Shown here: positions 1 through 64,000 of the stretch, piece by piece
How the letters are laid out: every line of letters starts with the position of its first letter
Numbering within the stretch: position 1 is the stretch's first letter
Origin: Blastococcus sp. TF02A-26
Lineage (GTDB): Bacteria > Actinomycetota > Actinomycetes > Mycobacteriales > Geodermatophilaceae
Reading direction: 5' to 3'
Assembly (NCBI RefSeq): GCF_003319125.1
Contig: NZ_QOHG01000011.1
Coordinates: 62,001-126,000, forward strand
DNA length: 64,000 bases
The notes under the pieces: model-generated
Databases searched by the model: none
What the model saw: the letters and a program-made list of their open reading frames with translations, nothing else
Told to the model about the DNA's origin: nothing
Position numbers and translations under genes: made by a program

Positions 1-43
1 GATCCGCGACGGCGAGCCCAGCGGCCCGCGGGTCGTCGACTGA
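1..43 (+). CDS. 3' end of an unidentified gene
   Basis: The frame reads 13 codons ending in RVVD and a TGA at 41-43. It is immediately followed by a strong hairpin, as expected for the end of a transcription unit. Nothing in 13 residues allows the product to be identified. Confidence 0.5.
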   Translation, partial: IRDGEPSGPRVVD

Positions 44-54
44 GGTAGGGCAGC

Positions 55-92
55 GCTGCGCCGCCGGACCCAGCCGGGTCCGGCGGCGCAGC
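55..92 (+). terminator. strong hairpin terminator
   Basis: A perfect 17-bp stem (GCTGCGCCGCCGGACCC at 55-71 with its complement at 76-92) closes a 4-nt AGCC loop, 11 nt after the stop of the upstream gene. There is no T-tract, which is usual for actinobacterial terminators. Confidence 0.85.
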
Positions 93-183
93 AGTGTCCG
101 GGGGCTCTTGCCCGCGACGCGGCGGTCCGGGCAGGGTGTGACCCACACCACACCAGCCAGTCGCTGCCGCGTAGGAGCCCGCC

Positions 184-2262
184 ATGGCCAAGGAGACCGC
201 CCCCGCACCCGACCCGCGAGCCGCCGAGCGGGTCCGCAACGTGGCGCTGGTCGGCCACGCCGGAGCGGGCAAGACGACGCTGGCCGAGGCGCTGCTGGTC
301 GCCGCCGGCGCCCTCCCGCGGGCCGGGCGGGTGGAGGACGGCACCACCTGCCTGGACAGCGAGGAGGTGGAGGTCCGGCTGCAGCGCTCCGTCGGGCTCG
401 GTGTCGCCACCGTCGAGCACGACGGCCACCGCATCACGCTGCTCGACACCCCCGGGTCCCCGGACTCGGTGGGCGAGCTCCGGGCCGGCCTGCGCGCGGC
501 GGACGCCGCCCTCTTCGTCGTCTCCGCCGCCGGCGGGGTCGACGCCGCGACGGTCCAGCTGTGGGAGGAGTGCGCGGCGGTCGGCCTGCCGCGGGCCGTC
601 GTCCTCACCCAGCTCGACCGCTCCCGCGCCGACGTCGACGACACGGTGCGCGCGTGCCAGACGATGCTGGGGGAGGGGGTGTTCCCGCTGCACCTGGTGC
701 AACGCGGTGCCGACGGCGGCGTCCGGGGGCTGGTCTCCCTGCTCGAACCGCACCCCGACGCCCCCGACGAGGCCGAGGCCGACCGGCTGCGGGCCGAGCT
801 GATCGAGGCGGTGATCGGCGAGAGCGAGGACGAGACGCTCATGGACCGCTACCTCGCCGGCGAGGAGCTCGTGGTCGCCGACCTCGTCGCCGACCTGGAG
901 ACCGCGGTCGCCCGCGGCCACTTCCACCCGGTGCTCTGCGTGTCCCCGCTGACCGGCGTCGGCGTCCCGGAGCTGCTCGACCTGCTCGTCGCCGCCTTCC
1001 CGTGCCCGAGGGAGCACGGGTGCCCGGCCGTCACGCGGCCCGACGGCCGGCCCGCGCCGGCGCTGGCCTGCGACCCCGACGGGCCGCTGGTGGCCGAGGT
1101 GGTCAAGACGACCACCGACCCCTACCTCGGCCGCGTCTCGCTGGTCCGCGTCTTCTCCGGCACCCTGCGACCGGACACCGCCGTGCACGTCTCCGGGCAC
1201 GGCCTGGCCGACCGCGGTCACCCCGACCACGACGTCGACGAGCGGGTCGGGGCCATCTCCGCACCGCTGGGCGCGGTGCTGCGGCCGGTCGCCGCCTGTC
1301 CCGCCGGCGACGTGTGCGCGGTGGCCCGGCTGACGTCGGCCGAGACCGGCGACACGCTGTCGGCCCCGGACGACCCGTACCTGATGGCGCCGTGGGAGCT
1401 GCCGGTGCCGCAGCTGCCGGTGGCGATCGAGGCCTCCTCGCGGGCCGACGAGGACCGGCTGGCCACCGCTCTCGGGCGGCTCGCCGCCGAGGACCCGACG
1501 GTGCGGGTGGAGCGGCCGCAGACCACCGGACAGCTGCTGCTGTGGTGCGTGGGGGAGGGGCACGCCGAGGTGCTCCTGGACCGGCTGCGCACCCGGCACG
1601 GCGTCGCCGTGGCCACCGTGCCGGTCCGGGTGCCGCTGGTGGAGACCCTCGCCGGCCCGGCACGGGTCACCGGCCGCCTCGTGAAGCAGTCCGGCGGCCA
1701 CGGGCAGTACGCCGTCGTCGTGGTCGAGGCCGAACCGGGGCCGCCGGGGTCGGGGATCGTCTTCGAGCAGCGGATCGTCGGCGGGACCGTGCCCGGCCAG
1801 TACCACGGCAGCGTCGAGAAGGGGATCCGTGCCCAGGCCGCCCGCGGGGTGACCGGCGACCGCCCGATGGTCGACGTCCGCGTCACGCTGGTCGACGGCA
1901 AGGCGCACTCGGTCGACTCCTCCGACGCCGCCTTCCAGTCCGCCGGCGCCCTGGCGCTGCGCGAGGCCGCCGCGGCGGCCGGCACCCGGGTGCTCGAGCC
2001 GTGGTGCGAGGTGTCGGTCGTGGTCCCCGGCGAGTACGTCGGCCCGGTCATGAGCGACCTGGCCACCCGGCGGGCCCGGGTCACCGGCACCGAGCCCGAT
2101 CCCGAGCGCGACCGGACCACGGTGCGCGCCGAGGTGCCGGAGGCGGAGCTGCTGACCTACGCCGGGGCGCTGCGCTCGGTCTCGCACGGCACCGGCTCCT
2201 TCACCCGGTCGCCGCTGGGCCACGAGCCCGCGCCGGCCTCGCGGCTGGCGGTGCCCGCCTAG
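184..2262 (+). CDS. elongation factor G-like GTPase (EF-G2 type)
   Basis: A 692-residue translational GTPase with the EF-G domain order. The P-loop is GHAGAGKTT near residue 24 and the G3 motif is DTPG near 90; the C-terminal half carries the EF-G domain III-V segments (GHGQYAVV, then YVGPVMSDLATRRARV). The NKxD motif that reads guanine is TQLD here. That divergence fits the EF-G-like paralogue class (M. tuberculosis FusA2 type) rather than canonical EF-G. There is no str-operon context (no rpsG or tuf), so it is probably not the main elongation factor. The ATG is preceded by TAGGAG at suitable spacing. It stands alone between two terminator hairpins. Confidence 0.85.
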   Translation: MAKETAPAPDPRAAERVRNVALVGHAGAGKTTLAEALLVAAGALPRAGRVEDGTTCLDSEEVEVRLQRSVGLGVATVEHDGHRITLLDTPGSPDSVGELRAGLRAADAALFVVSAAGGVDAATVQLWEECAAVGLPRAVVLTQLDRSRADVDDTVRACQTMLGEGVFPLHLVQRGADGGVRGLVSLLEPHPDAPDEAEADRLRAELIEAVIGESEDETLMDRYLAGEELVVADLVADLETAVARGHFHPVLCVSPLTGVGVPELLDLLVAAFPCPREHGCPAVTRPDGRPAPALACDPDGPLVAEVVKTTTDPYLGRVSLVRVFSGTLRPDTAVHVSGHGLADRGHPDHDVDERVGAISAPLGAVLRPVAACPAGDVCAVARLTSAETGDTLSAPDDPYLMAPWELPVPQLPVAIEASSRADEDRLATALGRLAAEDPTVRVERPQTTGQLLLWCVGEGHAEVLLDRLRTRHGVAVATVPVRVPLVETLAGPARVTGRLVKQSGGHGQYAVVVVEAEPGPPGSGIVFEQRIVGGTVPGQYHGSVEKGIRAQAARGVTGDRPMVDVRVTLVDGKAHSVDSSDAAFQSAGALALREAAAAAGTRVLEPWCEVSVVVPGEYVGPVMSDLATRRARVTGTEPDPERDRTTVRAEVPEAELLTYAGALRSVSHGTGSFTRSPLGHEPAPASRLAVPA

Positions 2263-2269
2263 CGTCGGG

Positions 2270-2290
2270 GCTCGCCGTGCGCCGGCGAGC
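2270..2290 (+). terminator. hairpin terminator after the EF-G-like gene
   Basis: GCTCGCCG and CGGCGAGC form a perfect 8-bp stem around a 5-nt loop, 8 nt after the stop codon. Confidence 0.65.
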
Positions 2291-2315
2291 GGTGAGGGGG
2301 AGGGGGTCCGTCGAC

Positions 2316-2321
2316 TAGCCT
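2316..2321 (+). promoter_or_regulatory. -10 hexamer for the pgsA-like operon
   Basis: TAGCCT matches the -10 form found before many genes here. Transcription from it would give a leader of about 35 nt that carries the GGAGGA ribosome site of the next gene. No clear -35 is visible. Confidence 0.5.
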
Positions 2322-2362
2322 CGGCAGCGCAAGTCCTGGGCTGTCGGTCGGGCGGAGGATCG

Positions 2363-3010
2363 GTGACGTCGTCGAACGGGTCGTCCGTGCCCGCCGTCGA
2401 CCGGGTGACCGACCGCAACGAGCTCCCCGAGCGGGTCTGGACCCTGCCGAACGCGCTGTCGGTGCTGCGGCTGCTCGGCGTGCCGCTGTTCCTCTGGCTG
2501 CTGCTCGGCCCCGAGGCCGACGGGTGGGCCGTCGCGGTGCTGATGGTCTCCGGCGTCACCGACTGGGCCGACGGCGCTCTCGCCCGGGCGCTCGGGCAGT
2601 ACAGCCGCCTCGGCGCGCTGCTGGACCCGGCGGCCGACCGGCTGTACATCGTGGCGACGCTGGTCGCGTTCGTGATCCGCGACGTCGTCCCGCTCTGGGT
2701 GGTCGCGGTGCTGGTCGGCCGGGAGCTCGTGCTCGGCGTGATGCTGCTGGTGCTGCGCCGGTACGGGTACCCGCCGCTGCAGGTGCACTACCTGGGCAAG
2801 GCCGCCACCTTCATCCTGCTGTACGCCTTCCCCGGCCTGCTGCTGGCCGACGGCGACGGGACCCTGGCCACCGTCTGCCAGCCGATCGCCTGGGCGCTGA
2901 CGATCTGGGGCGGCGTCCTCTACGTGGCCGCCGGCGTCCTCTACGTCGTCCAGGTCCTGGGACTGGTCGCCGCCGAGCGCCGTGCGGCCGCCGCACAGGG
3001 GACACCGTGA
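2363..3010 (+). CDS. CDP-alcohol phosphatidyltransferase (PgsA-like)
   Basis: A 215-residue integral membrane enzyme that joins a CDP-activated diacylglycerol to an alcohol to make phospholipid. The family signature DG(x2)AR(x8)G(x3)D(x3)D is complete in DGALARALGQYSRLGALLD, inside a protein with several hydrophobic helices. The acceptor alcohol cannot be read from sequence; M. tuberculosis PgsA2 (Rv1822) is the positional counterpart. The GTG start has GGAGGA about 8 nt upstream. Its stop overlaps the next start codon, so it is translationally coupled to the DUF881 gene. Confidence 0.85.
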   Translation: MTSSNGSSVPAVDRVTDRNELPERVWTLPNALSVLRLLGVPLFLWLLLGPEADGWAVAVLMVSGVTDWADGALARALGQYSRLGALLDPAADRLYIVATLVAFVIRDVVPLWVVAVLVGRELVLGVMLLVLRRYGYPPLQVHYLGKAATFILLYAFPGLLLADGDGTLATVCQPIAWALTIWGGVLYVAAGVLYVVQVLGLVAAERRAAAAQGTP

Positions 3011-3987
3011 TGACCACCCCGGGGGGCGGGCTGCGCTCCGCGGGCGCATCCCTGCTGGACCAGGTGCTGGCCGAGACGCTCGACCCCGCCTACGCCCAGG
3101 CCGCCCGCGCGCGCGAGGGCCGCCCGGAGCAGCCGGCGCGGCGCACGTGGGGCCGCGTCGCGGTCGCGCTCGTCATGGTCGCGGCCGGTCTGCTGGCCGC
3201 CGTGACCTACCACCTGACGGCGGCCGGGGCCGAGGGCCGCCAGGAGGTCCGGGCCGCGCTGATCGCCGACATCGACGACGCGCAGGACGTCACCGACGCG
3301 CTGGCGGCCGACCTCGAGGAGGCCCGCGCCGCGGTCGCCACCGCGCAGGAGTCCGCGCTCACAGCCTCCGCCGAGGGGCGGGAGGTGCTGGGGGCGCTGG
3401 ACGCCGCGGAGCAGATGGCGGGCACCGTCGCCGTCACCGGGCCGGGCCTGCTCGTCACCCTCGCCGACGCCGAGGCCGAGGCCGAGGACGACCCGGTGGG
3501 CGGGGACGCCGAGGCCGACCCCCGCGGCCGGATCCGCGACGACGACATCCAGGTCGTGGTCAACGCCCTGTGGGCCGCCGGCGCCGAGGCCGTGAGCATC
3601 AACGGCCAGCGGCTGAGCGCCACGACCGCGATCCGCTTCGCCGGCGAGGCGGTGCTGGTGGACTTCCGGCCGGTCACCAACCCCTACGAGATCAGCGCCA
3701 TCGGCGATCCGCAGACGCTGCGCTCGCGGTTCCTGACGGTCCCGGAGGTCATCGGCCTGGCCGGGACGTCGGAGGCGTTCGGCCTGCGCTTCGACTTCGC
3801 CGAGCGGGACGAGCTGTCGCTGCCGGCCGGGCGGACCCCTCAGCTGCGGTCGGCCGGGCTCGTCCCCGAGGAGCCCGCGACGGAGGGCACCGCGACGGAG
3901 GGCGTCCCCGAGCCGGACGCCCCGCCACCGGCCGGGACCGCTCCCGGCGGACCCGGCACCACCCCCGACCCGACCCCCGGAGGCTGA
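3010..3987 (+). CDS. DUF881 membrane-anchored protein (first copy)
   Basis: A 325-residue protein with one transmembrane segment near residues 45-65 and a coiled coil rich in Asp, Glu and Ala after it. The DUF881 core follows (GPGLLVTLADAEAE, then VVNALWAAGAEAVSINGQRL), and the tail is Pro/Thr-rich. The role of the family is not established; its constant position with Sbp points to the cell envelope. ATG at 3010 is preferred because AGGGGA lies 7-8 nt upstream; GTG 3007 is an alternative. M. tuberculosis Rv1823 is the positional counterpart. Confidence 0.85.
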   Translation: MTTPGGGLRSAGASLLDQVLAETLDPAYAQAARAREGRPEQPARRTWGRVAVALVMVAAGLLAAVTYHLTAAGAEGRQEVRAALIADIDDAQDVTDALAADLEEARAAVATAQESALTASAEGREVLGALDAAEQMAGTVAVTGPGLLVTLADAEAEAEDDPVGGDAEADPRGRIRDDDIQVVVNALWAAGAEAVSINGQRLSATTAIRFAGEAVLVDFRPVTNPYEISAIGDPQTLRSRFLTVPEVIGLAGTSEAFGLRFDFAERDELSLPAGRTPQLRSAGLVPEEPATEGTATEGVPEPDAPPPAGTAPGGPGTTPDPTPGG

Positions 3988-3990
3988 CCC

Positions 3991-4323
3991 GTGATCCCCG
4001 TCCTCGGGCTGGCCGTCGGCGTCGTGCTCGGTCTGGTCTTCGACCCGACCGTCCCGCTGTGGCTGCAGCCGTACCTGCCGATCGCGGTCGTGGCCGCGCT
4101 CGACGCGGTGTTCGGCGGCGTGCGGGCCCGGCTCGACCGGATCTTCGACGCCAAGGTCTTCGTGATCTCGTTCGTCTCCAACGTGGTCGTCGCGGCCCTG
4201 ATCGTCTACCTCGGTGACCAGCTCGGGGTGGGGGCGCAGCTGTCCACCGCCGTGGTCGTCGTCCTCGGCATCCGCATCTTCGGCAACGCCGCGGCGATCC
4301 GCCGGCACGTGTTCCGGGCATGA
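3991..4323 (+). CDS. sbp: small basic protein family (Sbp, DUF1290)
   Basis: A 110-residue membrane protein with about three hydrophobic helices and the conserved family stretch PYLPIAVVAALDAVFGGVRA, then FDAKVFVISF and a basic tail IRRHVFRA. Its function is unknown; the gene sits between two DUF881 genes across Firmicutes and Actinobacteria, near cell-division loci. The GTG start follows a GGAGG that overlaps the previous stop, with a 3-nt gap. The stop overlaps the next ATG by 4 nt. Confidence 0.88.
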   Translation: MIPVLGLAVGVVLGLVFDPTVPLWLQPYLPIAVVAALDAVFGGVRARLDRIFDAKVFVISFVSNVVVAALIVYLGDQLGVGAQLSTAVVVVLGIRIFGNAAAIRRHVFRA

Positions 4324-5150
4324 GCGGCGACCCGCGCCCCGAGGAGACGCCGGAGGGGGCGCCTGCGACCCCGCCGGCGGAGCCGGCCGTCGCCGCCGAC
4401 GACACCCCGGCCCCGGCGGACGACCCGACGCCTCCCGCCGACCCGACCCCCGGCGCCGGGCCCGCCCCGCGCCGCCGGCGCGACCCGATGGCCGCGGCGC
4501 TGATCGGCGTGCTGACCCTGCTCCTCGGCTTCGCCTTCGCCGTCCAGGTGCGGGTCACCGACACCGAGCAGGCGCTGACCGGCGCCCGCGAGGAGGACCT
4601 GGTCCGCATCCTCGACGAGCTCGAGTCCGAGGAGGCGCGGCTGCGCGCCCAGCTCGCCGACCAGCGCGCGGCCCTGCGCGACCTGAGCGACTCCGACAGC
4701 CGGGCCGACGCGGCGCTGGAGGAGGCGCAGCGGCGTGCCGACGCCCTGGCCATCCTCAACGGCACGGTCGCCGCGGAGGGACCGGGACTGCTCATGACCA
4801 TCCGGGACCCCGAGGACGAGGTCCGCGTCGCCGACCTCCTGGGCGCCATCCAGGAGCTGCGCGGCGCCGGCGCGGAGACCATGCAGGTGGACGGCGTCCG
4901 GATCGGCGTCACCTCCGCCGTCACCGGCTCGCCGGGGGACCTGGGCATCGACGGGCAGGAGATCTCCACGCCCTTCGAGATCGTGGTGATCGGCTCCCCC
5001 CAGGACCTCGAGACGGCGATGAACATCCCCGGCGGGGTCGTGGACACCGTGAACCGCCGCGGCGGCAGCGTGGTGATCGCCCAGGCCGAGCGGGTCCTGG
5101 TCGACGCGTTGCGACCGCTGGAGACGCCTCAATACGCTGAGCCGGACTGA
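4320..5150 (+). CDS. DUF881 membrane-anchored protein (second copy)
   Basis: A 276-residue paralogue of the gene two places upstream. It has a long Pro/Ala/Asp-rich cytoplasmic N-terminus, one transmembrane helix near residues 55-75 (AALIGVLTLLLGFAFAV), a coiled coil with LESEEARLRAQLADQ, and the DUF881 core (GPGLLMTIRDPEDEV, GAGAETMQVDGVRI). The start shares ATGA with the end of sbp. It is the last gene of the pgsA-DUF881-sbp-DUF881 unit and is followed by a hairpin. M. tuberculosis Rv1825 is the positional counterpart. Confidence 0.85.
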   Translation: MSGDPRPEETPEGAPATPPAEPAVAADDTPAPADDPTPPADPTPGAGPAPRRRRDPMAAALIGVLTLLLGFAFAVQVRVTDTEQALTGAREEDLVRILDELESEEARLRAQLADQRAALRDLSDSDSRADAALEEAQRRADALAILNGTVAAEGPGLLMTIRDPEDEVRVADLLGAIQELRGAGAETMQVDGVRIGVTSAVTGSPGDLGIDGQEISTPFEIVVIGSPQDLETAMNIPGGVVDTVNRRGGSVVIAQAERVLVDALRPLETPQYAEPD

Positions 5151-5157
5151 GCAGGGA

Positions 5158-5203
5158 CCACCCTCCTCCCCACGCCACGCTCCGCGCGGCCCCTGGAGGG
5201 TGG
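5158..5203 (+). terminator. hairpin between the DUF881 gene and gcvH
   Basis: CCACCCTCC at 5158-5166 pairs perfectly with GGAGGGTGG at 5195-5203 across a 28-nt loop. It could end the upstream operon or act as a leader structure for gcvH. No glycine-riboswitch core was recognised. Confidence 0.4.
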
Positions 5204-5235
5204 CCGTCGCACCACGACCCCCCGGAGATCACCGC

Positions 5236-5640
5236 ATGACCGTGCCCGACGACCGCCGCTACACCGACCAGCACGAGTGGACCCTCGTGCAGGCCGGCGA
5301 CGAGGGCGCCACCGTCGTCCGCGTGGGCATCACCGACCACGCCCAGGACGCGCTGGGGGACATCGTGTTCGTGCAGCTGCCCGACGTCGGCGCCGAGCTG
5401 GCCGCCGGTGACCCGATGGGCGAGGTGGAGTCGACGAAGTCCGTGTCCGACGTCTACGCGCCGGTCGCGGGCACCGTCGTGGCGGTCAACGACGCACTCG
5501 CCGACACCCCGGAGACGGTGAACGCCGACCCCTACGGCGCCGGCTGGCTGGTCGACATCCGGGTGGACGCCGACGGCGACGACCCCACCACCGACCTGCT
5601 CGACGCCGCCGCGTACCAGGTGCTGGTCGACGGCTCCTGA
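5236..5640 (+). CDS. gcvH: glycine cleavage system H protein
   Basis: A 134-residue lipoyl carrier that shuttles the aminomethyl group among the P, T and L proteins of glycine cleavage. The lipoylation site is Lys68 in GEVESTKSVSDVYAPV, and the QHEW motif typical of the family is at residues 12-15. The ATG at 5236 has CCGGAG upstream, and the N-terminus MTVPDDRRYT fits the family; an upstream GTG would add 12 unrelated residues. gcvP lies 3 kb downstream on the same strand; gcvT is not in the window. Confidence 0.95.
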   Translation: MTVPDDRRYTDQHEWTLVQAGDEGATVVRVGITDHAQDALGDIVFVQLPDVGAELAAGDPMGEVESTKSVSDVYAPVAGTVVAVNDALADTPETVNADPYGAGWLVDIRVDADGDDPTTDLLDAAAYQVLVDGS

Positions 5641-5948
5641 CCGCCCGCCGCGCCGCCCGCCGGTCGCCCGACCAGCGGCGCAGCATCGCCGCGCGCCGGA
5701 GTGGCCCGCGTCCGCCGCGGCCGGCGCGTCACTATGCTCGGTCTGCGCCCGCACCCCCGCGGGGAGGCGGGCGCCATCCCTGGACCTGCGGTTGACCCTC
5801 GGGTCCACCGCTGGTTCCATGACCAACGGCCCGCCGTGCCCAGCGCGGCGGCCGACCCGCGACGGACTGCCCGGTCCGTCGTCCGCCGGCCGCCCGTGGC
5901 CAGACCCCCCGGTCCGCGGCGGTGCCCCCTGCACCGGAGGAGACAGAC
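5641..5948 (+). other. intergenic leader region before the FHA gene
   Basis: No gene is supported in these 308 bases. A hairpin (GCGGCG 5675-5680 with CGCCGC 5687-5692) could end the gcvH transcript. TATGCT at 5733-5738 resembles a -10 and would give a leader of about 200 nt. TTGACC at 5792-5797 has no convincing partner. Confidence 0.35.
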
Positions 5949-6470
5949 GTGCACTGCACTCGTTGTGGACACAACAACCCCGAGGGCAGTCGCTTCTGCG
6001 CGCAGTGCGGCTCGGCCCTCGCCCCGGAGCGGATGGGCGAGTCGACCAGCGTCATCCCCAAGGTGGGCGGCGAGGACTCCGGTGAGGTCGTCGAGGTCGC
6101 GGTCGACCCCGGCACCGACGCGCACGCCGGGGCCGTCGAGTCCCTGCCGGCCGGTTCGGCGCTGCTGGTCGTCAAGCGCGGCCCCAACGCCGGTTCCCGC
6201 TTCCTGCTCGACCAGGACGTCACCACCGCGGGTCGTCACCCCGACAGCGACATCTTCCTGGACGACGTCACCGTCAGCCGGCGGCACGTGGAGTTCCACC
6301 GCGAGGGCGGCGGTTTCTCCGTGCACGACGTCGGTAGCCTGAACGGCACCTACGTCAACCGCGAGCCCGTCGACGTCGCGACCCTCGCGGGCGGGGACGA
6401 GGTGCAGATCGGCAAGTTCCGGCTGGTCTACCTCACCGGCCCGCGCACCGGCGAGCCCGCCGCCCGCTGA
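5949..6470 (+). CDS. garA: GarA-like FHA protein with N-terminal zinc ribbon
   Basis: A 173-residue phosphothreonine-binding protein. Cys3, Cys6, Cys17 and Cys20 form a zinc ribbon (CTRC, CAQC). The FHA domain spans about residues 70-160 with GR at 95-96, SRRH at 110-113 and NG at 132-133. In mycobacteria, GarA binds and inhibits 2-oxoglutarate dehydrogenase components and stimulates the Gln/Glu enzymes; PknB/PknG phosphorylation of an N-terminal ETTS-like motif switches it off. Here ESTS at 31-34 is the likely equivalent. GTG 5949 is chosen because AGGAGA lies 6 nt upstream. The position between gcvH and ftsR matches Rv1827. Confidence 0.88.
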   Translation: MHCTRCGHNNPEGSRFCAQCGSALAPERMGESTSVIPKVGGEDSGEVVEVAVDPGTDAHAGAVESLPAGSALLVVKRGPNAGSRFLLDQDVTTAGRHPDSDIFLDDVTVSRRHVEFHREGGGFSVHDVGSLNGTYVNREPVDVATLAGGDEVQIGKFRLVYLTGPRTGEPAAR

Positions 6471-6474
6471 CCCG

Positions 6475-7215
6475 GTGCCCGGAGCGCGAGCCCGCGCGTC
6501 CGGGGACGCCGCCGACGAGCAGACCCCGCGGTTCACCATCGGCGAGGTGCTGAACGTCCTCCGCGACGACTTCCCCGACGTGACGATCAGCAAGATCCGT
6601 TACCTCGAGTCCGAGGACCTGGTCCACCCGGAGCGCACGCCGTCGGGCTACCGGAAGTTCTCCGGGGCCGACGTCGCGCGGCTGCGGTACGTGCTGGCGG
6701 CACAGCGCGACCAGTACCTCCCGCTGCGGGTCATCAAGGAGCACCTGGCGGCGTTGGACCGGGGGCTGCCCCTGCCCGGGTCCGACGCCCCGGCGGTCGC
6801 GGCGGCCGAGGCGGCACGCGCGGCCGCCGACGCCGGGGACGCCGACGGCTCGATGAGCCCGGAGGAGTTCGCCCAGGCGGCGGGCATGGACCTGGACCAG
6901 CTGGCCGACTGCCTGCAGTTCGGCCTGCTCGCCACCGACCCCGAGGGGCGGTACCCGGCGGCGGACCTCCCGGTCGCCCGGGCCGCTGCCGGCCTCGCCC
7001 GGCACGGCCTGGAACCCCGGCACCTGCGGGTGTACCGCACCGGTGCCGAGCGCGAGGCCGGGCTGGTGGAGCAGCTGGTCACCCCGGTCCTGCGGGCCCG
7101 TTCGGAGGACGCGCGGGCCCGGGCGACCGAGAAGCTGCGGGAACTGGCCGGGCTGTCCGCGCAGTTGCACGGCGCGTTGCTGGAGGCGCGACTCCGGGAC
7201 CTCCTGCGGTCCTAG
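6475..7215 (+). CDS. ftsR: FtsR-type MerR transcriptional regulator
   Basis: A 246-residue regulator. The MerR winged-helix domain is at about residues 17-90 (FTIGEVLNVLRDDFP, ISKIRYLESEDLV, PSGYRKFS). A longer C-terminal part then follows, not a short metal-binding tail. The orthologue in Corynebacterium (FtsR) activates ftsZ, and the M. tuberculosis counterpart by position is Rv1828. The GTG start is 4 nt after the FHA gene, so the two are co-transcribed. The C-terminal half probably senses an effector, but none is evident. Confidence 0.88.
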   Translation: MPGARARASGDAADEQTPRFTIGEVLNVLRDDFPDVTISKIRYLESEDLVHPERTPSGYRKFSGADVARLRYVLAAQRDQYLPLRVIKEHLAALDRGLPLPGSDAPAVAAAEAARAAADAGDADGSMSPEEFAQAAGMDLDQLADCLQFGLLATDPEGRYPAADLPVARAAAGLARHGLEPRHLRVYRTGAEREAGLVEQLVTPVLRARSEDARARATEKLRELAGLSAQLHGALLEARLRDLLRS

Positions 7216-7328
7216 GGCGGGCGTACGGTGGACGGCACCGGATCCCGGGGAGCGCCGCCGGACCACGACGACCCGAGCGCCTCCCGGGAGCGGTCGTCCA
7301 GCCGTACCGCCGCAGCTGAGGAGCCTCC

Positions 7329-7811
7329 GTGCAGGAACTGCGAGTCGTCGGGGTCCGGGTCGAGCTGCCCGGCAACCAGCCGATCCTGCTGCTCAAGGAG
7401 ACGCAGGGGGAGCGGTACCTCCCGATCTGGATCGGCGCGGTCGAGGCCGCCGCCATCGCGTTCGAGCAGCAGGGCGTGCGGCCGGCCCGGCCCATGACCC
7501 ACGACCTGCTCCGCGACGTCGTCCGGGCGCTGGGCGCGACGCTCGAGGCCGTCAACATCACCGAGATGCGCGACGGCATCTACATCGCCGAGCTGGTCCT
7601 CGGCGAGGACCGGGTGGTGAGCGCCCGCCCGTCGGACGCCGTGGCGCTGGCCGTCCGCACCGGTGCGCCGATCTACGGCGCCGAGGCCCTGCTCGACGAG
7701 GTGGGCATCGAGATCCCCGACGAGCAGGAGGACGAGGTGGAGAAGTTCCGCGAGTTCCTCGACCAGATCTCGCCGGAGGACTTCGGAGCGGGCTCGGGCT
7801 CCGCGGGCTGA
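7329..7811 (+). CDS. bifunctional nuclease domain protein (BFN, DUF151)
   Basis: A 160-residue single-domain protein with the BFN core: LPIWIGAVEAAAIAFEQQG near residue 32, the RPMTHDLL turn, and ARPSDAVALAVRTGAPIY near 100. Homologues have been reported to have DNase and RNase activity, and Rv1829 is the positional counterpart. The Glu/Asp-rich tail (EIPDEQEDEVEKF) is common in actinobacterial members. GTG 7329 is preceded by GAGGAG at good spacing. A nested hairpin follows the stop. Confidence 0.85.
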   Translation: MQELRVVGVRVELPGNQPILLLKETQGERYLPIWIGAVEAAAIAFEQQGVRPARPMTHDLLRDVVRALGATLEAVNITEMRDGIYIAELVLGEDRVVSARPSDAVALAVRTGAPIYGAEALLDEVGIEIPDEQEDEVEKFREFLDQISPEDFGAGSGSAG

Positions 7812-7817
7812 GGGGCG

Positions 7818-7858
7818 GGTGGGACCCCATGGGACCCGGTCGTCCCACGAGTCCCACC
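7818..7858 (+). terminator. nested stem-loop after the BFN gene
   Basis: GGTGGGAC at 7818-7825 pairs with GTCCCACC at 7851-7858. Inside it, TGGGAC 7830-7835 pairs with GTCCCA 7842-7847 around a 6-nt loop. It starts 6 nt after the stop. A second hairpin (CGACGGC/GCCGTCG, 7866-7885) follows. Confidence 0.6.
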
Positions 7859-7943
7859 GGTCACACGACGGCTTGAGTGCCGTCGCATCCCCGTCGATAG
7901 CCTTCCTTCGGGTCACGAGCGGCCGACACGCCGCCTCGCTCAG

Positions 7944-7983
7944 TTGACCCACCCCAGGGCCCGGCTTACGTTGCTCGAACAAC
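7944..7983 (+). promoter_or_regulatory. promoter with operator-like palindrome for the second MerR gene
   Basis: TTGACC (7944-7949) and TTACGT (7966-7971) form a -35/-10 pair with 16-nt spacing. GTTGCTCGAACAAC at 7970-7983 is a near-perfect palindrome (one mismatched pair) covering the likely start of transcription. Autoregulation by the encoded MerR protein is an inference. Confidence 0.45.
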
Positions 7984-8080
7984 ACCGGTGTGACACGCCG
8001 GGTCCGCGGGTCGGGCCAGCGGGGTGCGACGCCGGGGTCACCGCCCCGACCGGGGGCGGGACACGGAGGAGGGACGCCGC

Positions 8081-8650
8081 GTGAGCGACCAGAGCAACGG
8101 CTCCCAGGGTCAGCTCTTCAGTGACGCCGCCGTCGGCGCCCCCTCGTACGACGAGGTGGACACCGACCTCGTCGGCTACCGCGGCCCGACCGCGTGTGCC
8201 GCCGCGGGGATCACCTACCGCCAGCTCGACTACTGGGCCCGTACCGGTCTCGTCGCCCCCTCGGTGCGCAGCGCCACCGGATCGGGCACCCAGCGGCTGT
8301 ACTCCTTCCGCGACATCCTCGTGCTGAAGGTCGTCAAGCGGCTGCTGGACACCGGCGTCTCGCTGCAGAACATCCGCAAGGCCGTGGACCACCTGCGCAA
8401 CCGCGGGATCAAGGACCTGGCCAACGTCACGCTCTTCTCCGACGGCGCCACCGTCTACGAGTGCACCTCCGCCGAGGAGGTCGTCGACCTGCTCGCCGGC
8501 GGCCAGGGCGTCTTCGGCATCGCCGTCTCCGGAGCGCTCCGCGAGCTGTCCGGCGAGCTCGCCGAGCTCCCCGCCGAGCGGCTCGACGGTGCCCCGGTGC
8601 AGCAGGCCGACGACGAGCTCTCGCTGCGCCGCCGCCGCAAGGCGGTCTGA
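8081..8650 (+). CDS. MerR family regulator (Rv1830-like)
   Basis: A 189-residue regulator with a MerR helix-turn-helix at about residues 25-100 (GPTACAAAGITYRQLDYWARTGLV, TGSGTQRLYSFRDILVLKVVKRLLDTGVSL). A C-terminal segment (LFSDGATVYECTS) follows and carries no recognisable effector domain. The positional orthologue Rv1830 (also named ResR/McdR) affects cell division and recovery growth in mycobacteria. GTG 8081 is chosen because GGAGGAGGG lies about 8 nt upstream. It is set off from the BFN gene by terminators and has its own promoter. Confidence 0.88.
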   Translation: MSDQSNGSQGQLFSDAAVGAPSYDEVDTDLVGYRGPTACAAAGITYRQLDYWARTGLVAPSVRSATGSGTQRLYSFRDILVLKVVKRLLDTGVSLQNIRKAVDHLRNRGIKDLANVTLFSDGATVYECTSAEEVVDLLAGGQGVFGIAVSGALRELSGELAELPAERLDGAPVQQADDELSLRRRRKAV

Positions 8651-8674
8651 GCGGACTTGACTCCGCACCGCGCC

Positions 8675-8695
8675 GGGATCAGGTGACCTGATCCC
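8675..8695. repeat. 21-bp perfect palindrome between merR and gcvP
   Basis: GGGATCAGGT and its exact complement ACCTGATCCC flank a single G. It may be a terminator for the MerR gene (9-bp stem with a 3-nt loop) or an operator upstream of gcvP. The -10 of gcvP lies about 70 bp further on. Confidence 0.6.
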
Positions 8696-8767
8696 AGCGC
8701 CTCCTCCCGCACGGTCCGCGGTGGGGGAGGACGCTCCACGCCGAGGGAGGACGTCGTCGCCCGCTGG

Positions 8768-8773
8768 TAGCGT
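8768..8773 (+). promoter_or_regulatory. leaderless -10 of gcvP
   Basis: TAGCGT ends 7 nt before ATG 8781 and there is no ribosome-binding site, so transcription probably starts at the start codon. Confidence 0.6.
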
Positions 8774-8780
8774 CGTGGCA

Positions 8781-11783
<3,003 letters not shown>

Positions 11784-11793
11784 TCCACTCCCG

Positions 11794-11809
11794 ACGGCGT
11801 CCGCGCCGT
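11794..11809 (+). terminator. short hairpin after gcvP
   Basis: ACGGCG and CGCCGT form a 6-bp stem around TCCG, 10 nt after the gcvP stop. The stem is short, so this is tentative. Confidence 0.3.
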
Positions 11810-11824
11810 GGTGGGATCCCGGCC

Positions 11825-12367
11825 GTGACGTCGAACGGTGACCCCGAGGAGGACGTGCGGCTCGTCGTCCTCACGGCGGTGTCGCACGTCCTGGCCGACC
11901 CCGCCGCCTTCGTCGCGCTGCTGAGCGCGGCCGACGGGGAGGCCGACGCCGTCCGCCGGCTCCGGGAGGCCCACGGGTTCACCGCGTTCCAGGCACGGGT
12001 CGTGCTCGACCTGCAGTTCTCCGTCCTCACCGGCGAGCGCCGGGCGCGGGCCGAGGACGAGCTGGCTCTCCTCCGTCGGGCGCTCGACGAGCCGTGGGAC
12101 CCGCCGCTGGAGCTGTCCGCGACCGTGCGGTCCCCGCGGTCGCTGGAGGTGCCGGTCGACGGTGCGGTGCACGTCGTCGAGGCCGCCGACCGCGAGGAGC
12201 TCCTCGACCGGCTGGTGACCGTCGTCCGCGACCGGCTGGCCCGGCCCCGGCGGCGCCGGGTCGCGGTGACCACGGGCCTGGCGGAGGGCCCGGTCACGGT
12301 GCTCGTGGACCCCGTCGGCGGCGCGCGGTTCCGCTACGCCGGCGACGAGGGCGACGCGGCCGGCTGA
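11825..12367 (+). CDS. orphan protein with a GyrA/ParC-like coiled-coil segment
   Basis: A 180-residue protein with no complete domain recognised. Residues about 45-80 (FTAFQARVVLDLQFSVLTGERRARAEDEL) closely resemble the segment of DNA gyrase/topoisomerase IV subunit A after the winged-helix/tower region (usually QAxxILDLRLxxLTxxE). The catalytic tyrosine region and the beta-pinwheel are absent. The C-terminal half is unassigned. The GTG start lies 41 nt after gcvP. It could be a decayed gyrA-derived fragment kept as a small protein or a distinct actinobacterial family; activity is unknown. Confidence 0.6.
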   Translation: MTSNGDPEEDVRLVVLTAVSHVLADPAAFVALLSAADGEADAVRRLREAHGFTAFQARVVLDLQFSVLTGERRARAEDELALLRRALDEPWDPPLELSATVRSPRSLEVPVDGAVHVVEAADREELLDRLVTVVRDRLARPRRRRVAVTTGLAEGPVTVLVDPVGGARFRYAGDEGDAAG

Positions 12368-12371
12368 GGGG

Positions 12372-12572
12372 TCAGGCGGAGGCGAGCACCGGCACGAAGT
12401 CGCGGTGGCGGGCGACCGCCCGGCCGTCGGGCAGCAGCTCGCCGTCGTCGTCGAACAGCACGACGCCGTTGCACAGCAGGCTCCAGCCCTGCTCGGGGTG
12501 GCTGCTCACCACCGCGGCGAGGTCGCGGGCGTCGCTGGTGGCGTCGGGGCAGGGCGATACGTGGTGGCACAT
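12372..12572 (-). CDS. DUF5999 family small protein
   Basis: A 66-residue protein beginning MCHHVSPCP, with a Cys/His cluster (Cys2, His3, His4, Cys8) and the conserved core HPEQGWSLLCNGVVLFDDDGELLPDG. This is the actinobacterial DUF5999 pattern as I recall it. The cluster could bind a metal, but no function is known. It converges on the previous gene with a 4-nt gap. The upstream region (12573-12861) holds an inverted repeat and a copy of the dispersed 19-bp repeat. Confidence 0.75.
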   Translation of the reverse strand: MCHHVSPCPDATSDARDLAAVVSSHPEQGWSLLCNGVVLFDDDGELLPDGRAVARHRDFVPVLASA

Positions 12573-12622
12573 GGGAGCACTCCCGATCGGCGGCCGTCGT
12601 GGGCCTGGAGATCACGGTTCGT

Positions 12623-12641
12623 GTCCGGTCGGTGACCGGAC
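12623..12641. repeat. inverted repeat upstream of the DUF5999 gene
   Basis: GTCCGGTC and GACCGGAC are perfect 8-bp arms around GGT, about 50 bp upstream of the DUF5999 start. An operator is plausible; a hairpin in the leader is the alternative. Confidence 0.45.
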
Positions 12642-12776
12642 GACGATGAGTGTGCTCCGGATCACTGGCGGTGTCAGGCACCGCGCCGACGGAGTCACCC
12701 TTCCGGGTCGTCGACTTCTGCCATGGGCCTGGTGTCGCCCGCCGAGGACCATGCCGCGCCGGGCCGGCGCTCGCTG

Positions 12777-12795
12777 GTCGACCGTTATCCCCAAC
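12777..12795 (-). repeat. dispersed 19-bp repeat, copy A
   Basis: Exact GTCGACCGTTATCCCCAAC on the + strand. It lies between the 3' end of coaA (12862) and the DUF5999 gene. Read as GTTGGGGATAACGGTCGAC it points towards DUF5999, about 205 bp away. Confidence 0.85.
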
Positions 12796-12861
12796 ACTCT
12801 CGTCGCGGAGCGACCGCGGCGCCCCGGCGCGGCGGGGGAGCGCCGAGCCGGGGAACGGCCC

Positions 12862-13821
12862 TCAGATCTTGCGGAGCAGCACCCGCCGCACCGAGTGGTC
12901 GGCGGCCTTCTGCAGCACCGCCCGCGCCCGGGAGCAGGTGGGCACGATGTTCTCCCGCAGGTTGGGGACGTTCACCGAGCGCCAGATCTCCAGCGCCGTC
13001 TGCCGGGCCTGCTCGTCGGTCAGGTCGGCGAAGCGGTGGAAGTAGGCGCTGGTGTCGGCGAAGGCGGTCCGGCGCAGGGCCAGGAAGCGCTCGACGTACC
13101 ACTCCTGGATGTCGGACTCGGCGGCGTCGACGTAGACGGAGAAGTCGAACAGGTCGGAGAGGAAGACCTCGGGCGCGCTGCCGTCGGCCCGGCGTCCGGC
13201 CTGCAGCACGTTGAGCCCCTCGAGCACGAGGATGTCGGGGCGGTCGACGTCCTGGGTGGCACCCTCGACGACGTCGTAGGACTGGTGGGAGTACAGCGGC
13301 GCGCTGACCCGGCCCCGCCCGCTCTTGACCTCGGCGAGGAAGCGGATGAGCGCCCGCCGGTCGTAGCTCTCGGGGAAGCCCTTGCGGCCCAGCAGGCCAC
13401 GGGCCTCGAGGACGGCGTTGGGGTGCAGGAACCCGTCGGTGGTCACCAGGTCCACCCGGGGCGAGCCGGGGCCCTTGGCCAGCAGGGTCTGCAGCAGGCG
13501 GGCGGTGGTGCTCTTGCCCACCGCGACGCTGCCGGCCACCGCGATGACGTAGGGGACCTTGGCGCTGGTGTCGCCGAGGAAGCGGTTGCGCGCCGCCCAC
13601 AGCCCGCGGCTGGCCTCGACGTGCAGGTTCAGCAGCCCGGCCAGCGGCAGGTACACCGTCGCGACCTCGTCGAGGTCGATGCGGTCACCGAGGCTCTTCA
13701 GGTCGGCCAGCTCGCCCTCGTCGAGGGGCAGCGCCGTACCGGCCGCCAGCGCCCGCCACGAGTCGCGGTCGAAGACCGCGTAGGGCGAGATGGCCCGCGT
13801 TCCTGCCGTCACGCCGCCCAT
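12862..13821 (-). CDS. coaA: type I pantothenate kinase
   Basis: A 319-residue kinase that phosphorylates pantothenate, the first step of CoA synthesis. The P-loop is GSVAVGKST near residue 107, followed by [21 protein letters not shown] and the [17 protein letters not shown] segment of the bacterial CoaA family. The length and the N-terminal [14 protein letters not shown] match the family. ATG 13821 (MGGVTAG) is chosen; GTG 13812 is possible. It is divergent from the GNAT gene. Confidence 0.93.
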
Positions 13822-13923
13822 CGTGCCGTCCACCCGCGGGGATCCCGCGCGCCGGGTCACCCGACCGGGGTGGGACGGGGCCCCCGACGGGTGCGGGCGG
13901 GCGCTCGCCGGGCGTCCGGCGTC

Positions 13924-13929
13924 TAGTGT
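13924..13929 (+). promoter_or_regulatory. leaderless -10 of the GNAT gene
   Basis: TAGTGT ends 7 nt before GTG 13937; no Shine-Dalgarno sequence is present. Confidence 0.6.
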
Positions 13930-13936
13930 CGGCGCC

Positions 13937-14740
13937 GTGGCGAACTCCGGGCTGCTCGACTGCATCGAGCGGTACCACGCCGCCGCTCCGCTGCCCGACG
14001 GCCGGATCGAGACCGTGGGCGGCCTCGAGGTCCCCGTGGTGGCGCCGGCCTGGCCGTACCCCGCCCGTCCCCGGCCCGGTGGGGGAGCGGTGACCGTGGA
14101 CGACGTCCGCGCCGCGATCGCGCTGCAGGAGGAGTCCGGACTCCCGATCGCGCTGGAGTGGATCTGGGAGCGCTCCGCCGGGACGGCGGCCGCTGCCCGG
14201 GGCGCCGGTCTCACCGTCGAGTACATGCCGCTGCTGGTCCTCGCCGACCCCGTGGAGCTGCTGCTGCCGCTCGGCGTCCGGCTCTACCTCGTGGGCGCCG
14301 AGGACCCGCAGCTGCCGCGCTACCAGCGCCTGGTCGAGCTGGCCTTCGCCACCCCGCACGGTGGCGCCGCGACCGCCACCGCCGTCGAGGAGCGGGTCGA
14401 GGCCGGCCCGCGCACCGAGGTCCTGCGCGAGCGGATCGCCACCGGCCGTACCGTGATGATGGTGGCCGTCGAGGACGGCGAGCCGGTGGCCGTCGGCTCG
14501 CACCACCCGCTCGACGTCGACGGCCGCGAGGTCAGCGAGATCACCGGGGTGGCCACGCTGCCGCGGCTGCGCGGCCGCGGTCTCGGCGCGGGGCTGACCT
14601 CGGCGCTGGCCGAGCACGCCCGCGAGACCGCGGACCTGGTCTTCCTCACCGCCGGCGACGACGACGTCGCCCGGGTCTACGAGCGGGTCGGCTGCGCCTG
14701 GATCGGCACGACCGGGGTCGCCGACCTGCCCGTCGGCTGA
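13937..14740 (+). CDS. GNAT family N-acetyltransferase
   Basis: A 267-residue protein. The acetyl-CoA-binding motif A is in [21 protein letters not shown] near residues 205-225, followed by the usual [11 protein letters not shown] helix-strand near the end. The N-terminal half (about 150 residues) is longer than a minimal GNAT fold and may be a second, degenerate GNAT domain. The substrate is unknown. The GTG start is set by the -10 hexamer directly upstream. Confidence 0.8.
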
Positions 14741-14752
14741 GACCGCGCCGGG

Positions 14753-15298
14753 TCAGGACTCCTCGTAGGTCACCACCAGCGTGGCCCGCGCGATCGTGTG
14801 CGAGAACAGGTTGAACCCGTGGTAGGCGGGGGAGGCGTCGGCGGGCACGCCCATGTCGTCGGTGTCCAGGGCGTGGACGACGACGAAGTAGCGGTGCGGG
14901 CCGTGGCCCGACGGGGGAGCGGCGCCCACGTAGCCGGGGAAGCCCGCGTCGTTGCGCAGCTGCCGCGCGCCCTCGGGCAGGCCGCTGCCGTCCTGGCTCC
15001 CGGCGCCCGAGGGCAGCGAGGTCACCGAGGCGGGGAGCGCGGTGAGCACCCAGTGCCAGAAGCCGCTGGCGGTGGGGGCGTCGGGGTCGAACACCGTGAC
15101 GGCGAAGCCCCGGGTCTCCTCGGGGAAGCCCGACCAGGACAGCTGCGGCGACCGGTCCTCGCCGCCGGCGCCCATCACGCCGCTGACGTGCGGCATCGGC
15201 ATCGTCTCGCCGTCGCGGACGTCGGTGCTCGTCACCGAGAACGAGGGCACGGAGGGCAGGAAGTCGTACGGGCTGGGCGGCACGGGCCGGTCGGCCAT
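14753..15298 (-). CDS. YbhB/YbcL family (PEBP-like) protein
   Basis: A 181-residue protein of the phosphatidylethanolamine-binding family. It has the ligand-pocket motif [16 protein letters not shown] near residue 70 and [13 protein letters not shown] near 130. Bacterial members are cytosolic with poorly defined ligands. ATG 15298 has GAGGAGA about 6 nt upstream; longer frames upstream do not match the family. It converges on the GNAT gene with a 12-nt gap. Confidence 0.88.
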
Positions 15299-15413
15299 GG
15301 GGGTCTCCTCGCAGGTCGGACGTCTACCGGCGACCCTAGGCAGCCACCGCTGACGCCGCCCGTCGTCGCGCACCCCACTCCGTCCCGACAGGTCACCGGG
15401 CCGGGAGCGCCGG

Positions 15414-15419
15414 TAGCGT
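15414..15419 (+). promoter_or_regulatory. leaderless -10 of the HAD-GH65 operon
   Basis: TAGCGT ends 6 nt before GTG 15426. Confidence 0.6.
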
Positions 15420-15425
15420 CGCAGC

Positions 15426-16190
15426 GTGCTCGGACTCCCGGACGGCATCAGGGCCTGTCTCTTCGACATGGACGGCGTCCTGACCAGGACCGCGACGGTC
15501 CACATGGCCGCCTGGAAGCGGACCTTCGACGAGTTCCTCCGTGCCCGCGACCCGCAGGCCGCCGAGTTCACCCAGCTCGACTACAACCGCTTCGTCGACG
15601 GCAAGCCGCGGGCCGACGGCGTCCGCGACTTCCTGGCCAGCCGCGGGATCACCCTCCCCGAGGGCACACCGGACGACGGCCCGGAGACCCCGACGGTGCA
15701 CGGCGTGGGTCGGCGCAAGAACGTCCTGCTGCTGCGGGAGCTCGAGGAGCACGGCGTCGAGGTCTACCCGGGCTCGATGCGCTACCTCGAGGCGGCGCGG
15801 GCCGCCGGCCTGGCCACCGCCGTCGTCACCGCCTCGGCCAACGGGGACCAGGTCGTCGCCGCCGGCGGGTTCGGGCACCTCCTCGACGCGCGGGTCGACG
15901 GCGTCGTCGCCGCCCGTGAGGGGCTGCGCGGCAAGCCGGCGCCGGACACCTTCCTGGCCGGGGCGCGGGCGCTGGGCGTCGAGCCGGCGCAGGCCGTGGT
16001 GTTCGAGGACGCGCTCTCCGGGGTGGCAGCCGGACGGGCGGGGGAGTTCGGGTACGTGGTGGGGGTGGACCGCGTCGGGCAGGCCGACGCGCTGCGCGAG
16101 AACGGCGCCGACGTCGTCGTCGAGGACCTGGCCGACCTGATCGGGCCTGAGCCGATCGGGGACCAGCCGACGACGGAGGAGAGTCAGTGA
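15426..16190 (+). CDS. beta-phosphoglucomutase-like HAD hydrolase
   Basis: A 254-residue HAD protein. Motif I is LFDMDGVLT (nucleophile Asp15, acid/base Asp17), motif II is in [12 protein letters not shown], motif III is the Lys in [12 protein letters not shown], and motif IV is VFEDALSGV. The cap region matches beta-phosphoglucomutases. The stop overlaps the GH65 start by GTGA, so the two are translationally coupled. The natural reading is that GH65 releases beta-glucose 1-phosphate and this enzyme converts it to glucose 6-phosphate. M. tuberculosis Rv3400-Rv3401 is the same pair. Confidence 0.85.
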
Positions 16191-18550
16191 CCGAGGGACG
16201 CGCGACCTTCCCGATCGAGCCGTGGGCCCTGACCGAGATCGGCCTGGACCACGCCTCGCTGGGGACCCACGAGTCGGTGTTCGCGCTGGCCAACGGGCAC
16301 ATCGGCATGCGCGGGTCGTTCGAGGAGGGCGAGCCGGTCGTCGTCCCCGGCACCTACCTGAACGGCTTCTTCGAGGAGCGGGCGCTGCCCTACGCCGAGG
16401 CCGGGTACGGCTTCCCCGAGCAGGGGCAGACGGTCGTCAACGTCACCGACGGCAAGCTGATCCGGCTGCTGGTCGGCGACACCCCGCTGGACCTGGACTA
16501 CGGGCACATCGTCGACCACCGGCGCACGCTGGACCTGCGCCGCGGCGTGCTGCGGCGGGTCACCGAGTGGCGCTCGCCGGCCGGCCGGACCGTCCGCGTG
16601 ACCAGTACCCGCCTGGTGTCGCTGAGCCGGCGGTCGATCGCGGCCATCGAGTACTCCGTCGAGTGCACCGACGACCGCGGCGACCTCTACGTCGCCCTGC
16701 AGTCCGACCTGCTGGCCAACGAGCCGGTCGACAGCGGCATGGAGAGCGACGACCCGCGGGCCGCCGCGGCGCTGCGCCGTCCCCTGGCCAGCGAGCTCGC
16801 CGTCGGCCGCGGGCAGCGGGCGGTGCTGGTGCACCGCACCCGGCGCAGCGGCCTGCGGGTCGCCGCCGGCATGGACCACGTCATCGACGTCCCGGACTCC
16901 GCCACCGAGGACATGGAGGCGGGGGAGGACCTCGCCCGGTTCACCCTCGCCGCCCGGCTGCCGCAGCACCGCGGGCTGAAGATCGTGAAGTACCTGGCCT
17001 ACGGCTGGTCGTCGCGGCGGTCGGCGCCGGCGCTGCGCGACCAGGTCGAGGGCGCGCTGGCGACGGCGAAGCTGGCCGGCTTCGAGCGGCTGTGCACCGA
17101 GCAGAAGTCGGTGCTCGACGAGTTCTGGGCCCAGGCCGACGTGGAGCTCGACGGCGACGACGAGCTGCAGCAGGCGGTCCGCGTCGGGCTCTTCCACGTC
17201 CTGCAGGCGGGCCTGCGCGCCGAGCGCCAGCCGATCCCGGCGAAGGGCCTCACCGGCCCGGGCTACGACGGGCACACCTTCTGGGACACCGAGACCTACG
17301 TGCTGCCGGTGCTCACCTACACCGCGCCGCACGCGGCCCGCGACGCGCTGCGCTGGCGGCACTCCACGCTGGACCTGGCCCGGGACCGGGCCCGCGAGCT
17401 GGGCCGGCAGGGGGCGGCCTTCCCGTGGCGCACCATCCGCGGCGAGGAGACGTCGGGCTACTGGCCGGCGGGGACGGCGGCCTTCCACATCAACGCCGAC
17501 ATCGCCGACGCCGTCGTCCGCTACTGGCACGCCACCGAGGACGACGAGTTCGACCGCGACTACGGCGCCGAGCTGCTGATCGAGACCGCCCGGCTGTGGG
17601 CGTCGCTGGGGCACTTCGACACCGAGGACGGCTTCCGCATCGACGGGGTCACCGGGCCCGACGAGTACACCGCCGTGGTGGACAACAACGTCTACACGAA
17701 CCTCATGGCGCAGCGGAACCTGCGCGAGGCCGCCGCGGCGGTGGCCCGCCAGCCCGACGTCGCCGGCCGGCTGCAGGTCACCGACGAGGAGGTCGAGCGG
17801 TGGGAGCGGGCCGCCCGGCTCATGCGCATCCCGTTCGACCCGCGGCTGGGTGTGCACATGCAGTCGGACAACTTCACCCACCACGAGGAGTGGGACTTCG
17901 AGGGCACCCCGGCGTCGTCCTACCCGCTGCTGCTGCACTACCCCTACTTCGAGATCTACCGGAAGCAGGTCATCAAGCAGGCCGACCTGGTGATGGCGCT
18001 GCACCTGCGCGGCGACGCGTTCACCCCGGAGGAGAAGGCCGCCGACTTCGCCTACTACGAGGCCCGCACCGTGCGGGACTCCTCGCTGTCGGCCGCGCAG
18101 CAAGCGGTGGTCGCGGCGGAGACCGGGCACCTGGAACTGGCCTACGACTACTGGGCCGAGGCCACCCTCACCGACCTGCAGAACCTGCACGGGAACTCCG
18201 GCCACGGCCTGCACATCGCGTCGCTGGCCGGCGGGTGGACCGTCGCCGTCGCGGGGTTCGGCGGGATGCGCGACCACGACGGTCGGCTGCAGTTCGCCCC
18301 GCGGCTGCCACCCCGGCTGACCCGGCTGCGGTTCCGGGTGGTCTACCAGGGCCGGATCCTCGAGGTGGAGATCGGCACCGACCGGGCGGTCTACCGGCTG
18401 GTCGAGGGCGAGCCGCTGGAGGTCCGGCACCACGGCCGGTGGATCACGGTGGGGGAGCGGGAGGTCAGCGTCGACCTCCCGCCCGCGCCGGAGGTCACGC
18501 CGGTCCGCCAGCCGCACGGTGCCGAGCCGCGGCGCCGCGCCCGGGCCTGA
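16187..18550 (+). CDS. glycoside hydrolase family 65 phosphorylase
   Basis: A 787-residue GH65 protein: N-terminal beta-sandwich (residues about 10-270), (alpha/alpha)6 catalytic barrel (about 320-700) and a C-terminal domain. The catalytic acid is predicted as Glu493 in DGVTGPDEYTAVVDNN; GHTFWDTETY near 365 belongs to the active-site barrel. The family phosphorolyses alpha-glucosides such as maltose, trehalose or kojibiose to beta-glucose 1-phosphate; which one is not readable here. The partner HAD mutase supports phosphorylase rather than hydrolase activity. The stop abuts the convergent M50 gene with no gap. Confidence 0.9.
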   Translation: MTEGRATFPIEPWALTEIGLDHASLGTHESVFALANGHIGMRGSFEEGEPVVVPGTYLNGFFEERALPYAEAGYGFPEQGQTVVNVTDGKLIRLLVGDTPLDLDYGHIVDHRRTLDLRRGVLRRVTEWRSPAGRTVRVTSTRLVSLSRRSIAAIEYSVECTDDRGDLYVALQSDLLANEPVDSGMESDDPRAAAALRRPLASELAVGRGQRAVLVHRTRRSGLRVAAGMDHVIDVPDSATEDMEAGEDLARFTLAARLPQHRGLKIVKYLAYGWSSRRSAPALRDQVEGALATAKLAGFERLCTEQKSVLDEFWAQADVELDGDDELQQAVRVGLFHVLQAGLRAERQPIPAKGLTGPGYDGHTFWDTETYVLPVLTYTAPHAARDALRWRHSTLDLARDRARELGRQGAAFPWRTIRGEETSGYWPAGTAAFHINADIADAVVRYWHATEDDEFDRDYGAELLIETARLWASLGHFDTEDGFRIDGVTGPDEYTAVVDNNVYTNLMAQRNLREAAAAVARQPDVAGRLQVTDEEVERWERAARLMRIPFDPRLGVHMQSDNFTHHEEWDFEGTPASSYPLLLHYPYFEIYRKQVIKQADLVMALHLRGDAFTPEEKAADFAYYEARTVRDSSLSAAQQAVVAAETGHLELAYDYWAEATLTDLQNLHGNSGHGLHIASLAGGWTVAVAGFGGMRDHDGRLQFAPRLPPRLTRLRFRVVYQGRILEVEIGTDRAVYRLVEGEPLEVRHHGRWITVGEREVSVDLPPAPEVTPVRQPHGAEPRRRARA

Positions 18551-19255
18551 TCACCGCACCAACCACCAGCCGCCGAGGGCGAGGCAGCCCAGGTCGACGG
18601 CGAGCAGCACGCCGACCCAGAACAGGGCCGGCAGGCCGGTGAGCCGGGAGAGCTGGTCGGCGTCGGAGTCGCGCGCCGTGCGCCGCCGCCGGGCCCGCTG
18701 CAGCTCGACGACGGCCTTGGGCGCGGCGAGCAGCAGGAACCAGGTCAGGCCGGCGGCGAAGACCGCCTGCCCGGCCGGCGGGAGCCACCAGGTCGCGGCG
18801 AACACCGCGGCGCCGGTGGCGAGCACCGACCACAGGCCGAACCAGTTGCGGATCTGCACCAGCAGCAGCGCGAGCAGGCCGAGCAGCGCCCACAGCAGCC
18901 CGACCGCGTGCCCCGCGGCCAGCAGCGTCGCCGCACCGAGGCCGAACAGGCCGGGGCCGGTGTAACCGGCGGCGCACGTCGCCACCATGCCCGGACCGGT
19001 GGGGCGCCCCGCGGAGACGGTGAGCCCCGAGGTGTCCGAGTGCAGCCGGATCCCCGACAGCCGCCGGCCCGCGGCCAGCGCCACCACCCCGTGCGCGCCC
19101 TCGTGGGCGATGGTCACGACGTTGCGGGCCGGCCGCCACAGCGCCGGCGTGAGGACGACGAGGAGGGCGGCCGCCGCGGCCACCAGGACGTGCTCGAGGG
19201 GCAGGTCCGGCACCGGGGTGGTGACGCGCGTCCAGAACCGGCCCAGGGCGTCCAC
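18551..19255 (-). CDS. M50-like membrane metalloprotease
   Basis: A 234-residue integral membrane protein with about six hydrophobic segments. HEGAH near residue 52 fits the HExxH zinc-protease motif inside a membrane helix, as in site-2/M50-type proteases. No PDZ domain is present, and the second zinc-ligand motif is not obvious, so proteolytic activity is inferred only. GTG 19255 follows a weak GACGCT -10 ending 6 nt upstream. A copy of the dispersed repeat lies 41-59 bp upstream of this start. Confidence 0.78.
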   Translation of the reverse strand: MDALGRFWTRVTTPVPDLPLEHVLVAAAAALLVVLTPALWRPARNVVTIAHEGAHGVVALAAGRRLSGIRLHSDTSGLTVSAGRPTGPGMVATCAAGYTGPGLFGLGAATLLAAGHAVGLLWALLGLLALLLVQIRNWFGLWSVLATGAAVFAATWWLPPAGQAVFAAGLTWFLLLAAPKAVVELQRARRRRTARDSDADQLSRLTGLPALFWVGVLLAVDLGCLALGGWWLVR

Positions 19256-19295
19256 CGGGTCAGCGTCGCAGACGACCCTGGCAGTCCAACCGGAC

Positions 19296-19314
19296 GTCGA
19301 CCGTTATCCCCAAC
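19296..19314 (-). repeat. dispersed 19-bp repeat, copy B
   Basis: Exact GTCGACCGTTATCCCCAAC on the + strand, in the 162-bp gap between the divergent M50 and LysE genes. Read as GTTGGGGATAACGGTCGAC it points towards the M50 gene at about -41 to -59, a position used by activators. Confidence 0.85.
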
Positions 19315-19417
19315 AACACAATGCCGATGGCCGTCGTGGGCCGACCCCCGAGGACGGAGGGCACCGACGACGGGGAACTCGCTCGACGCCGGGAGGTCGG
19401 GCGGGAACGCTCCTGCC

Positions 19418-20068
19418 GTGGACCTGCTCGGCACGCTGCCCGCCTTCCTCCCGGCGGTGCTGCTGATCGCCGCGTCCCCGGGTCCGGCGATGGCGCTGAT
19501 CGTGCGCCGGGCCGCGCTGCGCGGGCTGCCCGGCGCCGTGCCCACGGTGCTCGGCGTCGAGGCCGGCCTGTTCGTCTGGGCGCTGCTGGCCGGCGCGGGT
19601 CTCGCCGCCCTGGTCGCCGCCTCCGAGGTCGCCTACCTCGTGCTGCGGGTCGCCGGCGCGGGCGTCCTGCTGTACCTGGGCGGGCGGGCGCTGCTCGGGG
19701 TGTGGCGGGAGCGGCGGTCCGGGGTCGCGGCCGCCGCGCTGCCGGAGGTGGGGGAGCGGGGCCGGCTCCGCTGGTGGCCGGCGTTCGGCGAGGGGCTCGT
19801 CGTCCAGCTGGCCAACCCGAAGCTCGCCGTCTTCGTGATCGCCTTCTACCCGCAGTTCGTCCCGGCGTCGGACTCGCCGTTCGCCGCCACGGTCGTCCTG
19901 GCGACCGTGCAGGTCACCGTCGAGGTCGGCCTCTACCTCGCCCTGGCCGCGGGGGTGGCGCGGGCGGGGGAGTGGTTCCGCCGGCCCCGGATCCGGCGTC
20001 GGCTGGAGGCGGTCAGCGGGACGGTGCTGGTCGTGCTCGGACTGCGGGTCGCGACCACCGCCCGCTGA
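19418..20068 (+). CDS. LysE/RhtB family amino-acid exporter
   Basis: A 216-residue membrane protein with about six hydrophobic helices. The LysE pattern is clear: an N-terminal PGPAMALIVRRAALRG segment, an internal VQLANPKLAVFVIAFYPQFV segment, and a closing helix LVVLGLRVATTAR. It exports amino acids or related compounds; the substrate is unknown. GTG 19418 is chosen because the hydrophobic N-terminus starts there; AACGCT 6 nt upstream is a weak leaderless -10. Confidence 0.85.
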   Translation: MDLLGTLPAFLPAVLLIAASPGPAMALIVRRAALRGLPGAVPTVLGVEAGLFVWALLAGAGLAALVAASEVAYLVLRVAGAGVLLYLGGRALLGVWRERRSGVAAAALPEVGERGRLRWWPAFGEGLVVQLANPKLAVFVIAFYPQFVPASDSPFAATVVLATVQVTVEVGLYLALAAGVARAGEWFRRPRIRRRLEAVSGTVLVVLGLRVATTAR

Positions 20069-20077
20069 GCGCGGGCG

Positions 20078-20752
20078 TCAGCCCAGACCGGCGTCGTGGA
20101 CCAGCAGTGCGATCTGCACCCGGTTGTCGACGTCGAGCTTGGCCAGCAGCCGGGAGACGTGGGCCTTCACCGTCGCCACGCTCATGAAGAGCTCGGCTCC
20201 GATCTGGGCGTTCGACAGCCCCCGGCCCACGGCGAGGGCCACCTCGTGCTCCCGCTCGCTGAGCCGGTCGAGCGCGGCCACGGCGGGGGACCGCCGGTCG
20301 TCCCGGGTGGGTCCCGGCCCGGGCTGCCCGCTGACGTGCGCCATGAGCTGGCGGGTGACGGTGGGGGAGAGCATCGGCTCCCCACCGGCCACGCGCCGCA
20401 CGGCGTCGACGATGGCCGCCGGCGGCGTGTCCTTCACCAGGAAGCCGCTGGCACCCACGCGCAGCGCCCGCAGGACCTCCGCGTCGCCGTCGAACGTGGT
20501 CAGCACGATGACCTCCGGCCCGCCGCGTCGGGCGCGCAGGCGTTCGGTGGCGGACAGGCCGTCCAGCCGGGGCATCCGGATGTCCATGAGGACGACGTCG
20601 GGAGCGCCCGCCTCGACGGCGTCCGCGACCTCGTCCCCGTCGGTGGCCTCCCCGACGACCACCAGGTCCTCGGTACCGCCGAACACCATGGTCAGTGCGG
20701 CACGGACGAGCGGGTCGTCGTCGACGACGAGGACCCGGACCGGCGCCGTCAC
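20078..20752 (-). CDS. NarL/LuxR-type response regulator
   Basis: A 224-residue regulator. The receiver domain occupies residues 1-120 (VDDDP acidic pair, phospho-acceptor Asp in VLMDIRMPRLDG near 54, VKD lysine). A LuxR helix-turn-helix lies near 160-215 (LSEREHEVALAVGRGLSNAQIGAELFMSVATVKAHVSRLLAKL). The GTG start overlaps the histidine kinase stop (GTGA), so the pair is coupled. The divergent ABC transporter is the likely target. Confidence 0.92.
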   Translation of the reverse strand: MTAPVRVLVVDDDPLVRAALTMVFGGTEDLVVVGEATDGDEVADAVEAGAPDVVLMDIRMPRLDGLSATERLRARRGGPEVIVLTTFDGDAEVLRALRVGASGFLVKDTPPAAIVDAVRRVAGGEPMLSPTVTRQLMAHVSGQPGPGPTRDDRRSPAVAALDRLSEREHEVALAVGRGLSNAQIGAELFMSVATVKAHVSRLLAKLDVDNRVQIALLVHDAGLG

Positions 20753-22017
20753 GCCGGCGGCCAGGGCAGCCAGGCGCGCAGCCGGAACCCGCCGGACGGC
20801 GTCCACCCCGACTCCAGCCGGCCCCCGGCCAGCCCCACCCGCTCGCGGAGCCCCACCAAGCCGGTGCCCGTGCCGGGCAGCGGCGGGACCCGCGTGCCGA
20901 CCCGCGGTGGGTTGACCAGCTCCACGGTGAGACCGTCCCCGGGGCCACCGGCCAGCGCCACCGAGGCGACGGCGCCGTCGGCGTGCTTGCGCACGTTGGT
21001 CAGGCCCTCCTGCACCACGCGGTAGGCGGTGCGGCCGGTGACGGTGGGGGCGCCCGCCCGGTCGGGCACCGCCCAGTCGACCGTCACCCGGACGCCGGCC
21101 TGCCGGGTCTCCTCGATCAGGGCGGGGACGTCGGCGAGGGTGGGCTGCGGGCGGTCCGGATCGGCGGTCTCCCCGGTCTCGCGCAGCACGCCGATGACCT
21201 CGCGCAGGTCCTCCAGGGCCTGCCGGGCGGTCGCCCGCACGATCCCCGCGGCCCGGCCGACGTCCTCCGGTGGGGCGTCGGGACGGAACTCCAGGGCGCC
21301 GGCGTGCATGCTCAGCAGCGACAGCCGGTGGGCGAGGACGTCGTGCATCTCCCGCGCGATCCGGGTGCGCTCGAGCTGCCGCGCCTGGTCGACCCGCAGC
21401 CGCTGCTCGGCCTCCGCCCGTTCTGCCCGGTCGCGCAGCGAGGCCACCAGCTGGCGGCGGGCGCGGACGAACATTCCCCAGGCGACCACGGCCGCGGTGA
21501 GCGCCACGCCGAGGGCGAGGAACACTCCCCAGGGCAGCTCGGGGTCCGGCCGGATGAACGCGTAGACCAGGACCGACAGCATGTTCACGGCGGTGACCGC
21601 CAGCACGGTGCGCCAGGTGCGGTGCACGGCGACGGTGAACAGCGCGATGAGGACCGCGACCGCGCCCATGTCGGAGAAGGTGCCGATCGCCGCGAGCGCC
21701 AGGGCCAGCCCGACCGGCCACCGCCGACGCGCCCACAGCGCCAGGCAGCCCGCCGATCCCAGCACGAGGTCGGCGAACAGCACGCCGTCCTGCGGCGGCT
21801 GCGGGCCCGCGGTCGCGCCCGCGACCAGCAGCAGTCCGCAGCCGACCGCGAGCACGAAGACCGCGACGTCCACGACCCAGTCCCGGACCGAGCGCCGCAC
21901 CGGACGGGCCCGACCGGCGTCGGCGGACAGGGAGTCGGCGAGCAGCAGCGCCGGGACGAGGGAAGGGTGGTCGACCCCCGGCGCGGGTCCCGGGGACGGG
22001 GCGACGGCGGTGCTCAC
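20749..22017 (-). CDS. sensor histidine kinase (HisKA_3/NarX type)
   Basis: A 422-residue kinase with four to five transmembrane helices in residues 45-180 and no large extracellular loop. The HisKA_3 dimerisation domain follows with the phospho-His in REMHDVLAHRLSLLSMHAG near 223. The HATPase domain has VQEGLTNVRKHA (N box) and GTGLVGLRERV (G box). Such intramembrane-sensing kinases next to ABC transporters often respond to envelope-active compounds; that role is inferred. It has its own leaderless -10. Confidence 0.92.
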   Translation of the reverse strand: MSTAVAPSPGPAPGVDHPSLVPALLLADSLSADAGRARPVRRSVRDWVVDVAVFVLAVGCGLLLVAGATAGPQPPQDGVLFADLVLGSAGCLALWARRRWPVGLALALAAIGTFSDMGAVAVLIALFTVAVHRTWRTVLAVTAVNMLSVLVYAFIRPDPELPWGVFLALGVALTAAVVAWGMFVRARRQLVASLRDRAERAEAEQRLRVDQARQLERTRIAREMHDVLAHRLSLLSMHAGALEFRPDAPPEDVGRAAGIVRATARQALEDLREVIGVLRETGETADPDRPQPTLADVPALIEETRQAGVRVTVDWAVPDRAGAPTVTGRTAYRVVQEGLTNVRKHADGAVASVALAGGPGDGLTVELVNPPRVGTRVPPLPGTGTGLVGLRERVGLAGGRLESGWTPSGGFRLRAWLPWPPA

Positions 22018-22023
22018 CGCGTC

Positions 22024-22029
22024 AGGCTA
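22024..22029 (-). promoter_or_regulatory. leaderless -10 of the two-component operon
   Basis: TAGCCT on the - strand ends 6 nt before GTG 22017. Confidence 0.6.
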
Positions 22030-22155
22030 CGGAGGGCGACCGCTCCGGGACACCGACCAAGGTCTAGGTCTGCGGCGCCCGCCGTCGACCTTCGTCGGAC
22101 GCATCCCGCCGTGCGGCCGATGTGCCGTCAGCCGGGCGCCCGCGACGCTGGCTCC

Positions 22156-23076
22156 ATGATCGCCGTCGAGCACCTCACGAAGCGGTACGGCACCCAGGTC
22201 GCCGTCTCCGACGTCAGCTTCCGCTGCCCACCGGGCACGGTGACCGGTTTCCTCGGGCCCAACGGCGCCGGCAAGTCCACGACCCTGCGCGCGCTGTGCG
22301 GGCTCGCCCGGCCCACCAGCGGCACGGCCACCGTGGGCGGCCGCCCGTACCGCGACCTGCCCAACGCCGGCCGGCACGTCGGGGTGCTGCTGGACGCCGG
22401 TGCCCAGCACGCCGGGCGCACCGGGCGCGAGACGCTCGCGCTGTCGGCGATGGTGCTCGGTGTCACGTCGAGCCGGGTGGACGAGGTCCTGCACCAGGTC
22501 GGGCTGGCCGGGAAGCCGGCCGGCAAGTGGGTGGGGAAGTACTCCCTCGGCATGCGGCAGCGGCTGGGCCTGGCGACGGCTCTGCTCGGCGACCCGGAGG
22601 TGCTCGTCCTGGACGAGCCGGCCAACGGGCTCGACCCCGAGGGCATCTTCTGGATGCGCGGTCTGCTGCGAGAGTTCGCCGACCGGGGCGGCACGGTGCT
22701 GCTGTCCTCCCACCTGCTCCGCGAGGTCGAGGCGGTGGCCGATCAGCTCGTCGTCATCGCCGGCGGGCGCGTGGTCGCGCAGGGCAGCACCGAGGAGCTG
22801 CTGGCCGGTACCGGGGTCCTCGTCCGGGCCCGGGACACCGCCGCCCTCGCCGCCGCGCTCGCCGCCGCCGGCATCGGCGTGACCGGCGCTCCGGCCGGCG
22901 CCCTGGTCGCCGACGCCTCCGCCGAGGCCGTCGGGATCGCCGCCGCCGCGGCCGGGGTCGCGCTGCTGGAGCTGCGCCCGGCCGGCGGGGACCGGCTGGA
23001 GGAGCTGTTCCGGTCCCTCACCTCCACGTCCGACAGCGGTCCGGCCGCCCCGCAGATCCAGGAGACCCGGGTATGA
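22156..23076 (+). CDS. ABC transporter ATP-binding protein
   Basis: A 306-residue ATPase with Walker A GPNGAGKST near residue 36, signature YSLGMRQR near 133, Walker B VLVLDEP and the switch His in LLSSHLL. Residues 220-306 are an Ala/Gly-rich extension common in drug- or bacitracin-type exporters. ATG 22156 has GACGCT 6 nt upstream as a possible leaderless -10. Its stop overlaps the permease start (ATGA). It is divergent from the two-component system across 138 bp. Confidence 0.92.
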   Translation: MIAVEHLTKRYGTQVAVSDVSFRCPPGTVTGFLGPNGAGKSTTLRALCGLARPTSGTATVGGRPYRDLPNAGRHVGVLLDAGAQHAGRTGRETLALSAMVLGVTSSRVDEVLHQVGLAGKPAGKWVGKYSLGMRQRLGLATALLGDPEVLVLDEPANGLDPEGIFWMRGLLREFADRGGTVLLSSHLLREVEAVADQLVVIAGGRVVAQGSTEELLAGTGVLVRARDTAALAAALAAAGIGVTGAPAGALVADASAEAVGIAAAAAGVALLELRPAGGDRLEELFRSLTSTSDSGPAAPQIQETRV

Positions 23077-23870
23077 GCACCCAGACCACGCCGACCCCGA
23101 CCGCGGTGCCGAGCGCCTCCCGAGCCCCGGTCCCGGGGCCGACCCTGCTCCGGCTCACGCAGGTGGAGCTGCGCAAGAGCGCCGACACCCGCGCCGGCTT
23201 CTGGCTGCTGCTCGTCGTCGCGCTCACCTCGCCGGCGGTGGCGGTCCTGCAGATGCTGTTCGCGGAGGAGGAGGACAAGACCTTCTCCATGTTCCTGGCC
23301 AACACGCAGCTGCCGGTGGCGCTGCTGCTGCCCGTGCTGGGCATCCTCCTGGTGACCAGCGAGTGGTCCCAGCGCACCGCCATCACGACCTTCGCGCTGG
23401 TCCCGGACCGCTCGCGGGTGCTCGGCGCCAAGGTGCTCGCCGCGACGGTGCTGGGCGTGCTGGGTGTGCTGGCCACCGTGCTCGCCGCAGCCCTCGGCTC
23501 CTTGCTGACCCCGGTGCTCACGTCGGACGGCACGGACTGGACGGTGAGCGGCGCGCAGGTGGGACAGGTCGTCGTGGTCCAGGTCCTGGGCATCCTCATC
23601 GGTGTCGCCTTCGGCATGCTGCTGCTGAGCTCGCCCCTGGCGATCGTCCTGTACTTCGTCGCCCCGACCGTGGTGACGATCGTGTCCAACCTGGTCGAGG
23701 CCCTCACCTGGATGCGGGACTGGCTGGACCTCACCACCACGACCGCGCCGATGTACCTCGGCGAGCTGGACGGCCAGGGGTGGCTGCAGGTGGCGACCTC
23801 GGTCGGACTGTGGGGCGTGTTGCCGATGGTCGCCGGATGGCTGCGCATCGAGCGGAGCGAGATCGCGTGA
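23073..23870 (+). CDS. ABC transporter permease (ABC-2 type)
   Basis: A 265-residue permease with about six membrane segments, preceded by a cytoplasmic Pro/Thr-rich stretch of about 25 residues. Typical ABC-2 features include the LRLTQVELRKSADTRAGFW helix and LLVTSEWSQRTAITTFALVPDR. With the upstream ATPase it makes an exporter; the substrate is unknown, though resistance to a membrane-active compound is plausible from the neighbouring sensor kinase. Confidence 0.88.
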   Translation: MSTQTTPTPTAVPSASRAPVPGPTLLRLTQVELRKSADTRAGFWLLLVVALTSPAVAVLQMLFAEEEDKTFSMFLANTQLPVALLLPVLGILLVTSEWSQRTAITTFALVPDRSRVLGAKVLAATVLGVLGVLATVLAAALGSLLTPVLTSDGTDWTVSGAQVGQVVVVQVLGILIGVAFGMLLLSSPLAIVLYFVAPTVVTIVSNLVEALTWMRDWLDLTTTTAPMYLGELDGQGWLQVATSVGLWGVLPMVAGWLRIERSEIA

Positions 23871-23875
23871 GTCCC

Positions 23876-23890
23876 CGCCGTCGGACGGCG
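23876..23890. terminator. short palindromic terminator between convergent genes
   Basis: CGCCGTC and GACGGCG surround one G, between the permease stop and the stop of the convergent TIGR03086 gene. Confidence 0.45.
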
Positions 23891-23901
23891 CGCCGGAGCG
23901 C

Positions 23902-24498
23902 TCAGGGGCGCCAGTGCGGATCGCGACCGGACAGCCGCAGGGCCCGCTCGAGCGCCGGCATCGCGTCGTCCGACGGCAGGGCCTCGGCGAAGCCGTCGTA
24001 CTGGCGCATCATCTCGGCGCACTGCTCGACGGCGGCGAGCACCGCCTCCGCCGTCGGCGCGGCGAGCTCGATCGTCTGGCCGGTGGCCGCGGCGACGTCC
24101 CAGCCGTGCAGCACGAGCTCGGCCAGGTTCATCCCGACCACCGCCTCGACGGGCACGGCCATCCCTCCGCCGAGGTCGATCTCGCCCCGCCAGGCGGCCG
24201 GGTCGCGCCAGGCGGCCACCGCGCGGTCCAGCTGCTCGGCGTAGCGCTGCGGCCAGTCGGGCTCGGCGGCGAAGTCCCGGTCGACCAGCTCGGCCGGCAG
24301 GTCGGTGCGGCGGGCGCGGTGCTCGAGCCCGTGGCCGGTGTAGAGGACCCAGTGGTCCACCAGCGTGCGCAGGTCCCACTCGCCGGCGGGGGTGGGAGAG
24401 TCCAGCGGCGCACCCTGCGCCCCGCGGGCGACCGCGGCGGCGGCCCGGGCGGCGTCGGCGAGGTGCGCGTGCAGGGAGGGCAGCGTCGGCGTCGTCAT
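23902..24498 (-). CDS. TIGR03086 family (DinB-like) metal-binding protein
   Basis: A 198-residue helical protein of the mycothiol-dependent maleylpyruvate isomerase/DinB superfamily. The conserved TPAGEWDLRTLVDHWV motif is near residues 35-52, and MNLAELVLHGWDVAAATG near 125-142 supplies the His metal ligands. Members may be thiol-dependent S-transferases; the substrate is unknown. The ATG start gives the usual family length. Confidence 0.85.
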   Translation of the reverse strand: MTTPTLPSLHAHLADAARAAAAVARGAQGAPLDSPTPAGEWDLRTLVDHWVLYTGHGLEHRARRTDLPAELVDRDFAAEPDWPQRYAEQLDRAVAAWRDPAAWRGEIDLGGGMAVPVEAVVGMNLAELVLHGWDVAAATGQTIELAAPTAEAVLAAVEQCAEMMRQYDGFAEALPSDDAMPALERALRLSGRDPHWRP

Positions 24499-24553
24499 GT
24501 CGTCGATGCTCGCGCCGCCGACCGGCGGCCGTCTTGTAGGAACGCGACGGGCG

Positions 24554-25348
24554 TCAGCGGGCCTGGCGGCCGTAGCGCGCGGGCGGGGTGCCGACGGCGG
24601 CGGTGAAGTCCCGGACGAGGTGCGCCTGGTCGGTGTAGCCCAGGTCGGCGGCGACGGCGGCCCAGTCGACGTCCTCGACCAGCGCCCGCTCGGCCACCTC
24701 GCGCAGCCGAGCCATGCGGATCACCTGCTTGACCGGGAGGCCGACCGCGTCGGCGAAGGCGCGCTGCAGCCACCGCACCGAGCGGCCGCAGCGCTCGGCG
24801 AGCTCGTCGACCCGGGTCACCGTGCGGTCGCGCTCCACCAGGTCGACGGCGGCGTCGAGCTCCGCCTGCTCAGCGGTCCGGCGGTGGGGGAGACCCCGCA
24901 GCCAGTCCTCCACGAGCGGTCGCGCGGTGGCGAGGTCGGGCGCGGCCCGGATCCGGTCGACGGCGGCGGCGTGCAGCGGCAGCAGCTCGCCGGCCGGGAC
25001 GACGCGGTCGCGCAGCGAGGACACCGGCCGGTCGACCAGCGCGCGGAAGGCCGCCGGCCGGAAGCGGACGGCGGGCACGGCGACCCGGCCGGTGAGCGAC
25101 CGGCGGTAGGTGCCGGAGACCGGGCCGGTGACCCAGGCGCCGTCCGGCTCGAACGAGACGTTGACCGCCGGGTAGGAGAGCACCAGCGACTCGTGCACCT
25201 GCCCCGGCGGGAGGTCCCACGCCACACGCCAGTGCACCGCGACCAGATCGGCCAGGTCCGCCGAGGGCACGAGCCGCTCGATGCGGAAGACCTCCGGGAT
25301 CGCCCCGGGGGAGAGGATGCCCCGCGTCCCACCGCCCTCGCCGTCCAC
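24554..25348 (-). CDS. AraC family transcriptional regulator
   Basis: A 264-residue regulator. The N-terminal domain (about residues 15-130; VHESLVLSYPAVNVSFEPDG, GTYRRSLTG) resembles the DUF6597-type sensor, and a C-terminal AraC helix-turn-helix pair follows (RSVRWLQRAFADAVGLPVKQV, AADLGYTDQAHLVRDFTAAVGTPPARY). GTG 25348 is chosen over much longer upstream frames because TACCGT ends 7 nt before it. A VOC gene lies just upstream on the same strand and may be co-regulated. Confidence 0.88.
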   Translation of the reverse strand: MDGEGGGTRGILSPGAIPEVFRIERLVPSADLADLVAVHWRVAWDLPPGQVHESLVLSYPAVNVSFEPDGAWVTGPVSGTYRRSLTGRVAVPAVRFRPAAFRALVDRPVSSLRDRVVPAGELLPLHAAAVDRIRAAPDLATARPLVEDWLRGLPHRRTAEQAELDAAVDLVERDRTVTRVDELAERCGRSVRWLQRAFADAVGLPVKQVIRMARLREVAERALVEDVDWAAVAADLGYTDQAHLVRDFTAAVGTPPARYGRQAR

Positions 25349-25355
25349 GGCGCAG

Positions 25356-25361
25356 ACGGTA
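25356..25361 (-). promoter_or_regulatory. leaderless -10 of the AraC gene
   Basis: TACCGT on the - strand ends 7 nt before GTG 25348. Confidence 0.6.
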
Positions 25362-25365
25362 CGAC

Positions 25366-25725
25366 TCAGACGGGCGCGGTCAGGTTCACGGCGTTGCCGT
25401 CGGGGTCCCGGACGTGCGCCACCCGCTGTCCCCACGGCATGTCGTTCGCCGGGCCCGGCGCGACCCCGCCGAACTCCTCCACGCGGGCGAGGGCCGCGTC
25501 GACGTCGGCGACCTCGATGCTCAGGAGGACCCGGCCCGCGTCCGCAGGCGCGTTGTCCACGGCGACGACTCCGAGGTCGGAGTCCCCGATCCGCAGGCCC
25601 TGGTAGAAGACGGGCCCCTCCGCTGGCTGCCGGTCGGTCAGCTCCGCGCCGGCCACGCCGGCGTAGAAGCGGAGCAGGCGGCCGACGTCCCGGGTGATCA
25701 GGGTCGGCTGGACGGTGCTGGGCAC
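25366..25725 (-). CDS. VOC (glyoxalase/bleomycin-resistance) family protein
   Basis: A 119-residue protein of the vicinal oxygen chelate fold, one beta-alpha-beta-beta-beta pair: TLITRDVGRLLRFYAGVAGAEL at the N-terminus and VAHVRDPDGNAVNLTAPV at the C-terminus. The DPDGN turn and terminal residues match glyoxalase-like members. The substrate is unknown. GTG 25725 has GGAGGAG about 5 nt upstream. Confidence 0.88.
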   Translation of the reverse strand: MPSTVQPTLITRDVGRLLRFYAGVAGAELTDRQPAEGPVFYQGLRIGDSDLGVVAVDNAPADAGRVLLSIEVADVDAALARVEEFGGVAPGPANDMPWGQRVAHVRDPDGNAVNLTAPV

Positions 25726-25831
25726 GGGTCTCCTCCAGGGGTGGGTGTTCCCGGTGCAGACCGGCGGCCGGAGCCGGACTCATCGGAGCGCCCCGACATC
25801 TGCCACCGAAGGTTGCCAGTCGCTGCCGCCA

Positions 25832-26005
25832 CCGCTGGTCTTCGACGTGGTGAGCAACCCCGAGCACGTCCGGCAGTGGCGGCCGGACGAGGCCGAGAAC
25901 CCGGCCGTACCCGGCGGTGGCCGAGCACCTCGCCGTCCTCGACCGCGTCGGCCTGGTGCACGCCACCGCGGCCGGCCGCGAGCGCCGGACCTGGACCGAG
26001 GACGA
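25832..26005 (+). pseudogene. decayed ArsR / SRPBCC remnant
   Basis: Two short coding-like fragments in different frames sit in an otherwise geneless 356-bp gap. LVFDVVSNPEHVRQWRPDEAE (25835-25900) resembles the start of an AHSA1/SRPBCC domain. PAVAEHLAVLDRVGLVHATAAG (from about 25911) resembles the recognition helix and wing of an ArsR regulator. Neither has a start, a full domain or a continuous frame. An intact ArsR-SRPBCC fusion lies 1.4 kb downstream, so this may be the relic of a related locus. The rest of 25726-26081 holds only the trmL promoter. Confidence 0.6.
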
Positions 26006-26069
26006 CCCACGGGGAGGGACACCACGGAGGGTGACATGGGGCAGCGCCAGCGGGGCGGGCCCATCGGGG

Positions 26070-26075
26070 CAGACT
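26070..26075 (+). promoter_or_regulatory. possible leaderless -10 of trmL
   Basis: CAGACT ends 6 nt before GTG 26082. The first base departs from TANNNT, so this is weaker than the others. Confidence 0.4.
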
Positions 26076-26081
26076 GGCCGG

Positions 26082-26543
26082 GTGTTCCGGATCGCCTTCT
26101 TCGAGCCGCGGATCCCGCCCAACACCGGCAACGCCATACGGCTGGTCTCGGCGACCGGGGCGCAGCTACACCTCGTCGGCCCGCTGGGGTTCGATCTGTC
26201 CGATGCCAAGCTGCGCCGCGCCGGCCTGGACTACCACGACCTGGCGTCGGTGACGGTGCACGAGGACCTTCCCGCCCTGTGGACGGCCGTGCCGGACGCG
26301 CGGGTACTCGCCTTCACCGCGGGCGCCGAGCTAAGGCACACCGACGTCGACTACCGGCCGGGCGACGTGCTGATGTTCGGACCCGAGCCGACCGGCTTGC
26401 CCCCGGAGGTGCTGGCCGATCCGCGGGTCGGGGAGCGGGTGCGCATCCCGATGCTGCCGGGCCGCCGGTCGCTCAACCTCTCCAACGCCGCCGCCATCGC
26501 TGCCTACGAGGCCTGGCGGCAGCACGGGTTCCAGGGCGCCTGA
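26082..26543 (+). CDS. trmL: tRNA (cytidine(34)-2'-O)-methyltransferase
   Basis: A 153-residue SPOUT methyltransferase that 2'-O-methylates the wobble nucleotide of certain leucine tRNAs. The family motifs are all present: FEPRIPPNTGNAIRL at residues 7-21, LMFGPEPTGLP near 97, and IPMLPGRRSLNLSNAAAIAAYEAWRQ at the C-terminus (the SAM-binding knot). GTG 26082 starts exactly at the family N-terminus (VFRIAFFEP). Confidence 0.93.
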   Translation: MFRIAFFEPRIPPNTGNAIRLVSATGAQLHLVGPLGFDLSDAKLRRAGLDYHDLASVTVHEDLPALWTAVPDARVLAFTAGAELRHTDVDYRPGDVLMFGPEPTGLPPEVLADPRVGERVRIPMLPGRRSLNLSNAAAIAAYEAWRQHGFQGA

Positions 26544-26572
26544 GCGGCGCCCCGCCCCGGTCAGGCTGTACG

Positions 26573-27349
26573 TCAGGCCCCGCGCAGCCGTTCATCGAGG
26601 AACCGGTTGGTCTCCGCCCACGCCGTCGTGGCAGCGGCCTCGTCGTACATGGAGGGGGCGTCCCAGTTGGAGAAGGCGTGGCCGGCGTCGTAGCGGCGGA
26701 CGGTGACGTCCGGGCGGTCGGCGAACGCGTGCTCCACCTCGTCGACCTGCTCGACGGAGATCCACGGGTCGCGGGTGCCGTAGTGGAACAACACGGGGCA
26801 CTGCACCTGATCGGCGAGGCCGAGCACTCCGTTGGTGCCCGACCCGTAGTACGAGACGACGGCGTCGGGCCCACGCCCGTGCACCCGGGTGGTGGCGAGC
26901 AGGTAGGCGAGCGTGCCGCCGAGGCAGAACCCGACGGCACCGACTCGCCCGTTGCACTCCGGCAGCGCCAGCGCGTGCGCCATGGTCGCGGCGAGGTCGC
27001 CGGGGACGAGGTCGAAGTCGAGTTGGTCGACCATCGACATGCCCTCGGCGAGCCCGGACTCGTCCTTGCGCTCGAAACCTGGCTGGATGCGCCAGAACAC
27101 GTCCGGCGCCAGGGCCAGGTAGCCCGCCGCGGCCAGCCGCTCGGCCAGACCGCGGATGTTGTCGTTGATCCCGAAGACCTCCTGCAGCACCAGGACGGCC
27201 GGAGCGCGGGGCACGTCCGGCAGAGCGCAGAAGGCCTCGAAGCTGCCGTCCGGGGTGGAGATCGTCTCGCTGCGGGTGGCGACCACGACAGCATCCAAAC
27301 AGAGCACCGGACGGTCGGAGCCCAGCCCGTGGGACGTGCCGATCGGCAC
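26573..27349 (-). CDS. dienelactone hydrolase family protein
   Basis: A 258-residue alpha/beta hydrolase. The nucleophile Cys is in GFCLGG near residue 142, the acid is Asp in GTRDPW near 192, and the His is in DAGHAF near 221: the Cys-Asp-His triad of dienelactone hydrolases. The substrate is unknown. GTG 27349 is supported by AAGGAG 11 nt upstream; GTG 27286 is a shorter alternative that starts nearer the conserved core. It is divergent from an ArsR-type gene and shares its operator, so it is a probable regulatory target. Confidence 0.87.
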   Translation of the reverse strand: MPIGTSHGLGSDRPVLCLDAVVVATRSETISTPDGSFEAFCALPDVPRAPAVLVLQEVFGINDNIRGLAERLAAAGYLALAPDVFWRIQPGFERKDESGLAEGMSMVDQLDFDLVPGDLAATMAHALALPECNGRVGAVGFCLGGTLAYLLATTRVHGRGPDAVVSYYGSGTNGVLGLADQVQCPVLFHYGTRDPWISVEQVDEVEHAFADRPDVTVRRYDAGHAFSNWDAPSMYDEAAATTAWAETNRFLDERLRGA

Positions 27350-27366
27350 ACGACACTGACGACTCC

Positions 27367-27397
27367 TTGCATCATGCAGGTGGATACCTGCATGATG
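27367..27397 (+). promoter_or_regulatory. promoter with perfect palindromic ArsR operator
   Basis: CATCATGCAGGT (27370-27381) and its exact complement ACCTGCATGATG (27386-27397) flank GGAT. TTGCAT (27367-27372) and CATGAT (27391-27396), 18 nt apart, could be the -35 and -10 of the ArsR gene, so the palindrome fills the promoter. The divergent hydrolase start is 20 bp away on the other side. Confidence 0.75.
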
Positions 27398-27402
27398 AAG
27401 TG

Positions 27403-28215
27403 GTGGGCAGGGGAGCGGAAGACCTGGAGCCGGTCTTCAGGGCCCTGGCCGACCCCACCCGCCGGCTACTGCTGGACCGGCTGAGGGCGCGGAACGGCCA
27501 GACGCTGGGGGAGCTGTGCGCCGAGCTCTCCATGGCCCGCCAGTCGGCGACCCAGCACCTGGACCTGCTGCGGGACGCCGGTCTGGTGGTCGTGGTCCGC
27601 CGGGGCAGGGAGCGGCTGCACTTCCTGGACCCGGGACCGATCCACGCGATCGAGCAGCGCTGGATCTCCGCCTTCGACCGGCCCCGGCTGCACGCCATCG
27701 ACGCCATCACGCAGAGAGCGGAGGAGTACGCCATGAGCGAGCGCACCGTCGACGAGGCCACCGTGCCGACCTACGTCTACGTCACCTACATCCGGGCGAC
27801 GGCGGAGCAGGTGTGGCACGCCCTGACCGACGCCGACCTCACCGCCAGCTACTGGGGGCACGCCAACGTCTCCGACTGGCAGCCGGGGTCGGTCTGGGAG
27901 CACCGTCGGACCGACGGCTCCGGAGTCGTCGACGCCGGCGGCCGGGTGCTGGAGGTCGACCCGCCGCGGCGGCTCGTCGTGACGTTCGGCGAACCGGACG
28001 AGGACCCGGCGACGGCGTCGCGAGCGACCTTCCTGGTCGAGCCGCACGAGGGCATCGTCCGGCTGACCGTCACGCACGAGCGACTCGCGGACGCCCGGGC
28101 GCTCAGCGACGTCTCGCAGGGCTGGCCGGCGGTCTTCGCGAACCTCAAGTCGTTGCTGGAGACGGGGCAGGTGCTGCCGTCGGCACCGTGGGAGATGCCC
28201 ACCGTGTCGGCGTGA
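27403..28215 (+). CDS. ArsR-type regulator fused to an SRPBCC (AHSA1) domain
   Basis: A 270-residue two-domain protein. Residues about 1-95 are an ArsR winged helix (FRALADPTRRLLLDRLRARNGQTLGELCAEL, ARQSATQHLDLLRDAGLV, RGRERLHFLDPGPI). Residues about 115-255 are an SRPBCC/AHSA1 ligand-binding domain (YIRATAEQVWHALTDADLTASYWG, VLEVDPPRRLVVTF). The domains often occur as adjacent genes; here they are fused, so ligand binding could directly control DNA binding. There is no metal-binding CVC motif. GTG 27403 is preferred because CATGAT ends 6 nt upstream; GTG 27400 is possible. Confidence 0.85.
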   Translation: MGRGAEDLEPVFRALADPTRRLLLDRLRARNGQTLGELCAELSMARQSATQHLDLLRDAGLVVVVRRGRERLHFLDPGPIHAIEQRWISAFDRPRLHAIDAITQRAEEYAMSERTVDEATVPTYVYVTYIRATAEQVWHALTDADLTASYWGHANVSDWQPGSVWEHRRTDGSGVVDAGGRVLEVDPPRRLVVTFGEPDEDPATASRATFLVEPHEGIVRLTVTHERLADARALSDVSQGWPAVFANLKSLLETGQVLPSAPWEMPTVSA

Positions 28216-28254
28216 GGCGTCAGGAGGCCGGGAGGGGTCCGCTCCGCCGATGAG

Positions 28255-28285
28255 TTGACATAATGTGCATTATCGGCGGTAGGGA
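28255..28285 (+). promoter_or_regulatory. consensus-like -35 overlapping a 14-bp palindrome
   Basis: TTGACA at 28255-28260 overlaps ATAATG-TG-CATTAT (28260-28273). TAGGGA at 28280-28285 could be a -10 at 19-nt spacing. The layout suggests a repressed or MerR-type promoter, yet no convincing gene follows. Confidence 0.45.
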
Positions 28286-28630
28286 TGCGGGCCTGGGAAG
28301 GGGCCGGATCGCCGTCGACCGCTTGCCGGCCGTCCGCGCACCGGCCAGCCGATCCGTCGCAGGGTGCACCATCGCGCTCTTGTCCGGGGCAATGTCGCAC
28401 TCTTGCCCAGGTTCGGTCTGCGGTCGGCGCCGTCGCGCGCGTCGGCTCGTCGGCTCGGTCCGAGAATCCGGGACCTCGGCGTGCCGGCCGATCACCGTCC
28501 GACTCCCCCGTGTGGATCTCGACTCGTATTGATCTTGATCCAGCTCGTCCTTCGGCGTCCAGCAACCCTCGGTCACCGTCCGCTCCGACCGGCGCCCCTT
28601 CCCCGGGACCCTGGGAGACCACCCCTCTTA

Positions 28631-28643
28631 CGTCACAGTGACG
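28631..28643. repeat. 13-bp perfect palindrome
   Basis: CGTCAC and GTGACG flank one A. Extended outward (TTA...CAA) it stays nearly symmetric. It lies 63 bp upstream of the lipoprotein gene and looks like an operator. Confidence 0.5.
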
Positions 28644-28694
28644 CAATGAGGATCGGAGAACCGGGTCCGACGGGCGCACCGACGACGACCTGAA

Positions 28695-28700
28695 TAGGGT
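28695..28700 (+). promoter_or_regulatory. leaderless -10 of the small lipoprotein gene
   Basis: TAGGGT ends 6 nt before ATG 28707. Confidence 0.6.
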
Positions 28701-28706
28701 CGAGGC

Positions 28707-28925
28707 ATGCACCTCCGTCGACCTGTCGCCGCCGTCCTGACCGCCGTCGCGTTGTTCGGCGGGACCGCCACGCTGACCGCCTGCGGTGACCCCTCGGGCT
28801 CGGAGACGACCCGCGACGACGGCACGACCGACGACGACGTCAACCAGGGGCCCGGCCCGGGTCCGAACTACTCCGACCCCGAGCGCGAGGTCGAGGAGGG
28901 CGAGGACAACCAGGACCCGGACTGA
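28707..28925 (+). CDS. small acidic lipoprotein
   Basis: A 72-residue precursor with a lipoprotein signal: MHLRR, a hydrophobic stretch to residue 25, and lipobox TLTACG with the lipidated Cys at 26. The mature part is about 46 residues, strongly acidic and rich in Asp, Glu, Gly and Pro, with no fold expected. It is probably a surface-attached disordered peptide of unknown role. It converges on the zinc-ribbon gene. Confidence 0.75.
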   Translation: MHLRRPVAAVLTAVALFGGTATLTACGDPSGSETTRDDGTTDDDVNQGPGPGPNYSDPEREVEEGEDNQDPD

Positions 28926-28944
28926 CCGGGACAGCCCGATCGGG

Positions 28945-29379
28945 TCAGCCGGCGCGCTCGGACACCCAGAGGCGGTCGAGCCGGCCGGTGGAGCGCAGCA
29001 CCTCGGCCAGCGAGCTCTCCAGCTCGGCCTTGGTGGGCCGCTCGGTCAGCAGGGTCTGCACGTCCTCGAGGGCGCAGCGCAGCTGGTACAGCCGGTCCTG
29101 CAGACCGTCGAGCTCGGCGCGGGTCACCAGGACGACGTCGCCGGACAGGCTGGCCTTGGCGGTCGCGGTGCGCTGCTCGTAGGCCCGCTGACGGCACGCC
29201 TGACCGCAGTACAACCGAGGGCGGCCCACCGAACCCTGCTGCGGGAGCACCCGCCGGCACCACCCGCACCGCCGTTCCGTCCCGCTCCCCCGACGCCCCG
29301 CCGGAGCCGCCGCCGAGGCGCCTCCCGGGGCACGGACCTCGTCGTCGTCGAGGACCGCGGATCCCTGCTGCTCTGCCAC
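28945..29379 (-). CDS. zinc-ribbon protein of unknown function
   Basis: A 144-residue protein. The N-terminal 30 residues are Ala/Gly-rich, then a treble-clef-like zinc site CGWCRR...CGQACRQRAYEQR occupies about residues 39-70, and a helical Leu-rich C-terminus follows (ELDGLQDRLYQLRCALEDVQTLL). Such FCS-like zinc ribbons followed by RQRAYEQR are frequent in uncharacterised actinobacterial proteins. GTG 29379 is set by TACCGT ending 7 nt upstream. DNA or RNA binding is plausible but not shown. Confidence 0.72.
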   Translation of the reverse strand: MAEQQGSAVLDDDEVRAPGGASAAAPAGRRGSGTERRCGWCRRVLPQQGSVGRPRLYCGQACRQRAYEQRTATAKASLSGDVVLVTRAELDGLQDRLYQLRCALEDVQTLLTERPTKAELESSLAEVLRSTGRLDRLWVSERAG

Positions 29380-29386
29380 GGGAGGC

Positions 29387-29392
29387 ACGGTA
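29387..29392 (-). promoter_or_regulatory. leaderless -10 of the zinc-ribbon gene
   Basis: TACCGT on the - strand ends 7 nt before GTG 29379. Confidence 0.6.
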
Positions 29393-29504
29393 GACGGCGC
29401 GGACGACAGGTTCCGGGGACACGCCCGACACACCCGCGAGCCGGCCGGCCGCCGCTCACGGCACCCTGCGGCGAGGGCCTGACCAGCGTGTCGTCGTCCG
29501 CCAC

Positions 29505-29510
29505 TAGCGT
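29505..29510 (+). promoter_or_regulatory. leaderless -10 of the GDPD operon
   Basis: TAGCGT ends 7 nt before GTG 29518. Confidence 0.6.
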
Positions 29511-29517
29511 GTCGACC

Positions 29518-30294
29518 GTGCCCCCGGCCCGCTACGCGTTCCTCGACGCGCCGACCCCGCTGGCCATGGCGCACCGCGGCGGCGCGATCGAGCACGTGGA
29601 GAACACCATGCCGGCGTTCGCCGCCTGCGTGGACATGGGGTACCGCTACCTGGAGACCGACGTCCAGGTGACCGCCGACGGCGTCCCCGTGGTGTTCCAC
29701 GACCCGACGCTGGACCGGGTCACCGACCGCAGCGGCCGGCTCGACCAGCTCCCGTGGTCGGAGGTGTCGACGGCGCTCATCGGTGGCCGGGAGCCGATCC
29801 TGCGGCTGGAGGACCTGCTGGGCGCCTGGCCCGACGTCCGGTTCAACCTCGACATCAAGGCCGCCGGCGTCCTGGCGCCGCTGGTGCGCCTGGTCCGCCG
29901 GATGCGGATGACCGACCGGATCTGCCTGGGGTCCTTCTCCGACGCCCGCATCGCCGCCGCACGGCGGTTGTTCGGCCCATCGGTGTGCACCTCGCTCGGG
30001 CCGCGCGGGGTGGCCGCGCTCCGGCTGTCGTCCTACTCCCCTCGGGCTGCTGGGCTGGTCCGCATCGAGGCAGGCTGCGCCCAGGTGCCGCTGCGCCTGG
30101 GGGGCCGTGCCCTGGTCGACGAGCGGTTCGTGGCGGCCGCGCACGACCGGGGCCTGCAGGTGCACGTCTGGACCGTCGACACCGAGGAGGAGGCGACCAC
30201 CATGCTCGACCTCGGGGTGGACGGGATCATGACCGACCGGCCAGCGATGCTGCGTGCCGTGCTGGAGCAGCGCGGCGAGTGGGTGCCGCGGTGA
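29518..30294 (+). CDS. glycerophosphodiester phosphodiesterase
   Basis: A 258-residue TIM-barrel enzyme that releases glycerol 3-phosphate from glycerophosphodiesters. The catalytic motif MAHRGGAIEHVENTMPAF has the HR pair and the Glu-Asn at residues about 19-34; ETDVQVTADGVPVVFHDPTLDR supplies the metal-binding Glu/Asp and the second His. The C-terminus has the usual VDGIMTDRP. No signal peptide is present, so it is cytosolic. Its stop overlaps the acyltransferase start (GTGA). Confidence 0.92.
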   Translation: MPPARYAFLDAPTPLAMAHRGGAIEHVENTMPAFAACVDMGYRYLETDVQVTADGVPVVFHDPTLDRVTDRSGRLDQLPWSEVSTALIGGREPILRLEDLLGAWPDVRFNLDIKAAGVLAPLVRLVRRMRMTDRICLGSFSDARIAAARRLFGPSVCTSLGPRGVAALRLSSYSPRAAGLVRIEAGCAQVPLRLGGRALVDERFVAAAHDRGLQVHVWTVDTEEEATTMLDLGVDGIMTDRPAMLRAVLEQRGEWVPR

Positions 30295-31169
30295 GCCTGC
30301 GCGACTGGCGACCGGACACCCCGCCGCTGCCCGACCACCTCGAGCAGCTCGTGAAGGACGACGACCCCGAGTGGTTCGCCCGGGAGCTCGCCATCGCCGC
30401 CGCGCCACCCTGGTGGTTCTGGCGGTTCGTGCTGCGGCGGTTCTCCTGGCTCGTGAGCCTCGTCGGCCGGGTCGAGGTGACCGGCTCCGTGCCCGAGGAG
30501 CTACGGAACGGGCCACTCCTCCTGGCCGCCAACCACATCGGCGACTTCGACCCGTTCGTCGTCGCCGTCGCGCTGCACCGGGTCGGTGTGATGCCGCGGA
30601 TCATGGCCACCGGCGGGATCATCTCCGCGCCGGTCGCCGGGCCGCTGCTGGAGCGCACCGGTGCCATCAGGGTGGAGCGGGGCACCGAGCTCGCGCGGCA
30701 CGCCGTCCGGGTCACCGAGGTCGCGCTGGTCCACGGCGGCCACGTCGTCGCCTACCCGGAGGGCCGGGTCGGCCTCGCCGCCGACGGCTGGCCCGAACGC
30801 GGCCGCACCGGCATGGCCCGGATGGCGCTGGGCATGGGAGTCCCGGTGATCCCGGTCAGCCAGTGGGGCGCCCACGAGGTCCTCCAGTACGGCAACGACT
30901 GGGGGAAGCTGCGCACCCTCGCCCGCGCCGTCGTCCGCCGGCCTGCGCTCAAGGTGCACGTCGGACCGCCGGTGCTGCTGGACGACCTGCAGATGGGCCG
31001 GGTCGGCGACGCCAACCGCGCCCGGTACCGGATCGCGGCGGCGATCACCCGCGGACTGGTACCGCTGCGTGCCGCCGAGCGCGACCGGCCGGCCTTCGTC
31101 GACCCGACGCGCCCCACCACCGCGGTCTCGGCGTTCCCCGGCGGCGTCGTCCCCGAGGACGTCCCGTGA
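30291..31169 (+). CDS. 1-acyl-glycerol-3-phosphate acyltransferase-like protein
   Basis: A 292-residue PlsC-family acyltransferase. Motif I is NHIGDFD (His and Asp) near residue 83, motif III is YPEGRVG near 157, and motif IV is VPVIPVSQWGA near 184. It acylates a lysophosphatidate-type acceptor at the membrane. Coupling to the GDPD upstream suggests a glycerophospholipid recycling step, and the downstream thymidine kinase is coupled in the same way (GTGA). Confidence 0.87.
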   Translation: MSLRDWRPDTPPLPDHLEQLVKDDDPEWFARELAIAAAPPWWFWRFVLRRFSWLVSLVGRVEVTGSVPEELRNGPLLLAANHIGDFDPFVVAVALHRVGVMPRIMATGGIISAPVAGPLLERTGAIRVERGTELARHAVRVTEVALVHGGHVVAYPEGRVGLAADGWPERGRTGMARMALGMGVPVIPVSQWGAHEVLQYGNDWGKLRTLARAVVRRPALKVHVGPPVLLDDLQMGRVGDANRARYRIAAAITRGLVPLRAAERDRPAFVDPTRPTTAVSAFPGGVVPEDVP

Positions 31170-31951
31170 CGGACGCGCCCGACGACACCGCTGTCGCGAT
31201 GACGGTCCCCGACCCCGACCCGCGGCGGCGGGAACGACCGTCCGCCGTCCCCGCCGCGGGCAACCGGCGCAGCCACCCCGCACCGGCGCACCTGCGCTTC
31301 TTCCACGGGCCGATGGACTGCGGCAAGTCCACGCTGGCGCTGCAGGTCGACTTCAACCAGGCCCGCCAGGGCCGCTCCGGCCTCCTGCTCACCCAGGGCG
31401 ACCGGTCCGGCGCGCCCCGGATCAGCTCCCGGGTCGGGCTGACCCGCGAGGCCGTCGAGGTCGACGCGTCGACCGACCTGCGGCTGCTCGTGCGCACCCG
31501 GTGGGCCGACGGGCAGCGGGTGGACTACCTGATCGTCGACGAGGCGCAGTTCCTCACGCCCGCACAGGTCGACCAGCTGGCCGAACTGGTCGACGAGTCG
31601 CACGTGGACGTCTGGGCGTTCGGGCTGACCACCGACTTCCGCACCCGTCTGTTCCCCGGCACCCAGCGCCTCATGGAGGTCGCCGACGACGTGCAGCGCG
31701 TGCAGGTCGAGGTGCTGTGCTGGTGCGGCCTGCCGGGCCTGCTCAACGCCCGCGTCGTGGACGGCGCACTGGTGCGGCACGGCGCCACCGTCGTCGTCGC
31801 CGACACCGCCCCCACCCCCGCGCCCGACGAGCCCTCGCCGGAGGCGGCCGGAGCACCCGACGTCCACTACCAGGTGCTCTGCCGGCGGCACCACGTCCTG
31901 GGCCAGCTGGGTCCCACGGCGGCCGGTCCGGGGCAGCTCGCGCTCCCCTGA
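31166..31951 (+). CDS. tdk: thymidine kinase (type II, TK1-like)
   Basis: A 261-residue kinase that salvages thymidine to dTMP. Walker A is GPMDCGKST near residue 50, Walker B is DEAQF near 122, and the zinc site is formed by CWCG near 187 and CRRHH near the C-terminus. The first 42 residues are a Pro/Arg-rich extension not needed for the fold. The lasso region (VRHGATVVVAD) is present. It is the last gene of the GDPD-acyltransferase-tdk unit. Confidence 0.9.
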   Translation: MTDAPDDTAVAMTVPDPDPRRRERPSAVPAAGNRRSHPAPAHLRFFHGPMDCGKSTLALQVDFNQARQGRSGLLLTQGDRSGAPRISSRVGLTREAVEVDASTDLRLLVRTRWADGQRVDYLIVDEAQFLTPAQVDQLAELVDESHVDVWAFGLTTDFRTRLFPGTQRLMEVADDVQRVQVEVLCWCGLPGLLNARVVDGALVRHGATVVVADTAPTPAPDEPSPEAAGAPDVHYQVLCRRHHVLGQLGPTAAGPGQLALP

Positions 31952-32029
31952 TCCCTCGTCCGGGGGGCAGCCGGGGGCCGCTGGGGCCTCCGATCTCCCT
32001 CCATGCGATGATGAGCGGCCGACGAAAGC

Positions 32030-32055
32030 GGAATCTCTTCGAGAGTTCTGCCGTT
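32030..32055 (+). promoter_or_regulatory. sigma-R/SigH-type promoter of rbpA
   Basis: GGAAT at 32030-32034 and GTT at 32053-32055 are 18 nt apart, the consensus of oxidative/thiol-stress ECF promoters in actinobacteria (sigma-R in Streptomyces, SigH in Mycobacterium). Transcription from it would give a leader of about 85-90 nt before rbpA. Confidence 0.7.
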
Positions 32056-32147
32056 GGTCCTTTCGATCCCCCCGTCTCCTGGGTATGTGCCCCTGCGACG
32101 GACCGGGTCGTGACCGAGACACCACCAGCACGAGAGGACGGTGTGCC

Positions 32148-32492
32148 ATGGGCGAGCGTTCCCTACGGGGTAGCCGACTGGGCAGCGTGAGCTACGAGAC
32201 CGAGCGGAACACCGCACCGATCGAGCGTCAGTACGTCGATTACAAGTGCGCCTCGGGCCACCTGTTCTCGGTGCCCTTCGCCGACGACGCCGAGGTCCCC
32301 GAGACCTGGGAGTGCAAGTTCGACGGCGCTGCCGCGAAGCTGGTCGGCGGTGCCGAGCCGGCTCCCAAGAAGGTGAAGCCGCCGCGGACCCACTGGGACA
32401 TGCTGCTCGAGCGCCGGTCCGTGGAGGACCTGGAGGAGGTGCTCGCCGAGCGCCTCGAGGTGCTCCGCGGTCGCCGCACCCGCGCCAGCTGA
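32148..32492 (+). CDS. rbpA: RNA polymerase-binding protein RbpA
   Basis: A 114-residue actinobacterial transcription factor that binds RNA polymerase and group I/II sigma factors and stabilises the open complex. The order is complete: N-terminal tail (SLRGSRLGSVSYETE), core domain (CASGHLFSVPFADDAEVPETWECK), basic linker (EPAPKKVKPPRTHW) and sigma-interaction domain (DMLLERRSVEDLEEVLAERLEVLRGRR). ATG 32148 fits the family start. A sigma-R-type promoter upstream and a strong terminator downstream make it monocistronic. Confidence 0.96.
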   Translation: MGERSLRGSRLGSVSYETERNTAPIERQYVDYKCASGHLFSVPFADDAEVPETWECKFDGAAAKLVGGAEPAPKKVKPPRTHWDMLLERRSVEDLEEVLAERLEVLRGRRTRAS

Positions 32493-32510
32493 GCGCGACC
32501 AGCTCGTAGG

Positions 32511-32542
32511 ACGGCCCCGGTGGGATCTCCCACCGGGGCCGT
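32511..32542 (+). terminator. rbpA terminator
   Basis: ACGGCCCCGGTGGG and its exact complement (32529-32542) form a 14-bp stem around ATCT, 18 nt after the rbpA stop. It also separates rbpA from the convergent fxsA gene. Confidence 0.85.
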
Positions 32543-32565
32543 TCGCCGTCCGGGACGGCCCGCGC

Positions 32566-33054
32566 TCAGCGCAGCGGGTCGTCCCGCAGGACCTCGCCCT
32601 CGATGACCAGCGGCCGGCCCGGGTGCGGCGCCGGACCGGGCACGCCCTCCGTGCGGGCGCTGCGGACCCGCACCGGGCCGCGCAGGTGCGCCGGGAGTCG
32701 CGACACGAACAGCCGGCTCAGCAGCCCCCGCACCAGCGGCCGGGTGGGCGGCAGGAGGCAGAGCAGCCCGACGACGTCGCCCAGGAAGCCCGGCAGCAGC
32801 ATCAGCAGGCCGCCGACGGCGACCAGCCCGGCGTCCCCCAGGGCCCGGCCGGCCGGGCGGCGCTCGGCGGCCCGCTCCCGGAGCTCGCCGAGGGCCCGGG
32901 TGCCCTGCCGGCCGAGCAGCACCAGCCCGAGCGCGCTGGTGGCCAGCGTCAGCAGGATGGTCGCGCCCAGCCCGATCCAGTTGGCGACGAGCACGAAGAC
33001 GACGACCTCGACCAGCGCGAGCACGCCGGCCGCGGTGCGCACACGACGACCCAC
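32566..33054 (-). CDS. fxsA: FxsA family membrane protein
   Basis: A 162-residue membrane protein with hydrophobic segments near residues 10-50 and 75-115 (FVLVANWIGLGATILLTL, GLLMLLPGFLGDVVGLLCLLPPTRPL). The central LPGFLGDVVGLLCLLPPTR matches the FxsA signature. E. coli FxsA relieves F exclusion of phage T7; the role here is unknown. GTG 33054 is chosen because GAGGAGG lies about 6 nt upstream. Confidence 0.85.
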   Translation of the reverse strand: MGRRVRTAAGVLALVEVVVFVLVANWIGLGATILLTLATSALGLVLLGRQGTRALGELRERAAERRPAGRALGDAGLVAVGGLLMLLPGFLGDVVGLLCLLPPTRPLVRGLLSRLFVSRLPAHLRGPVRVRSARTEGVPGPAPHPGRPLVIEGEVLRDDPLR

Positions 33055-33078
33055 GACTTCCTCCTCGGTGCGGACTCC

Positions 33079-33116
33079 GACGGCCCGCAGGTCGTACAAC
33101 GCCCGAGCGGGCCGTC
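33079..33116 (-). terminator. hairpin after lnt
   Basis: GACGGCCCGC (33079-33088) pairs perfectly with GCGGGCCGTC (33107-33116) across an 18-nt loop, 12 nt beyond the lnt stop. Confidence 0.6.
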
Positions 33117-33128
33117 TTGCTCCTGAGC

Positions 33129-34769
33129 TCAGCCGCGGCGTGCGCGCCGGGCCCGCCGGCGCCGCAGGACACCGGGGACGGCGACCGAGGCCAGCGCCCC
33201 CACGCCCAGGGCGGTCAGCAACCACTCCGGACCGGCGCCCACCCGCTCGGCGACGGTCGTGGAGTCCCGCTGGGCGATGTCCTCCACGAAGGTCGCCGGG
33301 GTGAACAGCTGGGAGCGGCGCACCACCGACCCGTCGGGCGCGACGACGGCGGAGATGCCGCTGGTCGCGGCCACGACGACGGTGCGGCCGTACTCCACCG
33401 CGCGCAGCCGGCTGGCGGCCAGCTGCTGCTCGCTCTCGTCGGTGAAGCCGAACGTGGCGTTGTTGGTCTGGACGACGAGCATGCCCGCCCCCGCCTCGAC
33501 CGTGTCGTGCACCAGCCCGTCGTAGACGACCTCAAAGCAGATGACGTCGCCGATGCGGGCACCACCGATGTCGAGGACGCCGACCTCGTCGCCCGCCCGG
33601 AAGTCGCGGCGGACGAGGTCGACCTTGTCGGTGAAGAAGCGGAAGAACGACCGGGCCGGCACGTACTCGGCCAGCGGGACCGGGTGCCGCTTGACGTAGG
33701 TCTCCCCCGGCCCGGTCTCGGGGTCCCAGACGATGCCGGTGTTGCTCAGGAAGCGGCCGGGCCCCTCGACGACCGCGCCGACCAGGATCGGGGCGTCGAT
33801 CGCCTCCGCGGCCCGGTCGATGGCCCGCGCGGCGTCGGCGTTGGTGTACGGGTCGATGTCGGAGCTGTTCTCCGGCCAGACCACCAGGTCCGGCTGCTGC
33901 TCCTCGCCCCGCTCGACGGCGGCGGCCAGTTCCAGCGTCCGCTGCACGTGGTTGTCGAGCACAGCCCGCCGCTGCGCGTTGAAGTCCAGCCCCGCGCGCG
34001 GCACGTTGCCCTGGATGACAGCGACCGTCCGCGTGGGGCCGCCGTCGGTCAGCGACCGCCCGGGCAGCGGTAGCCAGGCCAGCGCCCCGATCAGCGGGAC
34101 GGTGAGCACGGCGACCACGGCGACCGCCCCGGCGCGCAGGGCGGCCGGCCGCTCCGCGGCGTCGCCGGCGCTCCGCCAGGCGCGGCCCAGGACGAGGACC
34201 GCGGCGGCCAGGAGTGCGCCGGTCAGGGCGACGGCGAAGCCCACGAGCGGGACGCCGCCGTAGGCCGCCAGCGACAGGAACGGGCCGTCGGTCTGGCTGA
34301 GCCCCAGCCGGCCCCAGGGGAAGCCGCCGAGGAACCAGCGGCCGCGCAGCGCCTCGTCGGCGACCCACAGCGCCGCCGTCCACAGCGGCCAGAACCGCAG
34401 CCCCGACGTGACGGCGGTCGCCGCGCCCAGCAGGGCGAAGTAGGTCGCCTGCCAGATCGCCAGCGCCAGCCAGGGGAAGGCGCCGACGTAGACGCCGGTC
34501 CACGACAGCAGCGGCACGAGGAACGCCAGGCCGAGGACGAAACCGAGCCAGGCGCCGGACCGGGCGCGCTGCCCGCGGACGGCGAGCGCCAGCGCCATCG
34601 GTCCCAGGACGGCCAGGCCGTGCAGCGACCACCCGGGGAAGGCCAGGAGCAGCGCGAGTCCGCCGGCGGCCGCGAGGAGGGTCCGCCAGGGGAACCGGCG
34701 GCCGCGGGTCGTCCGGGGGGCCGGCTCCGGACGCTCGGCCGGGGTCGCCACGGTCGCGGCTGACGACAC
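33129..34769 (-). CDS. lnt: apolipoprotein N-acyltransferase
   Basis: A 546-residue membrane enzyme that adds the third acyl chain to lipoproteins. The N-terminal half has about six to seven helices. The C-terminal nitrilase domain has the Glu-Lys-Cys triad in VVWPENSSDID, ETYVKRHPVPLAEY and GDVICFEVVYD. One more hydrophobic helix precedes the Arg-rich tail. GTG 34769 is chosen because GGGGAGG lies 4-5 nt upstream. Unlike the mycobacterial arrangement, no fused or adjacent dolichol-phosphate mannose synthase is seen. Confidence 0.92.
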   Translation of the reverse strand: MSSAATVATPAERPEPAPRTTRGRRFPWRTLLAAAGGLALLLAFPGWSLHGLAVLGPMALALAVRGQRARSGAWLGFVLGLAFLVPLLSWTGVYVGAFPWLALAIWQATYFALLGAATAVTSGLRFWPLWTAALWVADEALRGRWFLGGFPWGRLGLSQTDGPFLSLAAYGGVPLVGFAVALTGALLAAAVLVLGRAWRSAGDAAERPAALRAGAVAVVAVLTVPLIGALAWLPLPGRSLTDGGPTRTVAVIQGNVPRAGLDFNAQRRAVLDNHVQRTLELAAAVERGEEQQPDLVVWPENSSDIDPYTNADAARAIDRAAEAIDAPILVGAVVEGPGRFLSNTGIVWDPETGPGETYVKRHPVPLAEYVPARSFFRFFTDKVDLVRRDFRAGDEVGVLDIGGARIGDVICFEVVYDGLVHDTVEAGAGMLVVQTNNATFGFTDESEQQLAASRLRAVEYGRTVVVAATSGISAVVAPDGSVVRRSQLFTPATFVEDIAQRDSTTVAERVGAGPEWLLTALGVGALASVAVPGVLRRRRARRARRG

Positions 34770-35241
34770 GGCGCCTCCCCGGTCCTCGGTGCCCGTGGGT
34801 GCGGGCGGCGGTGCCGGCGCACGCGTCGGCCGGGCCGCGCTCCTCGCGGTCCCGGCCCAGCATCCCACCCCGCGCGCGGCGACCGGTCGGCCCGACCGGT
34901 GCCACTCCCGTCCCGGGGCGCGCAGCGCGGACCGGAGCCAGGGCGTCCGCGCTCCCGGGGCCGATCGCGCCGGCCGCGGGCTGCGGTCGTCGGGTCGTTG
35001 TCCGGGTCGTGCGGTGCCGTGCCGGTCCCCGCCGGGAGCCGGAGCGCGCTGCCCCCCGACCGGCGCGTCCCCTCCGGCGGCCCGGCAGGCGGGGACGCAG
35101 AGGTCCGCGCGACCGGGAGGGTGCGCACCGTCCGGGAGGAGCACGAGCGGTGCCCCCGGAACGGAACTGCAGCGACTGTAGGAAGCCCACCGCCGCCCGG
35201 CGCGGGTGTGCCGATCCCCGGGACGGGACGTGATGGGATCG
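34770..35241. other. 472-bp intergenic region, nothing recognised
   Basis: The stretch is very GC-rich and open in several frames, but no frame has a recognisable product or plausible composition. It must contain the lnt promoter; no TANNNT hexamer stands out near its end. Confidence 0.4.
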
Positions 35242-36752
35242 TTATCCGCGGTCGACCGGCTCGCCCGCGACGACCAGCTGACGGCAGGCCGGCCGGGCCC
35301 GGTCGGCGAGCACCTGGGAGAGCGTCTCCCCCGTCGCCCACAGCGCCAGGTCGGCCGGTGCACCCACCGCCAGCGGACCGGCGGTGTGTTCCGCCCGCAC
35401 GGCGTACCAGCCGCCGTGGGTGGCCGCGTCGAAGGCGTCGAAGGGCCGCAGACCCGAGGCGGGCGTGCGGTGGTCGACCGCCGCGTGCACGCCGCCCCAG
35501 GGGTCCATCGGCGTCACCGGGGCGTCGCTGCCCAGCGCGAGGGCCACGCCGGCGTCGGCCAGGTCGGCCAGCGGGTTGCAGGCCAGCGCCCGCTCGACGC
35601 CCAGCCGGGCGGCGTACATCCCCTCCGCGCCGCCCCACGCGGCGTCGAAGGCCGGCTGCACGCTGGCCACGACGTCCCAGGCGTGCATCCGGGCGATCAC
35701 GTCCGGCGCGGCCATCTCCACGTGCTCCAGGCGGTGCCGACAGGCGCGGACGGCGGCCACACCGAGCTCGTCGACGACGGCGCCGATGGCTTCGAGCACC
35801 TGCCCGACCGCGGCGTCGCCGATGCAGTGGAAGCCGGCCTGGATCCCGGCGACCGTGCAGGCCCGGACGTGCTCGACCAGCGAGGCCGTCTCGAACCGCA
35901 GCGCGCCGGCGGTGTCGGGCCGGTCGCTGTAGGGCTGCGCCAGGGCGGCGGTGTGGGAGCCCAGGGCGCCGTCGCAGAACAGGTCTCCCCCCGCGCCGGC
36001 CAGGCCGAGCTCCTGCACGAGGGCCAGGCCGCCGCGCTCGGACAGCTCGCCCCAGTAGCCGAGCAGCCGCGGTCCCGGCCCCTCGGCGGCGATCTCGAGC
36101 AGCTCGGCGAGGTCGGCCGCGCTCGACACCTCGGGGCCGGCCATCTCGTGCAGGCTGCCGATCCCCAGCTCCACCGCGGCGGCGAGGGTCGCGCGCTGGG
36201 CGGCCCGCCGCTGCACCGTGCTGACCGCTCCGTAGGCGGCCTGGCGGGCGGCGTGGTGGGCGTCCAGCCGCAGCCGGCCGTCCTCCCCGAAGCCGGGCAG
36301 CGAGCGGATCCCCGGGACGAGGTCCAGCAGCGCCGTCGACACCGTGGCGGAGTGGACGTCGACCCGGGCGAGGTAGACCGGCCGGTCCCCGGCGACCGCG
36401 TCGAGGTCCGCGCGGGTCAGCCCGCGGCCCTCCGGCCAGCCCGTCTCGTCCCACCCGGTTCCCAGCACCACGCCGTCCGGGACCCGTCGCACGTGGGCAG
36501 CGACGGACGCGACGGCGTCGGCGAGGCTCGAGCTGTCGTGGAGGTCGAGACCGGTGAGGGCCAGTCCGGTCGCCGTGGCGTGCACGTGGGCGTCGACGAA
36601 CGCCGGCGTGAGCAGCGCCCCCTCCCCGCGACCGTCCGCTCCGCGCGCGGCGCCGCACCGGCGTCCCCCACCCAGGGGATCCGGCCGTCGACGACGTGCA
36701 CCGCACGCCCCGGGCGGTCGCCGACGGTCACGTCGGTCAGCAGCAGGCTCAT
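35242..36752 (-). CDS. amidohydrolase family protein with an apparent frameshift
   Basis: An about 503-residue metal-dependent amidohydrolase in two frames. The N-terminus MSLLLTDVTVGDRPGRAVHVVDGRI starts at ATG 36752 but runs out of frame near 36615-36630. The rest continues in another frame as GALLTPAFVDAHVHATATG (metal-binding HxH), then HCIGDAAVGQ, HRLEHVEM and GSDAPVTPMDPW, in the order of the YtcJ-like family. The length is 2 mod 3, consistent with one base missing from the G-rich run near 36619-36630: a sequencing error or a real mutation. CATGCT ends 6 nt before the ATG as a weak -10. Confidence 0.75.
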
Positions 36753-36802
36753 GACAGGAGCATGACCGGCCGCCCCCGGTGGGTTGCGACGTCCCCTCCG
36801 GG

Positions 36803-36808
36803 TAGGCA
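36803..36808 (+). promoter_or_regulatory. possible leaderless -10 of the GNAT gene
   Basis: TAGGCA ends 6 nt before ATG 36815; the last base is off the consensus. Confidence 0.4.
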
Positions 36809-36814
36809 CGGGAC

Positions 36815-37345
36815 ATGCCGGCCCCCGACGCCCTGCCGCGCACCGAGCGGCTGCGGCTGCGGCCGTGGACGACCCGCCGCGACGACCTCTGCCGGCTGAC
36901 CGACCTCTACGGGCGCGCCGAGGTCACCCGGTGGCTGGGCGGGTCGCCGTCGGTCACCCCGGTCGAGCTGGTGCAGCGCTGGCACCGGGTGAGCGACGCC
37001 GACCCCCGCTACGGCTGCTGGGCGATCGAGACGACGTCCCCGCCGCGGATCGCCGGGACGGTGCTGCTCAAGCCGCTGCCCGACGGGATCGGCGAGGTCG
37101 AGGTCGGCTGGCACCTGCACCCGGACTGCTGGGGTCACGGCTACGCCACGGAGGCCGCGCGGGCGGTGATCGACCGGGCGTTCGCGGCCGGGGTGCCGGA
37201 GGTCTACGCCGTCGTCCGGCCGGGCAACACCGCGTCGGTCGCCGTGTGCCGGCGGCTCGGGATGGAGCCGCTCGGCCTGCTCCGCCGCTGGTACGACGTC
37301 GAGCTGGAGACCTACCGGCTGATGGCGCCGGTGGTCGTGGAGTGA
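36815..37345 (+). CDS. RimJ/RimL-type GNAT acetyltransferase
   Basis: A 176-residue acetyltransferase of the Acetyltransf_3 class. The pattern is typical: RTERLRLRPWTTRRDDL at the start, GEVEVGWHLHPDCWGHGYATEAARAVIDRAF near residues 90-120 as the CoA-binding motif, and NTASVAVCRRLGMEPLG near 137. The substrate is an N-terminal amine or a small molecule, not identifiable here. It is divergent from the amidohydrolase and converges on PlsC with a 4-nt gap. Confidence 0.88.
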   Translation: MPAPDALPRTERLRLRPWTTRRDDLCRLTDLYGRAEVTRWLGGSPSVTPVELVQRWHRVSDADPRYGCWAIETTSPPRIAGTVLLKPLPDGIGEVEVGWHLHPDCWGHGYATEAARAVIDRAFAAGVPEVYAVVRPGNTASVAVCRRLGMEPLGLLRRWYDVELETYRLMAPVVVE

Positions 37346-37349
37346 GCCG

Positions 37350-38210
37350 TCAGTGGCGGCGGACCAGCCGCCGCAGCCGCGCCACGGGGTGCGGCCGCGT
37401 CGCCTTGACGCGGGTGCCGGTGTAGTCGGAGACGTCGAGCGCCTTGGCCTCGTCGGGCGTCGGGGCGGTGCCGCCCAGGTGGGCCGGCTGCCACCACAGG
37501 TCGTCGGGGCCGGCCGGCTGCTGCGGGTAGGTGCGCTGCGCCCGGTCGAGCAGCTCCTCCATCGCCGCACGGGTCCGGTCGAGCAGCGCGCCGACCTCCT
37601 CGCCGGGCAGCGGGTGGATCGGCTCGCCCAGCAGGACGGTGACGGCGACGCCGCGACGCAGCTGCGGCTTGTGGTGCTTGGTGGTGATCCGCTGCCCGCC
37701 CCAGACCGCGGCCGGGATGATCGGCACGCCCGCGTCGATCGCCATCCGCGCCGCCCCGGCCTTGAGGTCTTTGACCGTGAAGCTGCTGCTGATCGTCGCC
37801 TCGGGGAAGACGCCGACCACCTGACCGTCCTTGAGGGCCCGGACGGCCGCCTCGAAGGCGGCGGCGCCGGCGCGGCGGTCGACCGGGATGTGCTGCATCG
37901 CGCGCATGAACGGCCCGGCGAACCAGTGGCCGAACACCGAGGCCTTGGCCATGAACCGCACCAGGCGGTGCGCGGGGAGCGCCCCGAGGCCGAGGAAGGT
38001 GAAGTCGAGGTAGCTGACGTGGTTGCTGCAGATGATCGCCCCGCCGCTGCGCGGCACGTGCTCGGAGCCGCGCACGTCGAAGCGGAAGCCGAACAGCTGG
38101 AAGACCACGATGGCCAGGCGGACGACGAACCGGTACGGCCGGTCGCGCGGATCCGGTCGCGGCCCGTACAGGTCCGACCGGACGATGTCGCGCCAGCGCA
38201 CGGTTCCCAT
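37350..38210 (-). CDS. PlsC-type 1-acylglycerol-3-phosphate acyltransferase
   Basis: A 286-residue acyltransferase with motif I NHVSYLDF near residue 63, motif II region HIPVDRR near 107, motif III GVFPEAT near 132 and motif IV VPIIPAAVWGG near 156. A hydrophobic helix near 30-45 (LAIVVFQLFGF) anchors it. It is the second PlsC-like enzyme in the window and is closer to the classical family than the one at 30.3 kb. The C-terminus has TPDEAKALDVSDY followed by a basic tail. ATG 38210 follows a TATCGT -10. Confidence 0.9.
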   Translation of the reverse strand: MGTVRWRDIVRSDLYGPRPDPRDRPYRFVVRLAIVVFQLFGFRFDVRGSEHVPRSGGAIICSNHVSYLDFTFLGLGALPAHRLVRFMAKASVFGHWFAGPFMRAMQHIPVDRRAGAAAFEAAVRALKDGQVVGVFPEATISSSFTVKDLKAGAARMAIDAGVPIIPAAVWGGQRITTKHHKPQLRRGVAVTVLLGEPIHPLPGEEVGALLDRTRAAMEELLDRAQRTYPQQPAGPDDLWWQPAHLGGTAPTPDEAKALDVSDYTGTRVKATRPHPVARLRRLVRRH

Positions 38211-38216
38211 GCGCGG

Positions 38217-38222
38217 ACGATA
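38217..38222 (-). promoter_or_regulatory. leaderless -10 of the PlsC gene
   Basis: TATCGT on the - strand ends 6 nt before ATG 38210. Confidence 0.55.
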
Positions 38223-38253
38223 ACCGTCCCCGCGGGGACCCGCCGGGGTCGGA

Positions 38254-39429
38254 TCAGCCCGCATGGGTGGCCACCACGGCGGCCCGCACCACGGCGGTGA
38301 GGTCGCCGCTCTCGCGGTGTACCCGGCGCTGCTCGTCGGCCCCGCTCCCCCGCTCGAGGATCGCGGCCACGCCGGCGCTCACCCGCTCGTCGTCGCCGGT
38401 GTCGGCCAGGGCGGGCCGCACGTGGTCCAGCAGTGCCGTGACGACGTCGGCCGCGGGTGCCGGCCGGCCGGTGACCGGCGAGACCAGGTCCCCGCCGAGC
38501 CCGGACCGGGCGGCGCGCCAGCCGGCGACGCGGACCACCTCGCTGCGCACCTCGGGCGCCGGGACGCCGGCGCGCCACTCCCGAGCCGCGGTCTCCACCA
38601 GGCCCCGGACCAGCCCGGCATGGGTGACCGCGTCCTCGACGTGCAGGGCGACGTCGGCGATGCGGACCTCGACCGTGGGCCACTGCTCGGAGAGGCGGGC
38701 GTCGAAGTAGATCATCCCGGTGTCCACGATCGTCCGGGTCGCGACGAGGTCGGCGACCACGCGAGCGTAGTCGGCGGCGTCGGCGAACAGCTCGGTCGGC
38801 CCCGAGGACGGCCACCGGTTCCAGGACTGCGACCGGAAGCTCGCGTAGCCGCTGTCCCGGCCCAGCCAGAAGGGCGAGTTGCTGGTCAGCGCGGTCAGCA
38901 CCGGCAGCCACACGCGGATCCGGTTGAGGACGGCGACGCCCTCCTCCTCGTCGGCGATCGACACGTGCACGTGGCAGCCGCAGGTGAGCTGCTCCTGCGC
39001 GGTCAGGCCGAACGTCTCCCCCATGTCGGCGTACCGCTCCCCCGGCGTCGGCACCGGCTCCACGGCGACCGGCGAGCTCGCCAGCGCCGCCACCCGCGCA
39101 CCGACCTCCCGCGCCGCGGCGTCGGCCCTGCCCCGCCAGTACCGCAGCTCGTCGGCCACGCCGGCCAGGTCCCGGCAGACCCGTGTGCCGAGCTCGATCT
39201 GCTGCGCCTTGAGCTCGGGGACGAGGTGTCCGACCGGGTCGTCGCCGTCTCCCTCGCCGCGGTCGTCGTCCCGCTCCGGGCCGGACCCCCGGGTGGCCCG
39301 GTCGTGCTCGGTGACCGTCTCGGCCTCACCCCAGCGGGCCGCCGCCTCCAGGGCCTGGGGTCCCCACGGCACGGGGACCCCGTCCGGGTCCACGACCAGC
39401 AGTTCCTCCTCGACACCCAGGGTCCGCAC
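38254..39429 (-). CDS. carboxylate-amine ligase (YbdK/glutamate-cysteine ligase 2 family)
   Basis: A 391-residue ATP-dependent ligase of the GCS2 family. The N-terminal GVEEELLVVDPDG, central TCGCHVHVSI with metal/ATP-binding His residues, and NSPFWLGRDSGYASFRSQSWNRWPSSG match YbdK-type enzymes. A charged insert (about residues 45-72, rich in Asp/Glu/Arg/Gly) is unusual. GTG 39429 gives the normal family start (VRTLGVEEELL); an ATG 12 codons upstream is possible. YbdK enzymes have weak glutamate-cysteine ligase activity; the true role is uncertain. Confidence 0.87.
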   Translation of the reverse strand: MRTLGVEEELLVVDPDGVPVPWGPQALEAAARWGEAETVTEHDRATRGSGPERDDDRGEGDGDDPVGHLVPELKAQQIELGTRVCRDLAGVADELRYWRGRADAAAREVGARVAALASSPVAVEPVPTPGERYADMGETFGLTAQEQLTCGCHVHVSIADEEEGVAVLNRIRVWLPVLTALTSNSPFWLGRDSGYASFRSQSWNRWPSSGPTELFADAADYARVVADLVATRTIVDTGMIYFDARLSEQWPTVEVRIADVALHVEDAVTHAGLVRGLVETAAREWRAGVPAPEVRSEVVRVAGWRAARSGLGGDLVSPVTGRPAPAADVVTALLDHVRPALADTGDDERVSAGVAAILERGSGADEQRRVHRESGDLTAVVRAAVVATHAG

Positions 39430-39546
39430 GCGCTCATCGTCCCCAGCCCGCGTGGCGCGCATGCGGGGGTCCCCCGATAGGGGCGTCGGCGCCGGAGGCG
39501 CCGGGGATGTCAATGGCAGCCCGCGCCGAAGAACATGTGCAAGTTC

Positions 39547-39565
39547 GTTGGGGATAACGGTAGAC
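39547..39565 (+). repeat. dispersed 19-bp repeat, copy C (promoter of the recombinase-like gene)
   Basis: GTTGGGGATAACGGTAGAC, one mismatch (A for C at position 16) from the three exact copies in this orientation. It overlaps the TAGACT -10 and covers about -26 to -8 of the following start codon, a repressor-like position. Confidence 0.85.
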
Positions 39566-39566
39566 T
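39561..39566 (+). promoter_or_regulatory. leaderless -10 of the recombinase-like gene
   Basis: TAGACT ends 6 nt before ATG 39573 and lies inside repeat copy C. Confidence 0.6.
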
Positions 39567-39572
39567 CCCGCA

Positions 39573-40418
39573 ATGGCACGCGAGTGGCAGCTCCCCCTGC
39601 CCGAGATGCCGGCGCCGCCCCCGGAGCGGGCGTGGCGACGGTTGACGGCGCCCGAGGGGTACGAACCGCAGTGGCGGCGGCTGGTCGACGCCGCCCTGGA
39701 ACTGGGGCTGGGCCCCGACGACCTGGCCGAGGACGGCCTCGAGCCGGTGGCCGTCGCGCGCGGCTGGCGGCCGGCGACGGTGACCCTGTACAGCAAGGTG
39801 GCCCGGTACGGGGGCGTGGCGCTGCCCGTGCCGAGGACGCCGGAGCCGGACCAGGACACCCTGGACCTGCGGCCGCTCGCCGAGATCCGCAGCGAGGACC
39901 CCGAGCACCTGCGCGCGGTGACGTGGTGCGCCCTCGCCCTGGGCTGGCCCGCCGCCGTCGGGCAGTTCCGCTCGCTGCGGCGCGACCAGGTGCACCCGTC
40001 GGCGGGTCGCCTCGTCGTCCGCACCGAGGACGGCGAGTGGTCGGTACCCGGCGCGACGACGGCCTGGCACGCGTGGGAGACGGTGCGCGAACGGTTCCCC
40101 GCCCTGGCGAGCAGCCCGTGGGTGCTGCCCGCGCTCCGCCGCGGCCCCGGTCTCGACTCACGGATCGGCGGGCGGCTGTCGAACCAGGCGCTGCAGGTGA
40201 CGTTCGGCAAGCACGCCGTCGGCACCGGGCACCACCTGCGGGCGACCGCCGGCCCAGGCCGCCGGGACCGTGCCGCCGCCCTGGCCGAGGCCTACCGGGA
40301 GCTCTCCTACGACTCCTTCCGGCGGCTGGCACTGGCCGCCGGGGCGCCGCCGGTCAGCAGCCGGGGCGTGGTCCGTGCGGAGCGGGCCGTCGCCCGCGAG
40401 GCCCGCCGCGCCGGCTGA
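39573..40418 (+). CDS. degenerate tyrosine-recombinase-like protein
   Basis: A 281-residue protein I cannot assign firmly. The layout resembles tyrosine recombinases: an N-terminal helical part with GWRPATVTLYSKVARYGG (residues about 65-82), a segment LRAVTWCALALGWPAAVGQFRSLRRDQV (about 113-140) matching the catalytic-domain helix but without the first catalytic Arg, then GHHLRATAG with an HxxR box near 217, and AYRELSYDSFRRLALAAG near the end, where the nucleophile Tyr would sit. It may therefore bind DNA without cutting. No integrase-bearing island surrounds it. The dispersed repeat overlaps its -10. Confidence 0.55.
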   Translation: MAREWQLPLPEMPAPPPERAWRRLTAPEGYEPQWRRLVDAALELGLGPDDLAEDGLEPVAVARGWRPATVTLYSKVARYGGVALPVPRTPEPDQDTLDLRPLAEIRSEDPEHLRAVTWCALALGWPAAVGQFRSLRRDQVHPSAGRLVVRTEDGEWSVPGATTAWHAWETVRERFPALASSPWVLPALRRGPGLDSRIGGRLSNQALQVTFGKHAVGTGHHLRATAGPGRRDRAAALAEAYRELSYDSFRRLALAAGAPPVSSRGVVRAERAVAREARRAG

Positions 40419-40438
40419 CCCCGGTCCTCCCCGCCGAC

Positions 40439-40476
40439 GCTCGGGCTCTGCCCCGTATGCGGGGCAGAGCCCGAGC
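40439..40476. terminator. bidirectional 17-bp hairpin terminator
   Basis: GCTCGGGCTCTGCCCCG pairs perfectly with 40460-40476 around TATG. It lies between the convergent recombinase-like and radical SAM genes. Confidence 0.88.
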
Positions 40477-40513
40477 ATGCCCGGGGCGTATGCCGCTCGG
40501 CCGGCGGCGGCGC

Positions 40514-42385
40514 TCACATCAGCGAGAGCTGCTCCGGCACCTCGGTCATCGGCCGGACCGCGGAGGGCGCTGCCGCCGGCAGGCCTGCGGCCGGGTCCTC
40601 GCGCCGCTCGGGCAGGCTCCCCGCCGGGAACGCCGCCTCGTCGTCCCCCGGGATGCCGGCGTCGACCCCGCGCGCCTCTCCCCCGGCCTGCCGGTCCAGG
40701 CCGTGCGCCGCCAGCAGCGGCGCCACCCGGTCGGCCAGCCACCGCCGGTACTCGGCGGGGACGTAGGCGCCGCGCCCGTACAGCTGGCGGTAGCGCGGCA
40801 GCAGCTTCGGGTGCTCGCGCCCCAGCCAGGCCGTGAACCACTCGCGGGCGCCCGGTCGCAGGTGCAGCGGGACCACCGTGACCCCCGTGGCGCCGGCGGC
40901 CGCGATCGCGCCGATCGCGGCGTCGAGCTCCGCCCGGCCGTCGGTCAGGCCCGGGAGCACCGGGGCGAGGAAGACCCCGCAGGGCAGGCTGGCGTCGGTG
41001 AGGGTGCGCACGAGGTCGAGGCGGGCGCGCGGCGAGGGCACCCCCGGCTCCAGGGCGGCGTGCAGCTCCTCGTCCCAGAGGGCCATCGAGACGCCCAGCC
41101 CGACAGGGACGTCACGGGCGGCCGCGGCCAGCAGGGGGACGTCGCGGCGCAGCAGCGTGCCCTTGGTGAGGATCGAGAACGGCGTCCCCGAGTCGGCCAG
41201 GGCGCCGATCACCCCGGGCATCAGGCGGTAGCGGCCCTCGGCCCGCTGGTAGGGATCGGTGTTGGTGCCGAGCGCCACGTGCTCCCGCTTCCACGAGCGA
41301 CGCCCGAGCTCGCGGCGCAGCACCTCGACGAGGTTCGTCTTGACCACGATCTGCGTGTCGAAGTCCCGCCCGCTGTCCATCTCCAGCCACTGGTGGGACC
41401 CGCGGGCATAGCAGTTGTGGCTGATCACGCCGTTGGCGATGAAGTCGCCGGTCCCGGTGGTGATGTCGAACATGGGCAGGTCGAGGCCCAGTGGCTCGAT
41501 GCTGACCACCCGGAGATCGGCGTCGCTCTCGACCGCGATGCCCTCGACGCCGCACTTTCGCCGGATCGCGGGGTCGACCTCGTGGACGAACCGCAGATGC
41601 TCCCGGAGCCCGCCCCGGACACCGACGGTCTTGACGCCTGTCGGGAGTCGGCGGTCCGCGAGGTACTCACGTGTCCGGTCCAGGCCCTCGACGTCGGCGA
41701 GCGCGAGCCGGAAGCGGTGCTGGTCGCCGTGCCGGCGGCCGGGTCGCGCGTACCGGTAGACCTTCAGGTTCGCGTCGCCGCGGATCATGCCCGTGAGGTA
41801 GCCCCGTCGGTAGTCCGGGCAGACCGTGACGGGCTCGGCGGAGCGCCCGAAGCCGAGCAGCGTGTCGTTCGTCGTCAGATGGGGGCGCTGGGCAGGTCCG
41901 CACATCGCACCGGTCACGTGCTTCCAGCCCCTACCGCTGAGGAAGCGGTGATCACCGCTCGCGACGAGCTCGGTCCCGTCGCCCAGGGTGATCAGGTATG
42001 CGGTCTTGACGGTCGACCAGTGGGCGATGACCTCCGTCGTCACGTAGTGGCGGTAGGTGTCCCGCTTCTCGGTCCCGACGATCCGGTCCCCGACCCGGAG
42101 ATCGGCGAGGGGCTTCTGGCGGCCGTCCGCCATGAGGACCAGCGTGTCGCCCACGAGGCAGTAGGTGCAGGCATGGCTGCAGCCGCGGTAGGGATTGACC
42201 GTGTGCCGGAACGGCATCGCGGAGTCGGCCGGGACGGCGTTCAGGGCCGACCGCGCCAGCACCTCGTGGAAGGTCTGCCCGGGGAACTCCGGCACCTCGA
42301 CGCTGCGCAGCAGGCCGCGGACCGACGGCATGCCGGGCAGCGTGGTCCCGTCGTCCGCGTCCAGTCGCTGACCGTCCCACCGCAC
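40514..42385 (-). CDS. intein-containing radical SAM protein (Rv2578c family)
   Basis: A 623-residue precursor. The extein is a radical SAM protein: residues 1-75 and 325-623. The cluster motif CxxxCxxC is Cys69, Cys73 and a third Cys that is either Cys76 (intein residue 1) or, after splicing, Cys325 (SHN|CYARG). Downstream extein motifs include TDPYQRAEGRYRLMPGVI and GVFLAPVLPGLTDG. The family resembles SplB-like radical SAM proteins; the substrate is unknown. GTG 42385 is preceded within 9 nt by an SOS-box-like palindrome. M. tuberculosis Rv2578c is the counterpart. Confidence 0.9.
   Translation of the reverse strand: MRWDGQRLDADDGTTLPGMPSVRGLLRSVEVPEFPGQTFHEVLARSALNAVPADSAMPFRHTVNPYRGCSHACTYCLVGDTLVLMADGRQKPLADLRVGDRIVGTEKRDTYRHYVTTEVIAHWSTVKTAYLITLGDGTELVASGDHRFLSGRGWKHVTGAMCGPAQRPHLTTNDTLLGFGRSAEPVTVCPDYRRGYLTGMIRGDANLKVYRYARPGRRHGDQHRFRLALADVEGLDRTREYLADRRLPTGVKTVGVRGGLREHLRFVHEVDPAIRRKCGVEGIAVESDADLRVVSIEPLGLDLPMFDITTGTGDFIANGVISHNCYARGSHQWLEMDSGRDFDTQIVVKTNLVEVLRRELGRRSWKREHVALGTNTDPYQRAEGRYRLMPGVIGALADSGTPFSILTKGTLLRRDVPLLAAAARDVPVGLGVSMALWDEELHAALEPGVPSPRARLDLVRTLTDASLPCGVFLAPVLPGLTDGRAELDAAIGAIAAAGATGVTVVPLHLRPGAREWFTAWLGREHPKLLPRYRQLYGRGAYVPAEYRRWLADRVAPLLAAHGLDRQAGGEARGVDAGIPGDDEAAFPAGSLPERREDPAAGLPAAAPSAVRPMTEVPEQLSLM
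41414..42160 (-). other. intein inside the radical SAM gene
   Basis: A 249-residue intein (precursor residues 76-324). Block A is CLVGDTLVLMADG, block B contains SGDHRFLS, block F is PMFDITTGTGDFIANG, and block G ends ISHN before Cys325. One dodecapeptide-like motif (GYLTGMIRGDA near 196-205) hints at a LAGLIDADG endonuclease, but no second motif is seen and the length is short, so homing activity is probably lost. The region looks AT-richer than the exteins. Confidence 0.85.
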
Positions 42386-42393
42386 CGGCTCAT

Positions 42394-42409
42394 CCGAACA
42401 CGTGTTCGA
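42394..42409. promoter_or_regulatory. LexA (SOS) box-like palindrome
   Basis: CCGAACACGTGTTCGA differs from the actinobacterial/Bacillus-type SOS box TCGAAC-N4-GTTCGA at one position. It lies 9-24 nt before the radical SAM start and overlaps the TCGGAT that would be its -10. Confidence 0.75.
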
Positions 42410-42421
42410 CGGGCTGTCCAG

Positions 42422-42835
42422 TCAGCCGCGCACCAGCTCCGCCCGCACGAGGACCGCCCCGGCCGGATCGGCCGGCGCGCCGGGCACCGACTCCCGGTAG
42501 ACGCGGAGGCCCTCCTCGACCGCCTGCGGCTGATCCACCCCGCGGACCGCTCGGGCGCGGGCCCGGTGGTGCTCCCCGCCCAACCAGAGGTCCACCTCGG
42601 CGGGCTCGGCCAGGTTGCGCCACCACGTCTTCCGCTCGGCGGCCCCCACCAGCACCCAGACGGTCCCGCGGTCACGGACGTACTGGACCACCAGCTCGTG
42701 CGGCTGCCCGGTGACCCGGCCCGTGTAGCGCAGGACCGCGAGGCGGCGACCGGGCCGGGCGCCCAGCCGGGAGCGGAGCAGCCGGCGCAGAACGGGGTTG
42801 GCCAGGCGGTTGGTCACCGCGAATCCGGAGGACAC
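42422..42835 (-). CDS. deazaflavin-dependent nitroreductase family protein
   Basis: A 137-residue split-barrel protein of the DUF385/F420-dependent nitroreductase family. The pattern is LAVLRYTGRVTGQPHELVVQYVRD (residues about 33-56), VLVGAAERKTWWRNLAEPAEVDLWLGG (about 61-87) and a C-terminal VLVRAEL strand. It probably reduces a quinone or other acceptor with F420H2; the substrate is unknown. GTG 42835 is set by TAGCCT ending 7 nt upstream. Confidence 0.83.
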   Translation of the reverse strand: MSSGFAVTNRLANPVLRRLLRSRLGARPGRRLAVLRYTGRVTGQPHELVVQYVRDRGTVWVLVGAAERKTWWRNLAEPAEVDLWLGGEHHRARARAVRGVDQPQAVEEGLRVYRESVPGAPADPAGAVLVRAELVRG

Positions 42836-42842
42836 GCCGGGC

Positions 42843-42848
42843 AGGCTA
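42843..42848 (-). promoter_or_regulatory. leaderless -10 of the deazaflavin-type oxidoreductase gene
   Basis: TAGCCT on the - strand ends 7 nt before GTG 42835. It overlaps the last codons of the AsnC gene. Confidence 0.6.
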
Positions 42849-43316
42849 GACGGGCGGCCGGTCCTCGAACACCGTGGAGAGGACGACGGTCGTCCGCGTG
42901 CTCACGTTGGCCAGCGAGCGGATGTCGCGCAGGAGCTCCTCCAGCGCCTGCGTGGAGGCCACCCGGACCTTGAGCAGGTAGCTCTCGGAACCTGCGACGG
43001 AGTGGCACGCCTCGATGGCGGCGAGGTGCGCCAGCTTCCCCGGTGCCTCCTCGGCGCGGTCCACGTCGATCGGCGTGATCGCGACGAAGGCGGTCAGCCC
43101 CAGCCCCAGGCCGGCCGCGTCGACGCAGGCGCGGTAGCCGGTGATCAGGCCGCGCTGCTCCAGCCGGCGCACCCGCTGGTGCACCGCCGAGACCGACAAC
43201 CCCACCCGCTCGGCCAGCTCGGTGTAGCTGGCCCGCCCGTCGCGGGCGAGCGCGGCCAGCAGCGCCCGGTCGACGTCGGCGGGGCCGGCCTCAGCCGGGG
43301 AGGCGGACGAGCTCAT
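42846..43316 (-). CDS. Lrp/AsnC family transcriptional regulator
   Basis: A 156-residue regulator. The helix-turn-helix is at about residues 15-60 (VDRALLAALARDGRASYTELAERVGLSVSAVHQRVRRLEQRGLITGY). The C-terminal RAM/effector domain follows (AFVAITPID, HSVAGSESYLLKVRVASTQALEELLRDI). It probably senses an amino acid. Its start lies inside the end of the M24 peptidase gene (26-nt overlap), so the two are co-transcribed, which fits control of peptide or amino-acid use. Confidence 0.92.
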   Translation of the reverse strand: MSSSASPAEAGPADVDRALLAALARDGRASYTELAERVGLSVSAVHQRVRRLEQRGLITGYRACVDAAGLGLGLTAFVAITPIDVDRAEEAPGKLAHLAAIEACHSVAGSESYLLKVRVASTQALEELLRDIRSLANVSTRTTVVLSTVFEDRPPV

Positions 43317-44430
43317 GCGAGCCGGAGTTGAACGACCGCACGCCGTCGTCGGTGCAGACGACGATGTCCTCGATGCGCGCTCCGCAGCGGCCGGCGAGGT
43401 AGATGCCGGGCTCCACGGAGAACGCCATGCCCGGCACCAGCGTCAGGTCGTTGCCGGCCACGATGTAGGGCGCCTCGTGGGTGTCCAACCCGATCCCGTG
43501 CCCGGTGCGGTGGATGAAGTGCTCGCCCCATCCCGCGTCGGTGATGACCCGGCGGGCGACCGCGTCGACCTCCTCGGCGGCGATCCCCGGCCGGACGGCG
43601 GCGCACGCGGCCCGCTGGGCCTCCTGCAGGACGGCGTACCACTCAGCGGTCTCGGCGTCGGGCTCGCCGCCGACGACGTAGGTGCGGGTGCAGTCGGAGC
43701 GGTAGCCGCTGGGCAGCTCGCCGCCGATGTCGACCACGACCAGGTCGCCGGCCTGCACCACCCGGTCGGAGAGCTCGTGGTGCGGGCTCGCGCCGTTGGG
43801 GCCGGAGCCGACGATCGTGAAGTCCACCGCCACGTGGCCCTCGGCGAGGATCGCCGCAGCGATGTCGGCGCCGACCTCGGCCTCGGTGCGGCCGACGCGG
43901 AGCAGCTCGGCCATCCGGGCGTGCACGCGGTCGATCGCGGCGCCGGCGGTGGCCAGCTCCTCGATCTCGGCGGCGGTCTTCACCATCCGCAGCCGGTCCA
44001 GGACCGGCCCGGCGAGCTCCAGCGCGGAGCCCGGCAGCGCCCGCTGGACCCCGAGCGCGTGCTCGGCCCAGGTGCGCGAGCCGACCGCGACCCGGGCGGG
44101 CGCCGAGCCCAGCCGGCCGGTGGCCGCCCGGGCCAGCAGCGCGAAGGCGTCGTCGGTCTCGTCCCAGGCCAGCACCTCGAGATCCAGCGCACCGGCCGGG
44201 CTCGCGCCGACCATGGGGGCTTCCAGCCGCGGCACCACGAGGAACGGCTCACCGCGGCGCGGCACGGCCAGCGCGGTCAGCCGCTCCATCGCGTGCGCGT
44301 CGTAGCCGCTGAGGTAGCGCAGGTCCGAGCCGGGGGTCAGCACCAGGAGGTCCAGCCCCACCTCCTCCGCCACGTCCCGGGCAGCGTGCACCCGCTCGAT
44401 CGTCACCAGTGCCCCCGTGTCCGCGCTCAC
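43291..44430 (-). CDS. pepP: Xaa-Pro aminopeptidase (M24 family)
   Basis: A 379-residue peptidase that removes N-terminal residues ahead of proline. Residues 1-150 are a creatinase-like N-terminal domain. The M24 domain supplies the two-metal site: Asp in VVVDIGGELPSGYRSDCTRTY (near 230 and 241), His in HRTGHGIGLDTHE (near 310), Glu in FSVEPGIYL (near 341) and Glu in ARIEDIVV (near 355). All ligands are present. GTG 44430 follows a TAGTCT -10. Rv2089c is the positional counterpart. Confidence 0.92.
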   Translation of the reverse strand: MSADTGALVTIERVHAARDVAEEVGLDLLVLTPGSDLRYLSGYDAHAMERLTALAVPRRGEPFLVVPRLEAPMVGASPAGALDLEVLAWDETDDAFALLARAATGRLGSAPARVAVGSRTWAEHALGVQRALPGSALELAGPVLDRLRMVKTAAEIEELATAGAAIDRVHARMAELLRVGRTEAEVGADIAAAILAEGHVAVDFTIVGSGPNGASPHHELSDRVVQAGDLVVVDIGGELPSGYRSDCTRTYVVGGEPDAETAEWYAVLQEAQRAACAAVRPGIAAEEVDAVARRVITDAGWGEHFIHRTGHGIGLDTHEAPYIVAGNDLTLVPGMAFSVEPGIYLAGRCGARIEDIVVCTDDGVRSFNSGSHELVRLPG

Positions 44431-44436
44431 GCCCGG

Positions 44437-44442
44437 AGACTA
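44437..44442 (-). promoter_or_regulatory. leaderless -10 of the M24 peptidase gene
   Basis: TAGTCT on the - strand ends 6 nt before GTG 44430. Confidence 0.6.
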
Positions 44443-44484
44443 TCGGTGGGGCACGACCGATCCCGAGCGAGATACGGCAGCCGT

Positions 44485-44490
44485 TACCGT
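44485..44490 (+). promoter_or_regulatory. -10 of the 5'-3' exonuclease gene
   Basis: TACCGT ends 8 nt before GTG 44499; no ribosome site is present. Confidence 0.55.
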
Positions 44491-44498
44491 CCCGGGTC

Positions 44499-45425
44499 GT
44501 GACGACGATGCTGCTGGACGCCGCCAGCCTCTACTTCCGCGCCTTCTACGGGGTGCCGACGAGCGTCACCGCGCCCGACGGCCGGCCGGTCAACGCCGTC
44601 CGCGGCTTCCTGGACATGTCCGCCCGGCTGATCGCCGCGCACCGGCCCGACCGCTGGGTCGCCTGCTGGGACGACGACTGGCGGCCGGCCTTCCGGGTCG
44701 AGGCGCTGCCCTCGTACAAGGCGCACCGGCTCTCCCCGGACGGCGGCGAGGAGACCCCCGACGAGCTCGGCCCGCAGGTGCCGGTGCTCGTCGAGGTCCT
44801 CGCGGCCGCGGGGCTCGACCGGGTGGGCGCACCCGGCTACGAGGCCGACGACGTCATCGGCACGCTGGCCACGCGGGCCCGTGGCCCGGTCGACGTCGTC
44901 ACCGGCGACCGGGACCTCTTCCAGCTCGTGGACGACGCCCGGGGGGTGCGGATCCTCTACACGAACCGGGGGATCAGCGACATCGAGGTCGTGGACGAGG
45001 CGGCGGTGGCCGCGAAGTACGGGATCCCGGGGCGTGCCTACGCCGACTTCGCCGTCCTGCGAGGGGACCCGAGCGACGGCCTGCCGGGGGTGGCCGGGAT
45101 CGGCGCGAAGACCGCGGCCGCTCTGGTCACCGAGTTCGGCGACCTGGCCGGGATCCGGGCCGCGGCGGCGCGCACCGTCGTCCCGAAGGCGCCGCTGACG
45201 GCGGCGGTGCTGAAGAAGTTGCACGCCGGCGGGGAGTACCTGGACGCGGCGCCGGTCGTGGTGGCGGTGGCGAAGGACATCGACCTGCCGCCCGTGGAGG
45301 GCGCCCTCCCCCGCCGCCCGGCGGACCCGGAGGCGCTGGCGGCGCTGGCCGAGCAGCACGGCATCGAGTCCTCGGTGCGCCGGATGGCCGCCGTCCTGGG
45401 CTGGCCGGCCGACGCGCTCGGCTGA
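44499..45425 (+). CDS. 5'-3' exonuclease (PolI N-terminal domain homologue)
   Basis: A 308-residue stand-alone FEN-type nuclease. Acidic active-site clusters are in LLDAASLYFRAFYG, WDDDWRPAFR, EADDVIGTLA and TGDRDLFQLVD; the helix-hairpin-helix is PGVAGIGAKTAAALVTEFG near residue 195. It lacks the polymerase part of DNA polymerase I. The likely role is removal of flaps or RNA primers. Rv2090 is the positional counterpart. Confidence 0.9.
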   Translation: MTTMLLDAASLYFRAFYGVPTSVTAPDGRPVNAVRGFLDMSARLIAAHRPDRWVACWDDDWRPAFRVEALPSYKAHRLSPDGGEETPDELGPQVPVLVEVLAAAGLDRVGAPGYEADDVIGTLATRARGPVDVVTGDRDLFQLVDDARGVRILYTNRGISDIEVVDEAAVAAKYGIPGRAYADFAVLRGDPSDGLPGVAGIGAKTAAALVTEFGDLAGIRAAAARTVVPKAPLTAAVLKKLHAGGEYLDAAPVVVAVAKDIDLPPVEGALPRRPADPEALAALAEQHGIESSVRRMAAVLGWPADALG

Positions 45426-45443
45426 GCGCGCCGGCCGGACCGG

Positions 45444-46097
45444 CTACGAGGTCTCGTTCCAGGTGTAGGCGCCGTCCTCGTCGGTGATCACGATGGTGAT
45501 CGTGGTGGGCTCGCCGTCGACGGTGGCCGAGCACTGGTAGTCGGCGTCGACCTCGACCTCCATCTCGGGGCAGTCGAGGTCGCTGAGCTCCAGGTCGTTC
45601 TGCTCCTGGAACTGCTGGCTGACGTCCCGGTTGACGGCGCCCTCGTCGAGCACCTTCTTGTCGAAGACGAACAGCGGCAGGACGATCGCCGCGGCGACGA
45701 TCACGAGCGCGAGCACGGCGAGGCCGACGATCAGACCGGTGCGCGACTTCTTCTTCGGCTGCTGGCCGTAGGGGCCCTGCTGGCCGTAGCCGGGCTGGCC
45801 GTACGGGCCGGGCTGGCCGTACCCGGGCTGGCCGTACTGCTGGCCCTGCGGCTGCCCGTAGGACGGCTGCCCGTACTGCTGCCCCGAGGGCTGGCCGTAC
45901 TGCTGGCCGTACTGCGGCTGGCCCGGCTGCCCGTACTGCGGCTGTCCCTGCTGGCCCGGCTGCCCGTAGGAGGGCTGCCCGCCCTGCTGGCTCCCGTACC
46001 CACCGGGCGCCGGCTGGCCGTACTGCGGCTGCCCCGGCTGCTGGCCCGGCTGCCCGTACTGCCCCGGCTGGTTGCCACCCTGCGGTGGGTTGGTCAT
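45444..46097 (-). CDS. DUF4333 membrane protein with a Gly/Gln/Tyr/Pro-rich N-terminus
   Basis: A 217-residue protein in three parts. Residues 1-115 are a low-complexity region built from repeats of [12 protein letters not shown] type. A single transmembrane helix ([20 protein letters not shown], about 122-142) follows the basic PKKKSRT. The DUF4333 domain (about 150-217) has two Cys (LDCPEM, YQCSATV) that may form an extracytoplasmic disulfide. The cytoplasmic tail should be disordered. Function is unknown; the place between the exonuclease and helY matches Rv2091c. GGGAGC precedes the ATG. Confidence 0.83.
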
Positions 46098-46207
46098 CGT
46101 CGCTCCCGGTCGGACGGTGTCTGGTGCTGGTCGCTGCATCCGCACGGAACGCAGGCGGTGGCATTCTGCCCCACTCCCGTGCCGCGCACCGGCGTACGGC
46201 GCGCTGG

Positions 46208-49072
46208 TCAGCCGCTCACGGCGACGGCGACCACCCCGCGGCGGACCCGGGCGACCGCGGCGCGCGCGGTCGTGGCGACGGCGTCGTCGGCGCCCTTGCC
46301 CAGCTGGTCGAGCAGGTCGAGCAGCTGCCGGGCCCAGCGGACGAAGTCGCCGCCGGAGAGCTCCGTGCCGGCCTGCTCGGCCCCGGCGAGCACCCGGTCG
46401 AGGTCCTGGCCGTCGGCCCACCGGTAGGCCGCCCACGCGAAGCCGAGGTCGAGGTCGCGGGTCTGCGGCACGCCGTGGTCGGCCTCGACGTCGAGCAGCC
46501 GGGAGCGGATCCGGCGCATCTCGGCGATCGTCGTGGCCACCTTCCCCGCCGGCACGGCGGGCTGGCTCGGGGTGTCGCGCCGGGCCTCGAACACCACCGT
46601 GGAGACGGCGGCGGCCAGCTCGGCGGGCGTCAGCCCCCGCCACGCGCCGGCGCGGAGGCACTCTGCCACCAGCAGGTCGGCCTCGGACCAGATCCGCGCG
46701 AGCCGGCGGCCCTCGTCGGTGACCACCGGGGTCTCCCCGACGGCCGGCACCTCCCCCGGCTCGGCCGGCGTCAGCGGCGCGACCTCCGGGACGAGGTAGC
46801 CCAGCTCCTCGAGCACGTCGCAGGTGCGGTCGAACTGCCGGGTGAGCGAGCCGGTGCGGTCGGCCATCCGCCGCTGCAGCGCCTCGGCCTCGGAGACCGC
46901 GCGCAACCACCGGTCAGCGGCGCGGACCCGCTCCTCCCGGTCGGGCAGGGAGTGCACCGGGTGGGCCTTGAGCGCGCGGCGCAGGTCGTCGAGGACCGGG
47001 TCGTCGGCGGCGGCCGACCGGTGCTTGACCCGGCGGGCGCCGAGGTCGTGCTCCAGCCGGGCGTTGCGCAGGGTGGCCGCCAGGTCCCGGCGGGCGTGCG
47101 GGCTGCGGTGGTTGAAGTTGCGCGGCACCCGCACGCGGGCCAGCGCGGTCACCGGCGTGGGGAAGTCGACCGGCCCGAGCCGGCCGGCCCACTTGTCCTC
47201 GGTGACCACCAGCGGACGGGCCTCGCCGTCCCCGCCGAGCCCGCTCTCGGAGACGCCCGGGTCCAGGACGACGGCCAGCCCCTGACGCCGTCCCGAGGGG
47301 ACGCGGATGACGTCGCCGGGGCGCAGCGCGGCCAGCGCCTCGGCGGCCTCGAGCCGGCGCTTGGCCTGGGAGTCGCGGGAGAGCTCCTTCTCCCGGTCGG
47401 AGATCTGCCGGCGCAGCCGCACGTACCCCGCGACGTCCCCGCCCTCGGTGGACATCTCCGCGGCGAAGCGCTCGGCGTCGCGCTCGTGGCGGGCGGCGGA
47501 CCGGGCGAGGCCGACGACGGAGCGGTCGGCCTGGAACTGGGCGAACGACGAGGCGAGCAGCTCACGGGCGCGGGCCCGGCCGAAGCTGCCGACCAGGTTG
47601 ACCGCCATGTTGTAGCTGGGCCGGAACGACGACCGCAGCGGGTAGGTGCGGGTGCTGGCCAGCCCGGCGACGACGGAGGGGTCCATGCCCGGCGCCCAGA
47701 CGACGACGGCGTGCCCCTCCACGTCGATGCCGCGGCGGCCGGCACGGCCGGTGAGCTGGGTGTACTCCCCCGGCGTCACGTCGACGTGCGCCTCGCCGTT
47801 CCACTTGACCAGCCGCTCGAGGACGACGGTGCGGGCCGGCATGTTGATGCCCAGCGCCAGGGTCTCCGTCGCGAACACGGCCTTGACCAGGCCGCGGACG
47901 AAGCACTCCTCGACGGTCTCCTTGAACGCGGGCACCAGGCCGGCGTGGTGCGCGGCGATCCCGGCGAGCAGGCCCTCCCGCCACTCCCAGAAGCCGAGGA
48001 CGTGCAGGTCCTGCTCGGGCAGGGAGCCGGTGCGCTCGTCGATGATCGCGGCGATCTGGGCACGCTCGGCCTCGTCGGTGAGCCGCAGCCCGCTGCGCAG
48101 GCACTGGTCGACCGCGGCGTCGCAGCCGTTGCGGCTGAAGACGAAGGTGATCGCCGGCAGCAGCCCGGCGCGGTCGAGCCGCTCGATGACGTCGGGACGG
48201 GCCGGCGGGCGGAACCGCGGCCGGGTGTCGAAGCCCTCGCGGCGGCGGTTGCCCCCTCCCCCGCCGCCCCAGGTGTCCAGCCGGCGCTCGTACTCGCGGA
48301 CGAAGCGGACCAGCTCCGGGTCGACCACCGAGGCGCCGCGCTCGCGGGTGGACAGCTGCCGGGGCTCCTCGCCCTGCTCGGCGGCGTGCGCGGCCGGCCG
48401 CAGGGAGAACAGGTCGAACACGCGGTTGCCGACCAGCATGTGCTGCCACAGCGGGATCGGCCGCACCTCGCTGACCACCACCTTCGTGTGGCCGCGCACG
48501 GTGACCAGCCAGTCGGCGAACTCCTCGGCGTTGCTGACCGTCGCCGACAGCGAGACCAGGGTGACCGACTGCGGGAGGTGGATGATCACCTCCTCCCAGA
48601 CCGCGCCGCGGAACCGGTCGGCGAGGTAGTGCACCTCGTCCATGACCACGTAGCCGAGCCCGGCCAGGGCCGGCGACTCGGCGTAGAGCATGTTCCGCAG
48701 CACCTCGGTGGTCATGACCACCACGGGGGCGTCGCCGTTGACGGCGTTGTCGCCGGTCAGCAGCCCGACCCGGTCGGCGCCGTACCGCTGCACGAGGTCG
48801 GCGTACTTCTGGTTGGACAGCGCCTTGATCGGCGTCGTGTAGAACGCCTTGCGCCCCTCGGCGAGCGCCTTGTGGACGGCGAACTCGCCCACCACGGTCT
48901 TGCCGGCGCCGGTGGGGGCACAGACGAGCACGCCTGCGCCCTCGTCGAGGGCCTCGCACGCCTCCACCTGGAACGGGTCGAGGGAGAACCCCAGCTCCGC
49001 GGTGAACTCGGCGAGAGCGGGGTGCGCGTTCCGGCGCCGGGCAGCCGCGTACCGCTCAGCGGGGCTGGACAT
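46208..49072 (-). CDS. helY: SKI2/Mtr4-like DEAD/DEAH-box helicase (HelY type)
   Basis: A 954-residue superfamily 2 helicase. Walker A is APTGAGKT near residue 53; DEVH is the Walker B (about 144); SLSATVSN is motif III; motif VI is [10 protein letters not shown] near 428. The long C-terminal part has winged-helix and ratchet regions and a DSHCT-type end ([23 protein letters not shown]), as in RNA helicases Mtr4/Ski2. An RNA-processing role is inferred. ATG 49072 is chosen because TACCGT ends 7 nt upstream; GTG 49081 adds three residues. Confidence 0.92.
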
Positions 49073-49079
49073 GGCCCCC

Positions 49080-49085
49080 ACGGTA
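49080..49085 (-). promoter_or_regulatory. leaderless -10 of the helicase gene
   Basis: TACCGT on the - strand ends 7 nt before ATG 49072. Confidence 0.6.
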
Positions 49086-49187
49086 GGCGCTGCGGCCGTT
49101 GCGCTCAGCCGGAGCCGGGTGCGGCGCGCTCGTCACTGCTCCTCCCCTGCTCGTCGGGTGACCCCGACCCCCTCCGGCGGCGACGAT

Positions 49188-49206
49188 GTTGGGGATAACG
49201 GTCGAC
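49188..49206 (+). repeat. dispersed 19-bp repeat, copy D
   Basis: Exact GTTGGGGATAACGGTCGAC on the + strand, in the 173-bp gap between the lipid kinase 3' end (49246) and the helicase start. It points away from the helicase. Confidence 0.85.
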
Positions 49207-49245
49207 CACAGGTCGAGATCCGGTCTCCTGCCGGTGGACGGACGC

Positions 49246-50154
49246 TCAGCCCGCCGGACGCCGCCCCGTGCCGGCGACCCGCAGGGCGCCGGGCACGCAC
49301 TCGGCGATGGCGGGCAGTGGCGCCACCCGCTCGCCGTCGGCGTACGTGGTGAGCGCGGGCGCGGCGAGCTCCACGCGGGCGGCGCGGTGCACCGTGACCG
49401 CCGGGTGCGCCACGTGCGTGCCGGCGGTCAGCCGCGGCCGGGTGCGCACCAGCTCCAGGCGGCCGACCGGGCCGACGACGGTCACGTCGAAGCGGCCGTC
49501 GGCGGGGTCGGCGCCCGGGCACACCCGCATGCCGCCGCCGTACCAGGCGGTGTTGCCGACGGCGACCAGGGTGACCGGCAGCGTCGTCGTCTCCCCGTCG
49601 AGGGTGAGGGTGAGCTCCCGGGGCCGCAGGCGGGCGAGCTCGGCGAGGATGGCGACGTCGTAGCGGCGGGGGCCGCGCGGCCAGCGCAGCCGGTTGGCGC
49701 GGTCGGTCACCGCCGAGTCGAAGCCGCAGCACAGCACGGTGGCCCACCACCGGTCCCCCGTGCGGCCGGCGTCGACGGTCCGCGCGTGGCCGGTCAGCAG
49801 GTCCTCGGCGATCGCGGAGGCGGCCACGGCCGGGTCGGTCGGCACGCCCAGGGCCAGCGCGAGGTCGTTGCCGGTGCCGGCCGGGACGACGGCCAGGGGC
49901 GTCGTCGTGCCCGCCACGGCCTGCAGCCCCGCGTGCGCGGCGCCGTCACCGCCGACCGCGACGACGGCCGCGGTGCCGCCCGCGACGGCGTCGGCCGCCT
50001 GCCGCTCCGCGTCGGCGCGGGTGGTGGCGGGCAGCACGTGCGGGGTCACGCCACCGGCGCGGAGGGCGTCGAGGACGCCGGCGGTGACGGCCCTGGCCCG
50101 CCCGCGGCCGGCGACCGGGCTGACGAGGACGGCCGCGGAGACGGAGGTGCCCAC
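49246..50154 (-). CDS. diacylglycerol kinase-like lipid kinase
   Basis: A 302-residue kinase of the DAGK catalytic family. The nucleotide site is AVVAVGGDGAAHAGLQAV near residue 66, and VPAGTGNDLALALGVP near 90 is the second family motif. The C-terminal beta-sandwich has AVGNTAWYGGGMRVCPGADPADGRFDV. It phosphorylates diacylglycerol or a similar lipid, recycling it to phosphatidate. The start is 7 nt downstream of the tatC stop, so it is in the tatA-tatC unit. Confidence 0.9.
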   Translation of the reverse strand: MGTSVSAAVLVSPVAGRGRARAVTAGVLDALRAGGVTPHVLPATTRADAERQAADAVAGGTAAVVAVGGDGAAHAGLQAVAGTTTPLAVVPAGTGNDLALALGVPTDPAVAASAIAEDLLTGHARTVDAGRTGDRWWATVLCCGFDSAVTDRANRLRWPRGPRRYDVAILAELARLRPRELTLTLDGETTTLPVTLVAVGNTAWYGGGMRVCPGADPADGRFDVTVVGPVGRLELVRTRPRLTAGTHVAHPAVTVHRAARVELAAPALTTYADGERVAPLPAIAECVPGALRVAGTGRRPAG

Positions 50155-50161
50155 CGCAGCG

Positions 50162-51085
50162 TCAGCGCGGGGTGGGCGTGGCCGGTCCGGCGACCGGCTC
50201 GTCGTCGAGCGCCGAGGGCCGGGCGTCCAGCGGCGAGGCCTCGTCGTCGTCGAGGTCGTGGAAGCCCTCGACCGCCGCCCGCCGGGCCCGGCGCCGGTCC
50301 ACGAAGCGGGCGATCTGGATCGCCAGCTCGAACAGCACGCACATGGGGGCGGCCATCAGCAGCATCGTGAACGGGTCCTGCGTGGGGGTGATGAACGCGG
50401 CGAAGACGATGGTGAGGAAGAAGATCCACCGCCGCCCCTTGCGCAGCACCTCGTAGCTCAGCACGCCGAGCAGGTTGAGCACGACGGCGATGAGCGGCAG
50501 CTCGAAGCTGACCCCGAAGGCGAGCAGCAGCGAGATGACGAAGCCGATGTAGTCCTGCGCGGTCAGCGCGATCGACACCCCCTCGCCGGCCAGCCCGAGC
50601 AGCAGCTCCAGGCCCTTGGCCAGGGAGATGTACGCGAGCCCGGCGCCGAGGGCGAACAGGCTGCTGGAGGCGGCCACGAAGGCGACGCCGTACCGCTTCT
50701 CGTTCCGCTTGAGCCCCGGGGTGATGAAGGCCCAGACCTGGTACAGCCAGAACGGTGCCGACAGCACGATCCCGACGATGAACGAGATCTTCAGCCGGAT
50801 CAGGGCGCCGCCGAAGACGTCGGTGACCAGGAGGTCGCAGTCGCCCGCGTCGGTGGTGCCGAACGCGCGGTCGGAGGGGTCCAGTGCGCAGTAGGGCGCC
50901 CGGATGAACTCCCCCAGCCCGTGCTCGTACCACCAGAACGCCACGGCGGTGGCGATCAGGATGAAGAACAGCGCCTTGCCGATGCGGTTGCGCAGCTCGG
51001 TGAGGTGCGCGATGAGCGACATCGTCGCCGCGGGGTCCCGCGGCGGCCGACGCCGCCGGGACCGTCGGGGGGCGCTCTCGCTCAC
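50162..51085 (-). CDS. tatC: twin-arginine translocase subunit TatC
   Basis: A 307-residue protein with six transmembrane helices that recognises twin-arginine signal peptides. The conserved N-terminus is MSLIAHLTELRNRIGKALF near residue 22, followed by FWLYQVWAFITPGLKRNEKRY near 103 and the FGVSFELPLIAVVLN helix near 190. GTG 51085 (VSESAPRR) gives a short basic cytosolic lead; the frame is open further upstream without homology. The C-terminal 50 residues are an acidic extension. Confidence 0.94.
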   Translation of the reverse strand: MSESAPRRSRRRRPPRDPAATMSLIAHLTELRNRIGKALFFILIATAVAFWWYEHGLGEFIRAPYCALDPSDRAFGTTDAGDCDLLVTDVFGGALIRLKISFIVGIVLSAPFWLYQVWAFITPGLKRNEKRYGVAFVAASSSLFALGAGLAYISLAKGLELLLGLAGEGVSIALTAQDYIGFVISLLLAFGVSFELPLIAVVLNLLGVLSYEVLRKGRRWIFFLTIVFAAFITPTQDPFTMLLMAAPMCVLFELAIQIARFVDRRRARRAAVEGFHDLDDDEASPLDARPSALDDEPVAGPATPTPR

Positions 51086-51104
51086 CGGAGCCGTGCCGGG
51101 CGGG

Positions 51105-51437
51105 TCAGCGTGCGGGATCGGCGGGGCCCGCGGCCTGGGCGGCTCGGGCCCGCAGCTCCGCCGCGCGCGCCTCGGCGGCACACGCCTCGGCCTCGAGCTG
51201 GGCGGCGTGCGCCTGGGCGGGGTCGACGATCTCGCCCTGCAGGGGGGCCGACGTCGACGCCGGCGCCTTGCCGCGCAGGTCGGCCGCCTTGTCGTCGTCC
51301 TTCATGCCCTTCATCTCGCCCTTGAAGATCCGCAGCGAGCGGCCGAGCGAGCGGGAGGCGTCGGGCAGCTTCTTGTACCCGAAGAGCAGCAGGACGGCCA
51401 GGATGATCAGGCCGATCTCCAGCGGGCCCAGGTTCAT
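51105..51437 (-). CDS. tatA: Sec-independent translocase protein TatA
   Basis: A 110-residue protein: a short N-terminus, one membrane helix ([18 protein letters not shown]), the FGxKKLP hinge, an amphipathic helix ([20 protein letters not shown]), and an Ala/Glu-rich tail with helical repeats. It forms the Tat pore with TatC, encoded 19 nt downstream. GGAGGA precedes the ATG. A TAGCAT -10 for this gene overlaps the stop codon of the upstream small gene. Confidence 0.94.
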
Positions 51438-51469
51438 CGGGTTCCTCCAGACGTGGGTGGTCCCGGCTG

Positions 51470-51475
51470 ATGCTA
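51470..51475 (-). promoter_or_regulatory. -10 of tatA overlapping a stop codon
   Basis: TAGCAT on the - strand; its first three bases are the TAG stop of the small membrane gene. It predicts a leader of about 26 nt with a GGAGGA ribosome site. Confidence 0.5.
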
Positions 51476-51715
51476 CGCCGGGGGCTGCCCGGAACCGGGC
51501 AGTTGGAGAGTGTTCGTGGCCGGTTCACCCTGCGGTTCGCCCGCCCCGGCGCGCGCCTGCACCTGCTGGGCCTGCGCGAGCAGGGGCGCGACGTCGCGCT
51601 GGAGCTGGGCGGCCTCCCGGCCCAGCCGCTGCAGCGCCCCCAGGACGCCGTACGCCACCACGCCCAGCACGAGCAGGCCGAGCACGGGCACGGCGATCCA
51701 GACGACCAGCAGCAC
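51473..51715 (-). CDS. small single-pass membrane protein
   Basis: An 80-residue protein with one N-terminal transmembrane helix ([26 protein letters not shown]) and a helical, Gln/Ala-rich cytoplasmic part ([28 protein letters not shown]) that may form a coiled coil. I recognise no family. Its place between pafC and tatA is reminiscent of the small membrane genes often seen there. GTG 51715 is set by TAGGGT ending 7 nt upstream; a longer frame to 51766 exists. Confidence 0.65.
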
Positions 51716-51722
51716 GGGACCG

Positions 51723-51728
51723 ACCCTA
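51723..51728 (-). promoter_or_regulatory. leaderless -10 overlapping the pafC stop codon
   Basis: TAGGGT on the - strand starts with the TAG stop of pafC and ends 7 nt before GTG 51715. Confidence 0.55.
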
Positions 51729-52694
51729 GCCCTCGGCGTAGCGGGCGAGGGCGGCGCGCGCGTCACCGGCGACGGCGGCGGCGAGGTCGGCCGGCTCGTC
51801 GACGACCGCTCCGCCGCCCAGCGAGGCCACCAGCCGGCGGGCCCAGGCGAGGTCGCCGGTGCGGATCCCCACGGCGAGGCCGCCCGCCGGGTCGGCCACC
51901 TCGCGGACCTCCTCGACCGGGTAGTACTCGGCGACCCAGCGCGCGGTCGGGGCCAGCCGCAGCCGGACCAGCGGCGCCTCGGGACCGGGGTGGTAGACCC
52001 CGCCCTCGACGTCGCGCTCGTGCGCCTCCGGCGGCGGCGCGGCCGGCTCGTCGAGGACCTCGACCTCGTCCACCCGGTCGATGCGGAACAGCCGCACGCC
52101 CTCGGCGCGCCGGCACCACGCCTCGAGGTAGCTGTGCCCGTCGACCAGCAGCAGCCGCATCGGGTCGACCGTCCGCTCGGTCCGCTCGTCCCGGGTCGGC
52201 ACGTAGTAGTGCAGGTGCAGCGCCCGCCGGCGCTCCAGCCCGTCGCGGACGACGGCGAGGGCGTGCTCGCGGGCGTCGACCGAGAGCGCCACCGGCGCCG
52301 ACCGCTCGGCCGCGTGGCCCGCCACCGCGGAGATCTTGGCCAGGGCCCGGCTCACCGCCTCCCGCTCGGCGAGGCCCGGCGACTCCAGCAGCGCGCGCAG
52401 CGCGACGACCAGGGCGACGGCCTCGTCGGTGGTCAGCCGCAGCGGCCGCACCATGCCGGCGGTGAAGGTGACCCGCACCCGGTCCCCCTCGAAGGAGAGG
52501 TCGATGAGGTCACCGGGGCCGTAGCCCGGCAGTCCGCACATCCACAGCAGCTCCATGTCCTTGCGCAGCTGCCGCTCGGTCACCCCGAAGTCGCGGGCGG
52601 CCTCGGCCAGCGGGACGCCGTCGGGCCGCGCGGTCAGGTACGGGACCAGCGACAGCAGCCGGGTCATCCGCTCCGTCGTGCCCGGGGCGCTCAT
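51726..52694 (-). CDS. pafC: WYL-domain regulator PafC
   Basis: A 322-residue partner of PafB. The N-terminal winged helix (RMTRLLSLVPYLTARPDGVPLAEAARDFGVTERQLRKDMELL) is followed by a WYL domain (LHLHYYVPTRDERTERTVDPMRLLLVDGHSYLEAWCRRAEGVRLFRIDRVDEV) and a C-terminal WCX extension. In mycobacteria the PafBC complex activates the LexA-independent DNA-damage response; the WYL domain binds nucleic acid. The ATG overlaps the pafB stop (ATGA). Confidence 0.93.
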   Translation of the reverse strand: MSAPGTTERMTRLLSLVPYLTARPDGVPLAEAARDFGVTERQLRKDMELLWMCGLPGYGPGDLIDLSFEGDRVRVTFTAGMVRPLRLTTDEAVALVVALRALLESPGLAEREAVSRALAKISAVAGHAAERSAPVALSVDAREHALAVVRDGLERRRALHLHYYVPTRDERTERTVDPMRLLLVDGHSYLEAWCRRAEGVRLFRIDRVDEVEVLDEPAAPPPEAHERDVEGGVYHPGPEAPLVRLRLAPTARWVAEYYPVEEVREVADPAGGLAVGIRTGDLAWARRLVASLGGGAVVDEPADLAAAVAGDARAALARYAEG

Positions 52695-53668
52695 GCCGGC
52701 ACCTCCATCGCGGCGAGCCGGGTCAGCCGCTCGACGACCGCGGCACGGACCGCCTGCGGGGACTCGACGAGGACGTCGGCGCCGTAGGCGGCGAGCTCGT
52801 CGGCCAGCCGCCGGACGTCGGTGGTGCGCAGCTGCAGCAGGTCGTCGCCGTCGGCGGCCGGGCCGAGCGGGGTGGCGCGCCGGCGCAGCCCGATCGCCGC
52901 ACCCGGGCGGGCCCGGACGACGACCAGCTGCTCCTCTCCCCCGTCCTGGCGGGCCACCGTCTCGGCCAGGTCGAGGTCCGGCGGTGGTTCGAAGGCGCCG
53001 GCCGGACCGCTCACCCGCGGAGCGCCGACGACCCGGGAGAGCCGGAAGACCCGCGGGGCCTGCCGGTCCAGGTCGTGGCCGACCAGGTACCAGCGGCCGT
53101 GCCACGCGACGACCCCCCAGGGGTGCACCCGGCGGCGGGCCGGTGCGCCCTCGTCGGGACGGCGGTAGTCGAACTCGACCAGGCGGCGGTCGCGAGCCGC
53201 GGCGTAGCAGGGCTCGAAGGCCGGCTCGTCGGAGTCCAGCCGGGGGCGCAGCGGCAGCGCGCGGGCGGGGTCGACGTCGATCCCGGCGGCCTTGAGCTTG
53301 ACCAGGGCGCTCTGCGCGGCGCCGGCCAGCTGCGCGGACTCCCACAGCCGCAGCGCCAGGCCCACGGCGGCGGCCTCCTCGCCGGTGAGGGTGAGCTCGG
53401 GCAGCTCGTAGTCGGCGCGCGCGATGCGGTAGCCGTCCTCGGTGTCGAACGCGCTGGTCCGACCGGTCTCCAGCGGGACGCCCATCTCGCGGAGGTCGGC
53501 CTTGTCCCGCTCGAACATCCGCTTGAACGCCTCGTCGGCGCGCTCGGTGCCGTCGTCGAGCTCGTACCCGGGCACCGTGGCGCGGATGCGGGCGGCGCTG
53601 ACGTACTGCCGGGTGCCGAGGAGGGCGATGACCAGGTTGACCAGTCGCTCCGCCCGCTTCGCCGCCAC
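52691..53668 (-). CDS. pafB: WYL-domain regulator PafB
   Basis: A 325-residue transcription factor. The N-terminal helix-turn-helix (ERLVNLVIALLGTRQYVSAARIRATV, then FERDKADLREMGVPLE) precedes a WYL domain (RLVEFDYRRPDEGAPARRRVHPWGVVAWHGRWYLVGHDLDRQAPRVFRLSRV) and a WCX extension. With PafC it responds to DNA damage. GTG 53668 is set by TACGCT ending 7 nt upstream, so pafBC is its own unit, separated from pafA by a gene on the other strand. Confidence 0.93.
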   Translation of the reverse strand: MAAKRAERLVNLVIALLGTRQYVSAARIRATVPGYELDDGTERADEAFKRMFERDKADLREMGVPLETGRTSAFDTEDGYRIARADYELPELTLTGEEAAAVGLALRLWESAQLAGAAQSALVKLKAAGIDVDPARALPLRPRLDSDEPAFEPCYAAARDRRLVEFDYRRPDEGAPARRRVHPWGVVAWHGRWYLVGHDLDRQAPRVFRLSRVVGAPRVSGPAGAFEPPPDLDLAETVARQDGGEEQLVVVRARPGAAIGLRRRATPLGPAADGDDLLQLRTTDVRRLADELAAYGADVLVESPQAVRAAVVERLTRLAAMEVPA

Positions 53669-53675
53669 GGAGCTC

Positions 53676-53681
53676 AGCGTA
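53676..53681 (-). promoter_or_regulatory. leaderless -10 of pafBC
   Basis: TACGCT on the - strand ends 7 nt before GTG 53668. Confidence 0.6.
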
Positions 53682-53774
53682 GGGCCACACCACCGACCGG
53701 CTCTCGCTGCCCGGCCCCGGTGCAGGGGCCCGCGCCGAGCGTGCGAGGCGTGGGGGGCACCGGGGTCCTTCCTC

Positions 53775-53780
53775 TAGCCT
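53775..53780 (+). promoter_or_regulatory. leaderless -10 of the DUF3866 gene
   Basis: TAGCCT ends 7 nt before GTG 53788. Confidence 0.6.
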
Positions 53781-53787
53781 CCCTGCC

Positions 53788-54924
53788 GTGGGGGACGACC
53801 AGACGACCGAGACCAGGATCCGGTGGCGGCGCGGCACGGTGACCGCCGTGGGCCGCTCGTGGCGCGACGCCGTCGAGCTGACCGTCGAGGTCCCCGGCGA
53901 CGGCGCGGTCCGCTCGCTGGCGCACCCCTCGCTCGTCGGCACGCCCGAGGTCGGCGACGACGTGCTGCTCAACACCACGGCGTGGGCGCAGCGGCTGGGC
54001 ACCGGCGGGTACGCCCTCGTGGTCGCCGTCCCGGACCGGCTGCCGCCGGACCCGACCGGCCCTGGCCACCTGGTCAAGGCCCGGTACACGCCGTTGCAGG
54101 TGAGCGTGCAGGGCGTGGACGAGCAGGAGACCGAGCACCACGAGGCGATCGCGGCGGCCGACGACATCGACGGCATGCCCGTCGTCGTGGCCGACCTGCA
54201 CTCGGCGCTGCCGGCGGTGCTGATCGGCATCCTGGCCACCGACCCCGACCTCAAGGTCGCCTACGTGATGACCGACGGCGGTGCGCTGCCGGCCGGCTTC
54301 TCCCGGACGCTGTCGGCGCTGCGGGCCTCCCTGGCCGGGGTCGTCACGGTGGGCCAGGCCTTCGGCGGGGACCTCGAGGCGGTCACCGTGCACACCGGCC
54401 TGCTGGCGGCCCGCCACGTGCTCGGCGCCGACGTCGCCGTCGTCAGCCAGGGGCCGGGCAACCTCGGCACCGGGACGCCCTGGGGGTTCTCCGGGGTGGC
54501 CGCCGGGGAGGCGTGCAACGCCGTGGCGGTGCTCGGCGGACTGCCGGTGGGCGCGCTGCGGATCTCCGACGCCGACCCGCGGCCACGGCACCGCGGGGTG
54601 TCGCACCACTCGCTGACCGCGTTCGGGCGGGTGGCGCTGGGCGGGGTCACGCTCGTGGCGCCGCGCGGCCTCGGCTCGGAGCTGGGCCGCCAGGTCGAGG
54701 AGGACCTCGCCGGCCAGCCGGAGCGCAACCCGGTGGTGTGGATCGACGTCGACGGGCTGGAGGAGGCGCTGGGCCTCTCCCCCGTGCCGCTGTCGACGAT
54801 GGGCCGAGGCTACGACCAGGAGCGGCCGTACTTCCTCGCCGCCGCGGCCGCCGGGCGCTACGCCGCCCTGCAGGTTCCGCTCCCGCCCGTTCCCGAGGAG
54901 TCCGAGGCGGCCACGGCCGGCTGA
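53788..54924 (+). CDS. DUF3866 family protein
   Basis: A 378-residue soluble protein of unknown function. Recognisable family stretches are GHLVKARYTPLQVSVQGVDEQETEHH, GLLAARHVLGADVAVVSQGPGNLGTGTPWGFSGVAAGE and RHRGVSHHSLTAFGRVALG. The His-rich RGVSHHS and the Gly-rich GPGNLGTGT suggest an enzyme active site, but no reaction is known. It is the only + strand gene inside the Paf/Prc block, converging on pafA with a 10-nt gap, which suggests a link to Pup-proteasome function. Confidence 0.87.
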   Translation: MGDDQTTETRIRWRRGTVTAVGRSWRDAVELTVEVPGDGAVRSLAHPSLVGTPEVGDDVLLNTTAWAQRLGTGGYALVVAVPDRLPPDPTGPGHLVKARYTPLQVSVQGVDEQETEHHEAIAAADDIDGMPVVVADLHSALPAVLIGILATDPDLKVAYVMTDGGALPAGFSRTLSALRASLAGVVTVGQAFGGDLEAVTVHTGLLAARHVLGADVAVVSQGPGNLGTGTPWGFSGVAAGEACNAVAVLGGLPVGALRISDADPRPRHRGVSHHSLTAFGRVALGGVTLVAPRGLGSELGRQVEEDLAGQPERNPVVWIDVDGLEEALGLSPVPLSTMGRGYDQERPYFLAAAAAGRYAALQVPLPPVPEESEAATAG

Positions 54925-54934
54925 CCGGCGCGCC

Positions 54935-56293
54935 TCACATCGAGGCGATGAGCTTCTCGACGCGCTCGTCGACGGACTTGAACGGGTCCTTGCACAGCAC
55001 GGTCCGCTGGGCCTGGTCGTTGAGCTTCAGGTGCACCCAGTCGACGGTGAAGTCGCGGCGCTTCTCCTGCGCCCGGCGGATGAACTCGCCGCGGAGCTTG
55101 GCGCGGGTGGTCTGCGGCGGCACGTTCTTCGCCTCGAAGACCCGCGGCTCGTGCGCCACCCGGTCGACCTGGCCGTTGCGCTCGAGCAGGTAGTACAGCC
55201 CGCGCTTGCGGCTGATGTCGTGGTAGGCGAGGTCCAGCTGCGCCACCCGCGGGTGCGACAGCGGCATGTCGTGCTTGGCGCGGTAGCGCTCGATCAGCTG
55301 GAACTTGGTCGCCCAGTCGATCTCGCGGTCGATGAGCAAGAGGTCGCCGCTGTCGACGGCCTTGAGCACCCGCCCCCACAGCTCCAGCATCTGCCGGTGC
55401 ACCGGGCCGAAGCCCTCGCGGTCGACGAACTCGGTGGCTCGGGCGTGGTACTCGCCCTGGATCTCCAGCGCCGACATCTCCCGGCCGTTGGCCAGGCGGA
55501 CCTTGCGCCGGCCGGTCATGTCGTGGCTGATCTCGCGGATGGCGCGGATCGGGTTCTCCAGCGCCATGTCCCGGATGGGGACGCCGGCCTCGATCATCCG
55601 CAGCACGAGGTCGGTGGAGGCGACCTTGAGCAGCGTCGTCGTCTCGCTCATGTTCGAGTCGCCGACGATGACGTGCAGCCGGCGGTAGCGCTCGGCGTCG
55701 GCGTGCGGCTCGTCGCGGGTGTTGATGATCGGCCGGGAGCGGGTGGTGGCGCTGGAGACGCCCTCCCAGATGTGCTCGGCGCGCTGGCTGACGCAGTAGA
55801 TCGCGCCGCGGGGGGTCTGCAGCACCTTGCCGGCGCCGACGACGATCTGCCGGCTCACGAGGAACGGGATGAGGACGTCGGCCAGGCGGCTGAACTCGCC
55901 GTGCCGGCCGACCAGGTAGTTCTCGTGGCAGCCGTAGCTGTTGCCGGCGGAGTCGGTGTTGTTCTTGAACAGGTAGATGTCGCCGGTGACGCCCTCCTCG
56001 GCCAGCCGCTGCTCGGCGTCGACCAGCAGGCCCTCGAGGATCCGCTCGCCCGCCTTGTCGTGGACGACCAGCTCGGTGAGGTCGTCGCACTCGGCGGTGG
56101 CGTACTCGGGGTGACTGCCCACGTCCAGGTACAGGCGCGAGCCGTTGCGCAGGAAGACGTTGGAGCTGCGGCCCCAGGACACCACGCGGCGGAACAGGTA
56201 GCGGGCGACCTCGTCCGGGGACAGTCGCCGCTGGCCCCGGAAGGTGCACGTGACGCCGTACTCGGTCTCGATCCCGAAGATCCGTCGGTCCAC
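54935..56293 (-). CDS. pafA: Pup--protein ligase
   Basis: A 452-residue ligase of the glutamine-synthetase-like fold that attaches the C-terminal Glu of Pup to substrate lysines using ATP. Motifs include the start [15 protein letters not shown] with the metal-binding Glu residues, [33 protein letters not shown] and [13 protein letters not shown]. The C-terminal [19 protein letters not shown] and CKDPF close the Pup groove. It lacks the Dop-loop. GTG 56293 follows a TAGGCT -10, and a strong hairpin separates it from prcA. Confidence 0.96.
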
Positions 56294-56299
56294 GACCCG

Positions 56300-56305
56300 A
56301 GCCTA
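56300..56305 (-). promoter_or_regulatory. leaderless -10 of pafA
   Basis: TAGGCT on the - strand ends 6 nt before GTG 56293. Confidence 0.6.
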
Positions 56306-56314
56306 GGCGTCCGG

Positions 56315-56356
56315 GACGACATCGGCCGGTCCCGCGCGGGACCGGCCGGAGTCGTC
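56315..56356 (-). terminator. strong terminator after prcBA
   Basis: CGGCCGGTCCCG (56323-56334) pairs with CGGGACCGGCCG (56337-56348). The stem is extended, after a 2x2 internal loop, by GACGAC/GTCGTC. It overlaps the prcA stop and precedes the pafA promoter. Confidence 0.8.
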
Positions 56357-57206
56357 AGACCGGAGCGCCCTCGCCGCCGTCCTCGCTGCCGCCGGCGGTG
56401 TCCGGCGCCGCGGGGTCGCCGAGGCCGGGCGGGGTGCCCGGGGCGGGGCTGCTGGGGACGTGCGCCGCCGTCGCGCCGTCGGCTCCCCCGTCGGCGTCGC
56501 TGCCGAGCAGGGAGGCCAGCGCCGCGCCCACGACCCGGCGGAAGGCCCGCTTGGGGCGGCGCCGGTCGAGGACGGCCACCTCGAGCTGGGACGCCGGCAG
56601 CAGCTCGCCGTCCCCGCCGTTCTGGTTGACGGCGGGGCTGACCGCCGACAGGGCGCGCACGCCGACCGAGAGCGCGTCGGCCAGCGCCATGCCGGGGGTG
56701 AAGTTCTCCCGCAGGTGCCCGGCAACGGCGTCGGCCTGGCCGCCCATGACGACGAAGTCGGACTCGTCGACGATGGAGCCGTCGAAGGTGAGCCGGTACA
56801 GCTGGTCGGTCTCCGGGCTGGTGCCGACCTCGGCGACGCAGAGCTCGACCTCGAACGGCTTCATCTGCTCGGTGAAGACGGTGCCGAGGGTCTGCGCGTA
56901 GGCGTTGGCGATGACCCGGCCGGTGACGTCGCGCCGGTTGTAGGAGTAACCGCGCACGTCGGCCAGCCGGACCCCGGCGACCCGCAGGCTCTCGAACTCC
57001 GAGTAACGGCCGACCGCGGCGAAGCCGATCCGGTCGTAGAGCTCGCTGACCTTGTGCAGGGTGGCGCTGGGGTTCTCGGCGATGAACAGGATGCCGTCGG
57101 CGTAGGTGAGGACGGCGACGCTGCGACCGCGGGAGATGCCCTTGCGGGCGTACTCCGAGCGGTCGCGCATGACCTGCTCGGCGGAGGCGTAGTAGGGCAT
57201 GGTCAT
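56355..57206 (-). CDS. prcA: 20S proteasome alpha subunit
   Basis: A 283-residue subunit of the outer, gating rings. It shows [43 protein letters not shown] at the N-terminus (gate and H0 helix), then [21 protein letters not shown], as in other actinobacterial alpha subunits. The last 50 residues are a disordered Ala/Gly/Pro/Asp-rich tail. ATG 57206 is used; ATG 57200 (MPYY) is two codons shorter. It is 4 nt downstream of prcB. Confidence 0.95.
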
Positions 57207-57210
57207 GGCG

Positions 57211-58089
57211 TCAGGCCCCCCGTCCGGTGGCGTCGCGGTCGGCGGCCGACCGCTCGGTGACGATCGTGTCGGCGACGGCGGCCACCTCGTCGTCGGTCAG
57301 CCGCACCGCGCCCTCGGCGTCGACGCGGTAGACGATCGGGTAGAGCCGGCGGACCGGGTCGGGGCCACCGGTGGCGGAGTCGTCGTCGGCGGCGTCGTAG
57401 AGGGCCTCGACGACGGTGCGGGTGGCGGCGTCGGCGGACAGGTCCTGGCGCCAGGTCTTCTTGAGCGAGCTCTTCGCGAACAGCGAGCCCGAGCCGACCG
57501 CGGCGTAACCGCGCTCCTCGTAGTTCCCGCCGGTGACGTCGTAGCTGAAGATCCGCCCGGGGGTGGTGCCCGGGGTGGTGCCCGGGGCGGCGTCGAGGTC
57601 GAAGCCGGCGAAGAGCGGGACGACGGCCAGACCCTGCATCGCCGCGCCCAGGTTGCCGCGGATCATGCCGGCCAGCCGGTTGGCCTTGCCGTCGAGGGAG
57701 AGGGTCAGGCCCTCGATCTTCTCGTAGTGCTCGAGCTCGACCTGGTAGAGCCGGACCATCTCGATCGCGATGCCGGCGGCGCCGGCGATGCCGATGACCG
57801 ACCACGAGTCGGCCGGGTAGACCTTCTCGATGTCGCGGCTGGAGATCAGGTTGCCCATCGTGGCGCGGCGGTCGCCGCCCATGAGGACGCCGCCGTCGTA
57901 GGTGACGGCCACGATCGTCGTCCCGTGCGGCGTCAGGTCACCGGCCGGCAGCTGCGGGAGCGGCCGGCGGCCGGGCAGCAGGTCGGGGGCGGTGGTCGCC
58001 AGGAAGTCGGTGAAGGAGGAGCCCACGCGGTCCAGGTACGCGGCCGGGAACCCGCTCCGCTCGGTCGGCCACTGGCTCAACCCGTCCAC
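57211..58089 (-). CDS. prcB: 20S proteasome beta subunit
   Basis: A 292-residue proteolytic subunit with a 56-residue propeptide. Cleavage at PHG|TT exposes catalytic Thr57; the following [20 protein letters not shown] gives the Asp and Lys/Arg of the N-terminal nucleophile site. [25 protein letters not shown] matches the family. A short tandem insertion ([11 protein letters not shown], near residue 170) is unusual. The start is GTG; the leader has GGAGAG directly before it, which is tight spacing. prcB and prcA form one unit. Confidence 0.95.
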
Positions 58090-58154
58090 CTCTCCGCACC
58101 CTCGACGAGGGGCTGACGATCACTGGTCCGCGCACCGACCGGCGCGCCCGTCCG

Positions 58155-58160
58155 ACCCTA
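58155..58160 (-). promoter_or_regulatory. -10 of prcBA
   Basis: TAGGGT on the - strand predicts a leader of about 59 nt before prcB. Confidence 0.5.
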
Positions 58161-58198
58161 CCGGCGCGCTCCGACGCCGCCAGGCGAGTCCGGTCCCC

Positions 58199-58204
58199 TA
58201 CCGT
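58199..58204 (+). promoter_or_regulatory. -10 of the PH-like membrane protein gene
   Basis: TACCGT predicts a leader of about 28 nt that contains the GAGGAG ribosome site before GTG 58240. Confidence 0.5.
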
Positions 58205-58239
58205 GCCGGGGTCGCCGTCCCGGATCGCGAGGAGTCGCC

Positions 58240-58878
58240 GTGTCCGCCGAGCCCCACCCGGTCGAGGTCCCCCGCGTGCCCCAGGCCCGACGGACGCGCT
58301 CGCTGGCGCTGCGCGGGGTGCTGCTGGTGCCGTTCGCGGGCGCCGCGGCGTTCGTGGCGGTGTGGCTGTTCGTCGCCGGGAGCGCGCTGTTGGCGTTCGT
58401 GGTGCCGTTCCTGGTGGCGGGGCTGCCGTTCGGCTCCTACCTGCAGGTGCGGGGCAACGCGGTGCGGGAGGTGCGGTGGGACGGCGCGGTGCTCGCCGGG
58501 CGCACCGCCCTGGGCTGGCAGGGCGTCGAACTGGCGCGGGTCCGGGCGGTGGAGGTCGGCCTCGGCAAGGACGACGTGGTGCTGCAGCTGGGCCTGGCCG
58601 ACGATGCGGGGCACCTCGAGGTGCAGTGGGCGCTGCTCACCGCCACACCGGGGGCGGACGAGGTCCGGGCCGCGCTGCTCGACCGGCAGCGGCACGGCGT
58701 CGTGCTCCCGACCGCGCTCTGCCGGGCGTGGGGTGAGGAGCCCGTCGCGGGGGCGACTGACCGCGGCGCGATCCCGCCGGAGCTGCGGCCGGCACCGGAC
58801 CGGGCGGTCGACCGCGCGGTGACCGCTGCGTCTCTTGTCGCGGCGGCGGTGGGGGTCGTGCTCGCGTTCGTCGTGTGA
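58240..58878 (+). CDS. membrane protein with a PH-like domain
   Basis: A 212-residue protein: two hydrophobic helices at about residues 25-75, a beta-rich segment resembling a bacterial PH domain (YLQVRGNAVREVRWDGAVLAGRTALGWQGVELARVRAVEVGLGKDDVVLQL), and a C-terminal hydrophobic helix (AVTAASLVAAAVGVVLAFVV). Function is unknown. The GTG has GAGGAG about 7 nt upstream. It converges on the endonuclease VII-like gene with a 4-nt gap. Confidence 0.72.
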   Translation: MSAEPHPVEVPRVPQARRTRSLALRGVLLVPFAGAAAFVAVWLFVAGSALLAFVVPFLVAGLPFGSYLQVRGNAVREVRWDGAVLAGRTALGWQGVELARVRAVEVGLGKDDVVLQLGLADDAGHLEVQWALLTATPGADEVRAALLDRQRHGVVLPTALCRAWGEEPVAGATDRGAIPPELRPAPDRAVDRAVTAASLVAAAVGVVLAFVV

Positions 58879-58882
58879 GCCG

Positions 58883-59572
58883 TCAGGCGGAGGGCCGGTC
58901 CGTCTCCGCGATCAGCGCCGCCAGCCGGGCGCGGACGCGCTCGCGCGAGGTGGAGCCCGCCACCCGATGGCGGAGCACGACCGACTCGGGACGCGGCGCC
59001 CGCCGGGCCGGTCGAGGAGCCGCCGACTCGCCGTGCCGCTCGACGTAACGGGCAGCCTCGCGCAGAAGCGGCGGATCGTCACGGAACAGGCCTAATCCGT
59101 GATTGCACCGCTGACAGAGCAGTTGTCGAACACGACCCGAGCTGTGGTCATGGTCGAGGTGCTGAGGGTGCAGGTCACGACAGATGGCGCACCGATCGCC
59201 CTGCATGTCACGGAGCGCGGCAATCGCCGACTTCGTGAGGCCGTACTGGCGATAGAAGTACCCGTCCGCGTTCGCTGCGCTGTGGCACCGTTTGCAGCGG
59301 CTGCCGAAGCCGGAAGCGCTTCTCGCATTTCGCGTGTAGTCGGCATGCGCGACCGCCCGCTCGCACGTCGGACACCACCGATAGCCGTCCGGGATCCAGG
59401 AGTGGTCTCGGACCTCTCGGCCCAGCTTGCGGCGACTCTCCCGATACCAGCGACGGTTGCGTTCGCGATTGCACTCGAGGCAGTAGAACGACAGACCATC
59501 GGCCTGTGCGCGGTTGCGCCCGAACTCCGCGGAGGGGAGGTGGCGTCCACAGTGAGGACAGGTCTTGCTCAT
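58883..59572 (-). CDS. recombination endonuclease VII-like HNH protein
   Basis: A 229-residue protein with three zinc sites: CPHC...CLEC (residues about 5-34), CPTC...CKRC (about 67-95) and the endonuclease VII domain CAIC...HLDHDHSSGRVRQLLCQRCNHGLGLFRDD (about 125-170), which has the His/Asp of the beta-beta-alpha-metal site. Phage T4 endonuclease VII cuts branched DNA; the target here is unknown. Base composition is clearly lower in GC than its neighbours. It lies 20 nt after pup; similar genes sit at this place in some other actinobacteria, as I recall. Confidence 0.85.
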   Translation of the reverse strand: MSKTCPHCGRHLPSAEFGRNRAQADGLSFYCLECNRERNRRWYRESRRKLGREVRDHSWIPDGYRWCPTCERAVAHADYTRNARSASGFGSRCKRCHSAANADGYFYRQYGLTKSAIAALRDMQGDRCAICRDLHPQHLDHDHSSGRVRQLLCQRCNHGLGLFRDDPPLLREAARYVERHGESAAPRPARRAPRPESVVLRHRVAGSTSRERVRARLAALIAETDRPSA

Positions 59573-59592
59573 CGCTCAGAGTGACCTAACGA

Positions 59593-59802
59593 TCACTCTC
59601 CGCCCTTCTGAACGTAGGACCGAACAAACTCCTCTGCATTTTCCTCGAGGACTTCGTCGATCTCGTCCAGGATGGAGTCGACGTCCTCGGTCAACTTCTC
59701 CTGGCGCTCGGCGACGTCGGTGTCGACCGAGGCCTCGACCTCGTCGGTCTCCTCGCGCGACCGCGTGGCCTTCTGCTGCCCGCCGGTGTCCCTCGTGGCC
59801 AT
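59593..59802 (-). CDS. pup: prokaryotic ubiquitin-like protein Pup
   Basis: A 69-residue disordered protein that is ligated to substrate lysines. The C-terminal part EIDEVLEENAEEFVRSYVQKGGE contains the helix that binds ARC and the FVRSYVQKGG tail. It ends in Glu, not Gln, so it needs no deamidation before ligation by PafA. ATG 59802 has AGGAGG 7 nt upstream. The first 20 residues are Gln/Thr/Arg-rich. It is followed by the endonuclease VII-like gene on the same strand. Confidence 0.96.
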   Translation of the reverse strand: MATRDTGGQQKATRSREETDEVEASVDTDVAERQEKLTEDVDSILDEIDEVLEENAEEFVRSYVQKGGE

Positions 59803-59842
59803 GCCGACCTCCTGTACAGAGTCGAAGTGCCTGCTGGACCGA

Positions 59843-59848
59843 ACGCTA
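59843..59848 (-). promoter_or_regulatory. -10 of pup
   Basis: TAGCGT on the - strand predicts a leader of about 34 nt with the AGGAGG site. Confidence 0.55.
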
Positions 59849-59882
59849 CCCGCGGGGTGTGACATCCAGGCGTCCCACGGGC

Positions 59883-61388
59883 TCAACCACCCGTGATGGT
59901 GTCGACCAGCTCCTGCGCGGTGGCCGTGGCCTCGAACAGCGCGCCCACGTGCTCGCGGGTCCCCCGCAGCGGCTCCATGGTCGGCACCCGCACCAGGTTC
60001 TCCCGGCCGAGGTCGAACACGACCGAGTCCCAGGACGCGGCGGCGATCTGCGCCGGGTACCGGCGCAGGCACTCGCCGCGGAAGAACGCCCGGGTGTCCG
60101 ACGGCGGGGTGACCATCGCGCGGGTCACCTCCTCCTCGGTCAGCAGCCGCTGCATCGAGCCGCGCGCCACCAGCCGCTGGTACAGCCCCTTCTCCGGGCG
60201 CACGTCGCTGTATTGCAGGTCGACGAGCTTCAGCCGCGAGTCACCCCAGGCCAGGCCGTCGCGGGACCGGTAGCCCTCCAGCAGCCGCAGCTTCGCCGGC
60301 CAGTCCAGCCGGTCGGCCAGCCGCATCGGGTCGTCGGCCAGGACCTCGAGCACCTCGGCCCACCGGCGCAGCACGTCGTCGGTCTGCTCGTCGCTCTCGC
60401 CGCGCTGCTCGACGAAGCGCTGCGCCTGCTCGAGGTAGGCCTCCTGCACCTCGAGCGCGGTCATCCGCTGGCCGGTGCGCAGCCGCACCTTGTACGACAG
60501 CGACGGGTCGTGGCTGATCGCCTGCAGCGCGGCGACCGGCTCCTCCATCGTCAGGTCCCGGGTGAGCGCCCGGCCCTCGATCATCGCCAGCACCAGCGAC
60601 GTCGTCCCCACCTTGAGATAGGTGGACTCCTCGGCGAGGTTGGCGTCGCCGATGATCACGTGCAGCCGGCGGTACTCGTCGGGGTTGGCGTGCGGCTCGT
60701 CGCGGGTGTTGATGATCGGCCGCTTGAGCGTCGTCTCCAGGCCCACCTCGACCTCGAAGAAGTCCGAGCGCTGGGTCAGCTGGAAGCCCTGGGTGCGGCC
60801 CTCGGTGCCGATGCCCACCCGGCCGGACCCGGCGAAGACCTGGCGGGTCACGAAGAACGGGATGAGCCCGCGGATGATGTCGACGAACGGCGTCCGGCGG
60901 TCCATCAGGTAGTTCTCGTGCGCGCCGTACGAGGCGCCCTTGCCGTCGGTGTTGTTCTTGTAGAGCTGGATGGGCTGCGTCCCCGGCACACGGGCGGCCC
61001 GCCGGGCGGCCTCGGCCATGACCCGCTCCCCCGCCTTGTCCCAGAGGACGATGTCGCGGGGGTTGGTCACCTCCGGCGTGGAGTACTCGGGGTGCGCGTG
61101 GTCGACGTACAGGCGGGCGCCGTTGGTGAGGATGACGTTGGCCATCCCCGCGTCGTCCTCGTAGTCGTTGTGGTCCAGCGCCTGTGCCGGGGACAGGTCG
61201 AACCCGCGGGCGTCGCGCAGCGGCGACTCCTCCTCGAAGTCCCAGCGGGCGCGGCGCGGGGTGGGCGCCTCGGCGACCGACCAGGCGTTGACCACCTGGC
61301 TGGACAGCGTCGTCGGGTTCGCCGTCGGCTGCCCGGGCACCGAGATGCCGTACTCGACCTCGGTGCCCATGACCCGCCGCACGCTCAT
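59883..61388 (-). CDS. dop: depupylase/deamidase Dop
   Basis: A 501-residue PafA homologue that removes Pup from proteins and, in species with Pup-Q, deamidates it. The start [19 protein letters not shown] has the metal-binding Glu residues; the Dop-specific loop (about residues 36-78, [13 protein letters not shown]) is present, followed by [35 protein letters not shown] and [21 protein letters not shown]. Since Pup here ends in GGE, the deamidase activity should be dispensable. ATG 61388 follows a TAGGGT -10. Confidence 0.96.
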
Positions 61389-61394
61389 GGGCCA

Positions 61395-61400
61395 ACCCTA
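61395..61400 (-). promoter_or_regulatory. leaderless -10 of dop
   Basis: TAGGGT on the - strand ends 6 nt before ATG 61388. Confidence 0.6.
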
Positions 61401-61443
61401 GGCCGCTGCGCCGTCCGGCCGTCGGACCCGTCCGGGGCCCGCC

Positions 61444-62319
61444 TCAGGGGTGGACGGTCCCGGTCACGGTGCCGCCGCCGGCGGGTGCCACGACGCAGCG
61501 CGGCTCACCGGCCGACCCCCAGTCGTCGGCGGTGTCCACCCACACGTCGGCCGCGTAGCCCAGCGGCGGCGCACCGCCCAGGTATTCCTGCACCGCCTCG
61601 GCGCAGCTCGGCACCAGGCCCAGCCGGGTCGGCTCGTCCGGGTAGGGCGCGTCGTAGTCGAGGTCGGCCAGCGCGTACCCCACCGGCTCGGCCCCGTGCG
61701 GCTCCGAGCAGGGGACGATGAAGTGGTCCCGCGCGTTGCCGGCCAGGCACACCCGGTACGCGGCCGCGTCCGGACCGTCCAGCGCGCCGGCCATCACCCC
61801 CGGCGCGGTCTCCGGACCGGCGTAGCCGTAGTAGACGTCGCAGCGCATCCACCGTGCCCCCGCCTCCCACTGGTCCTCGTCGGGCAGGAAGACCGAGTAG
61901 TAGGCGTACGGGTCCTCCGGGTCCTCCCCGCCCAGGTAGGTCACGAGGTCGTCGAGCCCGCACAGCTCGCCCATGGCGGTGGCGAGGTCGTCGTCCTCGT
62001 ACAGCTCGTCCTCCGACGGCCGCTCGTCGTCCGGGCCGAGGCCGGTGTCGCCGACGGCCATCGTCTCGGCGGAGTGGTCCTCGCCGCACGACACCGGCGG
62101 CGGCGGGTCCAGCACCTCGTACTCGTCGCCGTCGGCCAGGTCGTAGCACGTACCGACGACCGGCGGGGCCGCCGGATCGGCCCCGCCCGGACCGGCCACC
62201 GGCACCGTGGGCTTCGCCGCCCCGTACGAGGCCGGCGAGGCGTCCCCGGCCACCGTCCCCGTGCAGCCGGCCAGCAGCGTCAGCCCGGCCACGAGGAGCA
62301 GGGCCGGGCGGACGCCCAC
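61444..62319 (-). CDS. septum-formation family lipoprotein
   Basis: A 291-residue lipoprotein: signal peptide with lipobox LLAGC (lipidated Cys19), then an acidic Pro-rich linker and a duplicated Cys-containing region (VVGTCYDL...VSCGEDHSAETM and RVCLAGNARDHFIVPCSEPHGAEPVGY), which is the Septum_form pattern with CxxxHxxE-like motifs. Such domains are often attached to actinobacterial membrane proteins. GTG 62319 shares its first G with the ARC stop codon (TAGTG), so it is translationally coupled to ARC, an unexpected partner for an exported protein. Confidence 0.8.
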   Translation of the reverse strand: MGVRPALLLVAGLTLLAGCTGTVAGDASPASYGAAKPTVPVAGPGGADPAAPPVVGTCYDLADGDEYEVLDPPPPVSCGEDHSAETMAVGDTGLGPDDERPSEDELYEDDDLATAMGELCGLDDLVTYLGGEDPEDPYAYYSVFLPDEDQWEAGARWMRCDVYYGYAGPETAPGVMAGALDGPDAAAYRVCLAGNARDHFIVPCSEPHGAEPVGYALADLDYDAPYPDEPTRLGLVPSCAEAVQEYLGGAPPLGYAADVWVDTADDWGSAGEPRCVVAPAGGGTVTGTVHP

Positions 62320-64000
62320 TACAGGTACTGGCCGGTGTTGGTGGCGGTGTCGATGGCGCGGCCGGACTCGTTGCCCTTCCCGCTGATGAGCGTGCGGATG
62401 TAGACGATCCGCTCGCCCTTCTTCCCCGAGATCCGCGCCCAGTCGTCGGGGTTGGTCGTGTTGGGCAGGTCCTCGTTCTCCTTGAACTCGTCGAGGCACG
62501 CCTGCATCAGGTGCCCGACCCGCAGGCCGCCGGCGCCGGTCTCCAGCCGCTCCTTGATCGCCATCTTCTTGGCGCGGTCGACGATGTTCTGCAGCATCGC
62601 CCCGGAGTTGAAGTCCTTGAAGTACAGGACCTCCTTGTCGCCGTTGGCGTAGGTCACCTCGAGGAAGCGGTTCTCCTCGCTCTCGGTGTACATCCGCTCG
62701 ACGGTCCGCTGGATCATCCCGGCGATCGTCGCCTCGCGGCTGCCGCCGTGCTCGGCCAGGTCGTCGGGGTGCAGCGGCAGCGTCGTCGTCAGGTACTTGC
62801 CGAAGATGTCGCGCGCCGCCTCGGCGTCGGGCCGCTCGATCTTGATCTTCACGTCGAGGCGGCCGGGCCGCAGGATCGCCGGGTCGATCATGTCCTCGCG
62901 GTTGGAGGCGCCGATGACGATGACGTTCTCCAGGCCCTCGACGCCGTCGATCTCGCTCAGCAGCTGCGGGACGATCGTGCTCTCCACGTCGGAGGACACG
63001 CCCGAGCCGCGGGTGCGGAAGATCGAGTCCATCTCGTCGAAGAAGACGATGACCGGCGTGCCCTCGCTGGCCTTCTCGCGGGCGCGCTGGAAGACCAGCC
63101 GGATGTGCCGCTCGGTCTCGCCGACGTACTTGTTGAGCAGCTCCGGGCCCTTGATGTTGAGGAAGTAGGAGCGCCCGGAGTTCGAGCTCTCCTCGCCCCG
63201 GGCCGCGGCGACCTTCTTGGCCAGCGAGTTGGCCACGGCCTTGGCGATCAGCGTCTTCCCGCAGCCGGGCGGGCCGTACAGCAGGATCCCCTTCGGCGGC
63301 CGCAGCTCGAACTCGCGGAACAGGTCGGCGTGCAGGAACGGCAGCTCGACGGCGTCGCGGATCTGCTCGATCTGCCGGGACAGGCCACCGATGTCGCTGT
63401 AGTCGATGTCGGGGACCTCTTCGAGGACGAGCTCCTCGACCTCGCTCTTGGGGATCTTCTCGTAGACGTAGCCCGAGCGGGTCTCCAGCAGCAGGGAGTC
63501 GCCGCTGCGCAGCGTCGTCCCGGTGAGCGAGTCGGCGAGGAAGACCACGCGCTCCTCGTCGGTGCGGCCGATCACCAGGGCCCGCCGGACCTCGCCGTCG
63601 ACCGGCTCGAGCAGCTCCTTGAGCAGCACGATCTCGCCGCCGCGCTCGAAGCCGCGCGCCTCGACGACGTTCATCGCCTCGTTGAGCATCAGCTCCTGGC
63701 CGTGCTGGAGCTCGTCGAGGTCGACCGACGGGGACACCGCGACGCGCAGCTTCCGGCCGCCGGTGAAGACGTCGATCGTGTCGTCCTCGTGGCGGGTGAG
63801 GAAGACGCCGTAGCCCGACGGCGGCTGCCCGAGCCGCTCGACCTCCTCCTTGAGCGCGACCAGCTGCTCGCGGGCCTCGCGCAGGGTGCCGGCCAGCTTG
63901 TCGTTGCGCTCGGAGAGGAACGCCGCGCGGCCCTCGGCCTCGGCGATCCGCTCCTCCAGGGCACGCACCGTCCGGGGGCTCTCGGCCACCTTGCGGCGCA
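62319..64000 (-). CDS. arc: proteasome-associated AAA ATPase ARC (Mpa), 5' end outside the window
   Basis: At least 556 residues of the ring ATPase that recognises Pup and threads pupylated proteins into the proteasome. It has an N-terminal coiled coil ([42 protein letters not shown]), two OB-fold regions, then the AAA domain with [17 protein letters not shown] and [20 protein letters not shown]. The C-terminus GQYL carries the penultimate Tyr that docks into PrcA. The frame stays open to the window edge (RRKVAESPR), and the family normally has more N-terminal sequence, so GTG 63989 is probably not the start. Confidence 0.95.

Follow-up and report, generated by a model that had tools for sequence, protein, structure and literature searches.

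A candidate replication fork trap in Geodermatophilaceae: polar sites flanking dif and a gene for a recombinase-like protein

We consider it quite likely that the dispersed repeat described here belongs to a chromosomal replication fork trap with a dedicated site-binding protein. The window, the whole 64,000-nt stretch of Blastococcus sp. TF02A-26 DNA that was analysed, contains four copies of the repeat in two pairs of opposite orientation with a dif-like site between them, and this ++/-- arrangement together with the position of dif holds the keys to the identity of the system. The anatomy is probably that of a fork trap, built from new parts that are unrelated to those of the E. coli and Bacillus systems. 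The elements in the window are as follows.

12781..12795, - strand: outer left Ter-like site (core GTTGGGGATAACGGT read on the - strand)
19300..19314, - strand: inner left Ter-like site
28255..28276, - strand: dif-like site (CCGATAATGCACATTATGTCAA), between the two oppositely oriented site pairs
39547..39561, + strand: inner right Ter-like site, overlapping the promoter of the candidate terminator-protein gene
39573..40418, + strand: candidate terminator-protein gene, 281 aa, with a predicted tyrosine-recombinase fold without catalytic residues
49188..49202, + strand: outer right Ter-like site

The initial annotation had reported four copies of a 19-mer, and all were found where it placed them: exact at 12777 (+), 19296 (+) and 49188 (-), and with one mismatch at 39547 (-). 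A scan of the 4.68-Mb genome returned only these four at two mismatches or fewer, all confined to about 36 kb of a single contig, and two more at three mismatches. With the motif written as GTTGGGGATAACGGTCGAC, the 12777 and 19296 copies fall on the - strand, those at 39547 and 49188 on the + strand. The conserved site, WGTTGGGGATAACGGT, is shorter than the 19-mer first described. The A said to follow each exact copy is the W position of this site. In a logo of 116 non-promoter sites, which were picked at no more than one mismatch to a 14-mer so that the conservation at positions 1-14 partly reflects this choice, the two positions outside the selection are A or T in 93% (position 0) and T in 66% (position 15). 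The logo depicts an asymmetric, non-palindromic site, consisting of a single core without a repeated half-site. The copies look intergenic, as had been claimed, when judged by their Pfam-matched neighbours, which include a uridine-kinase-like gene and genes for an M50B peptidase, a GCS2 ligase, a DSHCT helicase and a YegS-like kinase. A crude gene caller places the 19296 copy inside a frame, and this frame overlaps the M50B gene on the opposite strand. No Rfam family matched within the window. Among 17 protein-bearing genomes counted, WGTTGGGGATAACGGT occurs 2 to 11 times at no more than one mismatch, a range that includes a few far chance matches; distant one-mismatch matches reading GATCACGG or GATGACGG (in G000, G079, G092, G094 and G107) were taken as chance. 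A role as DnaA box, parS or KOPS was set aside, since the motif is unlike these elements and its copy number is low.

The dif-like site is the sole match in the genome at up to three mismatches, and its core is in common with the Frankia alni dif as printed in PMC3025954. The dif pattern has one match in each of 18 genomes searched. In 10 of the set's 12 one-contig genomes (all but G009 and G094), dif lies 0.5-3.6% of the genome length away from the antipode of dnaA. This location opposite oriC is a feature of replication fork traps. Local skews of GC and AT, taken over 60-160 kb in each genome, were too noisy; a 520-kb test of G024 placed the best split 85 kb to the left of dif, and positions at -86 to -70 and at -21 kb scored nearly as well. 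On the same contig as the window, about 65 kb from dif and outside the window, there is a strong tyrosine-recombinase match (G000:C5:25259-25804, +), presumably XerD-like.

The polarity seen in the window recurs among relatives. In the terminus regions of 12 genomes, one of which (G079) has neither the protein nor a site, 59 of 61 matches to the 14-mer core at no more than one mismatch are on the - strand to the left of dif or on the + strand to its right. The two exceptions come from G024 and G032, in each of which a divergent -/+ pair 165 bp apart precedes the gene; the members of these pairs are opposed, but both are found some 20 kb away from dif on the same side. Relaxing the limit to two mismatches adds two sites in the terminus regions that fit the polarity and one that does not. 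In an order-wide scan, among the matches listed (150 sites), every - site lies to the left of every + site in 32 of 32 contigs that carry both strands, and 16 more contigs have sites on a single strand; these counts, like those from the terminus regions, are not independent draws, because related genomes inherit sites by common descent. Two opposed groups of several asymmetric sites about the terminus and dif are again what is found in fork traps. That same descent, by which related genomes hold sites in common, is what could be said for a chance or inherited repeat without function. We regard this reading as scarcely credible, because 100 dinucleotide shuffles of the window gave no match to the 19-mer at up to three mismatches, the site core is kept between genomes while the flanks diverge, and the polarity is ordered in all 32 contigs.

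The same sites bear on whether the protein could be no more than a transcription regulator of the kind of MrpR, the SPbeta repressor, with a small regulon. There is some resemblance: MrpR/YopR and SroF, repressors of SPbeta-like phages, have the tyrosine-recombinase fold without catalysis that is predicted for the protein here, and MrpR has a 15-bp dispersed motif. MrpR is a phage repressor, however, whereas the present sites are chromosomal, polar about dif and at no promoter but that of the gene itself. The 61 sites comprise 11 own-promoter copies, 8 inside crudely called frames and 42 others, and in this last group the first gene on the 3' side is oriented like the site in 14 cases and opposite to it in 28. 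These proportions indicate that site orientation is set by the side of dif, which predicts it in 59 of 61 cases, and not by gene direction. The ordinary regulon suggested by the initial annotation thus found no consistent promoter placement outside the gene's own, and we hold it to be very improbable.

The protein and the repeat occur together. The gene is present in 93 of 112 Geodermatophilaceae genomes, in single copy except in G017, where one gene is split into two frames, and G095, which has a fragment. It is absent from all nine genomes of genus g9, from the nine genomes of g6, g7 and g8, several of which are incomplete, and from G098, which is 72% complete. In an order sample of 397 genomes the protein was found in 67, all Geodermatophilaceae, and the exact 14-mer in 67 of the 67 family genomes with the protein, in none of the 8 without it and in 3 of 322 outside the family; a reversed control pattern of the 14-mer matched 2 genomes. 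The link between protein and repeat that had been proposed is supported by this co-occurrence, and the repeat without the protein, which would speak against it, was seen in none of those eight family genomes. With the 19-mer at two mismatches or fewer, the corresponding figures are 78 of 93 genomes with the protein and 3 of 19 without, the reversed control giving 0 of 112. A phylum-wide sample of 396 genomes contained no relative of the protein except the window's own, and a 45-residue match outside the family in the order sample (G408, E 8e-4) was held to be chance. Genus g9, represented for example by G079, which retains dif, has nine genomes, all without the protein; an exact core is absent from the eight that were scanned. 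This genus offers a natural control for the loss or late acquisition of the system.

The product of the gene was described at the outset as resembling a tyrosine recombinase that had lost its first catalytic Arg, and both statements agree with what follows. The 281-aa protein is predicted to adopt the XerD fold, with a core-binding and a catalytic domain; comparison of the predicted structure with tyrosine recombinases did not give an unrelated fold. Members were aligned from 79 named loci of Blastococcus, Trujillonella, Geodermatophilus, Modestobacter, Goekera and other members of the family, one of which is filed as Bacillus but falls inside Blastococcus. With positions mapped by eye, the Arg I column contains Pro in 45, Thr in 29 and Ala in 5 of the 79, while 9 members retain the HxxR His and 70 the second Arg; this motif-based mapping covered these three residues of the catalytic set. 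The protein does not carry the Arg-Lys-HxxR-His/Trp-Tyr set of an active tyrosine recombinase. PF00589 matched none of the 79 members at E≤1, and the genome also has ordinary tyrosine-recombinase genes, with 15 PF00589 matches. Pfam, PHROG and NCBIfam gave no credible family, with scattered matches of 1 to 4 of the 79 members (best E 0.015), and sequence or profile searches against solved structures returned nothing credible. A profile alignment with 19 of 24 Xer/integrase proteins from five genomes, the other 5 having yielded no usable frame, scored 20.0 (P 0.07), a score that one of 100 shuffled decoys reached, and gives a hint of kinship only. The structure prediction supports the view that the protein has a recombinase-derived fold without catalysis. 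Residues 241-255 (AYRxLSYDSYRRLAL) are among its most conserved stretches and fall in a poorly predicted part of the model; they are near the end, where the catalytic tyrosine of a recombinase would sit. The radical-SAM protein at 40514-42385 (-), which we take to be of the Rv2578c type, has an intein-like insert, with Intein_splicing and Hint matches below the cut-offs.

The predicted fold is also what could favour an active recombinase, or a mobile element, with dispersed core sites, as the initial annotation had alternatively suggested. This we judge to be extremely unlikely: the first Arg is replaced in all 79 members and the HxxR His in most, the site is not palindromic, the gene keeps to one side of dif in nine of the nine genomes scripted, and no phage, plasmid or viral relative was found. 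Prophage stoperators were rejected together with the mobile element, since neither a relative among phages, plasmids and viral contigs nor a credible protein family was found.

The 39547 copy had been said to overlap the -10 of the gene, and it does overlap a -10-like TAGACT (39561-39566); the ATG follows 7 bp past the end of the 19-mer. A site at two mismatches or fewer precedes the gene in 79 of the 79 named loci, 76 by script and three (L142, L155 and L159) added after allowing for missing N-terminal residues, a correction that puts their sites at -26 to -30. In 24 of the 79 loci, within L089-L162, a - site is present 165-199 bp upstream of the start, so that a narrow divergent pair is formed, and in G024 and G032 the genome has no match at one mismatch or fewer besides the two of this pair. 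Of the original interpretation, the link between protein and repeat, the fold and the promoter site are supported, and the active recombinase and the ordinary regulon are not.

It is of interest to compare this arrangement with known systems. Two unrelated fork traps, Tus and RTP, are named in the available text of PMC6549158, PMC10331603 and PMC12809603, which date from 2019 to 2026, as confined to a few clades; PMC13220808, by its title, deals with E. coli and B. subtilis only and mentions no other group. No fork trap in the present group was found in the openly licensed literature. Like Tus-Ter, the system has short asymmetric sites in two opposed groups that flank dif opposite oriC, and a dedicated candidate terminator gene in the terminus region with a Ter-like site in its promoter. 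In a control scan of E. coli K-12, TerB and TerC, both on the + strand, lay to the right of dif, and TerA, on the - strand, lay to the left; the TerB GTTG was 24 bp ahead of tus. This geometry, including the promoter site, and the strand polarity about dif are the same as in the window. The site at 39547-39561 and E. coli TerB (L251) both have TGTTG...AAC with the same polarity, but the proteins are unrelated and this may be chance. Tus (PF05472) was found in 0 of 18 genomes, the E. coli control being positive, and comparing the protein's profile with E. coli Tus gave Prob 0.1; unlike Tus, the protein is predicted to have a tyrosine-recombinase fold. Among the matches listed, the innermost exact cores are 10.8-40.4 kb apart, or 0.165 kb in two genomes, as against spacings given in PMC8707476 for Tus traps of 18 kb in Dickeya, 56 kb in Edwardsiella, 197 kb in Salmonella and 507-564 kb in Cedecea. 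RTP-Ter of Bacillus has opposed site groups at the terminus (PMC10331603, PMC12809603) and the function proposed here, but its sites are described in the same sources as two half-sites, each bound by a dimer, in contrast to the one asymmetric core of the present sites. RTP (PF02334) was likewise found in 0 of the 18 genomes, with a positive B. subtilis control.

The main rival to a fork trap is a terminus organiser that acts on SMC or FtsK. The protein would then mark the dif region without any fork barrier, unloading or stopping SMC or steering FtsK/XerCD, with polar sites that face the oncoming machine. The sites at which XerD unloads SMC are not known to be polar. Any machine moving along each arm, though, would give the same polar symmetry about dif, and the likeness to XerCD-dif and B. 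subtilis XerD extends to the predicted fold and the terminus location; XerD bound at terminus sites of B. subtilis is reported to unload SMC (PMC10945525, citing Karaboja 2021). Unlike XerCD-dif, the protein has lost catalytic residues and its sites do not resemble dif. Against the organiser there are also the small number of sites per genome, the promoter site with the geometry of the Tus-TerB layout, and G024 and G032, whose 165-bp pair 20 kb from dif, their only sites at one mismatch or fewer, suits facing fork blocks over an unloading zone. On balance we regard the organiser as unlikely.

For the fork trap, we infer the following mode of action. The 281-aa protein, a recombinase that lost catalysis, would bind each site in one fixed orientation, block a replisome that arrives at the 5' (GTTGGGG) face and let pass one that arrives from the 3' face. 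Such a polar block would allow forks to enter the dif region and not to exit from it. By occupying the -10 region, the protein may also repress its own promoter, by analogy with Tus, which is reported to do so by sitting at TerB (PMC8707476). There is a good chance that this is a third, independently evolved fork trap, the first in Actinomycetota as far as the literature seen goes, in which a Xer-type recombinase became a catalytically dead polar roadblock and which in some lineages has two facing sites 165 bp apart before the gene of the blocker. Where the trap is compressed to the 165-bp pair, forks would always fuse at one and the same promoter. If true, a recombinase fold can turn into a polar helicase block, and the genera with the trap, the one without it and the lineages with the 165-bp trap offer a natural comparison. 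Convergence for a third time, and in a distant phylum, would moreover argue for selection to confine fork fusion to the dif region.
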